Source: Eremomyces bilateralis CBS 781.70
Lineage: Eukaryota; Ascomycota; Dothideomycetes; Eremomycetales; Eremomycetaceae
Direction of reading: 5' to 3'
DNA: 64,000 bases
Assembly: GCF_010015585.1 (NCBI RefSeq)
Contig: NW_022985073.1
Location: forward strand, 676,923 to 740,922
The notes below the pieces were generated by a model. That model made no database searches, was not told where the DNA came from, and saw nothing but the letters and a program-made list of their open reading frames with translations. Shown one piece after another: positions 1 through 64,000 of this stretch. The position numbers were made by a program, and so were the translations under genes. The first letter of the stretch is position 1, and each line of letters starts with the position of its first letter.

Positions 1-366
1 AGACGGGATAAAACAGGTTAATGCAAAGGCAGATATGAGACATCTGAGTCTCTAATGATCTGCACAGGGAGTTCAAATATCGTTTGATGCCGGACGATAG
101 ACTCGTTTTCCATGGTTCAACCCGTAAGTCATGGAGGAGCTCGAATCACACAAGAATTCATGGAAATTTTAATCGTAAAATGCCTAGTTGAAAGCATAAC
201 CTTGACTGACGTACCCATGTTCGATATCCATCCCCTGCAGACCCATGGATGTCCTTTCCTGCTCTCTTCTAGACTTCGTGCTATGTCATCGAGCATTGAA
301 ATCATGCGGACAGCCGACATTTAGGCGCAATGAAGACGCCACGTCCCGGCATGTCTTCTTCGTACC
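1..366. other. Intergenic, nothing recognised
   Basis: This stretch lies downstream of the reverse-strand gene that ends at 367. Short open frames exist on both strands but none resembles a known protein, and no repeat or RNA gene is visible. It presumably includes the 3' untranslated region of the neighbouring dehydrogenase. Confidence 0.4.
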
Positions 367-1548
367 TCAGTATTTGCTTTCGAAGCTCGCCCCAAGACCA
401 TACAACCCTTTGACCAAGCCTAAGACAGCCTCGAATGTTGGATCTCCTGGCTCTTTCTTAGTGGCTCTTTTGGTGATGATCGTCGCTTCCACATCTGGCA
501 CCTTCCAGTCCTTTAATGTGGTTTTGAGGTCTAGCGACTCGACCAGATCTAATATGGCCTTCCCTACGGCTTTCGCATCGGCAATGTCATCCCCACTGCG
601 TGGGCGCCCAATGTAAGGGAGCATTCTGGCGATCTGGGCTGCGTCCGCGGGGTTAGACTCTGCCTTTAGCTGTACAACGTGACCAAGCGTCAGGCATGAC
701 GTGAAGCCGTGGGGGATGGAGTATGGTGAGCCGAGTGCGTAGCCGAGGACATGACTAAGGCCGAGTGGGCCAGAGACATTAAGGCCCAGGAATCCGAGCG
801 AGGCAAAGGCGCCGAGTTGAAGGTGCGTGATGGTCTCCTCGTTGCGAGGATCTTGTTTATACTTCGGGAGGTATGTAAATAAAGTTGAGATCGCTGATAG
901 ACACATCTGGCGAGCAGGAATCTCCGTCGCATTTGGATGATACATGAGTTCGACGGCGTGGTCGATTGCGCGGAAGCCGGTGGAAATCCAGAGTCGTGGC
1001 GGTGTCTCCAGAGCGAATATAGAGTCATATATGACCACACGGGGTGCCAGTGCGGGATCACTGACGGCTATCTTGAGGCCGTGTTCATTGGAGTAGCCGC
1101 CATTCATTGTGCATTCCGCAGCACTTAGCGTCGTGGGAATAGTGATGTGGAACAAGTATTTTCCCAGCTTCTCGTTCACACGGTAAGAAATTGCCTTAGC
1201 CGAATCGATCGGGCTCCCGCCGCCGACACTGATGATTGTGTCGATATTCGGATCCTCGACCACACGGTCGGTTGCCTGGTCCAGTTGAGCTACGGGAGCA
1301 TGCTGCTTGATGTCCGCAAATGTCCCGGCATGGTTCGCACCAAGCAAGCTTTCAACCTGTTTAATGAGGCCGGTCTTCGTAGCCAGCGAAGAACCGGTTA
1401 TGATGAAAGCTTTCGACTTCGGTGATGGAAGGGCATTGACTAATTGCTTCGACACGGAACCCGATCCATAATACAATTGCTGCAACTGTGTCGGCTTCCA
1501 CAGCCCAGACGAGGTATTCGTTGTACTCGCCATTGATTCACCAGGCAT
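367..1548 (-). CDS. Maleylacetate reductase-like iron-type alcohol dehydrogenase
   Basis: Single-exon gene for 393 residues, the usual length of iron-type (group III) alcohol dehydrogenases of the maleylacetate reductase branch. These enzymes reduce maleylacetate to 3-oxoadipate with NAD(P)H at the end of hydroxyquinol and resorcinol breakdown. The nucleotide-binding loop GGGSPIDSAK is at residues 109-118. The metal-site region reads D196, H266 and H280, with the 14-residue spacing of the last two typical of the family. The second classical ligand, four residues after the Asp, is Glu200 instead of His. Such a change is seen in members that do not depend on iron, so metal use is uncertain. Met6 is an equally possible start. 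The gene points away from the Myb-like gene. A role in aromatic breakdown would suit the neighbouring cluster, but it lacks the shared palindrome found there. Confidence 0.85.
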   Translation of the reverse strand: MPGESMASTTNTSSGLWKPTQLQQLYYGSGSVSKQLVNALPSPKSKAFIITGSSLATKTGLIKQVESLLGANHAGTFADIKQHAPVAQLDQATDRVVEDPNIDTIISVGGGSPIDSAKAISYRVNEKLGKYLFHITIPTTLSAAECTMNGGYSNEHGLKIAVSDPALAPRVVIYDSIFALETPPRLWISTGFRAIDHAVELMYHPNATEIPARQMCLSAISTLFTYLPKYKQDPRNEETITHLQLGAFASLGFLGLNVSGPLGLSHVLGYALGSPYSIPHGFTSCLTLGHVVQLKAESNPADAAQIARMLPYIGRPRSGDDIADAKAVGKAILDLVESLDLKTTLKDWKVPDVEATIITKRATKKEPGDPTFEAVLGLVKGLYGLGASFESKY

Positions 1549-3679
1549 TGGGTTATGCTTTATTATTGGCAGTAACAGTTTTAGTGAGAATGGGAAGTTC
1601 TCAACCCCGAGGCAAACAGGAAGTCAACGGCAATTGCGGAGCAGTGTTGCACGGCTTGGTAAGCTGTGTGACTTCAATCCGAGGTCCAATAAAGCGGGTG
1701 AGAATTGGTGAGACTAATCACTAAAGTAAAAGTAACATGAACATTTGTAGACTTTTTGTTGTCTTCGAAACAGTATAATCGGTAAAAGGAACGACGGCAA
1801 GTTGACCGCCAGAATGCCAGAATGGCCGCCTCGGCCGCCTCGGCCCACCGTGCACGCTCATTGGTCGAAACCCTTCATCCGAAGATTTCCCGGCCGCTCT
1901 GCCCAATCCGCCTGCTTCGACGTCACATATAAAACGCGCATTCCACCATTCCTTCTTCTGCCGTTTTATTTCGTCGCTCTCGTCGTCTTCCCCTTCCTTC
2001 TCCTCTCAAACCCCCCAACTACTGCGGCGACCGAGAATCCACGACCGCTCTTCATTCTTCGCTTGCTCCCTGCTCCCCCTGCGTCTCTGGTTTTCGCTGC
2101 GTTCCCTAGCCGCCGCCCTCCCTCCGGATCGCCGTCCCAAATGTTGCACTCTGTCTATACAGCGCTGCGGTCTCTTCTGCCGGTCATTTCATTCTGGAGG
2201 AACTCGTCTGCCTGGATCACCAGGTACACCTCCCGTTTCCCTAGACCGTTTCTCTCACTCTCGAGCGTGGGACTGACTCTCTCCCAGAATCCGAATCCGA
2301 ATCCAACCTCCTCCCTCTCCATGCTCCTGCCCAAGTTCAGCAGATGGCCGACCATCTCGCGCACGTCCCGCTCGCGAGCTCGGAGTGGCCCACACACACC
2401 CCGGCATTGGGGGCCGCTGATCCCGTTCGGCCACGCCGAGTTCAGCGCCTGAGTCCACCGTCACCCTCAATCCGAGTCATGGAAGTCGGTCACAAGGTCC
2501 ACGGCTTATAACGATCCTAGATCCCTGTATCATTGTTTTCGTCGCTTTGCTACCTACGTGGCATTGTCGGACTCGTGGGCTGAGCCGGTCTGGATGAGGC
2601 GGAGATGAGGGAGGAAAAGCAAGGCAACGGCGAGGCGAGCAGTGGCGGTCGCGGTCATGCTCAAGGAGGGCCACGAGAGGACGAGAGGGCGAGACGGTGA
2701 GACGGTGAGATGCACACGCATGTTACTCTTCCCCCTTTAGCTCCTTGGCTTTCCGGAAGTGGTTGGTGAGTTGGAAATCTATCTGACACCCGGCGATCCC
2801 GAAGGATCTCCAAAAAAAAAACCTGCTCATCTCGCCTAGCCTGCTGAGCCCGCGTCTCAGGCAGCAGCTGGAGCGGTCGAGGGGATAGGTATGGTTGGAA
2901 TGCAGGGGATTGAAAGAGGCGGAGGGACTCGCTCCAAATCTGGGACGTTATTGAATGATGACGCTGTCACCAGACACACCTGATGCAGCATGTATCACTG
3001 TTCTGTCCTAGAAAGGCCGCACCACCATCAGGCGCGAATCTCGGACTGAGTTTCCCGAGGGAGCGCAGCTCTTGTTCCGGTCCAAGATTGAGCTACCCTT
3101 TTCCGATCCACCGTTAGAAGCGGCAAGTTCGGAGGCTCAGCAGCTCCATGTTGCGCATTATCGCATGACGAGGGCTTTCGCGCCGCTGGAAACGCGCGAT
3201 CCTTCAGGGGGACGAAGGCATAATGCGTGCCTCGTTGAAAGGCTGCAATGGTGCAATTCAGGATCGAGAAGGGGACACGTCAGCTCAGCCTCCTTCGCTC
3301 CGGTAGATGGGCGAGGAGGCGATATCATGCTTGATTGGCTTTCTGCGCTTCAGTCCTTCTACCTGGAAGACCGCTGCAAGTACTCCAGGAAGTGGGTATG
3401 CTCGTCTAGGGCTGGTGAGGGCATTTCATGCCTCCTGACCCTTTGATTGAATCGATGGCCTCGGTCCTGTCAGGCTCACTCTTCTCGCAAGATCCGATTT
3501 GGAAGCGCCGGGCCAGAGCTGGTGGATGATCCGCATACGGGCGAGCTGATAAACAAGGCGAGCCTGCTTCACGGCATAAAGGTTTCACTGCTTCCTGCTC
3601 CCTCCTTTCAAAGGTCAGCAACCCCCTCGCACCTTTTCAAGGGCCACACGCATTCAGTGAGAATTGCGCGAAAGCAGAC
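1549..3679. promoter_or_regulatory. 2.1-kb divergent intergenic region with TATA box and CT-rich leader
   Basis: Region between the divergent dehydrogenase and Myb-like genes. TATAAAA at 1928-1934 on the plus strand is followed by a pyrimidine-rich tract to about 2110, the usual look of a strong fungal core promoter and transcription start. The next convincing coding start is at 3680, so a leader of roughly 1.7 kb, perhaps with introns and upstream reading frames (for example an ATG at 2141), is the simplest reading. Open frames in the tract are compositionally biased and match nothing I know. A run of nine A at 2812 is the only simple repeat. Confidence 0.5.
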
Positions 3680-5840
3680 ATGGCGGTCGCTACAGCCCCT
3701 TATTCCTTCGATCCGCAACAATTGCGAATTCTGTCGCCCGATAACTTTCGCAATTATTCTAGCCCGCCAATGGGCCAGCAACCCGAGCGTCGGATGCCAA
3801 AAAGCGGATGCGGAGCTAATACCACTCCTGACATCTCTTCTAACGGCCCATGGACCGATATTGATGACATTCTGAAGGGCGAAGGCTTGGCCGGGCCAGA
3901 GCATACGCAGGAATCATTGTGCGAGGCATTCATAGGAAGCTGTACGGGTGAGTTCCCAGCGATGCTGCGCGAACAGCTTCAGAAGAGGACTATATACTAA
4001 TCTCTCTTAGATGCAGCTATACTCATCGAAGACAGCGAATCGGGCACTGATTCCGAAGATGAGCTGCCTTCTCTAAACGCATTGCTTAGTGCGGGCTCCC
4101 GACCGGAAACCGGTGGGACGCCGGCCGCCGATGGATTCCGTGATTCGAGCTCGTCACAAGCGATAGAGAGCGGCGAAATTCCGCCGTCTGGAAAGAACGG
4201 CGAACCCTCTACTGGCGTCGGCATGTCCCGGAGCAGTAGCGACTTATGTGAGTCCGCGTATCCCTTCCAGTGCTTCGTCTTACGCTAACGCAAATGGCAG
4301 CCAACTACTGTACTATAGACGACGACCTCTCAGTAGCGGACCATACGCGACTGCTATTTGAGAGCCTCGTTCAATCTACCGAAACGGCCGAATCTGGCAA
4401 CCAGCAACCTTCAGGTATGGCCTCGCCGCGCTCTAGAATAGGCATGACCCGACTAACAGAGCAAACGGATGGCATCGCCGATGAAAACCACGACCTTGAA
4501 ATCAATCTGTCGTCCCTTGAACAAAGGAAGCGGAACGGTTCCTCCTCCTGCACGACCCATCCACCGATCTCGGTGCTGCGCCCGACGCTAGATCACAACA
4601 TCAGATAGACCGGCAGCCATTAGAGGAGCAGCGTCCAGCGAAGCGACCGAGACGGTCTCGTTCCGGCGAGGCGCCACCATCCGTCGCCGCTGTCCACGAT
4701 ACTGGGCTTGACTGTTCAGGGCGGCGCGAGACTCCACCCATATATCATCGTGTAGGGAAGGAACGACCGGTCTCTGCCAATGCCGAGACATCTCCCCAAG
4801 ACGGTGATAAGAGCGGCGCAGCGGATAATAAAGGAAGTGCGCGAAGCGAGCACATAAACCGCGACCGCTCTAGCAACCGTGGGCTGACCAGCACTGGCCT
4901 ACGACCGGCTTCGTCTCCCCGTGTAATGAGAGCGTACCAGCGACGTGAGACCGACGATCCGATTCGCGAGCATAGCCAGCTAGGAGACACTGCTGATTAT
5001 GGTCGCGGCTGTGGCGGTGACACAGACGAAGAGCATGCCGTGGATAACAACTATAGAACAACGTCGCCGGGACCGCCACTGGCGCGAAGGAATCGAGGCA
5101 AGATCCAGCGCAGAGGTCGACCGTTCCAGTCGGATGCTGGGAGGAACATACCCACGCTCGCACGGGATCAGCGGATTCCACGCTGCTTGAGCAGCCCGCA
5201 TCCCGACTCCTCAGCAGCCAGAAGCGACGATCGAGGCCCTCGGTACAGCCACGAGAGCGTACCTTTCACCATGGCCCGGCACAATATAACCGACACTTCT
5301 CTTCGTCCAACGGCGGGGGACACTTTCCTAGCAGCTACGATCAAGATCGATAGCAACACCAAGGCGATTTCTTGCGGCATGTTACTCACGCTTCTCGAGA
5401 GAATCCTAGGCCATACAACGAAAGTACAAGACATGACGCTCAAACCGCTCTTAGAAGGCCAATGGCTGCTGACCGGTTTCCTGTGCAGACCTTGCATCAA
5501 TGTCGTCGCCACCACGCAGTGCGAGACTACGCCAAACTGGCGAAGGAGTGCTGCCTCGGGGACCGACTCGGAAGATGACGGTAGCGTCGGCGGGAACGAT
5601 AGTAGCGTCAGCGACTATGGTATCGAGGACGATAATTACATCGGTCAGGGCGTACATGGGCGAAGGAATCGGCGCTGGGAGCCTTTGGAGGATGAGCGCT
5701 TGCGGGCGTGCAGAGTAGAGGGAAAGTCATGGGAGTGGATCTCGAAACAGTTCCCGGGTAGGACGCCGGGCGCCGTGTGTACCCACTGGCACACGATAAA
5801 AAGGTCACGGGAAGGAGTGGATGAGGCAACGGATCCTTAG
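3680..5840 (+). CDS. Myb/SANT-domain DNA-binding protein
   Basis: Multi-exon gene for a mostly low-complexity, acidic and Ser/Arg-rich nuclear protein ending in one Myb/SANT module (5665-5810). The module has three spaced aromatic positions (W in RRWEPLEDE, W in WEWISKQF, W in HWHTIKR). The text PGRTPGAV is typical of the recognition helix of fungal Myb-like factors. A basic stretch KRPRRSRS (about 4640) could be a nuclear signal. Introns 3948-4010 and 4248-4300 have clear GTGAGT donors. A third intron is required between about 4415 and 4530 because the frame changes; donor GTATGG at 4415 with acceptor at 4530 keeps the frame and gives about 642 residues, but this boundary is uncertain. It sits beside the catabolic cluster but no target is evident. 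Confidence 0.7.
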
Positions 5841-7194
5841 CGCTACAGTGATGAACTGGATGCCCACATGGCGCGGGAGATGCTTGGTTCTTCTTCTGAT
5901 CCATCGATAGGATTGACTCTTAATTTCTGCAATACTGTTTGCAATTTCCATTTAGGAATGCAAAATTGGGGTGTCTTGGCGAATTGTGAGGAAGTTGCGA
6001 AATTTCGAATGGGGTCCACGGAAGCGAGAAGGATTTGCACTCGATATGGGCAGATATTTGACGTGGAAAAGAGCTATCAGTCGAGACTTCAATTCAATAT
6101 AATACTCCATTCTCCAAACCTCTCCGCTTTGCCACTTTCTTTTCTTCTCGTGTTTGCCTGTTCCTGCCACCGGCGCACTTCTTGCCACAACGTCATGATA
6201 AACGAGGAAATGGACAACCTTTCCTGGCCCACATTCTTGATTGACCTTGTAGAAGTATTGATACGTGATTGATTGATCTATCTAGGAGTATGGGAGGCCT
6301 CGGAGGAATAGGAGGTAACCACACATTATACTAGCCGTATTGGGATGTCACCTGACTCCCAACCTCTAGAGGATGGTTGATATCCAACAAATTAGAGCTC
6401 GAGAGGTGAGTATTCCGCTTTGGCTGGTGCCGGATTGTGTCGCATTACGCGGGGATGATGATCAAGCAAGGTCGATGCTTAAGCTCAGTTACTGCAGAGA
6501 CACGATGCAAGTTGTTATTGACGATTCCCATTGTCTGGAAGAGATCTAGCTAGCAAGGCAGTTGAAGATAAAGCTAGATATATAGGAAAGGACTGAGGAG
6601 TCCTGATTAGGCTTAGCCTAGGGGTACTGGGCAGCGATTGGAATGTTGCGTGGCATTGGAAATCAACAGGGGCATTTTGCGACAGATTGACCAACACGGC
6701 GAACCGCGTATTCCGTCCAAGACCGCCCTCCGGAAAGTGAATGTTCTTGCATTATCTGACGGTAAATTTGGAAAATTTCGTTTAGATTTACTAGAGGGAA
6801 TTGGATAACTTACAATGTAATCGTTCCATATCACTTAGTAATCCACCAACCTCATAGTTAGTTATTTAGTTAGTTAGTTAGTTAAGTGCCATATTTGTGA
6901 AGGTTGTCAAAAGATTCATCTCTACCCTTCATCTTGCAGAGAACCGTCCCTTTCCCCACACGCTACCCCGGAATCCTACCAGTGCCCTGGAATACTCCCC
7001 CGGAATACTATGGAGGTGGCGGTGCCGGTGCCCATGGTGCCAAGCGCTAGATCCGGATCTAATCAATCTAACAGTAGGGTTGATGCCACCTCGTCCAATC
7101 ACTCGTCCATTTTGACGACCATACTAGACGACAACTCCATACTACTTCTATCCGTCCTAACTAATGATTTTAGGTAGATCACTGCACCGCCGGC
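5841..7194. other. Intergenic between Myb-like gene and transporter
   Basis: About 1.35 kb with no convincing coding frame. It probably holds the 3' end of the Myb-like transcript and the distal promoter of the transporter. The only structure I see is the TTAG repeat described separately. Confidence 0.4.
6855..6885. repeat. Short TTAG tandem repeat
   Basis: The tetranucleotide TTAG (register TAGT) is repeated about seven times with one interruption. It is a simple microsatellite. The unit differs from the TTAGGG telomere repeat, so it is not an internal telomere tract. Confidence 0.8.
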
Positions 7195-7204
7195 CGGTAT
7201 ACCG
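7195..7204. promoter_or_regulatory. CGGTATACCG palindrome upstream of the MFS gene
   Basis: Perfect 10-bp palindrome of the form CGG-N4-CCG, 214 bp before the transporter start. Inverted CGG triplets are the usual binding sites of Zn2Cys6 dimers. The same ten bases occur in the dioxygenase/hydrolase promoter at 13829, and one-base variants occur at 12085 and 18270. A role as operator for the Zn2Cys6 protein at 21.3-23.5 kb is inference. Confidence 0.5.
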
Positions 7205-7418
7205 CGCTTCGATGTGCAACTTTGGCCGAACCGATTACACGGTGCATCTGGCCGGCTTGGCGACTCTGCACACGCAGATGGAAACTGCATATGCTCAGCT
7301 CTATTTAAACCCACAGGATACTACGATCTTCACGCCATAAGTCCCTCATTCTCTTCTAATATCATCACCCAACAGCGAAGAAACAAGTACGTGCGACTCG
7401 ACCTCTTTTGCTACCACA

Positions 7419-9220
7419 ATGTCAGACAAGGAAGCTGGCCAGAGGGCAGACCACCTGGAGACCACTACCGGCGACAACGCCAGCGAGATAATCAAGCAGA
7501 CAATTACCGTCGACACGTTGCACAATGATGAGGCAATGAAAGTGCTCGGGAACGCAAGGACCACTGACGCCGTTGACTGGGACGAAGATGAGGAACGGAG
7601 GCTCGTTCGCAAACTGGATTGGAAGTTGATGCCACTGCTCTTTCTGACATTTGGACTCCAATTCTACGACAAAGCATTGTTGTCTTCAGCAGTAAGTATC
7701 AGTGCCAATTATTATGGAAAAACGGTTTAAGATTTCACATACAGGCCCTTTTTGGAATGCGAGAGGACCTCAACCTAACCGGAAATCGATACAACATGTC
7801 TTCTTCCATCTTCTACTTGGGATATATTGCTGGTGCACTACCCACAGCGCTACTAGCACAACGATTCAAAGTCGAACGTGTTGCTGCGGGTCTCATCTTT
7901 GTTTGGGGCGCTTGTTGCACTGCCGCTGTTGGAGCTCGTAACTTCCAAACCTTGTACATCCAACGCTTCTTTCTTGGATTTTTGGAGTCTGGCATCTCTC
8001 CAATCTTCATGGTTATGGTGTCGAGCTTCTACAAGAAGGACGAGCAGGCATGGCGCCAGGGAATATGGTTTTCGGCCAGTAGGCTCTCAGCAATGTCCCA
8101 AGTTCGGAGAGTTCCACTAACAGTTTCTCAGGTGCTTTTATCAGCGTGCCTGGTCCACTTATCAACTATGGACTTGGACACATCACAGGCTCCCTTGCGC
8201 CGTGGAAATATATGTTCATTGTGGCAGGATGCCTCACAATGCTGTGGAGCATTGTGGTGTACTTCTTTATGCCACCAGATCCAATCCGAGCAAAGGGATT
8301 TACAGAAAGGGAGCGGTTCATCCTCGTCGCACGATTGCGATCTAACAACACGGGTGTCCGCAATACTCATTTCAAGGCCGCACAACTTATCGAAACCTTG
8401 GCCGATCCACGATTTTTGCTCACGTTTGCTATGGCATTCTTGATTTTCATTGTCAATGGCCCGGTTTCAACCTTCATGCCACTCATCATTGCCAGCTTTG
8501 GCTATAGTGGTTTCAACAGCCTACTTCTGTCGATACCAGTAGGTGCATTTGGCGGTGTCAGCGCACTTGCGTCAGCCTATTTGGCCCATCGTGTAGCTAG
8601 GCGCGGATGGAGAACATGGGTTATGATCGCGTTCCTAATTCCAGCCATCGTTGGTTCTGTTCTCTTGTGGCAAGTCGAGAGGAAGCATCAAGGGCCATCC
8701 CTCCTAGGTATCATCCTGTTGGGAGGGTTTGCTTCCCCATATGGTATCCTTATGGGTATACAGACTGCCAACACTGCAGGATATACCAAAAGATCGGTCA
8801 CTGCTGCTGGTATCTTTGTGGGTTACTGCCTGGGTAAGTACGATCATGGTCGACATTTCCCACCGCTCCGGCCATCCTCCGCTCCCCAATGCTCGAGATT
8901 ACTATACTCCAGAGACAGCTAACCAACTTTTCAGGCAATTTCACTGGCCCACTTCTATTCAAACCAGAAGATGCTCCTGGATACGCACCAGGGTTCTTGA
9001 GTGTTTTAATAACGAGTATAGCAGCCGGTGTCCTGGCCGTTGGATACAGATATATTTGCGTTTGGGAAAATCACAAACGCGACAAATCCGGTGTTGCGGA
9101 GGGCTTTGAGCATGCTTACGACGATGATGTCACGGACATAAAGGTATGTAGAATGTCTGTGAATCTGTTAGAACTCGATGCTAAGGAATGCAGAATCCAC
9201 AATTCAGATATAATATCTAG
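7419..9220 (+). CDS. MFS transporter, anion:cation symporter (Dal5/allantoate permease) family
   Basis: Five-exon gene for 514 residues, the normal size of the Dal5/TNA1 group of fungal major-facilitator permeases, which import small organic acids such as allantoate, nicotinate and aromatic acids across the plasma membrane. Introns: 7692-7744, 8079-8131, 8834-8934 and 9144-9193. The last exon is only eight codons plus stop. Family marks include the opening membrane segment after DWKLMPLLFLTF, the loop IFYLGYIAGALP, the region RFFLGFLESGISP and the C-terminal FRYNI just before the stop. About 12 hydrophobic segments are visible. The gene opens the aromatic cluster and has the shared palindrome in its promoter, so I infer that it brings in the aromatic substrate. 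The exact substrate cannot be read from sequence. Confidence 0.88.
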
Positions 9221-9827
9221 CGTGGGAAGTGTGCGCTCGATATACCGAGAACATAGAATTCTACCTATCACCAGCGATGCTTCGCGTAATTTGTCGTTGC
9301 TGGGTTAGTTGCTCCGTGTTGGCCGAAGGGTTCTCCCAAAGGATTCGAGAGTTCTGTATATACGCACTCTATCTCGTTGAAAACGGTTTTGATTGAGCCA
9401 TAAAGCTCCAGACCCCATTCTAAATTGAAAGCGCATCGAGGTAGACGTTCACGGGACAGTGAGGTTTTGCTGTCGCAGGGCCAACTGGAGTGTCATTTCC
9501 GTGAATAGTATGGGTTGCAAGTAACCCGTCAATTAAGTTATCAACGATCGAACAGGTACAGGCGATGGCCTGTCTCGATTACTTGGGCATTATACAGATC
9601 GTTGGTTCTTGGCATCTAGCCTTCAGTGACAACCTCTGTGGTTTGCGCATAGGCTCCGACCATCTGGCATACGACCTAATATTGACATTGATGATTGACT
9701 TAGATTAAGGAACTTGTACTGTATTCTATATGACTAAAACCTAGAAATATCGGGTGAAGAAGTAAATGCGGAGAGCATGGAAAGCCACGAAACTATAACC
9801 GGGTAGCTATATCGATGATTCCAACCA
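9221..9827. other. Intergenic between convergent genes
   Basis: About 600 bp between the ends of the transporter and the hydroxylase, which converge. It should hold both 3' untranslated regions. No coding frame, repeat or RNA gene is recognised. Confidence 0.4.
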
Positions 9828-11882
9828 TCAGTGCTGGAATGCAGCAAGGTCTTGAACTTTTTCATGCGCTTCCATCCCAACTGTACCGGTGAATGCATTC
9901 TCGGAGCCCGGAAGATTTTGTTGTGCTCGCTCACTATTGAATGTTGCGGACGGCTTTTTTCCAGCGACGATGGAAAGGATCTCCGCCACGTCTATGGTGT
10001 CCGCTGAGGCGCTCTCTGGGCATCGCCAGGCAACATGGTCGTCCGGTCGGACTAAGACTGCATCTCTTTCCCATACCTTTCGTGCAGCTCTTTCCTTTGG
10101 AAGGTGCACCGACTTCAGTGGCACGCCCTGCACAGATGCAACGGTTGAAAACGCTTGAAAATAGGCCGCTTCGGGTGTGAAATCGACCAGGGTGTACTCG
10201 TTTCCGGTGCCGAATAAGTCGAAGATGCTTGTCTGGCCGTCAGAGAGAAAGAGATGTGGAGCGCGGGCACCGGGCCACGTCGAGGGGACATAGTGCTTGT
10301 AGTTCCATGTCGGCTCTGCTTTCGGATCCTCGCTAATAACCGACGGAGAGTTGTTGTACCTGTACCCCAACTCAATACCGTGATCCGTGTTTTCTCCGTT
10401 GTGTGCTGCAACATGCTCAGAAATTTTGGCTCTCAACGCTGCTCCGTCGTCCGAATCTAGAGAGGCCATCTTTGGTACCGCAAGGCACCATTGACGGTAG
10501 GTGTGATGTACCATTTGGTGGACTCCAGAACGCTCGATATTCCTCGCAGCGACAGGTCGTCGTTCGGCTTCATAAGAATCCAGGAGATGCGGCCCTCCGT
10601 GGCCACGTACAACTGCTGCAATTTTCCAGCCAATGTCGAAACTGTCTCCCACCGCCGTGTTCATGCCATAACCGCCGGTTGGAATGTTCTGATGCGCCGC
10701 ATCTCCAGAGATAAATACCCGTCCGCCGCTTGACGTGTAATTATTCGCTAGATAAATGTTTGGCCGCCAGAGGCTGGTGACCAAAACCTCATCGACTTTG
10801 ATCTCAAATGGAGTGAGTTCACCACCAAGAGCGGTATATATGGCAGTGCAAGGGTCAATTTTAGAGACATCAGTGCCCAAGGGGACAGGGTTGTGGACCG
10901 TCCAAGTATCCTTCTCGTCTTGCGAAATGATGACTGAGCCGCTCGCAAAGAAGATATGCCAAAATTGCCCCTGCTGGTGCAAACGCGTCAGATCTCTTGA
11001 CTTGAAATGGATGAGATGCATCGCGGCAGGTCTCAACTCGTAGTTAGCGATGAGAATGAAGAGATAGGTGGATATACTTACACAGGTCCGCCTTCTAACT
11101 TGCTTCCAATGGCGGTTCTGACTTTGCTCCCTGCACCATCGCATCCTATGACATATAAGGACCGAATGATATGCCGGATCCCTTCAGCATCGACCACGAT
11201 GGATTCGACATAGGACTCCTTTTCGATCAAGCTTTCGAATTTCCAACCGAAATAGGTTTCGATGCTGGATGAGATTTGCAATTTAGGCTTCAACCAGGCT
11301 TCAAAGATTGCTTGAGAGCATCTCTGATACGGCTCACGTGGCATGGAACCGTCATTTTGCTCGCGTATCCGTGCCCGCCAGCTGTTCGGCGATGGAAGTT
11401 CCTTTTTGAGTTAATATTGGTACCGAACCCGAACAGGTTTATGCATTAACCTACCCATTTACCCATTATCTTGCCATTGTCAGACAGGCCAGTGCTAAAA
11501 TTGACATTAAACGAGTAATCCTGAGGAACACCTAATGTCGTTTAAGCAGTTGTTCAGGGGGTTCAAAGTGGGTGTGGCCAGGAGAGCAGATCAGCGTTAG
11601 GGGAGAAGATAGACATACCAACGTCGCGAAGCCCTTGGTCTATACCGAGACGTTTCAAGATCTCCATACTCCTGCAGTTCGTAATGTCCATCTTTGGCCA
11701 TTTAGTCGTGTCGAAGTTACGCTCGACCAACATGCATCGGGTGCCATTTGACGCCAATTGCAAAGCGGCAATCAGACCAGCCGGCCCAGCACCGACCACC
11801 AACACCGGTGCCTCATGCTCGACAGTTGCCTATTCGGTCAGTCGAGTCGGTTGCTTGCTTTGGGTTCGGGGGTGCCAACCAT
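9828..11882 (-). CDS. Class A FAD-dependent aromatic hydroxylase (MhpA/TfdB/phenol-hydroxylase-like)
   Basis: Five-exon gene for 604 residues, within the size of class A flavoprotein monooxygenases with a thioredoxin-like C-terminal domain. These add a hydroxyl group ortho or para to an existing one using NAD(P)H and O2. Visible marks: Rossmann motif GAGPAG (14-19), the conserved middle stretch GKIMGKW, a GD motif in the run GDAAHQNIPTGGYGMN that contacts FAD, and the C-terminal RPDDHVAWR. Introns: 11830-11879, 11532-11618, 11402-11454 and 11032-11081. The first falls directly after the ATG, with a weak GTTGGC donor but a good CTGAC branch site. It is needed because an in-frame stop precedes the FAD fold. 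It would prepare the substrate for the neighbouring dioxygenase. Confidence 0.85.
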
Positions 11883-12477
11883 ATTAAATTCTTCCTAGAA
11901 TGAGTGTAGTGCGAAGACTACCCGAAGCGTTGTACGGAGGTCAGTGCCTTGATCCGAAAAACAAAAACGGCGAGTTCTATCAGATGGATTCGAGCACCTA
12001 TATCTAGCGTGTCGTGAAGAGCCGGACAACCAGGTATAAACCCTCCAGGTTAGCCCGGCACCGGCGCGGAGTTGGTAGTGGGGACGGTATTCCGGGCCAG
12101 CCGCCTTTGTTGGTGCGCGCTCTGCCCTAGAAAGCCTACCTTACCGTCCTCGAACGATATATCTCGTGATACAGCATTCCGTCCAACACTCTTCAGCCCT
12201 CTTCTCTCTGGAGGAATGTCCCGTTTGCCACCATGTCTAGGTCCGCGGCCCCGAAATGAGTCTAGCATATATTGTCACTTCGGATTCATGATTGACTCTA
12301 ACTCAAATTTTGGGCTCCCGACTGACTTATACTGCATGTCACGAGCGTGGTAGTAAACAGAACGTACTTGCTACGCAGATGGATGATACGAGATGATGTC
12401 CAGCAGCGATTGAAGAGGTCAAATATAGAGTATACTAGGTCAAACCAACCAATATTCACAGTTATGTACCACCCACA
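11883..12477. promoter_or_regulatory. Promoter of the flavin hydroxylase with CGGTATTCCG site
   Basis: About 600 bp between the hydroxylase start and the dioxygenase stop. CGGTATTCCG at 12085-12094, a CGG-N4-CCG site one base away from the palindrome in the neighbouring promoters, lies about 200 bp upstream of the hydroxylase start. No coding sequence is recognised in the rest. Confidence 0.45.
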
Positions 12478-13659
12478 TCACAATTGCGCTGGTTTAGCCA
12501 CATCCAAATTAAGAGGCAACGGAATCGGCTTGCCAGCGTCCTCAATCCGGCCCGTGACAAAGGCTAGAGGGATGTTGGGACCCCAGACATAGAGAGAATC
12601 TGGAGCCGCAGCTTCGCGGCCGAATGGTGTATCTTCATTGACGAGATCTCCATCGGAATAGTGCTCAACCACATTGCCAGATCCATCAAACCTATAGATA
12701 CGCAGTCAGCAACAAACCCATGTCAATATCAACTTGATTAAGCTTTGGTTGTTCTTTACCAGTAATCGAAGATTTGGCTACCCAGAACGTGTCTACCAAT
12801 GCCCCAGCAATTGGTCCAGCCGTTCCTTTGTAGGTGATCGTGCCCCAACCTCTGCGTGTCAAAGTCGTTGACTTCGTAGCTTGAATGGTGTACGTGAGCA
12901 TGTGGCGCTTGCTTGCTAGCGGCGAGGAAAAAGCTCTGTCTGAATTAGAATGATCAAATCCCAGCAGTCAATCGTATGTACAACCGCACGTACATGATGA
13001 TCGGCGTACTGACTTCCAAGGTCAATGTGCATGAAGACAGTATCATCCTTGTTTGAGACTGGGTCGAACACAGCATCGGTGGGTTTAAGGTTGATGGTAG
13101 TGGTATACCATGAAAAGGATTCCTCGAATTTGTTCTGTGGTACCACATATCCGTAATGGCCCAGCTTGTGGACAGGGCTGGCACCGGGTAGGAACCGTCG
13201 GACAGCGCCCTTCCGCGGTTTTTCAACCGCTGTGTTGGAAGCATGGCCACTGTCCTTGCGCTCCAAGGCCCCGACATCGACATCCGGGGAGCGGAGGGTT
13301 TGTCCGTAGACAAACCCGACAGTATTGCCGTTGGGATCTGGCACGGTGACCACTCGGCCACCACCAGGGGCATCCAGGTTCTGAATAGACGAAGCGCCCG
13401 GGAGAGATGCTGCCTTTTCCAGCTCAGCTTCGCTATCCACAACCCAGTAACCTCCGGCGAAGTGCCTCTTTTCATCCGGAGACTGCTCTGCTAGATGGAC
13501 GAAAGGCTGTGCGCCATACCCGCGTAGAAATGTGCGGCCATCCCGTTCATCTTCTGTCACCAAGCCAAAGTCTCCAAAGAATTTGACTGCTTTGGCTAGG
13601 TCAGGGTGCTTGTAGTGGACGTGCGACAAGCGCACAACGCGGATCTTGTCAGAAACCAT
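12478..13659 (-). CDS. Extradiol ring-cleavage dioxygenase (glyoxalase/VOC fold)
   Basis: Three-exon gene for 351 residues with introns 12936-12993 and 12692-12759. The protein has two vicinal-oxygen-chelate modules, as in type I extradiol dioxygenases that open catechol-type rings next to the two hydroxyls using Fe(II) or Mn(II). The three expected metal ligands are visible: H13 in RLSHVHY, a His of the run AHVHHSSYEV (238/239) and E290 in GNVVEHYSDGD. The text DHHSFF is also characteristic. An ATG-initiated frame at 12692-12901 is out of register; the correct frame reads through YEVNDFDTQRLGHDHL. The gene is transcribed divergently from the FAH-family hydrolase across 289 bp, a classical arrangement for enzymes used together. 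The substrate is inferred to be a catechol or trihydroxybenzene made by the adjacent hydroxylase. Confidence 0.9.
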
Positions 13660-13828
13660 GTCAAATTCGTCGTCAATGAGTGCTCTGATGATTGTTGAAC
13701 TAGACGGCTAGACTTTGAATTTGAATTTGATTTGATTTGATTTAGAGAGATTATATTCCCTTTGACCAAACCGGTTTCACAACACAGTTGGGAACGTGCT
13801 TCTGGGCCCGATGTTGGGCGGCATACGA

Positions 13829-13838
13829 CGGTATACCG
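13829..13838. promoter_or_regulatory. CGGTATACCG palindrome in the divergent dioxygenase/hydrolase promoter
   Basis: Perfect palindrome, identical to the one upstream of the transporter and followed by the same CG dinucleotide. It lies 170 bp from the dioxygenase start and 111 bp from the hydrolase start, where one bound dimer could act on both genes. It is probably a Zn2Cys6 operator (inference). Confidence 0.55.
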
Positions 13839-13842
13839 CGAT

Positions 13843-13862
13843 CCGGTGTGGCTGCCGGTGTG
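13843..13862. promoter_or_regulatory. Direct repeat CCGGTGTG-N4-CCGGTGTG
   Basis: Two identical octamers separated by four bases, immediately beside the palindrome at 13829. Directly repeated CGG triplets twelve bases apart are another arrangement used by Zn2Cys6 factors. Function is inferred from position only. Confidence 0.4.
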
Positions 13863-13948
13863 CAGCTGTTAAAGTAGAAACGGTTTCCAGAACCATTGTT
13901 CTCGACGACGGCAATATTTTGCAAGGGCTTCGTGCATACAACGCAAAT

Positions 13949-14930
13949 ATGGCATTCGAGAAGCTTGTTCGATACCAGGTGGAAGGCTCGATCTATTATG
14001 GGGATCTGATAGAGACAGCTGAAACCGGCTTCAAAGTGCGCAGATTGAGCGGCGGTCTTGGTGGCTTTCAGCCACAAGGGGATATTGATACGGTGAACAA
14101 GGTAAGTTTCCTCAGGCCACACTACACACAGCCGGTAATTCTGACGTTCTTATCTCCGTAGCTCCTTTGCCCCTTGGAGAAGACGCCGATTATACTATGC
14201 ATCGGACTCAACTACAAGAAACATGCAACTGAAGCTTCAGTAAGCCAAATGCTCATGATGTTTTCCTCATTGCTTTGGTGCCGAGGTTTTGTCTGGCAAC
14301 GTAATCGCTGACGGCGGGCTTGTTCAGCTTGAAATTCCAGATTATCCCGTGGTCTTCACCAAGCCCTCGGATGCCCTTGCGGGACCCGGCGAAGCGATTC
14401 CTATCAGCCCAGGCGCTCAATCCATGCTGGACTATGAAGGGGAATTGGTCGTGGTAATTAGCAAGGACTGTAAGAATCTTCCTGAAGACGTTGATCTCAG
14501 CGAATATGTCCTTGGATACACGGCCGGAAACGATGTCTCAGCACGAAACTACCAACTTCCCAAAGCCGGCGGTGGTCAATATTCATATGCGAAGTCGTTC
14601 GACAAGTTTGCACCCATCGGTCCTTATATTGTCAGTTCGAGCGTCATCAAGGATCCGCAAAGCCTGAAATATGTCACGAGGGTGAACGGGAAGACGGTGC
14701 AGGAGACGGACACTGATGACATGATATGGTCGGTGAAGGCGATTCTGCGACACTTGACTCGGGGTACCACCGTGCGCGCAGGAACCATTATCATGACGGG
14801 CACACCAGCTGGCGTCGGCTTTTTCAGGAACCTCTTCCTACAGGACGGTGATATGGTCGAGGTCGAGATCGAAGGAGTGATGAAGCTGTCCAACATTATC
14901 AAGTACGAGGATCATGCTTCCAAAATGTAG
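13949..14930 (+). CDS. Fumarylacetoacetate hydrolase-family enzyme (acylpyruvate hydrolase/HpcE type)
   Basis: Three-exon gene for 291 residues with introns 14102-14161 and 14240-14285. The product matches the compact FAH-fold enzymes that hydrolyse C-C bonds of 2,4-diketo acids or isomerise ring-cleavage products. Conserved marks run in order: IGLNYKKHATEA, VVFTKPSDALAGP, the metal-binding YEGELVVVI, GYTAGNDVSARNYQ, and TIIMTGTPAGVG near the C-terminus. The start at MAFEKLVRYQ follows the family's usual N-terminus; an upstream ATG at 13796 would add an unrelated extension. It is divergent from the ring-cleavage dioxygenase, so the natural reading is that it processes the ring-opened product. 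Whether it releases acetoacetate, pyruvate or another acid is not visible. Confidence 0.9.
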
Positions 14931-16262
14931 TCGCCCAGGCAAAATAACTAATAGTCTGATAATCAAAGGCTTCTCTTCTGCTAGTATAAGGCTTCGGTTC
15001 GACTGTTAAGCTGTAGAGCCCGAGTACATCCCCTTAGGGCGGGTTGAACGCATGGGGATGGTGGTGAAGATGGTGATATGGTGCTGTAGGGGATCGAGCT
15101 GGTGGGAAAATTTCCCGTTGTGGTAATTACAGCGTGGCTACATCCGATTAAGTTCTCCCTAACTCGCACCCAGGGCTTTCTCTCGGCCCGGTTTCAACTC
15201 TAAACCCTCTATATCGACGAGTTCGTCGGGTCTTTGGAGAAAGAAATGTCGAACCCTCCCCGTATCCCAAACCTATCTGTACTTTCGTTCCGCTTCCCTT
15301 CGCTCCTCGTTAAATTTGGTGTCTGTCAGTACACAAATTTGCGGAGCCGGGTGAGTAGCTGGCGATTGGTTGGTGTGGCACAATTAACGGGGATTTGTGA
15401 AGAGATCTGCGTACCTTGTGACTGAGACTGAGACTGATCCTGCATCAGTAATGTTCCGGGTCAGTCCAATCGTGCGTCGGGCTCCGACAGGTGATGGGGT
15501 TGCTACCCCAGACGAAGTTTAGGATCGCGCGACTTGCTCACCTTCAAGTGAGTGAGCAGTTTGTTGGTGCTCACTATCAGGCATCGTGAGCACACCCACT
15601 GATCACTCTTCATCACTGTGAGCAGAGTGAGCAGGATGAAGGAATTGAATCACCGTGTATGTACACATCGAGGTTGCTTTCGACTAAGTTAGCTCTAGTT
15701 GTAAATTGATATCTTCGTCTACCCATACCTCTGCTTCACCTTGTGCGCTTCCCAGCTGATACTCCTCTCTAAGAGATTTAAACCCACGTGACGCATCCCT
15801 GATACCAGCTCACAACAAGCAGTTGTTATAGCGGTTATTTTACCTCTTGGAGCGCGGAGAGCTCTTAGAGTACGGGATTTAGGTATCCAAGTTCGTCGCT
15901 CAGACCTTGACGTCCATGTCATTTCGGAAGTCCTCGGTAATTTGCGGCTTTTGGTATAACTCCCTGCTCTATAACCGTCGAATCCTCAATCATCTCCCCC
16001 CTAACTATTCGTACCCACCCCGTTCCGGCTTATGACGGGAATTTGCTCGGCTGACGGATACCGAGTCGGAGGGTGAGTTCGGCTAAGGCTATATTAGTAC
16101 GCACCTGGATCCTTGATTGTCGTCCCAGCATATATACCCTCTTGTGGTGAGTTACCTTCTGAGCTTAAGAGCCCCTGCGAGAGCTTATATCAACCATCTA
16201 TATAAATCTGAATATCTTCGTTTATCCCCCCAACTGGCGTTTAAGGATACCTTACCGACGGA
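14931..16262. other. 1.3-kb intergenic region with diverged repeat and inverted motifs
   Basis: No convincing gene. It holds the left copy of the repeat that flanks the lipocalin-like gene and, near 15540-15640, several scattered copies of GTGAGCA/TGCTCAC in both orientations. CGG-ATA-CCG at 16055-16063 resembles the cluster palindrome but has three central bases. A weak open frame at 15719-15922 on the minus strand matches nothing I can name. Confidence 0.4.
15325..15437 (+). repeat. Left copy of diverged direct repeat flanking the lipocalin-like gene
   Basis: About 113 bp that aligns by eye with 16799-16920. Shared blocks include AGCTGGCGATTGGTTGGTG, GCCGGGTG, a CACAATT..A.GGGG segment and CTGAGACTGA. 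The copies are in the same orientation, about 1.47 kb apart. No coding content is seen. Confidence 0.7.
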
Positions 16263-16769
16263 ATGGCACACGAATCGATCCGCCAGCAGCTTATCGGCGC
16301 GTGGGAGCTCATCGAATACGTCGCGTATCTCCCCGACGATCCTTCTAATAAGGTCCACCCTATGGGCCCCAATGCAACGGGCATCATCATGTACACACCG
16401 GACGGGTACATGTCGGCGCAACTCCTGAAGCCGAACCAGGCGGCATTTGACACCGCCCAAGGGACCGCGAACGAATGGGCCCAGGTCGGCAAGAAATTCA
16501 TCGGTTATACGGGCCAGTTTTACTTGGACGAGCGCGGGGACGAAAAGGGTCGGCCAATCCTTATACATCATATGCGCAATGCGAGTCTGCCGTCCTTAAG
16601 AGGGGATAAGCAGAGGCGGCTCGTAGGATTTAGCAACGAAAGCGACGGCAAGTACCTGGTCCTGGGCGTAGAGGGGACAGTGGCTATCGGTACGGAGCGA
16701 AGGGTGCTTCAGTTGCGGTGGAGGAGACTGCCTTACAACGATAAGACGACGCCGCAGGAGAATCTTTGA
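16263..16769 (+). CDS. Lipocalin-like domain protein
   Basis: Single-exon gene for 168 residues, the size of the lipocalin-like (calycin, Lipocalin_5) family found in fungi and bacteria. The N-terminal text QLIGAWELIEY is the family hallmark. It is followed by PMGPNATGIIMYTPDGYMSA, and a later YTGQFYLDE strand fits the small beta-barrel. These barrels bind small hydrophobic molecules, and some relatives in fungal metabolite clusters act as accessory or isomerase-like proteins. Base composition is more GC-rich than its flanks. It is set between two copies of a diverged direct repeat, beside a transposase remnant, so it may have arrived or moved as a unit (inference). A specific role in aromatic breakdown cannot be deduced. 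Confidence 0.8.
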   Translation: MAHESIRQQLIGAWELIEYVAYLPDDPSNKVHPMGPNATGIIMYTPDGYMSAQLLKPNQAAFDTAQGTANEWAQVGKKFIGYTGQFYLDERGDEKGRPILIHHMRNASLPSLRGDKQRRLVGFSNESDGKYLVLGVEGTVAIGTERRVLQLRWRRLPYNDKTTPQENL

Positions 16770-16798
16770 GAAGAGATAGTGCGTTGTAATAAGTCTTT

Positions 16799-16920
16799 GT
16801 CAGGACATAGATTTTGCAAAGCCGGGTGGACAGCTGGCGATTGGTTGGTGAGGCATGTGCAGAACACAATTTAATGGGGGTCTGCATGACATGATCTGTG
16901 TACTTTTGTCTGAGACTGAT
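16799..16920 (+). repeat. Right copy of diverged direct repeat flanking the lipocalin-like gene
   Basis: Partner of 15325-15437 in the same orientation, with roughly three quarters of bases matching by eye and small insertions. It begins 30 bp after the lipocalin-like stop codon. Confidence 0.7.
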
Positions 16921-17203
16921 GCTGTGGCAAGTTATCTCAGTTGGGACTCAGACGGGATCTGCAAGATAGTTGTGGCGGTGCAGGCATCTTTCAGATGCCG
17001 TCTGAGGGCCTTTTGCAAGCATTTTGGTGGGCGCCCCGCGGAGGACAAAAATAGCAGGACTCACATTGGGCTTGGCGCCACCACCCGTACAGATTTCTAT
17101 ATAAAAACAGATATATTCACAATAACGCTGTCAATCCACGTCAAAATGGAAGGTGACGTTATTAAGTCTTATACAAACAGTCTATAGGTAAAAAACGCGG
17201 CGG

Positions 17204-17935
17204 TTAGCCCGCCATTCCGCCCCCATAACCAATCAGTTGACCACCAGCCTCGATCACCTTTCGAAGTCGATCAGGCATAGAAAGTACCCGTTTATTAATC
17301 CATTCCTGTTTAAGCTCTCCCCAGGCCTCGATCGCTAATTCACGAGTTTCTTCGGGATTGAAATGGCGATATTTCCGTACGTATTGCTTCGTCGGTTGCC
17401 AACAGTCCTCGATGATCGCAAGATCCGGCGATCCTGCGCAATTAAAGTACGAATGTACGCCATTTTGCTCTTTCCATTGTTGTACGGCATTGCCTTTTTT
17501 CCTTGACCGCGGCGGTGCGTGGCCTGAGTCTTGATCCTCCTCTAAAACGAAGAAATCTCCACGGTCGACCCATTCCTGAACTTCCGTCTGGAGTATCTCC
17601 TTGAGATAAACGTCCTGCGTCTTCTTCCCGTTTTTATTCGTCGGTATCTCGTAAAAGGTAAGGAGGGACTTGAAGTCGTAGCCCACCGCGGCCCATGCGT
17701 GGACTTTGAGCTTCTCTGCGTCGTCCCGTTCCTCCACGCGTTGGATACACTTGGGACAGTACCGTTCGCCGCGTTTCCGGATAATAACGAGCTTCCCTTG
17801 AGGCCCCATCCCGAAATGGACTTCGTCGCTATATCTGATACAATCGCGAGAGCAATAAGGCGCCGCATACAACCCAAGGAGGAACACCCACCAACACGGC
17901 GAAAGGGGACCAGAATGCCAGAAACAGCGCAGCAA
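17204..17935 (-). mobile_element. 5'-truncated Tc1/mariner-type transposase
   Basis: Open frame of 243 residues matching the catalytic half of a Tc1/mariner DDE transposase. The first acidic residue is in RYSDEVHFG and the second in LEEDQDSGH. The third is in DLAIIEDCW, where the text DCWQPTKQYVRK is typical. The N-terminal helix-turn-helix half is missing: upstream sequence to about 18000 gives only broken frames. AT-rich stretches with TAAAAAAC near 17190 and, inverted, near 18040 may be eroded ends, but I could not align convincing terminal repeats or a clean TA duplication. It is a plain DNA transposon remnant, inactive because its DNA-binding part is lost. Confidence 0.75.
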
Positions 17936-18670
17936 GTGCCAACCGGCACGATATCACGCAAAGCACCCTAGAAATTGCCAAGGTCCAAGGCATCCCACGG
18001 CGCCAGCACGGAATAACGTGAAGGTTTTCCCCTACTGGGGTTTTTTATCCTCCATAGTTGCCGTACAGCCTGCATAGACCAATAGGGACCGAATCAGGCG
18101 TTAAATAGAATTATTAATAATAATAATATCTTTTCTATGGAACCTACTCCGTACATTTGGTGCAATTTCTGGTATTGTCGTAGTCTGGATATCAACATCC
18201 CCAGATGAACTACAGCTGTGATTGGGTTGTCACCCATGTATGATAGGTATTGGCAGCATTGGCAGTGTCCGGTTTACCGGTACCTGCCGGTGAACACGGC
18301 ATCCCGGTCAAAGTCTGTGGGGGCGGCGCGCCCCGTCTGCGCCTCCGGAGCCCCATTTTACAGAGCACTGGTACGGTACTCGGGACATAGGCACGCATTC
18401 CTTACTCTGACCGCGCCGGCAGCCGACGCAGGGCACGGGATGGGAGACAAGACGGCTGACCGGGCGGCACCGTTCTGGATGACCGACGGCCCCATTCATG
18501 AAGGCCGGCTAGTGGTGTGCACCATAAGATCATAAGAATCAATTATTGTTATTTGCAGCCGCCGCTTTCCCGACACTTCCTTCACTCCTTTATCAGACCT
18601 ATACGGTACTCACTTGTCTACCGAAAATTAAGTCAGGATATCTCCTGCTCCGGACCAGAATACAGCAACC
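17936..18670. promoter_or_regulatory. Promoter region of acetoacetyl-CoA synthetase with CGGTTTACCG site
   Basis: About 730 bp between the transposase remnant and the synthetase start. CGGTTTACCG at 18270-18279 is one base from the cluster palindrome CGGTATACCG and keeps the CGG-N4-CCG form. It lies 392 bp upstream of the start codon. A TAATAATAATAATATC run is at about 18116. No gene is recognised. Confidence 0.45.
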
Positions 18671-20968
18671 ATGGGCTCGGAACCGATTTGGGTACCTAGC
18701 AATACGCGACACACTGGCATCCACACCTTTCGGCTGTACGTCAATCGGACATATTCCTTGAATCTTCAGACATACGATGACCTACACAAATGGTCTGTCA
18801 TGAACATCCCGGACTTTGCCGAAGCTCTTTTCGTTTTTGCCGGCATCCACGCTTCGACCCCGTACCTTCGACCAGCCGATGGAGTCGACACCATGTATCC
18901 GCCGCCACGGTGGTTTCCCGGTGCCCGGTTGAATTACACCGAGAATATCCTTAAGCCTGGACTCGGGTTGCGACCGAACGGTATTGCCGTTACTGTCTGT
19001 GACGAAGACCCGAGTACGAGTGTCGATATCACGTTCCTCGAGCTCGAGAGACAGACAGCACTCTGGGCTACGGCGTTGCGGAACATGGGTGTTGGAGTGG
19101 GAGACAGAGTTGCTAGTAGGTTTCAGCCATTTTTTACTTTGCTTCTTTTCACCTCCCCCCGCCTCACATTTTGGGTTGAGATTTCGAACATCTGTGCTTG
19201 GAAAGATACTGAGCATCGATAGCTGTGCTACCCAACAAACTCGACTGCCTCCTTGTTCTCCTGGCTGCTGGCTCTATCGGGGCGATTTTCTCGTCGACCT
19301 CACCTGACATGGGTGCCACTGGTATTATCGAGAGGTACAAACAGGTTCGACCTAAGGTTTTGGTTTGTGATACCGTCGTCACCTATGCAGGCAAGAAAAT
19401 AGATTTGCGGAAACGACTATTTGAAGCAAACAAAAAGCTATCTGAGCTGGTCCCCGAGCTTCAACATACCTTGGTGGCCAATGGTCCCATCTTTGAGGGC
19501 CAAAACGTGAAATCGGCCAACTCTGTGCTTGCGGCCACCCGTGCAACAAGTCCCCGATACGAGCAGCTTCCCTTCGACCACCCGATCTACATCCTGTACA
19601 CCTCCGGCACGACGGGGACTCCAAAATGCATCACGCATGCAGCAGGTCGAGCACTCCTGCAACAAAAGAAAGAACTCATCCTCACCGGGGACGTCAAACC
19701 CAACTCGACTTATTATCAATACACGACGACTGGTTGGATGATGTGGAATTGGGTCGTGGCAGTATTGAGCGTGGGTGGGCGAATCATTCTTTATGATGGC
19801 AGTCCGCTTCATCCCACGCCGAGTGCGCAAATCGAGTTGATCAAGAAACAGGAGTGAGTGTGCCACGATCGAAGACCCTCGGTCGCTGTCGAGCCCAGCG
19901 GTTGTGCAGCGCCGGCCTTGGTACTGACCTCTTTGCCATAGTGTCACCCACTGGGGAACAAGTCCAAAATTCCTCGCCGCCCTGAGACGCTCTGGGCTTC
20001 CCAAGGACATGGACCTTCCGAGTCTCTGTCATGTCGGTTCTGCAGGATCGCCCCTCAGCGCCGAGCTCCATCGATGGTTCGCAGACACGTTTCCGGCTGG
20101 AGTAGGACTAACCAGCGGTTCGGGGGGTACTGACCTGGTCGGAGGGAGTGAGTATATGACTCATCTATCTGATGTGCAGCTAGACTTCTGACCATTTGAA
20201 GTTGTCTCCGGCAGTCCGATAACCAATATCTACCCTGGTGAGATCTCCGTGCCAAACCTAGGCATGAAGGTCGAAATCTGGGACAGTTCGGGGAGGAATA
20301 TTGAAGACTCCGGCGAGAAAGGTGATCTCGTTATTACGAAGCCCTTTTTCAGCATGCCAATAGGGTTCTGGGGTGAGAATGGCAAGGCCAAGTACCGTGC
20401 AGCTTATTTTGAGCAGTATCCCGGCGTATGGTACCACGGGGACTTCATCAGGAAAATCCCCGGGACCAATGGTTATGAGATTCTGGGCAGAAGCGACGGC
20501 GTCCTTAACCCTGGAGGTATGTGTCCCACCCGGCAAATGATCGAGAACACTTCACTGACAAATCCAGGCGTGCGGTTTGGCAGCGCAGAAATTTATGGCA
20601 TCTTGGACAAGTTTGAAGAACTCCAAGATTTCCTCTGCGTTGCACAGAAGCTTCCACCCACCTTTCAGGATGAGCAAGTCTTGCTTTTCATTATGATGGC
20701 CGCTGGCAAGCGGCTTGACGACAGTCTTTTGTCCAGGATCAAGCAGGAAATATCGCGATCACTCAGTCTGAGACACGTTCCGGGTGGGATACACGAGGTG
20801 CACGGTATTCCCTATACCGTGAACGGAAAGCGTATTGAGAATCTAGTGAGGGATATTGTGGCCGGGAAATCCGTCGGTGAAGCGCGAACCGCGATAAATC
20901 CAGAGTGTCTGAAGGAATATGAGAACTTCAGGCTCGGCGCCGCGGAAGCAGCGCAAAGCAAGCTCTGA
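18671..20968 (+). CDS. Acetoacetyl-CoA synthetase
   Basis: Five-exon gene for 665 residues, the normal length of acetoacetyl-CoA synthetases of the acyl-adenylating (ANL) superfamily, which convert acetoacetate, ATP and CoA to acetoacetyl-CoA. Introns: 19116-19222, 19854-19941, 20148-20201 and 20517-20567. The AMP-binding signature YTSGTTGTPK is at about residue 270. It is followed by TTTGWMMWNW, and the adenylation-core text SGSGGTDLVGG and GRSDGVLNPGG are family-specific. The N-terminal cap beginning MGSEPIWVPS also fits. No mitochondrial targeting sequence is evident, so action in the cytosol is likely. It lies between the ring-cleavage genes and their presumed regulator, which suggests that the pathway releases acetoacetate. 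A duplicate of a general leucine-degradation enzyme is the alternative. Confidence 0.92.
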
Positions 20969-21266
20969 AGTGCTTTTGGGGGGTTTCCAGAGAATGGAAT
21001 GGAATTTTTGATGTTCTATTAGTCATGTCAACTAGTTTGTCCTAGATACGGTTCGGTCTGGGTACAAGAGTAGAGCCAACTAGGTCACTGAACTCCTGTT
21101 GCTTGATCAACAGGCGGTGAATTACCGTAGAATTTAAGATATAATACAGACTGGGGGAGTCCCCAATCATGTCCTGACCTGAGTACCAGCCTTCAACCCC
21201 GGAGATACTGCCTGGAATCATGTAGACCCTTACTTGTACTGGTATAAACCCCCCCACCAGTCTGCA
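20969..21266. other. Short convergent intergenic region
   Basis: About 300 bp between the ends of the synthetase and the Zn2Cys6 gene. It must hold both 3' ends, and nothing else is recognised. Confidence 0.4.
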
Positions 21267-23541
21267 TTATAACTGAAAGTCTGCAGAAAGCACGGGAGTT
21301 CTACGTTCATGCAAAGGCTGCTCGTATGCTGGCGCCTCAGGTGGTCCCGGAAGCTGGCTATACTTGTCCTCTAAGGAAGGGGGAATCTCGTTCATGTTAT
21401 CAATATCAGCAGGCCAGTCGATTTGTCCAAAAAAATTGTATCCCTCGAGCACTGTTTCAGCGTAGTCGAGACCATGTACTTGGGTGCCGGGCTGGGACAC
21501 GTTCGAGGGACGATTGCTGCCAGCCCCCTTGCGCCTCGGAAAGAACACAGAGAAGCGCTTGACAAGCGCATGGTCTGCCGTGCCGCCGCCCTGGAGGCAC
21601 ATCATCTGGAGTACAGCTTGCAAGGATTTAGCATCCATCGATGCATCAATCAGGACGAAGCCACGTACCTAATGTTTCAGATGCAAGTTTCCACTTCCCG
21701 GCAAAATGGGCGAAGATCAGTTCTGCCAATCGCCCTATAGCCTCAAAATCTCTCGCCACTTTTGCCAGGGCTGTTGAGATATCCATTGGAAAATGGATAG
21801 GTAGCATCATGCAAAGAAAAAAAGGATGCGCTGCCACAAGATAGTCTGTTGGCCATCGCGTAATGATTCGCGTAAACGACTTTGCATGTGCACTGCTGGC
21901 ATGTTCGACAACTTGGCTTGAGCAGGAAAGAGAGCTCGGCCCTTCATCGTTGTTAAGTGGCATCATCTCAATCATTGCGTATGCCTGGTTCAGGAGCAGA
22001 TGGGTCCCCATGATCCAATTAGAGGTCCCAAATGATTGTTGGTCGAATGTCGGCAGGTTGGTCGAAATGTTGAACTCGGGAGGCAGTGAGAGTCTGAAGC
22101 AGTTCACACTAACTTCTAAGACATATTTCACTTCCGTGAGGTCTTGCTTTTTTTTATTCAGTTCTTGATAGACCAGTGAAAGAAGGTGGTTGGCCACTAA
22201 GAACCATGCGCGAGGATCCTGATTCTCTGCAGCCTGGAGGGATTTCCAACACTGATGATGAGATGTCATAAGCAGGGCAGATTGACACATATTTCCGGAG
22301 AACCAGGCGTTGTCCGATACTGGCAGGTTGACAGAAAACTGGTGACGGTCCACTGCGAATGGTCTTTGGCTAACCATGGAGCCGAACGTGTCCAGCTCCC
22401 ATATCAGCCACCAGGCGCGACGCATCTCCTCCTTCTGTGTTGAGTCCAGTTGCGGATCTTCAGAATCGGGGTCGTCGATTTCGAACAGTTCCATTTCGTA
22501 GGCCAGCCGGACGCAAACGCCAGTGAGGATCCAGCTTTGAGCATTCAGCTCCGAGGTGTAGTCGTTGAAAGCGAGCAAGATGCAACCTTGCACATACTGT
22601 AGTGAAGATATTTTGGTGGATCGTGCCTCGGCATAGGCATGGCGTGCTGCCTTCATAAACGGTTCATCTCGGTCTCGCGGATCGATGAGGTCGAAATGAG
22701 GTGAATTAGAGTGGCGCGCAGACAGGGCAAAAAGACTGTAGAGCAATAGTTTCATGTCGACAGGCAACTTAGACAGAGCATCGGGCTCGTGACTGAGATG
22801 CTGAGAACAGTACGCCGTGAAGCGAGGCCGGTGGAGAAGTGGCAGCCATGGCTGGATATGCAGAAAGAATACTTCCACCAAGTGCATTGCCACATCACAG
22901 GACACGCGTGCTTCGGTGGTCAACTTGGTTGGGGCCTGTGCTTGCTTGTTGGTCGAAGCGGGGACATCCGATCCTGCCACATTCTCGCCAGTGCCATTGT
23001 CCAACTGGCTCACGCTCACTGATGAGCCGTCCAGGCTCGCGAGATCATGGGCGAAAACGGTTTCCAAGTCTGATTGCGATGGCGAGTCGGCCAAAACAAC
23101 GTCTGGGGCAACTGCGTCACCGGCCGTAGGAGATAGATTCGAAACGAGACCATGATGGCGAGCGTCACCAGATCTAGGAGACAGATTCGACACGAGATCA
23201 TGATCACGGATTTCACCCGGACTCGGCGACGGATTTGGGACAAGGCCATGTTCGCGAAGCAGGTAGGTAGCGCGGGGAGACTTGAGGACGCTCAGCAGCC
23301 GATCCATGTTGCCTTCCACCTCACGCAGGCCGGTTTTCCGTCTCTTGTTGCTGGTAGATGGAGGCTTTCGCTTGATGGGAAAGTAACATTTGCTGCCAGT
23401 CCGACGACACAGTCCACAGGCCGGCCGTGACATATCGCATTTCGTTTTCTTCCGGTGGCATTCCTGACAGGCGCGTGGAATCGTCTGCCATGGAAATTGA
23501 GAACGGCTCCATTGGACTTCGTCGGTCTGTGCCATGGTCAA
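21267..23541 (-). CDS. Zn2Cys6 fungal transcription factor
   Basis: Two-exon gene for 740 residues with one late intron at 21617-21668. The binuclear zinc cluster uses C25, C28, C35, C42, C45 and C52, followed by the basic linker KRKPPSTSNKRRKTG. After a linker containing four loose repeats of a motif like LVSNLSP (about residues 108-145) comes the fungal-specific middle homology domain, starting near LVEVFFLHIQPWLPLLHRPRF. That domain occurs in activators and repressors that respond to small molecules. An alternative start is Met3. The gene closes the catabolic cluster and is its best local candidate regulator. Factors of this class bind paired CGG triplets, in line with the CGG-N4-CCG palindromes upstream of four cluster transcription units. 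That pairing of factor and sites is inference. Confidence 0.9.
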
Positions 23542-23828
23542 GGAGGCGGACCATGTGCGATATGGTAGCGTCTGGATCCGGACAATGCGATAGCATTCAT
23601 GATTATTCGGAAGCTTCGGCTCAACTTCATGTCCCCAGTGGCAGGATGAGGGTGGTGAAGTTCTTCCACTTGTGTGGGGAAGCTGACCCGCAAGGATCTT
23701 CCCGCCCGAGGTTCTGGCTCACAGATGGGGCGGGGCAATTGAGCCATCTGTGGCGTTTGGAAGTGGTCAGGAGCAGGGATGGAAATTACATGTAAAACCT
23801 GCCTCTGTATAACAACTAACAAGGTATA

Positions 23829-25380
23829 CTCGCACCCCACGCCCATTACAAGTAATAGGCGCTATCCACCTCAATGTACACGAATCTGAGGTAAGGTCTA
23901 CCATTCTGTATACATATATGAAAACACGCTATTTTTGCGGATTTAGCATAGAAACACGTAGGAAATAGGCTAATCTTCCCCTATATGAAATTACATCAAT
24001 ATTAAATAGATTGGCGGGCTGATGAGCCGCTCTTCGCCTCTGACGATCACCACCACCAATACGACATCACCAACTTTGAACTCCTCTACCACCACGAATA
24101 AAGAAGATATTAGGAAGGTCAATCCGTAGATACACGCTATGAAGAGGCAGCTTTCGCCTAAGGGGCGTTTTCCCGTGCCTTGCGTGCCATTTCCGCCCTT
24201 TTTCGGTCTCGGACTTATTCCCGTTCCTCCTTCTGTTTTTCCTTTTCCAGACGCTCTGTCTCCCTATTGTCGACGATATGACGACATTCCTCAATTGATA
24301 ATAGACCACCGCTGAAAACGTGTCGTCGTGACACGTTATCATTGAGCTTACGCATGCGTTTTGCGAGGTCTGATTCGTGAAGGTCTAGCATGGCCTTTTT
24401 CGCCTCCAAGGCCTGTGTCTGCGCGCCGTGATTGAGCTGATTGATGCGGGCGACCAGGTCGGCTGGAACGTCCGCCACCTTCAATATCTCCTCCTGTATA
24501 TGATCCACCAATCGCTGTGTCCCTCGTACTGTTTTTGGCGTGGTGAAAATGATATCGGTTGGAGGTGGAGGCGTAACCGGACGGGCAGTTTCGGTTTCGT
24601 CGGGGATCTGATTCTCTGTGCAGACCTCATGAAATGCGGAAAACCAGTCGGTATTATCCTGTACGTTCTCTGCGTTCCTTCGCTTCAGATCTCGCATCCG
24701 CTGTTTCTTTGCCAATATATCTGGATGACGGTCGAGGAATCGCTTCACCCAGCGGTTTCCAAGAGGCGGTGGCTGACCAGGACTAGTATGATATTCGCTC
24801 ATCGCCTAGGTCGCTGCACCCTATAATTATTCCTTGGTTGGAGACATCCGGAGCTTCTCTAATCGTCTCACGTACTGGACCAGGAAGACCTCTATAGGCG
24901 CGGGGATCCGGAGATTCGTTCGTGGGCGTTGACCCCGCCCGGGGATGCCCATGAGGCGATTCGTGACGCGGCGCTATTCAACGCGGTGGGCTCGAGCTGC
25001 CTCTGCGGCTGATGGAAAAAGTCCTTCTGCATATTAATCTGCAGCCAATTTGATGCGATTCTCTATCTTTTCTTTCTCAGATTTCATGATGGGGTGAGGG
25101 ATAGGCATGATTCAATTTTGGGGGTGGGTTTTGGGGTGGAAGAGTGGTTAGATTGGGCGGCATATCAAACCACGATGGAAATGAATTAGAATTTCAAACA
25201 ATATCTAGCAGCTTAGATAATTGGATTAAATTCACTAATCCACCAAAATAAGTACGGAATACTGCAATGGTGCGAAGATAACACGCTTCGACGCGTCCTG
25301 GGACTATTTCATGTACATTGAGGTGGCTTGTCCGTTGAGGTGGATAGCGCCCATTACTTGTAATGGGCGTGGGGCGCGAG
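23829..25380 (-). mobile_element. Pogo/Fot1-like DNA transposon with intact ends and deleted transposase
   Basis: A 1,552-bp element bounded by TA target duplications (23827-23828 and 25381-25382) and by terminal inverted repeats of about 46 bp that differ at two positions. Each repeat contains its own small palindrome (CCATTAC-N2-GTAATGG form). The right end has an extra repeat of the CACCTCAA block. Inside, on the minus strand, a transposase remnant runs from about 25088 to 24215. It begins with a psq-type helix-turn-helix region, then a CENP-B/Tc5-type domain (RWVKRFLDRHPDIL), then the charged C-terminal tail. The whole DDE catalytic core is missing between them. Several stops in the N-terminal part (for example after KLAAD and after AHRVE) look like CAA/CAG changed to TAA/TAG. 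It would be a non-autonomous element, mobilised only by a relative elsewhere. Confidence 0.85.
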
Positions 25381-25382
25381 TA

Positions 25383-25964
25383 GCTGAGATTTGTCCCCCA
25401 CGTTTTTGAGATTTGCCCCCCCTTTGAGATCTGTCGTCGCAGGCCAAGGCATCAGCTCTTGGAGCCTGAGGCTACAAACTGCATTAATAATCTTGGCATG
25501 AGTCTCGTATATGCAAGGCGAGGCGAAGGCGGCATTCGATAGCTAGGGTAGAAAGCTGTATTGGTTACTACTAAACCAAGCAACATGTATTAGATACCGG
25601 TCAAAATATTTTCCGTATTCCAGAAAGGATCCTGATCTGGCCTAAGATATAAAATCAAAGACCGCAGATTTCTGCGGTTGTTGATGCTAGATCGACCGGA
25701 ATAGATGCAGGGCCGGGGGACCAGGCATTGACATAGAACACACAACTTGCACAATACAACTCTGCTGCTTGTCATAAAACATTATCCGTCCTTCGAACCA
25801 TTAATTAGCACATCCCAGTGCGACAACCATCTCCAACTTCCCCAGATTCTGGGGAAGCTGGGTGCCCGGCAGCCAGAAAATACCATGTCCTGAACCAATC
25901 AAAGCTATCACGGCGGCGAGGGAAAGTGCCGTGCCCACCTCGTCCGAGATGGTATGATCGCCTA
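25383..25964. other. Intergenic between two transposons
   Basis: About 580 bp. The first 60 bp carry three short copies of TGAGAT(T/C)TG, two of them followed by runs of C. No gene or transposon protein is recognised in the remainder. Confidence 0.35.
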
Positions 25965-26244
25965 CTACGGTATCAGGCATAATAATTGTTAGTGCAACGC
26001 CATTGCAGGGTTTTAACGCTAACCATTTATAACCAATTCCATTCGAATACGATTACTAATATACCTTTACCATCGCGTATGTCCTCCTTGCGCATTGATA
26101 ACGTCCTGAGTAGTGAAATAATTACTGAACTAGCGGTAATATAATGTGATTACTAAATTAATTTAGTATATTTTATTGTAAATGGTTAGCGCCAAAACCC
26201 CTGCAATGGCGCTGCACTAACAATTATTATGCCTGATACCGTAG
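25965..26244. mobile_element. MITE with long terminal inverted repeats and TA target duplication
   Basis: A 280-bp element flanked by TA (25963-25964 and 26245-26246). The ends, starting CTACGGTATCAGGCATAATA, are inverted repeats of about 65 bp with only a few mismatches, and the AT-rich centre codes for nothing. Size, ends and TA duplication fit a Tc1/mariner-superfamily MITE. It lies 378 bp upstream of the second flavin hydroxylase, where it could have altered the promoter. Its ends do not resemble those of the pogo-like element next door, so the two come from different families. Confidence 0.85.
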
Positions 26245-26388
26245 TAGTTTTGCCTCTGCTGCTAGGCGCTGACCCTTCCGGCACAGACCAGGGCCTCTCC
26301 TATTGGAGAGACTAGCCTTGGCTGCGGTGCACCGTCTTCCGCCGTGACAGACAGTACTCTCAATGGTCTCCTCTTCATATTGGACGGT

Positions 26389-26403
26389 ACAGAACTGTTC
26401 TGT
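26389..26403. promoter_or_regulatory. Perfect 15-bp palindrome ACAGAAC-T-GTTCTGT
   Basis: Inverted repeat of seven bases around one central base, about 220 bp upstream of the second hydroxylase start. A dimeric regulator site is possible but no fungal factor is assigned. Confidence 0.35.
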
Positions 26404-26481
26404 CCTTGTCTCTCTGATCTCGAGAGCATCGCCCCTACGTATTGCTCTGGTTCCGGCTCTATTCTCCACCTCCGCGGTGAA

Positions 26482-26496
26482 CCACGGAGTCCGTGG
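26482..26496. promoter_or_regulatory. Perfect 15-bp palindrome CCACGGA-G-TCCGTGG
   Basis: Second odd-length perfect palindrome in the same promoter, about 127 bp before the start codon. It contains CGG-N3-CCG, a spacing close to but different from the cluster palindrome. It could bind a Zn2Cys6 dimer (inference). Confidence 0.4.
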
Positions 26497-26622
26497 CTCG
26501 GGCAGTTTAACGAATAGCAAGCCAAGTAACGGACTAGCATGATAATCTTGATATATGAATAAATCGCATCCAACCCTCAGGGTATTCATGAGAATCATAA
26601 ACTTTGCCGAAGAACTTTCGAG

Positions 26623-28260
26623 ATGGGTGAACTCAATACCTCAAAGCCTTTTCAGGTCATCATTGTTGGCGCCGGTATTGGTGGTCTTGTTTGCGCTATT
26701 TCCTCCGCTCGTGAAGGACTCGCTGTGAAAGTGTTGGAAAGAGCTCCAGAGATTTTGCCCGTATGTTTGTTTCAACCATTCTCTTAAAAGGTTTGCCTTT
26801 AAATTTCGCAGATTGGTGCTGGGATTCAGATTCCACCTAATGCCGCTCGGATTCTTGCCTCTCTTGACCTCTTACCCAAAATTCGGGAGACGGCGATTGA
26901 AGTGCAGAAGCTAAATTTTAGGCGGTACGAAGATGGTCGACTACTTGCTTCGCGCAAATCACGTTCACACGCTCAATGGTTGTGAGTGATATGAGCTCAC
27001 CAGAATTCTATACAGTATTTTTAACCTGGGCCAGTGTGATTCATCGAGCAGATTATCATCAAGTCCTTTTGGACGAGGCCAAACGACTTGGCGTCGAGAT
27101 TCAGCTGAATGCTTCAGTAAAAGACATCAGCTTCGAGGACGGTGTCGTATACCTGGAGGATGACACAACTCTCAAAGGCGATGTCGTAATTGGTGGCGAC
27201 GGTAGTTATAATGATTTGCTCACAAACCATCCATGGTCAAATGGTCGCTGACAGACCGCGTTTTCACCAGGTCTTTGGTCGACAACACGAGAAAAGCTGC
27301 TTGGAAAGGATTCGCAGCCTTTTCAGACGGGGGACTTGGCATACCGGGGGACATTTACTTTGGAGCAATTGGAAGCCCTCAATGATCCACGAGTCGAAGA
27401 GCTGTGCAAAGAACCCGCCGTAACTGTCTGGTTTGGTCCAGAGAAGCACTGCGTTTTCTACCCGGTTCGCGGCGGTACCCAATTCAACCTGGTATTACTC
27501 CGACCTGATAACCTCCCTCAAGGAACAAGAACTGTGAAAGGGGATATTGAAGAAATGAGGTACACCTTCCATGGATGGGATAGCGTGTAAGTGCATTTTC
27601 GATTAGAAGATCTAACCTGGAATAGTCTGAAGTACTGTAGGAGCTAACAAATCAATAGCTTGACGAAGATTATCAGCTGCATTCCTTCGGTACTCAGGTG
27701 GAAACTGTGTCACCACGACGAACTCGATACATGGACCAAGGTGAGGCCAAACAAATCTTTTGGAATCGCAGCAGTTGCTTATTCCGCGGCAGGGTCGCGT
27801 TGCCCTTCTCGGTGACGCATGCCATCCGACTCTACCTTACCAGGCTCAAGGCGCGGCGATGGCCGTTGAAGATGGTGCAATTCTTGGCAGGTTCTTGGGG
27901 AAACTATTTCTGCTACTCCAAAATGGAAGCATTTCACCAGCATCGGAGGCCGAAAGCATTTCGCGGGTGTTAAAGCTGTATGAGACAATTCGAAAGCATC
28001 GCACCACTCAGAATGTTCAGGGCGCCATCAGCAACAGGCATTTTTACCATCTGCCAGATGGGCCGGAACAGCAAAAGCGAGACGAAGAGATGGCAAAGCA
28101 TTCGTTCACTACCGAAACTTCCGAGTACAAGTTTTTGGACATGAAGTACAATGCTGATCTTCTAGAGGTTCCTGTGCTCAGGGAAGCCGGGAAAGCTTTT
28201 GACAGTTGGTGGTCAAGTCACACGGAAGATAAAGGTGAAGGAAATCGATCCCTGATGTAA
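26623..28260 (+). CDS. Salicylate hydroxylase-like FAD-dependent monooxygenase
   Basis: Six-exon gene for 446 residues, the usual length of single-domain class A flavin monooxygenases related to salicylate and 3-hydroxybenzoate 6-hydroxylases. Introns: 26761-26811, 26982-27034, 27202-27270, 27587-27658 and 27741-27792. The FAD fold begins with VGAGIGGLVCA (residues 15-25). The RADYH stretch, the GDVVIGGDG segment and the GDACHP motif (298-303) with the run LPYQAQGAAMAVED complete the family pattern. It adds a hydroxyl to an aromatic acid, in some relatives with loss of the carboxyl group. It lies just outside the main cluster, beyond two transposons, and lacks the CGGTATACCG site, so joint function with the ring-cleavage genes is possible but unproven. 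Fungal relatives also act in secondary metabolism. Confidence 0.88.
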
Positions 28261-29471
28261 CTGTCTACTACAAATTGGCATACCGGTAGTTAACGGCGCT
28301 GCTGTATCGCAATTCCCTAGTCAGTTAGGATCCTGTACGGCGGTCGATTAGACACACTTGATCAAAACCAAAAAACCATCAAAACTCAAAGCTCAAAATG
28401 AGGTTGGAATATAAGATCGCGTTGTACCCAATCCCTTCAACGATGAAGCGTGCTGTGAGATAAATAGCGGTTTCGCTCAATCCGGTGATTAATGCAGCGA
28501 CACGGTGGAAAACCCCGTTAGATTCCAAAAGAGCGTAGATAGATTGAACTTGATCCTCTAGAGCCGGATCCTACGAAAATAGGCTGTTCCTGCAGCTATT
28601 TTATATGGTTTACAATGGTGATCTTTTCCCTAAAAAGGGAAAGAATAGGGGTATAGAATCGAATACGGAATGAAGCCGTGGAAAAACGCCAAGAAACACA
28701 GATATTCTGTGACACAAATTGTGCAGAGCGAACTTCATCCTTCTATGGATGTGGTCGACACGGTGCAATGTGCAGCGAGTGATGCAAATCAGCCTTGACA
28801 GGGAAAATACGAAAAAACCTTGTATCAGAGGAGAACGCGAACAAAAGCGAGGATGCTTCAATACTTATCACCTTACATTGCTGCACATGTGCCTCGGTAT
28901 ATATATCATTGGTCTAATCCAGTCGGCAAACATTTTGGGGTAAAGGTTGGGTTATATTTCAGTCGAGACCCCATCCTCTTGCACGCAACCACCAAGCCTT
29001 ACAGAAATGTCAGTCAGCCAGTGGAGTGAAGACTGAGAGCAATAGCTGGGGGATCAACTTAGCATGCTAACATGATTCTCTTCCCTTGATAACCCCGCAT
29101 TGTCATGTCTTTCAACAATGCCCTTTGCCAACTACTGGAGATGCACAACTTTACGAGGCCGGGAGAATACTCAACGCCACAAAAGTCTGCAAGCCGTATC
29201 TGCCTAGATGCTCTCCGTATTCATAGCCGACAGAGATTAAAGCTTCACTCTGACCGGTCTGCATTTTTGAAGGATGCAAGCAGAGGAAGACACTATATAT
29301 CATGCCATCTTCGAGGCCGGCGGCTTCACACCACTGATTATTCTGCTTGGACTCTTTTCTATAGTCCTGTCATTTGCTGAATTGATACATTATCTCCATT
29401 CTGCAGTCTCTTTACTATCCTTTGGCTGTGTTAAACGACCATCTTAATTGGTAATATCAAGGACGACCGTC
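28261..29471. other. 1.2-kb intergenic region, nothing recognised
   Basis: No reading frame resembles a known protein and no transposon ends are seen. It should hold the 3' end of the hydroxylase and the promoter of the downstream cell-surface protein. Confidence 0.35.
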
Positions 29472-30226
29472 ATGCATCCTGTGGAAATTTTCCTGCTGGC
29501 CAGCGCCTCTGTAGCAAGCGCTACCCTGTCGATGGGACAGAAGCGCGTTGAAATGGACCTTAGACGAATCGTGGCTCGTCAGTCCTGGATTTCCATCCCC
29601 ATAATTTGCTCGTTCGTACCTCCGCCAGTGACCTGCGCGCGGTCCTGCGGTGCCGGATACGTTGAATGTGGCGCATCAACGTGCTTTAAACCAAGTCGAG
29701 GAGACATATGTTGCAGTAATGGAAGTGAGTTGCCCGCCGCTGGAATACACTATCAAATTCACTGTGCCGAGCTCGTGCATCAGTGCGGTGCAATGTCCTA
29801 GATACTGATTCGAGTGGCATAGAATCCTGCCCTCAAGGGACATACTGCAGCGATGGCGGCTGCTGTGACAATGGTGATTCCCTCGCAGAGTGCGGTGCAT
29901 CAGTCACCCTTGCTACAGTTGCTTCTGCAGCACCCATCCCTACTACCACATCGTCGCGTTCGTCTTCGGTTTCAACCTCAAGCCGGACGCGGTCCTCCTC
30001 CTCGAGCTCTGGCCCGAGCTTGTTACCGACTGTATCACGGAGCACTGGAGGAACGGGTTCTAGGACACCTTCGGCTGTTTCGCCAACGCGTTCAACGACC
30101 TCAAGCCCTCCCCCGACTGATAGTCGTCCGCCGCAAGTCATGGGGAATGCTGCTGCACAGATTGGCACGTCTGCGGGTATCATCGGTGTTCCGTTCGCTG
30201 TTGTGTTGTTAGCGATAGGGCTTTGA
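29472..30226 (+). CDS. Secreted Cys-rich, Ser/Thr-rich GPI-anchored protein
   Basis: Small two-exon gene for about 225-231 residues. The product starts with a signal peptide (about residues 1-18, MHPVEIFLLASASVASATL). It continues with a Cys-rich segment containing repeated CG and CC pairs (CARSCGAGYVECG, then YCSDGGCC). Next is a long Ser/Thr/Pro-rich stretch expected to be O-glycosylated, and it ends in a hydrophobic tail (GTSAGIIGVPFAVVLLAIGL) typical of a GPI-attachment signal. The intron donor is GTGAGT at 29725; the acceptor is either 29783 or 29801, both in frame. The protein should sit at the plasma membrane or cell wall. It has no recognisable enzyme domain, so function is unknown. 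It converges with the SNF2 gene. Confidence 0.7.
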
Positions 30227-30419
30227 GTGGTTTATTTTGGTGGGATCTGGGTGGAATAGTCTAATGCACTGTAACATCTGGATGATAGTCGAAGTGTGCC
30301 TATGGGGCTCATTGAGGATCACAACAGAGTGACAGGAAGATTTTGGAATTGCTAATATTTTGGACTGACCTAGTTCTCTTTGCTACTTATACACAAATCC
30401 ATTGAATCAGACCCTGCTT

Positions 30420-30800
30420 GTGCTTTGTTGATATCTCAACGTGCAGCTCTAGCGAAAATTGTTGTCGAGTGCTAGGGACCTTGAGTAGTCCGGTTGGCGG
30501 AACTGAAGAAGAATATTGCTCTTTAGCTGACCGAGTGCCCGTTGCTCATACCCACCAAGTTCATTGAACCAGAGCCTGACACTGCTATTATTGAGATATT
30601 TCAACGTGCTGCTCCAATGAAGCTTTGTTCCAGCGCCAAGGACATTGGGTAGTCCAGTTGGTGGTGCCGAAGAAGAATGTTGCTTTCCTGTACCCATCGC
30701 TATTTATACACCTTATTCGTTGAATCGACCCGAACCGCATTGTGTGCTGTCGTAGAGATATCACAGGGACGTGCCTCACGGAGATTTTGGTCGAGCCTCA
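30420..30800 (-). repeat. Degenerate tandem copies of the 3' end of the SNF2 gene
   Basis: Three related units with a period of about 165 bp. Aligned marks are GACGTGCCTC near 30769, AACGTGCTGC near 30603 and AACGTGCAGC near 30438, each followed at the same distance by a TGG/CGG-rich block. The rightmost unit is the C-terminal coding end and stop of the SNF2 gene, so the two left units look like decayed duplications of it in the 3' untranslated region. On the minus strand they would read PPTGLPNVLGAGTK against PPVGKFRVTEARPK in the gene. Confidence 0.6.
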
Positions 30801-33800
30801 GTGACTCTGAATTTCCCGACTGGTGGAGTCGGGGGAAATTGCGCTCCAGGTGGAGGGCTCGGTATTGCTCCAGCCATGTGCGTGGTGGGAGTTCCATAGG
30901 AGCTCGCATAAGACGCGGATGATGCATGTCCACTGCCAGACATGACAGGATGGCCGTTGTGTGGTCCCCAAGACAGAGTATGAGAGCCCGTGTTTGGTCC
31001 CGAAGGCATGAAGGACGTCGAATACGGTGGAGGAGGCATGGTCGAGTTGGTACCGTGGCCAACCGGGTAGCCCCCAACCGGTGCACTAGATGGTGGGATG
31101 ACAGAATAGCCTCCGTGTGAGGGGTAACCCCTATACACCACATGAGGCTGGGCGTGGTGACTGAAGGGTGTCGCAAAGTGATGGTCTGAGGGAGTAGCGT
31201 ACGGCCCTTGTTGAACAGCGACCCCAAAGCTTTGGCTAGATGCCGGAGCCATTGCAGAGCTGGGATAGGGAGAGTAAACACCTAACCTCGATGAGGTTTG
31301 CAGTTGCCTCAATAGCTCCGGTGAACTTTCCAGCCTTTTGACTTCCTCGGCAGCTTCCTCGATCTCATCCTTGGTAAACTCGTCTTCCTCCTCAATTCGG
31401 AACGTCTCGGTTGTTTCGATCTCCGTAATAGATGGATGGTGACTGTCGGTGGAGGAAATTCTCAGAATCTGATCCAGGACTTTCGAGTCCTTCCCTTTGA
31501 ACTCATCAAGCGTTTTGAAGTCAGCATCTTTCGGCGGATCGAAATAATCCTTGGGTTTCGTCGCGGCGCTCTTGAGATGCATATTGTCCAAAGCTTGGAT
31601 GAAAAGTTGCTTCTTGTGGATCTGGACATTCTTTAGCTTTTCCTGGGAGGTGCCAGCAGCGATGAAGCGGTAGACAAAAACATCTTTCTTCTGGCCAAGG
31701 CGGTAAGCTCGACCGATTGCTTGCTCTTCATAGGAGGGATTGAAGGCCAGATCGAATATTACCACTCGGCTCGCTCCGGGCAAATTGAACCCTGTTCCTC
31801 CTGCAGCACTGATGAGGAATACTGGGACATCTCCCTTATTGAACTGCTTGGAGAGTCCCTGTCGCCACTGGCTTGGAACTTGGCCATCCACACGAAGGGA
31901 ACTGATTCCCAGTGAAGTAAGCAGCGTTTGCACATAGTTGAGGACCGGAATACTGGCGGAGTAAACCAGAAGCTTCTCCTTGGCACTGATTGTGCTCTGC
32001 ACAAGGCGGACGAACAGATCCATTTGGTGGGAGAGAGAATGTTCTCGACCCTCAGTCCCGACCATTTCCTCAATGATCTTGACGATTTTGTCACGAAGGA
32101 TCACCAGGCTGTTAGCCACTGGTGTGAAAGCAACTCCATTCTCAGCCCCCGTATCTTCGCTCTTCTCTGAATCCTGACCTGGCAGTGGAGAGCCAGGCTG
32201 ATTCCTCACTTCCAGATTCTTTGACTCCAACCGCTTCTCAATCCGATCCAGTAACAGGATCGGGTGGTTGCATACCAACCCAAGGTCCCCAATGCCCGTC
32301 AAAAAGGACTCTGGAGTTGGCTGTTCCCCCAGCGTCTTTGGTCCCTTATCAAGAAACCATTGGACATAGCATTCATATACTGCTTTCTGGACTTCCGTCA
32401 ACGGCACATGGATGAGAAATTCTACCTTGGGGGGAAGGACAATGTCGCGTTCCGGGTCACTGATGACGGATATCATGTCTCGAAACTGAACCTTCGGTGC
32501 GATTGTCCGCTTCAAGACTTCGAGAAGTTTCAACGCCCTTCGCCGAGTAGCTTTGTCGCAGTTTTTGTAGAGACCATTGGTGATGGGATTCTGATAGATG
32601 GCTCTGAACTTCAATAGCGACCCAAGGTAGTCTGGATCAACCCAATCAATGAGCGAGTAGTATTCTTCCAGGTTGTTGCTCAACGGGGTTCCAGTCAAGG
32701 CGATTCGACTTCTCGTTTTGAATTGGCCCATCACACCTCGCACCCGCCCGGTCGTGTTCTTCATCATGTGGGCCTCATCGGCAATCACGATTGTTGCTGC
32801 ATTGAAGATCGCTTCTGCGTAATCAGTTTTTCCTTTTTCCATGGCGAGGAGCGGATATCCAACGATAAGGGTGCCTCCCGTATGAACCCAATCTGTTGCA
32901 ACTAACGCCCTGTAATGTGCGGGGACTTCGCGATCCAGAAGCCGGACCGGGCTAACCAGGTGACTTTTCGAAGCTGGCACCCAATGCTTGAGTTCATCTT
33001 CCCAATTCTTAATGAGAGCAGGTGGACATACTAGGACAGCATGAAGTTTCGGTTGTATTGCCTTCGTTTGTACGGCCTTTTGCTGCAAGGCTTTCGGTTG
33101 TAAGGCTTTCGGGATCTGAGCTTTCCCGTCCTCGTCTTGACATGCATCTGCAATCGTCAAGAGCAATGTGATTGATTGAATCGTTTTTCCCAAGCCCATT
33201 GTGTGAGCCAGGAGACAACCACCGCCACCATTGACAACCTCGCGCCACATGAACCTTACACCCTCAATCTGGTGTTTGTACATCTGTGAACCAATGTGTG
33301 GGTCGATGAAGATCCCTTTCTCTTGGTCTTGGGAATTCACGCGAACCATCCTTGAGCTGTTGCCCAGTCCGACGGGAGATGATGCTTGGAAAGTAAGGTT
33401 AGATTTCTGCATGCGCAGTTGTGCCGCTCTGACCTTGACCTTTGTTTCCTCGCTCATCTTGACTGTCTTCCTTTTTCGGGGTGTCAATTCGAATGCCAGT
33501 GCTTCCGCATCCAACTCGTCTTCAGACTCCGAGTCCGGAGACCTAGACATTTGGTGTTTCTTTTCGGGGATGGTGATGAGCCCCCTGCCAACAAAAATTT
33601 GAGCGTTTTGAAGGAATGTCTTCGCAGATCCACGAAGCTTCATTGGCTCCCTGATGAAACCGATCAGCTTTTGGCAGTCATCTTCGTCAAAATCTGGGGC
33701 CTGTTCGGAGATGTATGCATGGTCGCATAGATCATATGCAATGAACAACTTCGCAGCAAAGAAGTATGTTGCGCTACTCGTCTCTGACTCGCCCCTCAAG

Positions 33801-36229
33801 CAGTCTCCAACCTTGATGGCATTCAAAGCTCTCGAAACACCATCCCAAAAATTGTATTTGTTCTTATCCTTGCGGGTCAAAAATGCGTTCAGCGTGTTGA
33901 AGATTGATTGAGGGGCCCTTGTCCTGATCATCTTTTCCAGCAATTCCAGACGCCGTTCTTCCTCTTCCAGTTCGGCCCAGCCCCAGTCGAGCACAACCTG
34001 GTCGTGACCCTTAGGCCTCGGAGAGATAGTGAGTCTGCTAAGCTTGCTCAAAGGACTAAGATCCAAATTTCGTTGTGCGGCACCTTTAGCAGGAGAAAAT
34101 TCCGTATCGGAAGACAATGAGATGACCGTCGCACTCGTAGAGATGTTGAAGGGGGGTTTTGCTGGTGTTTTGGGGTTCAACTGTGAGCCAGCCAAAGTAG
34201 GGTGAGCCGGTTCCTGAGCCGGTTCCGGAGCAGTTGGAGAGGCGTCAACGACTGACCTCCCCTCCTTTGACACGACACGATCTGAAGACAAGTCATCGGG
34301 GTCTGCTAGGGTTGCGGGTGTAGTAACTGCGGCATCAGACTGAGGGTCATCCTGGAGGACTAAGGGGAAGTCTCCATCAATCAAAATGTCGCCATCCTGG
34401 TTTCGGTCGGGCGAGTCGATCGTAGAGCCATCGGAGAATCTCTGGAATTTGTTGACAACAAGATCATTTGAGGCGTCATCGTCAACAATGAAATCCGCCA
34501 TGTCATCAGATGCATCAGACTTGACATCAGACTTGGCATCAGACTCGGTATCAGACTCGGTATCAGACTCGTTGACAACAGATCGTTTCCGCTTTCTAGT
34601 GCCGACAGTGAGCGTTCGCCTCTTTGTTGGAGGCAGAGGAGGTTGGCTCCTCTTCAGCACATCGATCTTCCACAGCGCTTCTTGACGGTTGTAAACCGTC
34701 ATACCCAAAATGTCACACTGACGCCGAAGAGATTCTTCGGATTTCTTTCTCGCTTCTCCGATAATATTTTCTCGCAATTTATCCAAGTAGGCCTCGAAGT
34801 GGGGGATACTACCATACGGGGCTCTGGGGGACAAGAGTCGTTCGATTAGGATCTGGCGCCCGTGACGACCATTACCCGACTTCCAGACCGCCAATGCTTC
34901 CTCGTCCTCGCGTCGCGGCCGTTTTGTGGTCTCCCATTCATCAGCAAACTCCGCCACAGCCCCATCTATGATTCGGATGATGTCTTCGTCTGATAGTCGC
35001 TCATCCGGCTTTACCTCATTCTCGGAGTCGACCTCATCCGCGCCATTGTCACTAACGTCCATCTCCCCACTATCCTCGTCGCTCTCGTCGTACTCCATCA
35101 CTTCATCCTCGTCATTCCCATCAGTATGGTTATCATTCATTGGGGTTGAATGTGGACGATCGCCCAGTTGGTTTTTCCAAAACGCGTGTGCTCCGGGTGT
35201 TTGCATGTCATCCTGCTGATGACCTGGTGGGAGACTCATCGGAAAGCCCCTTGTTGCAATGATGTTATCTTCATCGGCCGTAAGAACGATTGGATCGATG
35301 TGAAGCAGAGGGAAATATGCTCGATCCTTCTGCCTCCTACTCCGCTTGAGAGAATGGCCCTGGTTCAGATTAAGTGGGATGATAAGACCAACTGGTTCGC
35401 TAGTGCCTTCTTCGGCTCCTTCAAAGTGGTTTGATTCATCTGAGAGGAATTTGAAGGCACAGACCATAGACTTGTAGGCAAACTTGGACTTGGCAAGTGA
35501 CTCGCTGTTCCCAAATATCATGAACTCTTCATTTTGCTCGAGGATAGTTATATCAGGGTTGAGTTCGCCGCCATGAATTGTGTTCCCGAAAAGAACATCG
35601 TCAACGGAGGATCGGTTGTTGAATTTCACAACCGTCAATTCGATCCTTCGCTTCTTTGCCTGTTGTACATCGGAAGGATGACGGTTTTCTGGCAGAACAA
35701 GCGCAGTTGAGCCCTGTGCGGCATGGTGAAGCGACGATGACTGATTGATAGGCAGTGCCGAGGATTTGTCGCCATTGAGTTGTCGAGGTTGCGGAGATTG
35801 TTGTTGTGGAGATTGTTGTTGCGGGGATTGTTGACGCGGGGATTGTTGATGCGGCGGGGAATGTTGTTCACTTTCTTCTCGTCGAGATTCGTGGTTCCTA
35901 TTCGCAGCGCTATTGATCTGCAGTTTCCGGCCAGGCCATTGTCGCACATTGTCGATCGCTTGAAGAATTGTGAGTTGCTGGGCAAACGTCGGGACGCCGA
36001 ATTCCTCGCGGAGCGTGGTCTCCTTGATGTACTTTAACGCAAACCCATCGATGCCATTGGTGCGTAAAACTTCTTCGAACTTCTTGAGGTCTGGTAGTTT
36101 GCGCCTCGACTCGGGGATATAGGGAAGCCAGATCTCAGTGGCATGGCAGAGGGCATGAACAACCTCGTCCACCGACCACTTCTCTGGGTCGTCCCCCAAC
36201 TCCATCCTCACTTCTGAGTGGCAAACCAC
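30776..36229 (-). CDS. SAM-domain SNF2-family chromatin-remodelling ATPase (Rad54/ARIP4-like)
   Basis: Single-exon gene for 1,817 residues; Met9 is an alternative start. Order of parts: a SAM-like domain (about 12-100, from DPEKWSVDEVV), a Gln/Pro tract (QQSPQQQSP repeats, about 125-155), and a long acidic disordered region with SDTESDTESD repeats. Then comes the SNF2 ATPase with Walker A GLGKT near residue 1010 and DEAH box DEAHMMKN near 1153. Helicase C motif VI (QAIGRAYRLGQ) is near 1508, and a Pro/Ser/Tyr-rich tail follows. Such proteins slide or restructure nucleosomes or displace proteins from DNA in the nucleus. The tail is rich in PPPPYS and SYASSYG text. Between motifs I and Ia lies an unusual run of five-residue repeats (KALQP, KALQQ, KAVQT, KAIQP). 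A Gln-rich, acidic N-terminus is common in fungal orthologues. Confidence 0.9.
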   Translation of the reverse strand: MVCHSEVRMELGDDPEKWSVDEVVHALCHATEIWLPYIPESRRKLPDLKKFEEVLRTNGIDGFALKYIKETTLREEFGVPTFAQQLTILQAIDNVRQWPGRKLQINSAANRNHESRREESEQHSPPHQQSPRQQSPQQQSPQQQSPQPRQLNGDKSSALPINQSSSLHHAAQGSTALVLPENRHPSDVQQAKKRRIELTVVKFNNRSSVDDVLFGNTIHGGELNPDITILEQNEEFMIFGNSESLAKSKFAYKSMVCAFKFLSDESNHFEGAEEGTSEPVGLIIPLNLNQGHSLKRSRRQKDRAYFPLLHIDPIVLTADEDNIIATRGFPMSLPPGHQQDDMQTPGAHAFWKNQLGDRPHSTPMNDNHTDGNDEDEVMEYDESDEDSGEMDVSDNGADEVDSENEVKPDERLSDEDIIRIIDGAVAEFADEWETTKRPRREDEEALAVWKSGNGRHGRQILIERLLSPRAPYGSIPHFEAYLDKLRENIIGEARKKSEESLRRQCDILGMTVYNRQEALWKIDVLKRSQPPLPPTKRRTLTVGTRKRKRSVVNESDTESDTESDAKSDVKSDASDDMADFIVDDDASNDLVVNKFQRFSDGSTIDSPDRNQDGDILIDGDFPLVLQDDPQSDAAVTTPATLADPDDLSSDRVVSKEGRSVVDASPTAPEPAQEPAHPTLAGSQLNPKTPAKPPFNISTSATVISLSSDTEFSPAKGAAQRNLDLSPLSKLSRLTISPRPKGHDQVVLDWGWAELEEEERRLELLEKMIRTRAPQSIFNTLNAFLTRKDKNKYNFWDGVSRALNAIKVGDCLRGESETSSATYFFAAKLFIAYDLCDHAYISEQAPDFDEDDCQKLIGFIREPMKLRGSAKTFLQNAQIFVGRGLITIPEKKHQMSRSPDSESEDELDAEALAFELTPRKRKTVKMSEETKVKVRAAQLRMQKSNLTFQASSPVGLGNSSRMVRVNSQDQEKGIFIDPHIGSQMYKHQIEGVRFMWREVVNGGGGCLLAHTMGLGKTIQSITLLLTIADACQDEDGKAQIPKALQPKALQQKAVQTKAIQPKLHAVLVCPPALIKNWEDELKHWVPASKSHLVSPVRLLDREVPAHYRALVATDWVHTGGTLIVGYPLLAMEKGKTDYAEAIFNAATIVIADEAHMMKNTTGRVRGVMGQFKTRSRIALTGTPLSNNLEEYYSLIDWVDPDYLGSLLKFRAIYQNPITNGLYKNCDKATRRRALKLLEVLKRTIAPKVQFRDMISVISDPERDIVLPPKVEFLIHVPLTEVQKAVYECYVQWFLDKGPKTLGEQPTPESFLTGIGDLGLVCNHPILLLDRIEKRLESKNLEVRNQPGSPLPGQDSEKSEDTGAENGVAFTPVANSLVILRDKIVKIIEEMVGTEGREHSLSHQMDLFVRLVQSTISAKEKLLVYSASIPVLNYVQTLLTSLGISSLRVDGQVPSQWRQGLSKQFNKGDVPVFLISAAGGTGFNLPGASRVVIFDLAFNPSYEEQAIGRAYRLGQKKDVFVYRFIAAGTSQEKLKNVQIHKKQLFIQALDNMHLKSAATKPKDYFDPPKDADFKTLDEFKGKDSKVLDQILRISSTDSHHPSITEIETTETFRIEEEDEFTKDEIEEAAEEVKRLESSPELLRQLQTSSRLGVYSPYPSSAMAPASSQSFGVAVQQGPYATPSDHHFATPFSHHAQPHVVYRGYPSHGGYSVIPPSSAPVGGYPVGHGTNSTMPPPPYSTSFMPSGPNTGSHTLSWGPHNGHPVMSGSGHASSASYASSYGTPTTHMAGAIPSPPPGAQFPPTPPVGKFRVTEARPKSP

Positions 36230-37302
36230 TCAGTTAATGAAGATTTCAACAGTAGGTAACTCCTTCTCTTTGGACTTTAGACTGGTTGGAACTGCAACGG
36301 CAGCTGTTGCAATGAACACAGACTTGCTGAGATAGTTTGAAGCGAGCGTGCTGTAAAAGACGATGATATTAGGAAGAGAACGTGGGAGGGAGAGAGAGAG
36401 AGAGAGAAGTAAACGTAAAAGAAAATCAAACATAAACAAAGTGCAAGTGTGTGTGTGTGTGTGTGTATGCCAGTTCAGATGTGAACTTGCGTCTGTTCAC
36501 ATGATGCTGAATGACTCGCCTAGCTCTCATCCTATTCTCCAGCTCATATCTGAAAGGGAAGCTATACTCACATACAATAGACTGAGTTCTCACTCATATT
36601 AATCGATAATAGTATAGAATAAGTAATGGCTTGTACCCAGAGCCTTGGGTACCGGCACTGGTAGTGGTAATGCGAGCGGATATCTACAGGATATCTACAG
36701 ATACACGGAGTACCGGCCAGGCCACCAGGCAGTAGTGTCCCTCCCTGCCTATGTAGTAGTTGAAATACACCTCCCGCATTTCAAATCACATGAACTCAGT
36801 TCTGAAGCATTCTGCAGTCGTTCACGTGGAAGTACAATAAGGATTTGGTGGTGAGAAATACCGTGTGTCAGCGCCCATGGAAGATGCGAGGTTGAGTTTA
36901 CTATTGAAGGGGAGGTTCTTATGGATACCTTAGCCTATTAGGACGGCCAAATCGGGTAAGGTACGTGGTACAGAAATCATTGCCCAGACTGGATTACTCA
37001 GCATCCTCAAATACTCTGAAGTCTGATATCAACGAGAGCAATAATTAAGGTATTCTCTAAAACCCAGTTTCATATATAAAATCATCATCTTGAATGTATT
37101 TTAGCTAACATCAGAGTCTGGTGTGTTCTCTATAGTCCCTTTATTCGAAGGCTACTGCTCCACGCTTACGGCATAGCTCGAATGTCGCCATTGCGATCAC
37201 CACCTCTGTCTCAGCTAATTAATTACTGGCAACCAGGTTTCCTTTCCGAGCGGGCGGTTATATTCTTCTTAAATCTACCATCCGAGAACAGCAAGAGAAG
37301 AG
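36230..37302. promoter_or_regulatory. Divergent promoter region with GA and GT microsatellites
   Basis: About 1.07 kb between the SNF2 and glutathione synthetase genes, which diverge. Simple repeats (GA)9 at 36390-36407 and (GT)10 at 36447-36466 lie in the SNF2 leader or promoter. A small duplication GGATATCTACA occurs twice near 36678. No gene is recognised. Confidence 0.55.
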
Positions 37303-38971
37303 ATGAGCAAGGATATATACCCATCGTACCCTCCAACCCTTACGGAGGAGAGGAAGAAGTTCATCCTCGAGACCGTAAGGGACTGGTCGATAGCACGAGG
37401 ACTGGCAGTGAGGCCTCCGCCTTCCTTCGTGGATCCTAAACATGATCCTACCGGTGTACTAGCAACGAGTGCCCCGGTGACACTGTTCCCGAGTTTGTTT
37501 CCTCGGTCGGCTTTTAATGAAGCAACGTCGATACAAAAGGCTTACAATGAGCTGTACGCGGCCATCACCATGGACAAGGGCTGGCTACAGGAGATCGTAT
37601 CTGAGTATGTCTATTTCAGTCGTATATGGACAATCCCATCTGCATTCTGGCTTTACGAGAATCAAGTGCTGAGCATGCTGCAGGATTGCCGGCATAGACG
37701 AGTTTGTTGGACAACTCTGGTCAGTCCATGAAGCTGTAGCCAAGGAAGGATATGCTCAGGTCACTTTACCCCATCCATACCGCAGTCTAGACAAATACTG
37801 ACCGAAGACCTTGCAGGAACTGAACCTTGGAATGTTCCGTTCAGACTATATGATTCATGTAGAAAAGGGTAAACCGGGATTAAAACAGGTCGAATTCAAC
37901 ACCATTGCCTCGTCGTTCGGTGGCCTCTCATCCCAAGTTTCGTCTCTCCATAAACATTTGCTGGCAAGCCACGCATACCCGGACGAGATCACTGGAGCTG
38001 TTACCGCGGAAAGCCTCCCCCCCAACCCATCCATCAGCGGACTCGCATCGGGGCTGGCGGCTGCACACCGAGAATATACCGCGAAATCAAACCGGCCAAC
38101 TTGCGTGCTCTTCGTCGTGCAGGACCCAGAGCGAAACATCTTCGACCAGAGACTGATCGAGTATGCGCTTCTGGAAGAGGCAAAAGTTCCTTCATTCCGG
38201 CTGCCATTTGCAGAAACGTTGAAGCATACCAGGCTTGAGTCCGATAGGAGTCTCACTTACACGCCGCCACACAGCCCCGAGAAGACTTACGAGGTCAGCG
38301 TGGTATACTACAGAGCAGGATATGCTCCTACGGACTATGAATGGCCAGAAGCTTGGGAAGCTCGACTGTACCTAGAACGGAGCAGCGCCATTAAATGCCC
38401 CAGCATCCTAACTCATCTTGCTGGGTGCAAAAAGGTTCAGCAAGTCCTTGCAACGCCAGGCTCGTCGCATCTCCAAAACTTCATCAAAGACACGCTCGAG
38501 CTCCAGCGGGTTCGGGAAACATTCGCACCTATATATCCCTTCGACGACAGCGCGACCGGCACCAAGGCCCGAGAACTCGCCCTCAACCCCAAGACCGCGG
38601 CCCACTACGTCCTCAAGCCGCAGCGCGAAGGCGGCGGAAACAACATCTACCGCAAGGCCATCCCGGACTTCCTGAAAAGCATTCCCGAGACACAGTGGCC
38701 GGCCTACATCCTGATGGAGATGATCGAGCCGCCTCCGCAGCGGAACACCATCATGCGGAACGGTGACGTGGAGGAGGGAGGGGTGATATGCGAGATCGGC
38801 GTGTACGGCGTCTGCCTATGGAGGATTGCATCGGGGGAGCAGAAGGGCGGAGAGATATTGCATAGTGCCAACGCTGGGTATTTGCTGCGGACGAAGGGCG
38901 ATCAGAGTGAGGAAGGGGGTGTCGCGGCTGGGTTCGGGGCGATGGATAGCTGCTCCTTGGTTGATGTGTAG
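37303..38971 (+). CDS. Glutathione synthetase
   Basis: Three-exon gene for 510 residues with introns 37605-37683 and 37760-37816. The protein is the eukaryotic ATP-grasp glutathione synthetase, which joins gamma-glutamylcysteine and glycine in the cytosol as a homodimer. Diagnostic text includes RSDYMIH, the substrate-binding EFNTIASSFGG, the glycine-rich ATP loop KPQREGGGNNIY, and the C-terminal NAGYLLRTK followed by GVAAGFGAMDSC. Length and ends match the family well, and the start codon is supported by conserved PPTLTEERK text. It is a housekeeping gene. A link to the aromatic cluster is not needed to explain its presence. Confidence 0.95.
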
Positions 38972-39353
38972 ATTAGGGATATCATCTCTACGCAATGCTA
39001 GAAGCTACGTTTGAAAATCACTAGAATGAACATTGGTGACCACTCATAGAGGAGGCAATTCATTCTATAATTTTCATCATTATGAACCGTGGTATTTCTT
39101 GGATGTTTCTTGGATACTAAGGATTTCGCGTTGAGAGTGGTGACGCGATGGAGTTTGTTTAGCGATGCGATTGCCGCGACAACCACCAGCGAAGCATGAC
39201 CCCTCCCCTTTCGAAAACTGCAACCTTCTCAGCTACATTTACAATTACCTTTTGATACCAGCAACCAAACCCCAAGAACTTAAGCTACCCCAATTCTCAC
39301 TATAAAGGTCGATTCAATCCACACACTGAGATTTCATCCCGAATATATCCAAG
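38972..39353. other. Intergenic between tandem genes
   Basis: About 380 bp holding the end of the glutathione synthetase transcript and the promoter of the light-chain gene, with TATAAAG at 39301-39307 about 50 bp before its start codon. Nothing else is recognised. Confidence 0.45.
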
Positions 39354-40103
39354 ATGGTCAGTAATTCCTCGACTGCCCGCTCCAACCAGACGAATCAGTA
39401 TCCAAACACCACATGTCGGGCACCGCATGAAAGCCCAACGGGAAATCGCACTCTGCTTCCCAACCATATCCGAAGCTAACGAACACTTCACAGGCATCAA
39501 CCAACTACAAAGAAGCCTTCGCCCTCTTCGACAAGCGCGGCAACGGCCGCGTGGCCCTCGATTCCCTCGGCGACCTCCTCCGCGCATGCGGGCAGAACCC
39601 CACGCTCGCTGAGATTGCAGACCTCGAGAAGACCGCAGGTGGTGACTGTGAGTAGCAGCGACTGATACATCCGATATTGATGGACGGAATGGTTGACGGC
39701 ATATGTGCGCAAACAGTTGACTTCGACACCTTCCTCCGGATCTTGAATCGGCCGGGCGGGTTCCGCGACCCGGGCGACCCGGAGGAGTATTGCCGTGGCT
39801 TTCAGGTGTTTGATAAGGATATGACGGGATTTATTGGCGTTGGGCAGCTGCGATACAGTAAGATTACTAGAGGATAGATGGTGGTCTGTTATCCTGGGAC
39901 TGGCGAGTCTAACAACATCACCAGTTCTCACGAATCTCGGCGAGAAGATGACGGACGAGGAAGTTGACGAGTTGCTACGGGGAGTCGATACCGCTAATGG
40001 CGAGATTGACTATAGAGGTACGTCGATCACAACCACTCTTCATACAACGGCCTACTGACACTTTCTCTCCACAGAGATCGTACGGAGAATCCTCGCGAAT
40101 TAG
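39354..40103 (+). CDS. cdc4: Cdc4-type myosin essential light chain (EF-hand protein)
   Basis: Five-exon gene for 139 residues, close to the 141 of fission-yeast Cdc4, the light chain of the class II myosin of the cytokinetic ring. Introns: 39357-39493, 39648-39716, 39858-39924 and 40018-40074. The first exon is just the ATG, giving MASTNYKEAFALFDKRGNG. EF-hand-like helices include FALFDKRGNGRV, FQVFDKDMTGFIGVGQLR and the last half LLRGVDTANGEIDY. Several loops lack the full set of acidic calcium ligands, as is normal for essential light chains. The C-terminus IVRRILAN matches the family. It would bind the IQ motif of myosin and act at septation. It converges with the HIT gene. Confidence 0.88.
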
Positions 40104-40613
40104 GAGTGGGATGGATTACATGGCGCATAGCTCTCGGTTCAATTCTTCGTCTACCGGTAGGCGTGGTGGGATTAGACAAATGCGATGCGGGATGATGGCA
40201 ATGGCGTTGTTGATTGATTTGGGTGGATAGGTATTTCGTATGAGAGCAATCGAACTTTATGGCTTGTTCTTGTAGTGCCAATTGGTACATCATCCATGCC
40301 CGGAAGTTTATATATGCCTTTCGTTACCGGTTCTTCCTATTTGAGAGTTTCGGCGCCAGCATGCCGATTGTCTGTATGGTGGATTTTGATGAAGAGCAGA
40401 ATGGAATCGCTTGCACTCTCTGGTCCGGCGTGAATGATACCTCCCAGTGCTGGCCAGAGGTCTCGGTGAGGTTACCCGTTTCCCCAAAACCATTCCTCAA
40501 CCGTATACCAATCCGCCATCGAGCCCACAAGCCGTTTCGGCATTCTATTAGACTCTATTATGCAGGGTCCAGCTATCGAGGAAGCTATTCTCTTTGAACC
40601 TGGACGGCATTCT
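40104..40613. other. Convergent intergenic region
   Basis: About 510 bp between the ends of the light-chain and HIT genes. It presumably holds both 3' untranslated regions. Nothing else is recognised. Confidence 0.4.
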
Positions 40614-41168
40614 TCATCCCTCTACTTCCTGCTCCGGCTCCGCATCCTTCTCCATCTCCTCCTTTAACCACTCCGCTTCCTTATTCATCTCCTCCTCCCC
40701 TCTCGCCACCCTCTCCTCATTATCCGGCCCCGTAAACCTCTCCCTCCTTCCCCTCTCCACCAACTGCGCCACCAAATCCCCCTCCTCCCCATCCAACATG
40801 TCGTAAATCCGATCGCTCCCCCCTCTCTCATCCAAGTCCTTCAGCCGCCGCGGAATGATATGGCAATGCACATGCGGCACGCTCTGGCCCGCCGCCGCGC
40901 CGTCCTGCACCGCGACGTTCATCCCGTCGGCCTGGTAGACACGCTCGATGGTCCGCGACACGCGATGAACGGTGGCCCAGAAGTCGGAGATCTCGCGGAG
41001 GGTGAGGTCGCGGAGGCGAGGGACGCGGCGGGTGGAGGAGACGAGAACGTGGCCGGGGAGGAGGGGCTTGAGGTTTACGAGGGCGAAGGAGAGGGGGGTG
41101 AGGTGGAAGACTTGGGGGGTGACGAGGAAGGGGCCGAAGTACACCGAGGAGGGGATTGGAGGTGTCAT
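40614..41168 (-). CDS. HIT-family bis(5'-adenosyl)-triphosphatase (Fhit/Hnt2-like)
   Basis: Single-exon gene for 184 residues. The histidine-triad motif is H99-V-H101-C-H103 in HVHCHIIP, with the catalytic middle His expected at 101. The upstream text ALVNLKPLLPGHVLV and GMNVAVQDGAAAGQSVPH are diagnostic of the Fhit branch, which hydrolyses Ap3A to AMP and ADP. The C-terminal 50 residues are an acidic, charged helix-rich tail (GEEEMNKEAEWLKEEMEKD), as in fungal and yeast Hnt2/Aph1 proteins. It shares a 472-bp divergent promoter with Get4. Confidence 0.92.
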   Translation of the reverse strand: MTPPIPSSVYFGPFLVTPQVFHLTPLSFALVNLKPLLPGHVLVSSTRRVPRLRDLTLREISDFWATVHRVSRTIERVYQADGMNVAVQDGAAAGQSVPHVHCHIIPRRLKDLDERGGSDRIYDMLDGEEGDLVAQLVERGRRERFTGPDNEERVARGEEEMNKEAEWLKEEMEKDAEPEQEVEG

Positions 41169-41640
41169 GACCGGGGAAACAGGATCGAATCTATCGTTGA
41201 CGGTCTAGATTGTAGTTCCGAGGAAATTCGAGCACATAGTAGCTTGAAATCGTGTGTAGAAATTGGTTGGACGGGGATGGATCGAATTCACATGCTTGAT
41301 GCGTCTTGTCTGCAATGGATGAGCTTTGAATGAGCTTAAGGTGGTGAATCGCAGCTTGGAAATGAAAGTTCGAAATCTCAATTAACTATTTGTAAGATTT
41401 ATCTAGGAGTTGCTTTGAAATTGTTGTGATGAGGAGGTGAGTTTGAATCTCTCTCTCAGTATCAAACTGAGGCACCGGCCAATGGTGTCAATCGCGAGTT
41501 CTCGACCTCAAAGCTCCAACATCTCCATCCAACCTCACCATCTCTCCACTTGAAAAGAATCCTTGCCAAATATCAGCCTGACTAAATACATTCTCTCCTC
41601 CCAACCAGCCTTTCGAGCTTGATCTACACTGCAAGCAACC
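41169..41640. promoter_or_regulatory. Divergent promoter of HIT and Get4 genes
   Basis: Promoter region of 472 bp shared by two housekeeping genes. No strong TATA box or repeat is seen. Confidence 0.4.
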
Positions 41641-42806
41641 ATGGCTTCCAAGATAGAGAAAACCATCGCCCGTCAGAAGGAGAAGTACGTCTTGCGCCGG
41701 CGAGTCACATTTGGCAGCATTAACTCTCTCCCAGAATCGAAGAAGGTCAATACTACGAAGCACACCAACAACTGCGCGTCATTGCGGCCCGCTACATCAA
41801 GCAGACCAACTACGATGCCGCCGCGGACATCCTCGCCTCCGGCGCCGGTCTCCTCCTCAAGGCCGGCCAGGGCGGCAGCGGGGGGGATCTCTGTCTCTTT
41901 TTGCTGGACGTCTGGACGAAGGGCGAGAAGGCGCCGGATGCGGCGAGCAGGGCCAAGTTGGTGTCGTTGTTGAGGACATTTCCGCCGGGAGAGCCGACGA
42001 TGAAGCGGTTTGTGAATGAGATGATGGTGTAAGTGGACGACAGGATCTGGAAATCAGCGGAACGACAGGTTGACTATGATACGTGCAGATGGTCATCGAA
42101 GTTTGGAGAGTATCCTGCTGGAGATCCGGAGCTACACCATGTAGCAGGAACGGTGTTCGCTGAAGGTACTTCTACAACCCCCCAGAGCATGCTTTGTTGA
42201 AGGGTTGCTGACTCCATCCAACCTCTAGCATCCGAAACCTATGACGCCGAACGACACTTCATCCTAGGCACCAAAGAATCGCCCGAACAGCTCATCCGCC
42301 TGGAATACGAATGGTTCACCGAAGATGCGTCGCATACCGCACCACTCTACGCCGCACGCGCCGTGCTACCGTACCTCCTCATTGGCAACATCCGCGCCGC
42401 CAACCAGTCCCTCCTCCTCTTCACGTCCCGCCTCAGCACCGGCAGCTCCACCCTGGCCGTCCAAGAAGTCAGCACGAAGTCCTCCGACCTGCGCGTGTAT
42501 CCGTCGCTACCCCTCCTCAACTTCCTCGGACTGCTCCTCCTCGCTGTGCAGCGGGGTGCGCCCGATCTCTTTAAGCAGCTGAAGAGCCACTACGCGGCGA
42601 ACTTGAAGGAGGTAGGCATGTGGGACGAGGCCCTGGCGCAGATTGGCGAGATCTACTTCGGGATCAAGATCCCGTCGCAGAGTAACCCCCTCTTCGATAT
42701 GATGGGGAATATGTTCAACATGGGTGGTATGGGGCAGGGGAGGAAAAAGGAGGTCAAAGGAAGGGGTATGAACTTACCTGCGCCGCCTACGCCGGGTCTG
42801 GATTGA
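41641..42806 (+). CDS. get4: Get4 homologue, tail-anchored protein targeting
   Basis: Four-exon gene for 330 residues with introns 41685-41734, 42029-42088 and 42166-42228. The alpha-solenoid Get4 family signature is clear: EEGQYYEAHQQLRVIAARY, then YDAAADILASGAGLLLKAGQ, FPPGEPTMKRFVNEM and the paired-helix text AERHFILGTKESP. The C-terminal Gly/Met-rich tail (MMGNMFNMGGMGQG) is common in fungal orthologues. Get4 bridges Get5/Sgt2 and the Get3 ATPase in the cytosol to hand tail-anchored membrane proteins to the ER. It converges with the Faf1 gene with only 137 bp between stops. Confidence 0.93.
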
Positions 42807-42943
42807 GGAGGATAGACAGACGTCTGTAAATATGAGACGATTATCACGCATACAATGCTATACGCGGACATGAACGATGCCAATTTCATGGACAGTACTA
42901 GTGAAGCTGACGAAATGCATGGGTATATTTGCACCAACGAGCT

Positions 42944-43858
42944 TCATCTCCTCCCTCTCCTACTCTTCTCCTTCGGACCCGTAATCCTCTTCACATCATT
43001 CTGACTCAACTTCAACGTCCCCCCTTTAAACCTCCCCACCCCCACCCCAATCCCGCGATCCCTCGTCCTCGTCGTCTTCTCCTTCCTTGCCTTCTCCAAC
43101 ACCACCCCCGTCTCCCCCGCCTCTTTCCTCCGCTTCCTCTCCTTCTCCCTCGCCGCACTCTCCATCCCCTTCCGCTTCAACATCGGCACGTTCTGCTCCG
43201 CGTGGACGGATCCTTTCGCGCCGAGCGACAGGAGATGCAGCTCGTGCGCTTTGTGCCGGTTGCGGCCCATCGGGGCGAGCGAGCTGAGCGGTCCATTCGA
43301 GCCGGCGGATTCGGAGAGGAGGCGGGATTCGCGGAGCAGCTTTTGCAGCGCGCGGTCGTTGGCAAGGTTGTGGGTTTCAGTGTCGGAGTCGGGGGAGTCG
43401 TTGGTTAGGGGAGGTTTGGTAGGTTTACGGCCCGCTGCGGATGACGACGGGGGTTTCGAGGACTATAGAGCGATTAGCAGATGCTATGCAGCACTATCAA
43501 ACGGAGAAAGGCGCACCATAAATGCGCGCATGCCCGCCCTCCCAGCACTCTCCTCATCCTCCATCGCTACTCTCGACACCTCCGCATGATCCACAACCTC
43601 GACAGGCGCTGTATCGTCATCCGACAATCCCTCCCAATCGTCCTCTCCATCCTCCCCCGCAGAATCGTCCTGATCACCCTCGCTTTCGCTTAGATCATCC
43701 TGCTTCCGTTCCTTGCTCACCGCCTCCGGTAATGCCTTAAATCGAGCCTCGAAATGCCTGCGGAACACTTCTCGGACATCCTCTTCGCTCCCGCTCTCAC
43801 TTCCGTCCCTCGCATCCTTCTCGGGGGATCGTCGTTTTCGCTTTCCTAGCATGGCCAT
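42944..43858 (-). CDS. faf1: Faf1-like 40S ribosome assembly protein
   Basis: Two-exon gene for 286 residues with intron 43463-43516. The start is MAMLGKRKRRS; the open frame upstream of it is untranslated leader. The product is highly charged: a basic start, an acidic Ser/Glu/Asp-rich middle (GSESGSEEDV), and a strongly basic C-terminal half. That half carries the family text MESAAREKERKRRKEA and FKGGTLKLSQNDVKRI. This matches Faf1, a nucleolar factor in pre-18S rRNA processing in yeast. A nuclear/nucleolar location is expected from the basic clusters. It is divergent from the histidine-biosynthesis gene across 332 bp. Confidence 0.85.
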
Positions 43859-44190
43859 GTTGGTAGGGCTGAGGGGGGAGGATTTGCTAGGGGCAGTGCG
43901 GCTGGAATGGGGGGTGAGTGGTGCAAAACGTGGGTAAAGCGTGGAAATTATATGTTTCGAAGTCCGAAACTCTTGGGAAATTTTGTCGATCGAGTTGATG
44001 CTCCAGCCTCCAACCCATGCCCCACCAAATAAGTGGTGGCCTTGCGGCCTTATCACCTACAAATTTTGATGCCTTGCGATTTGCGATATCGCTTCAACAG
44101 CTGAATTGGGATCGTGAAAATACATGTTCCTATACCAATTATAACCTCACTAATAGACAATTGCTCTCCGTCTCGCATGACCATCCAACT
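43859..44190. promoter_or_regulatory. Divergent promoter of Faf1 and His6 genes
   Basis: Shared promoter of 332 bp. The sequence ATGACCATC and nearby TGA-rich text just before the His6 start are not a convincing general-control site, and no TGACTC consensus was seen. Confidence 0.35.
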
Positions 44191-45106
44191 ATGACCCGCT
44201 TCCGCCCCTGCATCGACCTCCACGCCGGCCAGGTCAAGCAAATCGTCGGCGGCACCCTCTCCGATTCATCCCCCTCTGCCCTCCGCACGAACCACACCTC
44301 CACCCTCCCCTCCTCACATTTCGCATCGCTCTACAAAGACAATGGCCTCACGGGCGCTCACATCATCATGTTGGGTCCGGGGAATGATGACGCAGCGACG
44401 GCAGCATGCGAGGCATGGCCGGGAGAACTGCAAGTCGGGGGAGGGGTGAATGATGGGAACGCGGGGGAATGGATACGGCGAGGGGCTGGCAAGGTAGGCG
44501 GAATCCTATTTTTTTTATTTTGATTGAAAGTTTTGCAATCCGCAGTGTGATTGATCCATTTGTGCTAAGCCCAACGCCTCCCAAAAGTAGGTAATCATCA
44601 CCTCCTTCCTCTTCCCTAACGGCCGTTTCTCTCTCGATCGCCTACGGTCCGTCATCGCCGTCCTCGACGATGACACTTCAAAGCTGGTCGTCGACCTCTC
44701 CTGCCGACGACGCGTATCCAGTGAAGGGGTGGTGACCTGGTGGGTGGCCATGAACAAGTGGCAGACCATCACCGACATGGAGGTGAATGAAGGGACGATC
44801 AAAATGCTCGCGCCGTATACCTCGGAGTTTCTGATCCATGCGGCCGATGTGGAAGGGTTGCAGTCGGGGCTAGACGAGGACTTGGTAAGGAACTTGGCGA
44901 GCTGGTGCAGTATCCCGGTGACATATGCGGGTGGGGCCAGCACCGTAAAGGACTTGGATAGAGTAAGAGAGTTGAGTCAAGGGAAAGTGGACTTGACTAT
45001 CGGGAGTGCGTTGGACATTTTTGGAGGCAGAGGGGTGACGTTGGAGGAGTGCGTGGAGTGGAATAGGAGAGAGGAGCGAAGGGAGAAGGAGTTGGCAGGC
45101 AAATGA
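44191..45106 (+). CDS. his6: Phosphoribosylformimino-AICAR ribotide isomerase (His6)
   Basis: Two-exon gene for 272 residues with intron 44494-44590. The (beta/alpha)8-barrel isomerase catalyses the fourth step of histidine synthesis, the Amadori opening of the ribose ring of ProFAR to PRFAR, in the cytosol. Diagnostic text: FRPCIDLHAGQVKQIVGG at the start, with the catalytic Asp in the IDLH segment, then GAHIIMLGPGND, LQVGGGVND, VVDLSCRRR, HAADVEGLQ and the phosphate loop TYAGGAS. The C-terminus ends in a charged helix. It is the eukaryotic monofunctional form rather than a fusion. Confidence 0.94.
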
Positions 45107-45664
45107 TATAACCAAGTCAGAAGACTCAACGGCAGCAGCAGTATTGAAACCAGGAGTTCTTGATATGACTGGATAAGTATACCCCTATACAGGCCTCGGC
45201 AGGATAGATAGGATATTCTACATGATAGAGAATGCTATATAAAATGGCAGAAGATGATGAGAAACAGAAACATTCGTCAAGCGCCGTGACGGCCATCCCC
45301 ACAATCCATGAAGTGTGAGAAAGCTGCCGTTGCCAATTCGTGACCAAAACTCTTCTTCCGCCCCTAACCATGTACGAAGTCTATTGTGCAGATCTCGTCT
45401 CCATGTACGTTCCTCCACCTCCGTCGCTCACATGTTCGTCATATCAAACATCCACCCCGTTCCGAAAGGCAAATCAAACAAACGAAATTTTCCTTCTTCA
45501 GACGTCACCATCGCAGCCCAAAGAAAAAGCCAAAGAACCCCCCCCAAAAAAGATGCGAAAAGAGAAACATGAATCTCATAAGAACCTCACCCATAACCAC
45601 CGTTTTTGAAACCCTCAAACACCTGGAACGCTTCCGTTCGCCCTTAGTCCGCACCCGCGGCTAG
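45107..45664. other. Convergent intergenic region
   Basis: About 560 bp between the His6 and SteA stops. It presumably holds the 3' untranslated regions, including a C/A-rich run near 45540. Nothing else is recognised. Confidence 0.4.
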
Positions 45665-48080
45665 TCAGTAATTCTGAGCAGCCACCAAATTGTTCATCCC
45701 TCCCATCGCATGCAGATCGGTCAAACCAGGTGCGATCTCGGACAACGACACGCCCAGGGCGCCCGCCGTCACCCCTGGGCTGACGAAATCGTTCCCAGAA
45801 TCAGGAGACTCGCCCAGTCCAAGGGGATCGTCCGTCTCGTCAAGGTCCTCGTCGCTGAATGGCATCTCGCCGTTCGCATTCGAGTCGTGCGTGCGACGGT
45901 GTCTATCAAATCTCGTTAGTCAGAAACCCATCAACGTAGTTAATGCAAGAAAAAAGAACATACTGCGCCAAGTTATCGCTCCGCGAGAACGCTTTCCCGC
46001 ACAGCCCACACACGTACGGCCGCTCCTGCGTGTGCGTCCGCACGTGCCGCTTCAGGTGCTCCAATCGCTTGAACAGCCGACCGCACGTCGGGATCGGGCA
46101 GCTGTGACTCTTCTGCGGATACGGGCCCAGCTCCATCATCGTGGCGCTGCGAGCGCGTCGGTACACGCCGGGTCCGCCGCCCATGGCCGCGCTCATGCCG
46201 GCGGCGCGAGCGACGGCGGAGTGCGTGAGCTGCGCGGAGGCTTCGCCGTAGGCGTCGGTGGAGCTGCCGAGGCCGTTGGAGAGGTCGTCGGTGGAGAGGA
46301 CGGAGAGGTTGGCGGGGTGGGTGTGGGGATTGTCTTCGATGCGGGAGAGCGGGGTGCTGTGGCGGGACATGTGATCTTGGATTTGCTGTTGCGTTTGGCT
46401 TTGGCTTGGTTGATGCTGTTGTTGTTGCGCCCCCGGTGTCGCTTGTTGCTTTGGTTGTGGTTGTGAGGGCGAGGGATGCGCTGACTCGTCAACCTCCACC
46501 AGTGGGATGGCGGAGCTAGACATGCTGCGGCGGAGGTCGGAAGGGCGGTGGGATTGGTGAGAGGTTGGGCCAGGGGTCGAGCCGGCACCAGATGTAGCGG
46601 CCGACACTGCGGCAGCGATCCCGGATGCGCTCAGGGAGGAGCGTCGACGGCGCTGTTTGTAGGTGGGAGAGCCTTCGATGACGGAGTAGACCGTTGAGGG
46701 AGCATAGGGTCGCGAGCCAACGTTCGAGAAGTGATTTCCAACGAGGTTGGAAGGAGGAATCTGCATGAGCGGGTTGAAGGGAGCGGCCGAAGGACCGAGA
46801 TCGGGAATCGCGGTGTAAAGGCCGGTATCTTCGTTGGCGATATAAGCTGGCTCCGCGCCGAGATTGACAGAGTGCTGCGGTGGTGTCAACGGCTCAAACG
46901 AGATGCCGCGGGTGGAGTAGTCTTCATAATGGGATGAGACGAAGGAAGGGGCGGGCGAGTACTCCATATATGCAGGCATGGAGCTATGACGTTGATGAAC
47001 TTGCGAGAGTGGAATCCCGTTGCGATCGTACTGCACAGGAGCGAACTCACGCTCTCGGGACTTGGCGACCGCACCAGCCATCGCCGAGGGGAGGCTCATT
47101 GCTGGGTAGGCTGCCATGCTTGTCATGGTTGGATCTTCAGTAACGCTATGCGGCATCCCTTGGTGAACCATCGGAGGAGGGGGCATCGAGTCCATGGCTC
47201 GCATCACCGGCGACGTGGATTGCGAGAAATTCTGGACGCTGCTGCTATTATTGTTGTTATTGTTGTTATTGAAGGACGAAGAATTGGTCTGCTGCGCCTT
47301 CGTGAGCTGCTCAAAGAGCGATTGAGACGAGTCAAACTCAAAAGAGAGCGCAGGCTCGCTGACGGCAACCGTCGTTGGCTCTTGGGCCATCTTCTCCCTC
47401 TTCAGGTCCCGTTCCAAGGCATCGAGGAAGAGTCGGTCGTGTGGGACGCTGTACCAGTAGAAAACCTTCTGCTTTTTCTGCGTACGGATGCAATTGTTCT
47501 TGTACAAGAAATCCAGAAACGCGCTCTTGGGTTCTTCGAGGGACGCATCCGTGCCAGACTTAAGGTTCCGAAGATCGGAAAAGATCCCCTCCTCGAACTT
47601 CTTCGAGTTCTTGACAGGTCGGCCGAACGCCTGGAATCGGAACGAGAGACATCGCACGATATCCGTACCCGAGATGTGGAAGAGATTGTTCCTATTGCCA
47701 TTGCCGGTTAGGTTGGGAAGATGGAATGCTTTGGAATCATTTCCTTACCATAACACACAAGATACATATTCACCGGTTGGCAGTAGGAACCGTCGAATGT
47801 ATTGATCTGGACTCCAGTCGACGGGAGCAGATAGAAGGAAGTATTTCACTGAGCAAAAGCCGTCAGCATGAGGCCGTTCGTGGACCGTTGGTGATCGTTG
47901 GGAACGGTATGTTCGCGGCGCAACGTCAGAATCGCACTTACAATTATCGACCTGCTGCAACGCTACAACGGCATCGGGGGGTAGACTCTGCTGCGCATCC
48001 TGATCCAGCAGAAATGTTTCCGGTGCGACAGTCCTGGTCTGTGGAGGAGGCATTGCGCCAGCGTGTGAATTTGAATACAT
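45665..48080 (-). CDS. steA: SteA/Ste12-type transcription factor with C2H2 zinc fingers
   Basis: Four-exon gene for 734 residues with introns 47849-47941, 47692-47748 and 45903-45963. The STE homeodomain-like DNA-binding domain spans about residues 45-165: [20 protein letters not shown], then [19 protein letters not shown], then [20 protein letters not shown] long Gln/Ser/Pro-rich linker with Asn runs follows. Two C2H2 fingers lie near residues 600-660 ([19 protein letters not shown] and [19 protein letters not shown]), the second split by the last intron. Fingers plus a STE domain are the mark of filamentous-fungal SteA/Ste12 as opposed to budding-yeast Ste12. The factor acts downstream of the pheromone/Fus3-type MAP kinase in sexual development and fusion. 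The leader upstream is long. Confidence 0.94.
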
Positions 48081-49235
48081 GATCCGTATCTACCGGCCTG
48101 GGACTCGAGACGACGCACGGCGAGTTAAATGGAGACAGCAGAACGAGAGGATATCGCAGGCGAAGCTGTGTTACAGTTCCAGACGCAGATGACAAAATAG
48201 GCTCAACCCAACGGATGTGACCTTGTGAAGGAAATGGACCGTTTTCGCAGAGAACGGTCCACGAGGAATTACCTGCCGATGGTTTCGGAACGAGAGATGT
48301 TAAGAGTCAGATCTTGCGTCCAGACGGCCAGCAGACAACGAAGGTTCAAACGTAAACGTTTGGAAAGAATCTGAAGGCGAAGCGGTTTCGGTGGAGGCGG
48401 GTAGGTGAGGAGAGGAAATGGGGAAGTAAGAACGGAATGCGATCACGAAACGCAAACGAAGCGAGTCTCGGGGATCCGGCCCTCGATCGAACTCGAAGCA
48501 ATATAGGCGTCGGGGCGGAGATGATGTCGAGGAAAGGCGGTGGTAGTAGATAAGGGATAAAGGTAGCGAAGTGGACGAAGAATGGGTTATGATATGAGAA
48601 GACGACCTTTGGAGTGCGAGAACCAGATGGAACAAGCAGATGGGTTTGAAAAAGATGAAACACAAAGAAGGTATGGAAACTGGCTGGGTAGGGAGGGTTA
48701 TCGGGGTTTCGGAGGAAGAATGAGAGGTTTCTGAGCGAAGCGCGACAAGGATTCAAAGCCGCTTCTGATCCACCCTGCAGAAAAGAGATTTAAAACAGAC
48801 GCTGGCGCTGAGCATCGGGTGGGCAGTTCTCCGCCTATGAGACTAAAAAAGCCTCTTTTGGTGGCCGGCAGGCGCCCGGAGGAGATTAGACTCCTTTAGC
48901 CTTTTCCCCGCGAACGGTATTTCGTGTTCGAAATTCACTCCAACAAGCAATGTGCCCGTCCAGGTGGCGGGAGGAGTGCGGGACCGACTGGCATCTCAGT
49001 GCTCGGACTCCACCATTGTGATTGTGAGCCCACACTTGCCCCAGCACGTCGTCGACTCGTCGGAGATGGAACCAGACACCTCCCAGAATCCCAGAATCCC
49101 TCAATGCACTGCGGCTGGTCTGGTGGGCTCCGGATGGCTGGGACCTCGATGGATAGACCAAAACCCAAACAAGACCAGGGCAAGCGGAGAGTGTGAACTG
49201 TGAAGCGACTTGGCCAGCGCTAGTTGGATAAGATA
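48081..49235. promoter_or_regulatory. SteA leader and promoter region
   Basis: Purine-rich on the plus strand (pyrimidine-rich in the direction of SteA transcription) from about 48300 to 48780, as expected of a long 5' leader. A single TGAAACA, the yeast Ste12 pheromone-response core, is at 48656-48662. No gene is recognised. Confidence 0.45.
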
Positions 49236-52200
49236 TGTATAATGTAACCTTATTCAAGAGAACGAGGCCCCGAAGAGGGCACAGGGACGAGGCTAAGGGC
49301 AAGGTGCAGAAGCTGCAGATACAGGATATGGATTATGGAGTCGTGCTTAGCATTCTCTGGATCTCCACGGTCTTGGGCTCCAGTCGACAGCAACATTGCG
49401 AAGCATGTAATAGGCGGGAAAAGTCAAAATCAGGGTCGGTTGGTGGAGTGCGAGCATTTGATGCATGTGTGACAATCTGGCAGCCCGGCCGCCAAGTGAC
49501 CATCGCTACGAGGGTTCTTCGGTTTGGAGATTCTGAAACTGGGGAGGAAAGGTATGGGTGGTGGACTGGTGGTGGTGGGGTCGTTTCACATTTTCAACGC
49601 GGCCAGGGATGGATTCGGGGGTTCGGGATGAGAAGCTGTGGGCCTTGGTGATATTAGCCAATTGAACCCTTCTCATCATCGCCGTGAGGCCTTGTTTCGG
49701 CCCTCGTAGCTAATTAACGTCCGCCCAATGGTCGCCCACATCGATGACTCGCTGCTTTTGACCTTCTCCATCCAACCTGTCCTTGGGAGAACTAGGATGA
49801 GATGAGGTTCTTCTGATTTGTATTCCGTACCAAACTATCCCAGGTATACGTACCATGCCTCGCCTAGGGCTCACATGCAGCTCTTCATGCACCGCTGTCT
49901 GCTACGTCTGGGCTTGTCCAAAGAATGGCTGAGGTGAACAGAACGAGGAAATCCGTATTCCCTAATACGTGACATATCGAAAGGTGAGCACAAATCCACA
50001 CTGCGTGTGGCTCCCTGGCAACTGGTTGGCGATCGAGTGTCCGTTCGCTCAACCTATTCTCTATCACCTGCCGCGAAAGACCGGCGACACGCTCACAGGA
50101 ATTTTCGTGAAAGCGTAATTATTCTCACCCAGCTGGACCAAATCAGACATCCTGGCGCCTCGCCCAGTTCACCACCGCTGTCAGATATAATTAGATATCA
50201 TATCCGCCCTGCTCTGAATCGTTGTCTTTCCTTCTGATTTAATGAGAGGTCATGGATGAAGTGGAGATGAGCGAGTGTTGAGACAGAATTTTGGTGGCAG
50301 ATAATTCGTCCACACCATCTGCACCCCGACTGAGGGGTGTGACTGGTTGCATGCCCAGCAAAGGTGACGACTGACGAGAGACAAGAAAGCAGACCCTGTG
50401 GTATGCGTCTGAATTCGGCCTCGGAAATGGGCAGTCTCGCCTTCGCTATCTGTCGTGCTGGAAGACTTCAATTGCTCAAGCTACCATGATCCTCGTATCA
50501 GGCATTCTCAAATTCCCAATACATAAACACCTGCAGGCTCAGCCTCCTTGACTCCTCCTTACTACCCGCCGCCGCGAATCCGCGATGATATACGACCTGT
50601 ATTTTATGATTCATACCAATAGAAGACCTATGATTATAGGAATGGGACAGCAGAGGAATGACTCAGAACAGAAAATAGGAAAGCGGTATATGCAAGCCAT
50701 CCCACACAGGTGGAATGTTCACTTTCTCGCGGCTCATGAAACGAGCGAGCCATGGTTCTGGACTGTTACAAAAGCCGCTCCAGTCTCCACCGCTGTAGCT
50801 CAACCCACCACGATAGCTGATTGGTCCAGCATCTCGTTTCCAATTTTGGGGTTGCTGACAGGTCTTTGGCTCTCACGTCCCATAATGTCGACATCAGGGA
50901 GCCTCATCTACTCCAAGCGCCTGAATGGAGTTCATATTACTCTGGAGCCGCCCGCCGTCCACTTGACTGTGTGTAACGACCTATTTTGGTAGACAGAGAT
51001 CCCGATGATCGGGACCATCCAATAGCCAACACTTGTTTGATGAGCAGTGTATGTAAGGTACCAGAGGCATATAACCGCCTGGTCCTATTTTCGATGATGG
51101 AGCCGGATTTTTGAGCCGGAATCGCTGTACCGGAGATTTCCTGCTTGATGAATCCAAATGTCCGGTAGGTTTGATGGTCATCATTGATCATGTGCGCTGC
51201 AGGTACTGGGGTAATAACAGCAGTTAATATATGTTGGATGACGGAATGATTCAATTGACGACCTAAAAATGGCTCCTTTTCCCTATCATGTGTGATGAGG
51301 GGCCTAGCCCCCCAGTCAACAACAAGGCAAAATGGTAGAGCAGCCCGATGATCCGATGCTTGACTTTGGAACGAGAGAGCGGGCTGCAGGAGGTTGGGTT
51401 CGACCCGTCATGATGGACACGCGGACCGTTCCTGCACGTTGAACGAGTGTACGTCTGGCTGGAGATTTCTGTCCGATGTGTACGGAATAAGTGGTTGTGT
51501 TTGTCGATAACGTCAGATTCGCGCAACTCTCAACTCCCAAGCCGATCTTGTATTCCTTGTCAAGTTACCATGGCACATCTTGGTTTCTGCAGATGGCGCC
51601 GTGTCTCGGGTCATCTTCCCGGAGACGCCTCGAACAGAAAACTGTCCATAACAAGGAGCCGATCCGGGAGTCGGTTTCTTCGGTTTCTTGGGCACATCTT
51701 GTCACCTGTGGGGATAATAGGCTCATTGTGACGATGTCAACACTGTTCTAAGACTTTCTTGCATAAACGACCCGTCCCCGGAATCACGCTTGACTCTGGT
51801 GGGAAAGCGTTCACCATTGAGAAGGTGGGGAAAGCCCGCTGCTAGGCACGTTTTGACTTTTGAAGTTTAATAGATAAGCTTGTGCTTCACGGCTCGGGCT
51901 CCCAGGTGCATGAGTCGTTGGCTTAGCCTACCGTTATCGGTGTCGAATGCTCCGTATCCATATCCATGGTGTTGACGTTTCCCAAATGTCGTCAAGCGAA
52001 GTTCTCCTAGCTTTAGTCCAGGCGCCGGGTGTTAACCTGGAGAGCGGAACAAGAACGTTTGCGTGTTTGCGTAAAGTTGTGGAGCAATTCATAACCTGGA
52101 GACTGTTTTGACAGGAGAGAAGTACGGAGGTAGTACCAGTAGATGGAGGTTTATTTTGTCAGTGAGGAAGGGAGGCTGGTAGCTTCTGTAGAAGGTGTGT

Positions 52201-55200
52201 ACTGATCTCTGGAATGCTGATCACTGTTGGTCAACCAACGACTTACCTTACTCCGGACTTACCAGATCATCAACACCATCGAGACCACATAACACACATA
52301 ACACCAGAGGCTACCGCAGGATATTCTTTTCGATTGCTTGCTCTTCTTATCGAAGGGAAGTAGTTCAAATGCAGCCAAAACCGATCGTAGTCCCCTCGGA
52401 TTTCTTCCGTATTGGTTTTTCCCTCACCGAGGTTGGCGATGCGAGTTTCAACTATTTCTTCAGTTCTAAGTACCCTTAAACTTTCCGGTGGATCTACTTG
52501 CCTCTCTGCTATCGCTCGAAACGAATACAATTAATTTGATAGCCTGGGAGGTTGGGAATTTCTCATTCAGACATGTGAATGATACGATGGCTTGAGTCAA
52601 GCCAAGGTCCACATCAAATAGATACCGGCCACCTCCCTGGGCATAATGTAGTTCTGTTCTTTTCTTTTCTTACTCCAGTTGATGCATCTTCGAATGCTGT
52701 ACTCCACAGTTGCACTTAGAAGGAAGCAAGTGTCGCAGGATACAGGCATAATATGCCAGTTACCCTTGGAGAGTACAAGCTTCGACATCTCCTTCGATTC
52801 CATTTCCATATCTGAGTTCACCGTATGTATCCGTACTACCACCGGACTTTAGGTCAATCAGATGGTTATGTTAGCGCCTCTGTGCTTAACCAGTTCAAGT
52901 TAGCGGTCTCGGCACTACATGTCCACACCTGCAGTTGATCCCCTCTCTGAAACGTGGTCGCAGAACATGAGAAGTTTGAGAACGACTGAACGACGACCCT
53001 GGTTGCATGGCCTGAGCATTGTTGGCGGGGTAATTAGAATTGTCGACAAGATCATGTTGCGTCCGCTTTGAGGAATGGGACAACATATCATCATGGTGAT
53101 AAGACAATTTTATCCACGTTGAACAAACTGTGAAACATCGCTTCACGGGGGAGACTTGACCATATCTTGTTTGTCCATACGGAGTGCATGAGATGGATGC
53201 GGTCTCTCCTGTCTCCTTCATCAGCGATTCCTTGAACTAATCGCGGAGCAGGTACTCCGTACTTTGTCCAAGATCAGGAATCGAAGGATCGTCCAAGTTG
53301 AGGACCAGCCAGGAGCAAATATCAAATCGGTGCCTGACTGTCTGGCTATCTTGGACATCATCGCGATCCCCGGAGCCTGCTAGAAGATTCTACCAGCTCT
53401 AGTTTCACTGATGGTCAGACTTGCACGCAGTTCCATGCCCTGTTGGATGGACCTGCATGGAGCAAGGTTTATTGAGCAACGTCTGCATAATGGACCCTGT
53501 TCCCTCCCCCTTCTGCTTGGGCTGCCCTCTCGCTCGAGTAGTCTGCCATAGGAGAGCGGCTGACATCGGCTTGGGTGCTGGACAACACAGATGTAGTCAT
53601 CAAGTTCTAGGACGATACTGTAATCGGCTTGGCTATTGTAGTTAGGAAATATAAGTCATTTCGGTCTGGTTACACATGATACCTTTTGCCTCACACCTAC
53701 CAAATCCTTATATATCAAGGATAATCAGTTAAACTGTTCGTACAGGACCTCTTAACTCTATTACCCAATATACCTTGTTCGATTTCAATTTCTTCATTGA
53801 CTGATGATCGTATTCCCACTTCCAGCATGCTTACATGAACGGCCATGGGACCTCGACTGAGAAGTCAGCCAACTACGAATCGCAGTATAAAATGTCGCCG
53901 AACGCCTGCCCTGCAAAACTGCGGCTCCGCTAGACGGTGTGAAGCTAATGTGCCTCCCACCAGAGGTATCCCAACCACTGTAAATTGTAGTCGAGGTACC
54001 GTACCTACTTTGGAATAGAGGCCGTCCTCTCCGCTCCCTCAGCAACTCTGCGGTTAAAATCGAACCCTATTAATCGGACCACATGGCCAAAGCCCTAATA
54101 TCGCAGAGATCCGACACTCCGAATACAATCACCTGGGATCCCGGACTATATGTTCACCTCACTGACGACCATGAAGGGCTGTACCAGTAGTCCAGTACAG
54201 TGCATCCCCGATGGCTGTAGATTAACCCCCACGGGGATCACCATGTCGCCATCAGATGGCAAGGCGGGCCGCGGAACCTAGACTTCTGCGCCGACAGACT
54301 GGAGCCACATGCAAGAAAATCGTCGTGGGGAAAGAAGGCTTACGCGGATGTGTAAGTGTTATTACTGTATTGAGTATTGACTGACCAGCACTGACACTCT
54401 GTGGATGCCAGATAATGTGCAGGAACTTACTGTATCTACAACCCAGGCTCGTGCATAAGCATGTATGGTTTATCTTGTCAAGGAATAGTTCGATCCTGCA
54501 AAGCGCTGTCGAATACGGTGGTGGTGCGCATGGAAGGAATTCAGCGCCGTGCGCCATTAGAATGGAATGCGGTTCCTGAATCGTCCTACACCTCAATTGC
54601 AAATTCATACTGATCCATTGCGACCGATTATTTACTATGGACCAACGAAGATATACTGGATCACCAAAACCCGTTCCTGTTTCACTAGCATATCGAGCCC
54701 TACGAGCTCTGATAACGACGGCTGAGAGTCTCACCGCCATCCTGAGACCAACTCCCTCTGCTTCAGATTCCGTTGATAGATGTTGACCGTCTCAGCTGTG
54801 ATGGCCAATCACTACTTTGGAACGAGTGCTCCGGGGCTTCTAGAACTTTGCCGAACAAGCAGAGAGGTTCTCCAGCCCCGCGATACGCTTTGTGTCGGAG
54901 GATATTGTGTTCCCTCGACTGGTGAGATCTTGATGTCTGCCCATAGGGTGGTCTCTGTAGGTGGATCATGGATTTGTCGAGAAGATAAAGATGAGACAGA
55001 AACATTTGCGATTGGCCATTCGTATGGTTTGTAGTGCTACTGAATGTTGAGTTGCTTGAACCACAGTGCCAGAAACCAATGGCATGTCCAAAGTTGCCAT
55101 GGTACTCGATATCAACACACAATTTGTGCAGACACACAGACAGTGAGAGCTATACGACTGTCGCTCGGAGTGCTGAAGAGGACGGCCTGGACCAAACGGG

Positions 55201-56338
55201 CGCTGGACGGGCAAGGTCGATCTCACAGCAGCATCCTCGCTAGGTGTGGGATTTCTGAAGCCTTCCAAGGGTAAGGTTCGCTTGTCTTGCAGCGTTGTTC
55301 GTACGACGGGTATTGCTGACCCGAAGAACACTCGTAGGGCTTCGTTCGCCCATGCCGCGAACGACAAGAATAAACCTTTGGTAGTGTCTTCACGGTTCAA
55401 GGTAGAGTAGCAGCACGGTTCTTTGCGCGGTCTGGTTGCGACTCATCTGATCGGGCCGCAGCGGCGAGGAATTCCAAAAAACACTGATCTGTGTCAGCCG
55501 ACCCACGATCTCCCTGCATGGTTCACAGCGGCGTTTGAGATATATTAGAAACCCCTCGGGCGATACCAACCCCACCACCCACGTCATTGGACTATCCAGA
55601 TCTCAAAAAATCCGGAGGAACCCTATTGGGCGGATACGTGCAGATGGAACTGGGCACTTCCGTGTATGTATCAGAATCGACAGGGTTTTCTGGGTGTATG
55701 CATTAAGTTAGAGTTCTTGGAAGGGTATCCAAGAGTACCACCTAAGTTTCAGGGCAGGCTTTACAGCTCAGGAACTAAAAGGATTGCGGTATTCCAATAT
55801 CTCATGACATGCTTGAAGATCTGGTTTGGACCGACTTCCCTACTTGCGCACTTGAGAGCAGATGCCCAGGATTCTCTTTATTACTGCTCGTATCGATGTC
55901 CCAGGGCCCAGACCGGGTATTGCGATGACGACAAGATCGGCAGTTGCTGAAGGACTTCCAAATTACCATGTCCATATCTGATATCATGGATACCATCCAT
56001 GTGCGGCATAGTTTTGGAAGGCGTGGAATGGTGCAATAGCACTGTGACGGTGAAAGTCTTGCGATGGTTCGGGATCGGGGAAGACCACAGCTTTCTTACT
56101 GTAAGAGCGGATGCTTGATCCTTCATCACATGTGAATCTTCATCTGTGTGGTGTGGGTGCTTGAATCTAGTTCACTGAGGTGCTGATATGCGACCCGATG
56201 TGACTTGGCTGGCCTGGAGGACTCATAGCAACCGCCAAATCGATGAACTTTTCGGGTTAGCAAGATGGAAAATAGGATGGGGTTGGGGAATTCATGGCTT
56301 ACCGATGCATTTTAAGATTATCTGGACGATAGTATCAA
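49236..56338. other. About 7.1 kb without a recognisable gene
   Basis: I read both strands and found no frame that matches a known family, no transposase or reverse-transcriptase text, no terminal repeats and no tRNA. The longest open frames (for example 49235-49651 plus, 54252-54740 minus, 54966-55400 minus) are compositionally odd and lack domains. The stretch may contain untranslated genes, long leaders or decayed sequence. Confidence 0.4.
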
Positions 56339-57669
56339 TCATCCCTTCCCAGAGAGAGCTGCTGCAAGCTCATCTGCTGCGATTTTTGTGCGCCAGTTGA
56401 TGAACTCCGAAGTGAGGATCTCTCCATGGCCTTTGTTTTCGACTTTGAAGACCTCTATGGAAGGAGATTGAGGCCGTCTACAGATCCTCCAGACACCCTC
56501 GCCTCGAATAGTAGACTTCAAGACTAAAGACCACTGTAATTAGCAACGTGCACTCACCGCCAGCACTGCTGTGTGGATAAGGGTAGTACTCACACTCGAG
56601 GAACGCTGCTGTGAAATTGATGCAAATATTGCCATCCCAAGTTCTCTTTCCGACTCTCCTCACATTTCCCGGAATGCTCTGTGTCTCCAACTCCTCAAGA
56701 GACACCAACATGCCGTCCTTGTTTCTAAATCCCACGATGATCTTCGGTACGCCGAGTAAGAAACTCTGCGCCCAAAACTTCAGCAGCTTCCTCTCGAACT
56801 TCACCATGTCTTTGTCCGATGATGGCTGCTCTGCTGTCTTCAACTCCACCCATCGGGTGCCCTGGATACCTTCTTGACCATCCTCCGGCCTCGGGTCCGG
56901 TTTACGATCCCATACAGCGTCCACCTCGCCGCCCAGGACCAGTTTTGCACCTCCGATGCCAGTGGAGACCACCGAACAATACTGGCTCTTATTCTCCACA
57001 ATGTCACTTTCCCGCCCCTCAATCGCGTCTCTACTGACTTTATCCCATACGTCCGGAATCGTTGACAACGTCTCGAACTTGTATCCCCAAAAGGACATCA
57101 TGTCCTGCCTCTCAGAGCTGACTCCACCCCGCTGCCTGGCTTCTCTGTCCTGTTGTATCCGCTGCCCCACTTTATACGCATGGTTCTCCTCGATGAAAAT
57201 CGTGCCTTGGAAGCAGGTCGCGTTCATCTCAAACTCAGAGAACCGGTCAAATGGAGTAGTGAGGATCTTCGTGAGCATCCCGCGCCACGTGAGGATGTCG
57301 CAGTTGGTGCGTGTACGCGTGGACTGCTCATGGAGCATCACCGAGCGCAGGAGGCTCGTGATGTGTTCGTCTGTGCTGTCATCATGCTTTTGGAAGGTAG
57401 AGAAGCCGGCGCAAAGGTCTGAGGGGAGAGAAGGCGGGTAGTAGTACTTCAAAGAGGAGACATCTGGGTGGAAGACGTGCTCGGAGTCGTATGAGAAGTG
57501 GGTGAATTCCTGGATATATATTTAGCAACGGTTTGTACATGTCTGGCGCTGGATTGGAAGGACTACGGACTCGTGGGCGCTTGATTGCTGAACTTCCACC
57601 TGAAAATCTCTCAACTGGACGGATGCCGAAGGTAGCTACCGATTCTTGAGACTGTTTGGGGGAAGCCAT
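56339..57669 (-). CDS. rai1: Rai1/DXO-type decapping nuclease
   Basis: Three-exon gene for 411 residues with introns 57510-57570 and 56524-56557. The Rai1/Dom3Z fold is recognised from EFTHFSYDSEHVFH followed by KYYYPPSLPSDLCAGF, the GYKFETLST segment, and the catalytic acidic motifs GGEVDAVWD and WVELKT that bind Mg2+. The C-terminal EVFKVENKGHGEILTSEF and FINWR also match. These enzymes remove incomplete caps from RNA and, in yeast, stabilise the nuclear exonuclease Rat1. The first intron has a less common GTCCGT donor but restores the family's conserved join. The last intron is only 34 bp with acceptor CTTTAG, which is short, so that boundary could shift. The gene stands alone between two gene-poor stretches. 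Confidence 0.92.
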
Positions 57670-60030
57670 GGCGACAGTAGAAGTCTTCTACATCTAGACA
57701 TTGTCATTAGCTTCGACTTTGTCTCATCGTAAAGATCAGGAAACAAACATGCGTCTCACGAGTCTATGGCGGGGACCAGCATATACAGTAGAGAGCAAAT
57801 TAAATGCCCCTCTGTTGCGGAAGGTGTAGTCCCAGTGTTCAGGTTCTCGAGTTCTTGTTTGTGGTCGATGAAGCTATCATGAGGTGGTTATCAATCAACG
57901 ATCCCAACATGCTTGGACCCTTGACGATGAGAAGCCCAATCTCAATCGAACTATCCATTTGTCGCATCCAGCATTTACTTTCGATGACTTGAACTCAAGC
58001 AACATGGGGTACTTAGTTGCTATTAACGTCTCTGTAATTTATCAGGAAGGTATCTTCGTTTGGTAGCCTTTCTATTTCAGAATGTGTTAATATAACGACT
58101 TGCGCTTTTTTTTTTAAGATGCTGCTGAGTCCAAAGCATTAACTATCCCCTTGATGTCATGATCCCTATTCTCGAATATTCGGATATCAAGTACAGAGTC
58201 GTTGCGACATATTTCAAAGCCTCTTAATTTATATCTCTAATTACTGCATACGACAATCCTAAGCTTTCAAAGGAAGCGCATATTCTTTTCATCAATGCTA
58301 TCCCAAGTCTTCGATTCAAGTCCTGCCACTCTAGCGTTTGGAAACGCCCTAACAATGGACACCATGCCGGCTCCAATATCCTTCCTCAGCACATTTATCT
58401 TGTTCGCGTCCAAGGAGGAAGCGAAAGGACCCTGTCCATTGTAGCATCTTGCACGCACCTCTGGAAGGGAGTCTTCTATACATGGGAAAATCCAGAGTCG
58501 TGTTGCGGTGGATTGCGGGGAACGAGGGGGGAGGGTATGTGTGAGCCAAGATTGTATCTCTGCAATTAAAAGGCTACGATATCTGAACCGCGGAAGCTGA
58601 ATAGAGACGGCTCGTTCCCTTCTAGATGACTGAATATCCACCACGGATTAACACAGACCCATCCGAATGATAACGGCTGTGGAACGTGAATTCCGTGCGA
58701 GTGCTTGTTAGTCGGAGCATCTGGGACGCATCCTTGGGCAAGTATTCCAGTAGCGATGAGAAACCGGCGGTGCTCTCATATGCATCGAATACGGGCGTGT
58801 CGCATCACAGCCTCGGGCAGCTGCACCAGTCGCGCGGAGCTGGCGTCCGATGCGCGAGAGATGGTTATCGCGTTGGTGGGCATGACGCCGGCTGATGAGG
58901 GGTGGTCGACGATTGTGAATCATAGCCGGACGGCAGAGGAGATTGACACGAAGCGGCTCAGCGGATGATATAGCGAACTTCATCGCTGCGAATTCTATCC
59001 AGCGCGCAACACCATACCTTAGACTCACTTGCAAACCAAAAATAGAAAAGCAAAGACAATAGAACCCGAGGGAATTGATCCTGAAGCCTGAAGGGCAAAC
59101 CAGCGAGGTTACCAGATCCGGTCTGCCAATAACCTCTCTGGGACATCACCAGGCCACTCACTGGTGCTCCATATAGTAGAAATTATCTGACCGGAAACCA
59201 TATGCCCCATTTGACATGATGTCGGCAGGAATTCACCTCCCCGAGTTGGATGTCCGATTGAAGGATTCCTGCAACTACCCGCACCCTTGGATTGGGAAGT
59301 CTTCATAAACTGCTCCATAAAGCGGGAAGATATGCGACTGCCCTGCGCTGGTCGGGTTCACATGGCCACATCCCCAACTCCCCGAGACTACACGCACGCG
59401 GGGTCCGACTCGGCGTTATAAATTGCGTCTGAGGTGTCTGCCCAGACGATGTCTCTCAAACGGAAAATTTCCGTGCTTTCCGGTCCGTGATCGCGCTGTG
59501 GGACTCCGACCTCGCCTCTCTCTCAGCCAGGGGATGCCGTTATGTGTTCTGCTCGGTGCTCGGTGCTCTGTTACGGTGGTTCTTCGAGGGGATCGCCAAG
59601 GCGGTTATCTGTTCGTTAGAAAGGCTATGGGGAGGGATATATGGACCTGAGGCTCTGGATCATCTTCGGTATGGATTGGATCGTTTAGATCATCCTAGCC
59701 CACCGGGACCTGGGGGAGGATCGCATTCGGTTTCGAGATCCTTGGAAACGTTTTCTATGGTATAATTATACGAGGCACCCCTGGCAATAAAAAGGGAGAG
59801 CGTCAGGCTCGGGATCGCTAGGCTTAGCGCATAAATGACTGGAAGGTAATTGGAAACAAGCACACGATGAAAAGGAAAGGTTTGAATAGGGGAATATGAT
59901 TAATGTAATTGCGGTTGGGTATCATTGATATGGCGGTACGCTGACCAGCCATTGAACAAAAAGATTATTGCTGAATCAGACAGGAATGAGACCAGTGCTA
60001 CAAGATCAAAGTGGCCGCGAACCTTTCCGT
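57670..60030. other. 2.4-kb intergenic region
   Basis: No confident gene. A run of ten T is at about 58108. A TATAAA at 59417-59422 precedes a short open stretch to 59765 with a hydrophobic segment (YVFCSVLGALLRWFF), but that frame has no ATG. A minus-strand frame at 58267-58644 looks partly coding-like but matches no family. Confidence 0.35.
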
Positions 60031-61654
60031 TTATACCTGCAATGGCTGCTGCAAAGCGGGTGGCGGAACCTGTAGTCCCGTTTGCTCATCTCGTTCCGGA
60101 TCATGCTCATGCTCACCCTCGCCACCTGCTACTCCCTGTTCTTCCCCTTCTTGGCCGGTACTAGTCCGCTCTTGCTCGGCGCCGATATGTGGATCGGGGA
60201 TTTGAATATCAATCTGCGGATATAAGTTAGCTCCCTACCATGATAATGCATTCGAATGAGAGGGGACGTACCGTCATATATGCTGATCTCCTTAACGGAA
60301 TAATCCTCACTCCTTCCCTCGCCCCCACCCTCTCATTCCAGTCCTCAATCCAATTCTCCAACTCCCGCAACCGCAACTTCACCTGGCTCAGTCCGAAGTC
60401 CTCCCACAGCCACCCCGTCGCGACGCCCATGAAGGCATCGACCCACGCCCGCGTACTCCAGGGACTGAACTCCTCAATCAACACGCCATTGATCTTCTTC
60501 ACGATGGCGCGGAACTCGTCTTCCGGGATCATCGGATCCAGCACTTCCGGATACAGGTTCGCAAACGTGGGCGCGAGGTCCCCAACGATCATCCAATCGC
60601 GCTTGATCCGGATGATGCGTGTTGTTTGGTAGAGAGGGGAGGAAATCGGGACGTGAGGGTTGAGGTGTGGGAAGCAGGGGTGAGATGGTCCCCAGGAGAA
60701 TTCATCTTGATCATGCTCGGGTTCCGGGTCGTCATTGCGTAGGAAATCGGGAATCGGGTGGGAATGTGATGAAGGGGGAAGGGAGGCGCGGGAAGAAGAA
60801 TTGCGTAGGTACGGCGCGGCCTCGGGGTCCAAGGAATTTAGAGTATGAGGAATCGGCGCCTCGGATTGGTATGTGGTAGCCATCGATAGTCCTGGAACAG
60901 TCTCCTCTGGTGACCGAATCGGCGGCTGGATTATTTGCGTTCTCGTCTCCACGTGTCCCTGCGGGAGGGTCTGTATTTGCGTTTGCGGTGGTCTTAGATG
61001 CCGCGATCGCTCTCCGTCATCCAACACTCCACTCCTGCGCCCGCTCGGTAGTCCCACGCTCGTCCGACTCCCACTTTCCCCACCCGTCGATCGTTCGACG
61101 ATCAGCGACCCAGGCAGCGAATGCCTGCTCCTCCGCTGTTCGTCGAGCGTCAGCAGCGGATACTCGTCGCGCGTCGCGGTCGGCGGCCGTTGGCGATGCT
61201 GCTGATTCGCGGCGGCGGGACCGTATTCCGCGGAATAGGAGGCGAGGGCCTGCGGGTGCGAGACGGGGACGTTGGGGATGGCGAGGGTGCGTGGGGAGGA
61301 GTTGACGGGGTTCCAGAGGCGCGCGGCGGGGAGGATGGGGATCTGAGTGGGCGAGGTGAAGCGGAAGATACGGTTCGTCAAGCTCCAGCGTGCTGGGGCG
61401 GCGGGTGGGAGAGAGGCATCCAATGCTGAGTTGGAGTAGGGGGTCTCCTGCGTTTGGTGGGGCGGCGTCTGGGGTGTCGCCGTTGGTGGTTCGATCGCGT
61501 CGTTACTGTGATACTGGGGGGAGGAGGAGAACGGACGGAATAGAGACGCCGTGATTGCGTTGAAGAAAGGATGAGAGAGAGGGGGTCGCAGTGAAAGGGC
61601 CAAAGAAGACCACAAATGAAGGGTGAGGTTGAAGATGCAGGAGGTCTTGCCCAA
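60031..61654 (-). CDS. erf4: Erf4 subunit of the Ras palmitoyltransferase (Golgin A7/ERF4 family)
   Basis: Two-exon gene for about 521 residues with intron 60214-60271. The first 340 residues are Pro/Ser/Arg-rich and disordered. The conserved Erf4 domain (about 345-460) has IRIKRDWMIVGDLAP, FANLYPEVLDPMIPEDEF, INGVLIEEFSPWSTRAW and GWLWEDFGLSQVKLRLRELE. A final segment SAYMTIDIQIPDPH leads into an acidic tail. Erf4 is the partner of the DHHC enzyme Erf2 at the ER or Golgi and is needed for palmitoylation of Ras. The chosen ATG gives a hydrophobic opening (FNLTLHLWSSLALSL). The true start might lie in an unseen upstream exon, since the next Met in frame is far inside. Confidence 0.88.
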
Positions 61655-64000
61655 TCAAGAGGGCTAGCGGTAGCGCCTGCAGTTGCTGTGTCCTGGACCG
61701 GGTGGATGCCTGAGGTTGAAAGGAATTGGATGCCTGAGAGGCTGACACTTGGAGCGGGAAGCCTGCGGTCGGTGCAAGCTGCGTTTTCGCACAACATCTG
61801 GCGATTTGGAAGGGTTTGCAAGTTAGTGGAACACTTCAAGACTCGAAGAGGCACGTAACGATGAGAAAAATGAGGATCCAGATAGAACAGAAGCGGCTTG
61901 GTCTGAGTTGGTCACACTGGGTTCATCACATCTCTGGGCTGATGCCCTGGCTAATAAGCTGGCTTTCAACGAGATCGGCTTCGTACGGGTGCTGAGTTGG
62001 TCACAACGCCTCCTGGTCGGTGCGATTCTATAGCGGAAGGATGACGGACGCTCTCGACTCCGATGGGGCTTTCGATCGATTTATCCAACGGGAGTGAGGG
62101 AGGACACGCACTCGGCAGTGGATGCTGAATACACCACTAACTAACGGTTATCGTTTATCTAAGTCACAGTCCGTTGGTGTTTTGGAAGAACCGTACTAGT
62201 GGGACGCGGATCTATTTGACTTCTACGGAGTACATTTATTCGGCTCTTGATTGATTGCAGCATTTTACATTTATGTGCCGAGCATCTTCCCCCTACTGGT
62301 ATACGGACCCAGCTTTCACCATTCGCGATCTGCAACGAGTGTCAACTAGCATCTTCCTATGGGCATCCTCCCCAAAGTTTCAGCGATGATCTTTCCGGTC
62401 GAGACTTCGTTTGACTCCTTGGAGTTTGGCTCAATTGAAGTCCATATTTCCCCGCGAATAGTCTCCTTGATGTGGACCGTGTACCGTGGAGTTAAACTGC
62501 CGATTCCATAATTACTTCCTCATTCATTCGGATTGTCGAACCTAGCGATTTGATTCTATGATTTCCACGTCTTTCCATCATCAGTCTATCAATGGTCAAC
62601 CAAACACGAAAGTGTCAGTCCTCATTCTGCCCTGTGAAACCCCTGGTGTGAATTGTGATGGTGTCGGACCATGTTCCCAGCACTCTGGCCGCGGACGGCC
62701 GGACCGCCCTGTTTTTTTCTGCTATGGGCAACGGTCCCCACGCTTGCAAACGCCACCGGGTCACCAGCGCCATGGGACGGAAACTCCATGACTTGCCAAA
62801 TCGGCATCAATCTGGGCGCCTTATGGGGGTGTCATTTAGGCGGCTGTCATTTATGCGACAAGGGCACATAGGAGAGGAACCGAGGCGAGGAGAGATCGAA
62901 TGGATTGTTGTCGTTAGAGATCTAGTATGACCACATCCAGTTGATGAACATGCAATTGGACGAGCAAGCGATGTCGGGAACTACGGTATTTTTCCGGGGA
63001 ATGAACATCTCCTGCCTGTCCTAACTCGTAGGCCTTGAAGTTCCCGAAGAGGAATTCCTGCTGGCCGATGAGCCAGGTTCCGATACTCCGGGCTAGTGAA
63101 AGGAATAATTCCTGGAAATGGACCAATATTTTCCGTATTGCCCCTTAATGATGGCTGATTATCCGGCATATGAGTTCGGGTTGAGTCTTTACTAACGATC
63201 TTGGCTGGGTTGCCTTGCAACGATTCCCCTGGTATAACCACTGTACTGGAGCGGGAACGAGTTTAATAGAACCCCAACGACAGCCGCGAGCTCTAGGACC
63301 TAGGTAGATGGGAGTTGGCGTTATCAGAGCCACGTCACTGATGTCACGTATGATGTATGATGTACTGATGTCAGTCACTCAGTACTCAAGCTAGACCAGG
63401 ACCCGTCATTCTCTATTTGTACTCCAGCATTCAAGCGAGCCGGCCTCCTCGGAGCATCTGCTTTTTAACCGTCCAAGGGTACAGGTAGCAACTGCATGTG
63501 CCTGTAATGGAGGACACGTCCCCTGTCAAGTCAAGCTCGATACTAATACGCCGGAATTCCCATCCCCATTCGTCCGTTGCTTGCCATCTCAATCGACATA
63601 ATGATTTTCATGTTTTGCTCTTCATTGTCCCATACAGTCTTCTTTCCATCTCTCCGCTGGTGCTGGTAAACCCCAAGAACCCTCCCCATCATGGGGCTTG
63701 TCTCCCCAAACAGCATTCTGCAACCGTAAAGGCTTCCCGTGACCGCTTTCGCTGGAGATCAACGTCTAGGTTGGCTGAAAAGTCTCCTTCATGCACCCGT
63801 TGGTGTCCTGTGATCGGTTAGACCCAGTCATGTAGAAATGGGAATTGCAATGCGTACCTTTGAATTGAGTCGACCAGTGAGCAGCAAAACCCATGCTCTG
63901 TAACAATATCCATGCAGTGCATAATACAAGCATCCCTAAAGCCGCAAAACATCCTCTTCCATCGTGACAAACCCATGTTCTCACTGGGATAATCGAACAA
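61655..64000. other. 2.3-kb right end, nothing recognised
   Basis: The left part is presumably the Erf4 promoter and leader. Several short open frames exist but none resembles a known protein. Clustered GATGTCA/GATGTA words at about 63340-63375 are the only local pattern seen. Confidence 0.35.

Follow-up and report, generated by a model that had tools for sequence, protein, structure and literature searches.

The window analyzed here, a 64-kb stretch of the Eremomyces bilateralis CBS 781.70 genome, carries between 7.2 and 23.5 kb all seven genes named in a preliminary description of the locus. Each model, spliced by hand from intron signals, is an open reading frame from its ATG with a Pfam domain match, bearing out that gene set. 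An MFS transporter (7419..9221, forward strand; 514 aa, five exons; MFS_1, 1e-35) is followed by a class A flavin aromatic hydroxylase, FMO (9828..11882, reverse; 604 aa, five exons), and a two-domain VOC class I extradiol-type dioxygenase, DIO (12478..13659, reverse; 351 aa, three exons; stop codon at 12478-12480). A FAH-fold hydrolase (13949..14930, forward; 277 aa, three exons; FAA_hydrolase, 1.3e-64) is transcribed divergently from DIO, with 289 bp between the two ATGs, in agreement with the shared promoter described earlier. Beyond it lie a Lipocalin_5 protein (16263..16769, forward; 168 aa, single exon; 6.1e-26), an acetoacetyl-CoA synthetase, AACS (18671..20968, forward; 665 aa, five exons; AMP-binding, 2.9e-48), and a Zn2Cys6 transcription factor (21267..23535, reverse; 738 aa, two exons; Fungal_trans, 3.1e-24; Zn_clus, 3.9e-9), the start of which was corrected to 23535. 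A DDE_3 transposase remnant at 17204-17953 scored 23.1 bits, under the Pfam cut-off of 28.6. An Fe-ADH gene at 367-1548 was considered as a possible maleylacetate reductase belonging to the cluster; this was not supported, as it fell under the cut-offs of all 14 NCBIfam models listed and lies about 6 kb outside the cluster with no CGGTWTWCCG nearby.

DIO matches the glyoxalase/dioxygenase family (PF00903, 1.6e-8) and has a 2-His-1-Glu site in its C-terminal domain. Residues H168, H239, and E290, which we take to be the metal ligands, are invariant in 21 aligned rows, as are H222, H271, and Y280, so that the earlier claim of an intact metal site stands. A profile of these rows matched homoprotocatechuate 2,3-dioxygenase (1f1r, 9.9e-16) and catechol 2,3-dioxygenase (1mpy, 4e-13), and aligned the three presumed ligands with both enzymes. 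The fold was examined on a bacterial relative (L052), whose AlphaFold2 model (pLDDT 87.6) gave a query TM-score of 0.78 against 3b59 and 1mpy. DIO scored under the cut-offs of the named NCBIfam extradiol equivalogs for catechol 2,3-dioxygenase (44.9 versus 320.2 bits), HpaD (41.1 versus 321.4 bits), and BphC (31.4 versus 366.45 bits). From its residues and architecture, extradiol ring cleavage is a highly probable activity for DIO. A genome search with PF00903 returned seven matches elsewhere and missed the window DIO itself; further intron-split dioxygenases could escape it.

FMO combines FAD_binding_3 (PF01494, 1.9e-63) with the ring-hydroxylase C-terminal domain (Rng_hyd_C, PF21274, 1.5e-14), exceeds the NF004780 cut-off (455.7 versus 445 bits), and is similar to flavoenzymes, RebC and RdmE among them, that take part in antibiotic biosynthesis; its first exon is modeled as the ATG alone. 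The best NCBIfam match of the FAH protein is to a 2,4-diketo-acid hydrolase model (NF053535; 5.8e-46, 157 bits against a cut-off of 500), and we propose it as a candidate acylpyruvase, in a fold that also includes decarboxylases and isomerases. AACS exceeds the acetoacetate--CoA ligase cut-off (TIGR01217; 629.4 versus 520.9 bits). It need not serve a route encoded here, because the genome has three further AACS-like genes. The top NCBIfam matches of the transporter, the D-galactonate transporter TIGR00893 and the 4-hydroxyphenylacetate permease HpaX, were both under cut-off.

An element noticed by eye, CGG[AT]4CCG, occurs five times in the 64 kb, and four of the copies lie in the promoters of the MFS transporter (CGGTATACCG, 7195..7204, 224 bp upstream of the ATG), FMO (CGGTATTCCG, 12085..12094), DIO and FAH (CGGTATACCG, 13829..13838, 170 bp from the DIO ATG and 111 bp from the FAH ATG), and AACS (CGGTTTACCG, 18270..18279). 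Two more CGG-N4-CCG sites are found in the AACS promoter at 18297 and 18453, and the fifth copy (CGGTTTTCCG, 23331) is inside the Zn2Cys6 factor gene. In a broad control that admitted any class of CGG/CCG half-site pair with spacers of 0 to 15, 141 of 2,000 random interval sets succeeded. The Zn2Cys6 factor probably acts through this element. Membership of the lipocalin gene is doubtful, because it is without the shared element and has local repeats on its flanks; a lipocalin relative does adjoin a DIO relative at one mycobacterial locus.

A second arrangement of these genes was found on L051, a contig with fungal-type introns inside a bacterial metagenome-assembled genome (MAG), and probably of fungal origin. 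Within 11 kb it carries a factor, AACS, DIO, and FMO, the factor lying beside AACS and being 34% identical to that of the window. In both DIO genes introns follow DHH and DYW, and the L051 FMO relative has ATGGCT plus an intron at the place matching the window's first exon, as judged by eye. Aligned to the cluster copy, the pieces of the L051 AACS together scored 367 bits; the other copies in the E. bilateralis genome gave sums of 198, 180, and 119 bits, although one of the five pieces aligned slightly better with a paralog (63.5 versus 61.6 bits). The 21 kb of L051 examined contained no match to FAH, the MFS transporter, or the lipocalin, and the two FAH matches in the same MAG were both on contigs of different length. 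CGGN4CCG is absent from L051; among other half-site classes and spacings, none occurred in all four tested promoters, and CCG-N3-CCG occurred in three. L051 additionally encodes a relative of decarboxylating 1-hydroxylases.

Of 22 plasmid loci that carry a bacterial relative of DIO, all held a FAH gene, in 16 cases within 350 bp, and 11 held a flavin hydroxylase. An FMO-VOC-FAH operon on Sphingopyxis granuli plasmid pRW412a (L084) is like the window cluster, with FMO 39.9% and DIO 34.2% identical, and operons of Burkholderia multivorans (L090) and Microvirga ossetica (L095) likewise set the window's enzyme families side by side. The latter two carry an acyl-CoA synthetase gene, and at bacterial loci such genes lie downstream of VOC-FAH or of VOC; a 3-keto-5-aminohexanoate cleavage protein gene also adjoins VOC. 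These recurring genes could handle a 3-oxo acid, although the bacterial synthetases tested (L090, L095, and L086) are of the PRK07529 type and that of the window is an AACS. TetR genes lie nearby. We found no characterized function for the bacterial hydroxylase-VOC-FAH operons; they look like catabolic operons.

In the FMO tree, the window and L051 enzymes group with bacterial L084, L085, L058, and L062 (support 100/99), and two paralogs from the E. bilateralis genome stand apart. Although FMO groups with bacteria, we do not claim that the cluster as a whole was acquired from bacteria, because the placement of DIO among its bacterial relatives is weak (support 80/35, with a long-branch row included) and the best single alignment of the FAH protein to a paralog in its own genome (189 bits, 45%) surpasses those to all FAH proteins of the bacterial operons. 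A search of viral contigs returned no relatives.

Bacterial meta pathways of the MhpA-MhpB type had been offered as the model for the cluster. In the MhpABC 3-hydroxyphenylpropionate pathway a class A hydroxylase is followed by a LigB-type extradiol dioxygenase, MhpB, and the hydrolase, MhpC, is of the alpha/beta class. The order of hydroxylase and extradiol dioxygenase would be shared, and MhpA-like hydroxylases are annotated beside VOC and FAH genes in several bacterial relatives (L090, L095, L100, and L105). The fungal FMO, however, belongs to another subfamily by NF004780 and by the tree; the hydrolase is FAH-fold; the cluster has no recognized gene for a hydratase or aldolase of the Mhp type; and DIO is of the VOC class (PF00903), the wrong class for the label, which we therefore reject. 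LigB family matches were found on contigs C12 and C41 and not in the cluster. The predicted logic is thus FMO-VOC-FAH rather than MhpA-MhpB. The dedicated fungal extradiol route that the preliminary description also proposed is well supported by the active site, the shared promoter element, the four-gene L051 cluster, and the bacterial operons.

The predicted activities suggest the following model. The MFS protein would bring the substrate in, FMO would hydroxylate it to a vicinal diol, and DIO, with a divalent metal, would cleave the ring beside the diol. The FAH protein would then hydrolyze the ring-opened product, a 2,4-diketo acid, yielding pyruvate along with a 3-oxo acid; the presence of AACS suggests that this acid is acetoacetate, which AACS would convert to acetoacetyl-CoA. 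What the FAH protein does, in which order the enzymes act, and which compound is consumed are inferred from the enzyme families. Orcinol or a methylresorcinol such as orsellinate would pass through 2,3,5-trihydroxytoluene and 2,4,6-trioxoheptanoate to pyruvate and acetoacetate. Substrates of the orcinol type are the ones that fit all steps and are our best, still tentative, choice; pyruvate and acetoacetate as end products stand at even odds. That the genes form a real coregulated cluster is very probable, and to the fuller reading, a coregulated catabolic cluster with the whole proposed route from import to acetoacetyl-CoA, we assign a probability of about 0.5.

Part of the same evidence fits a catechol-type meta route, in which FMO would form an alkylcatechol, DIO would open its ring, the FAH protein would act as a C-C hydrolase, hydratase, or decarboxylase, an aldolase or other genes elsewhere would complete the route, and AACS would be an unrelated neighbor. 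The profile matches of DIO to catechol and homoprotocatechuate dioxygenases, a match of the FAH protein to HpaG/HpcE, and HpcH_HpaI family matches at two other genomic sites agree with this. Within the cluster, however, no lower-pathway gene of that kind was recognized, the element stands in the AACS promoter, and it is the best-matching AACS copy that recurs in the L051 cluster; we regard the catechol-type route as a minority possibility, though a serious one. DmpG-type aldolase genes could have escaped the search made for them, which gave a match in none of its 14 control genomes.

The likeness of FMO to RebC and RdmE would suit a tailoring role in secondary metabolism, with DIO cleaving the ring of a polyketide on the way to a product. 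This is improbable, given that Pfam searches found no synthase gene in the cluster interval, that an acetoacetate CoA ligase better suits breakdown, and that the bacterial counterparts look catabolic. Least probable is that the genes are chance neighbors from different pathways, as the transposase remnant and the repeats around the lipocalin gene might suggest, for the genes are intact, share a common element, and cluster four together in L051.

The proposed catabolic route from a methylresorcinol has parallels in known systems. Chapman and Ribbons reportedly described an orcinol pathway in 1976. Bacterial orcinol and methylhydroquinone pathways have proposed intermediates in common with the window route, a likeness noted at the level of intermediates; the legend of one pathway figure names both trihydroxytoluene and 2,4,6-trioxoheptanoate (PMC8571283). 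Riboflavin catabolism likewise passes through an extradiol step on its way to pyruvate and acetoacetate (PMC12746152), an analogy only, with different enzymes. Among fungi, the ring-cleavage enzymes of Aspergillus niger and its orcinol degradation are the nearest examples of aromatic catabolism. The 17 ring-cleavage candidates of A. niger were picked by PF00775, PF02900, and PF04444 (PMC10512348), a choice that would omit PF00903 enzymes.

Complete fungal extradiol salvage of methylresorcinol polyketides such as orcinol and orsellinate to pyruvate and acetoacetyl-CoA is a rather unlikely outcome. If true, it would return polyketide carbon nearly to its building units, and the decarboxylating 1-hydroxylase relative in L051 would take orsellinate to 2,3,5-trihydroxytoluene in one step. 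Such ring opening of small phenolics is known mainly from bacteria. Extradiol enzymes are rarer in fungi, according to a passage in a published account (PMC12388069), and the DIO class would be overlooked in any survey of ring-cleavage genes in fungi that does not include PF00903. The defined gene set, an accompanying regulator, the candidate promoter element, and the substrate proposed above open extradiol catabolism in fungi to direct testing.

The genes of the window were spliced by hand, guided by intron signals, and an open reading was confirmed for the catalytic genes and the Zn2Cys6 factor. Pfam and NCBIfam returned the families named in the preliminary description, with the acetoacetyl-CoA synthetase (AACS) above the curated cut-off of TIGR01217 and the flavin hydroxylase (FMO) above that of NF004780. 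The closest PDB sequences to FMO were 2,4-dichlorophenol 6-monooxygenase (3.1e-56), RebC, and 2-hydroxybiphenyl 3-monooxygenase; the FAH-fold hydrolase (FAH) was closest to 4-hydroxyphenylacetate isomerase/decarboxylase (1gtt; 5.8e-45), and acylpyruvase FAHD1 was among its 25 FAH-fold matches. The first exon of the FMO model is ATG alone, an oddity made credible by its relative on a second contig, L051, where by eye ATGGCT precedes an intron at the corresponding place. An iron-containing alcohol dehydrogenase gene (367-1548, minus strand) lies about 6 kb outside the cluster. Elsewhere, the genome (62 contigs, 26.6 Mb) holds three more AACS-like genes, on contigs C4, C11, and C40, 33 to 46% identical to the cluster AACS piece by piece, and a second group at C9:353000-369000 (L047, L028), comprising an FAH gene (45% identical to the window FAH), and two FMO paralogs (29 to 32%), together with a further FAD monooxygenase, a hydrolase, and part of an MFS gene identified by eye.

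As a single-sequence query, the extradiol-type dioxygenase (DIO) gave one weak PDB match, 3b59 (2.8e-4); a 21-row profile matched 30 sequences, including 3b59 (1e-25), homoprotocatechuate 2,3-dioxygenase, and catechol 2,3-dioxygenase. Residues H168, H239, and E290 align with the 2-His-1-Glu ligands of the matched enzymes, and H222, H271, and Y280 align with their second-sphere residues; all six are invariant in the 21 rows. An AlphaFold2 model, made of the bacterial relative L052 and not of the spliced window DIO, had a pLDDT of 87.6 and matched 3b59 and 1mpy (query TM-score, 0.78). DIO scores so far under the named NCBIfam equivalogs that no name indicates its substrate. Searching the genome at the protein level revealed no second DIO copy; a PF00903 search, which missed the window DIO itself, gave seven matches elsewhere, and contigs C12 and C41 carry LigB-type matches.

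The element CGGTWTWCCG occurs at five distinct sites in the 64 kb (seven matches counting both strands, against 0.39 expected; seven were reached in none of 100 shuffles). Four lie in promoters, those of the MFS transporter (7195), FMO (12085), DIO/FAH (13829), and AACS (18270), and the fifth, at 23331, is within the Zn2Cys6 factor gene; the lipocalin and factor promoters, as delimited here, have none. CGG[AT]4CCG recovers the identical five sites and was present in all four promoters in 0 of 1,000 shuffles of those promoters. These figures call for caution, as the element was spotted by eye before the statistical test. When the question was broadened to any half-site pair class with a spacer of 0 to 15, some class was present in all four intervals in 141 of 2,000 random interval sets drawn from 24-64 kb, and CGGNNNNCCG overall was only mildly in excess (25 versus 16.1; 25 reached in 3 of 100 shuffles).

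L051 (NYXK01000232.1), one of 22 loci from a DIO scan of genome contigs, is filed in a deltaproteobacterial MAG. Its DIO is 57% (tblastn) or 63% (alignment) identical to that of the window, and the gene is interrupted by introns following DHH and DYW, the positions found in the window DIO; because of these introns and a Zn2Cys6 gene, we take L051 to be a fungal contig probably binned with bacteria, that is, contamination of that record. Some 11 kb of the contig carries AACS, DIO, FMO, and a gene related to the factor (34% identity over 642 columns). Summed over its five pieces, the L051 AACS scores 367 bits with the cluster copy versus 198, 180, and 119 with the three other AACS-like genes of the E. 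bilateralis genome, one piece being slightly nearer to a paralog. Between DIO and FMO is a further flavin enzyme, a 143-amino-acid piece of which is closest to 8gsm (“4-hydroxybenzoate decarboxylase”; 2e-25) and 8x38, a decarboxylative vanillate 1-hydroxylase (9.6e-17); salicylate hydroxylase is another of its eight matches. The 21 kb of L051 contained no match to FAH, MFS, or lipocalin and no CGGN4CCG; the MAG's two FAH matches are on contigs that differ from L051 in length. At C11:40043-43215 of that MAG (G001), an MFS match (31%) adjoins an FAH match (41%).

Among the other 21 loci of the scan, several of them truncated, FAH relatives occurred within the available DNA in 10 (3 within 310 bp), FMO relatives in 4, and one weak AACS match lay 7.4 kb off. 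On plasmids, DIO relatives were found in 111 records, from which 22 loci out of 50 listed rows, with flanks of 5 or 7 kb, were searched by tblastn with the window proteins; near duplicates (H4, H17, H21, H22, H24, H25) and H27, H28, and H31-H50 were left out. The 22 do not count as independent samples: L086, L087, L090, and L091 closely resemble one another, and L097 is almost identical to L099. FAH was present in all 22; in 16 its distance from the DIO match was 350 bp or less, and the largest distance was 6.8 kb (L089, a match cut at the locus edge). FMO lay within 5 kb in 11, AACS matched weakly in 3 (22 to 24% identity), and lipocalin and MFS appeared in 1 each. Clear gene rows were FMO-VOC-FAH, hydroxylase-VOC-FAH-acyl-CoA synthetase, and VOC-FAH-acyl-CoA synthetase, the synthetases of L090, L095, and L086 being PRK07529 and not AACS. 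A 3-keto-5-aminohexanoate cleavage protein adjoins VOC in another row. L085, a locus located through FMO that contains no DIO relative, carries FAH-FMO with a CoA transferase and a thiolase nearby.

The lipocalin gene is flanked by two copies of a repeat of about 100 bp, with no third copy in its own genome, and lies beside a DDE_3 transposase remnant (17204-17953, minus strand, under the Pfam cut-off) that separates it from AACS; its GC3 is 0.70, versus 0.52 to 0.59 in the six other cluster genes. That it is purely a passenger is disfavored by a Mycobacterium riyadhense plasmid (L100), on which a Lipocalin_5 gene (30% identity to the window lipocalin over 81 columns) lies 0.9 kb from the DIO relative, near VOC-FAH-MhpA-like genes, a neighborhood hinting at a role for the family in such pathways. 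An open reading frame at 24215-24805 (minus strand) resembles, by eye, part of another transposon-type protein.

The classical meta route yields a carboxylic acid and hydroxypentadienoate, followed by a hydratase and an aldolase. The rows described here contain FAH, accompanied in some by a CoA ligase or another enzyme that could act on a 3-oxo acid. A trihydroxylated ring would need these activities, because its extradiol cleavage would give a 2,4,6-trioxo acid, and an acylpyruvase could split this into pyruvate and a 3-oxo acid. For the orcinol pathway, Chapman and Ribbons (1976) reportedly found acetate and acetylpyruvate as cleavage products, so that the bond cut differs from the one proposed here. 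Among the records listed in open-access literature searches, none showed a fungal cluster with these genes together. One figure legend names both trihydroxytoluene and 2,4,6-trioxoheptanoate (PMC8571283), their order as steps being our own reading, and Aspergillus niger degrades orcinol, as cited in PMC8484666. We infer a ring of the orcinol or orsellinate type as substrate; orsellinate would fit the relative of decarboxylating hydroxylases in L051, and with a methyl side chain on the ring the 3-oxo acid would be acetoacetate, which would explain the presence of AACS in the cluster.
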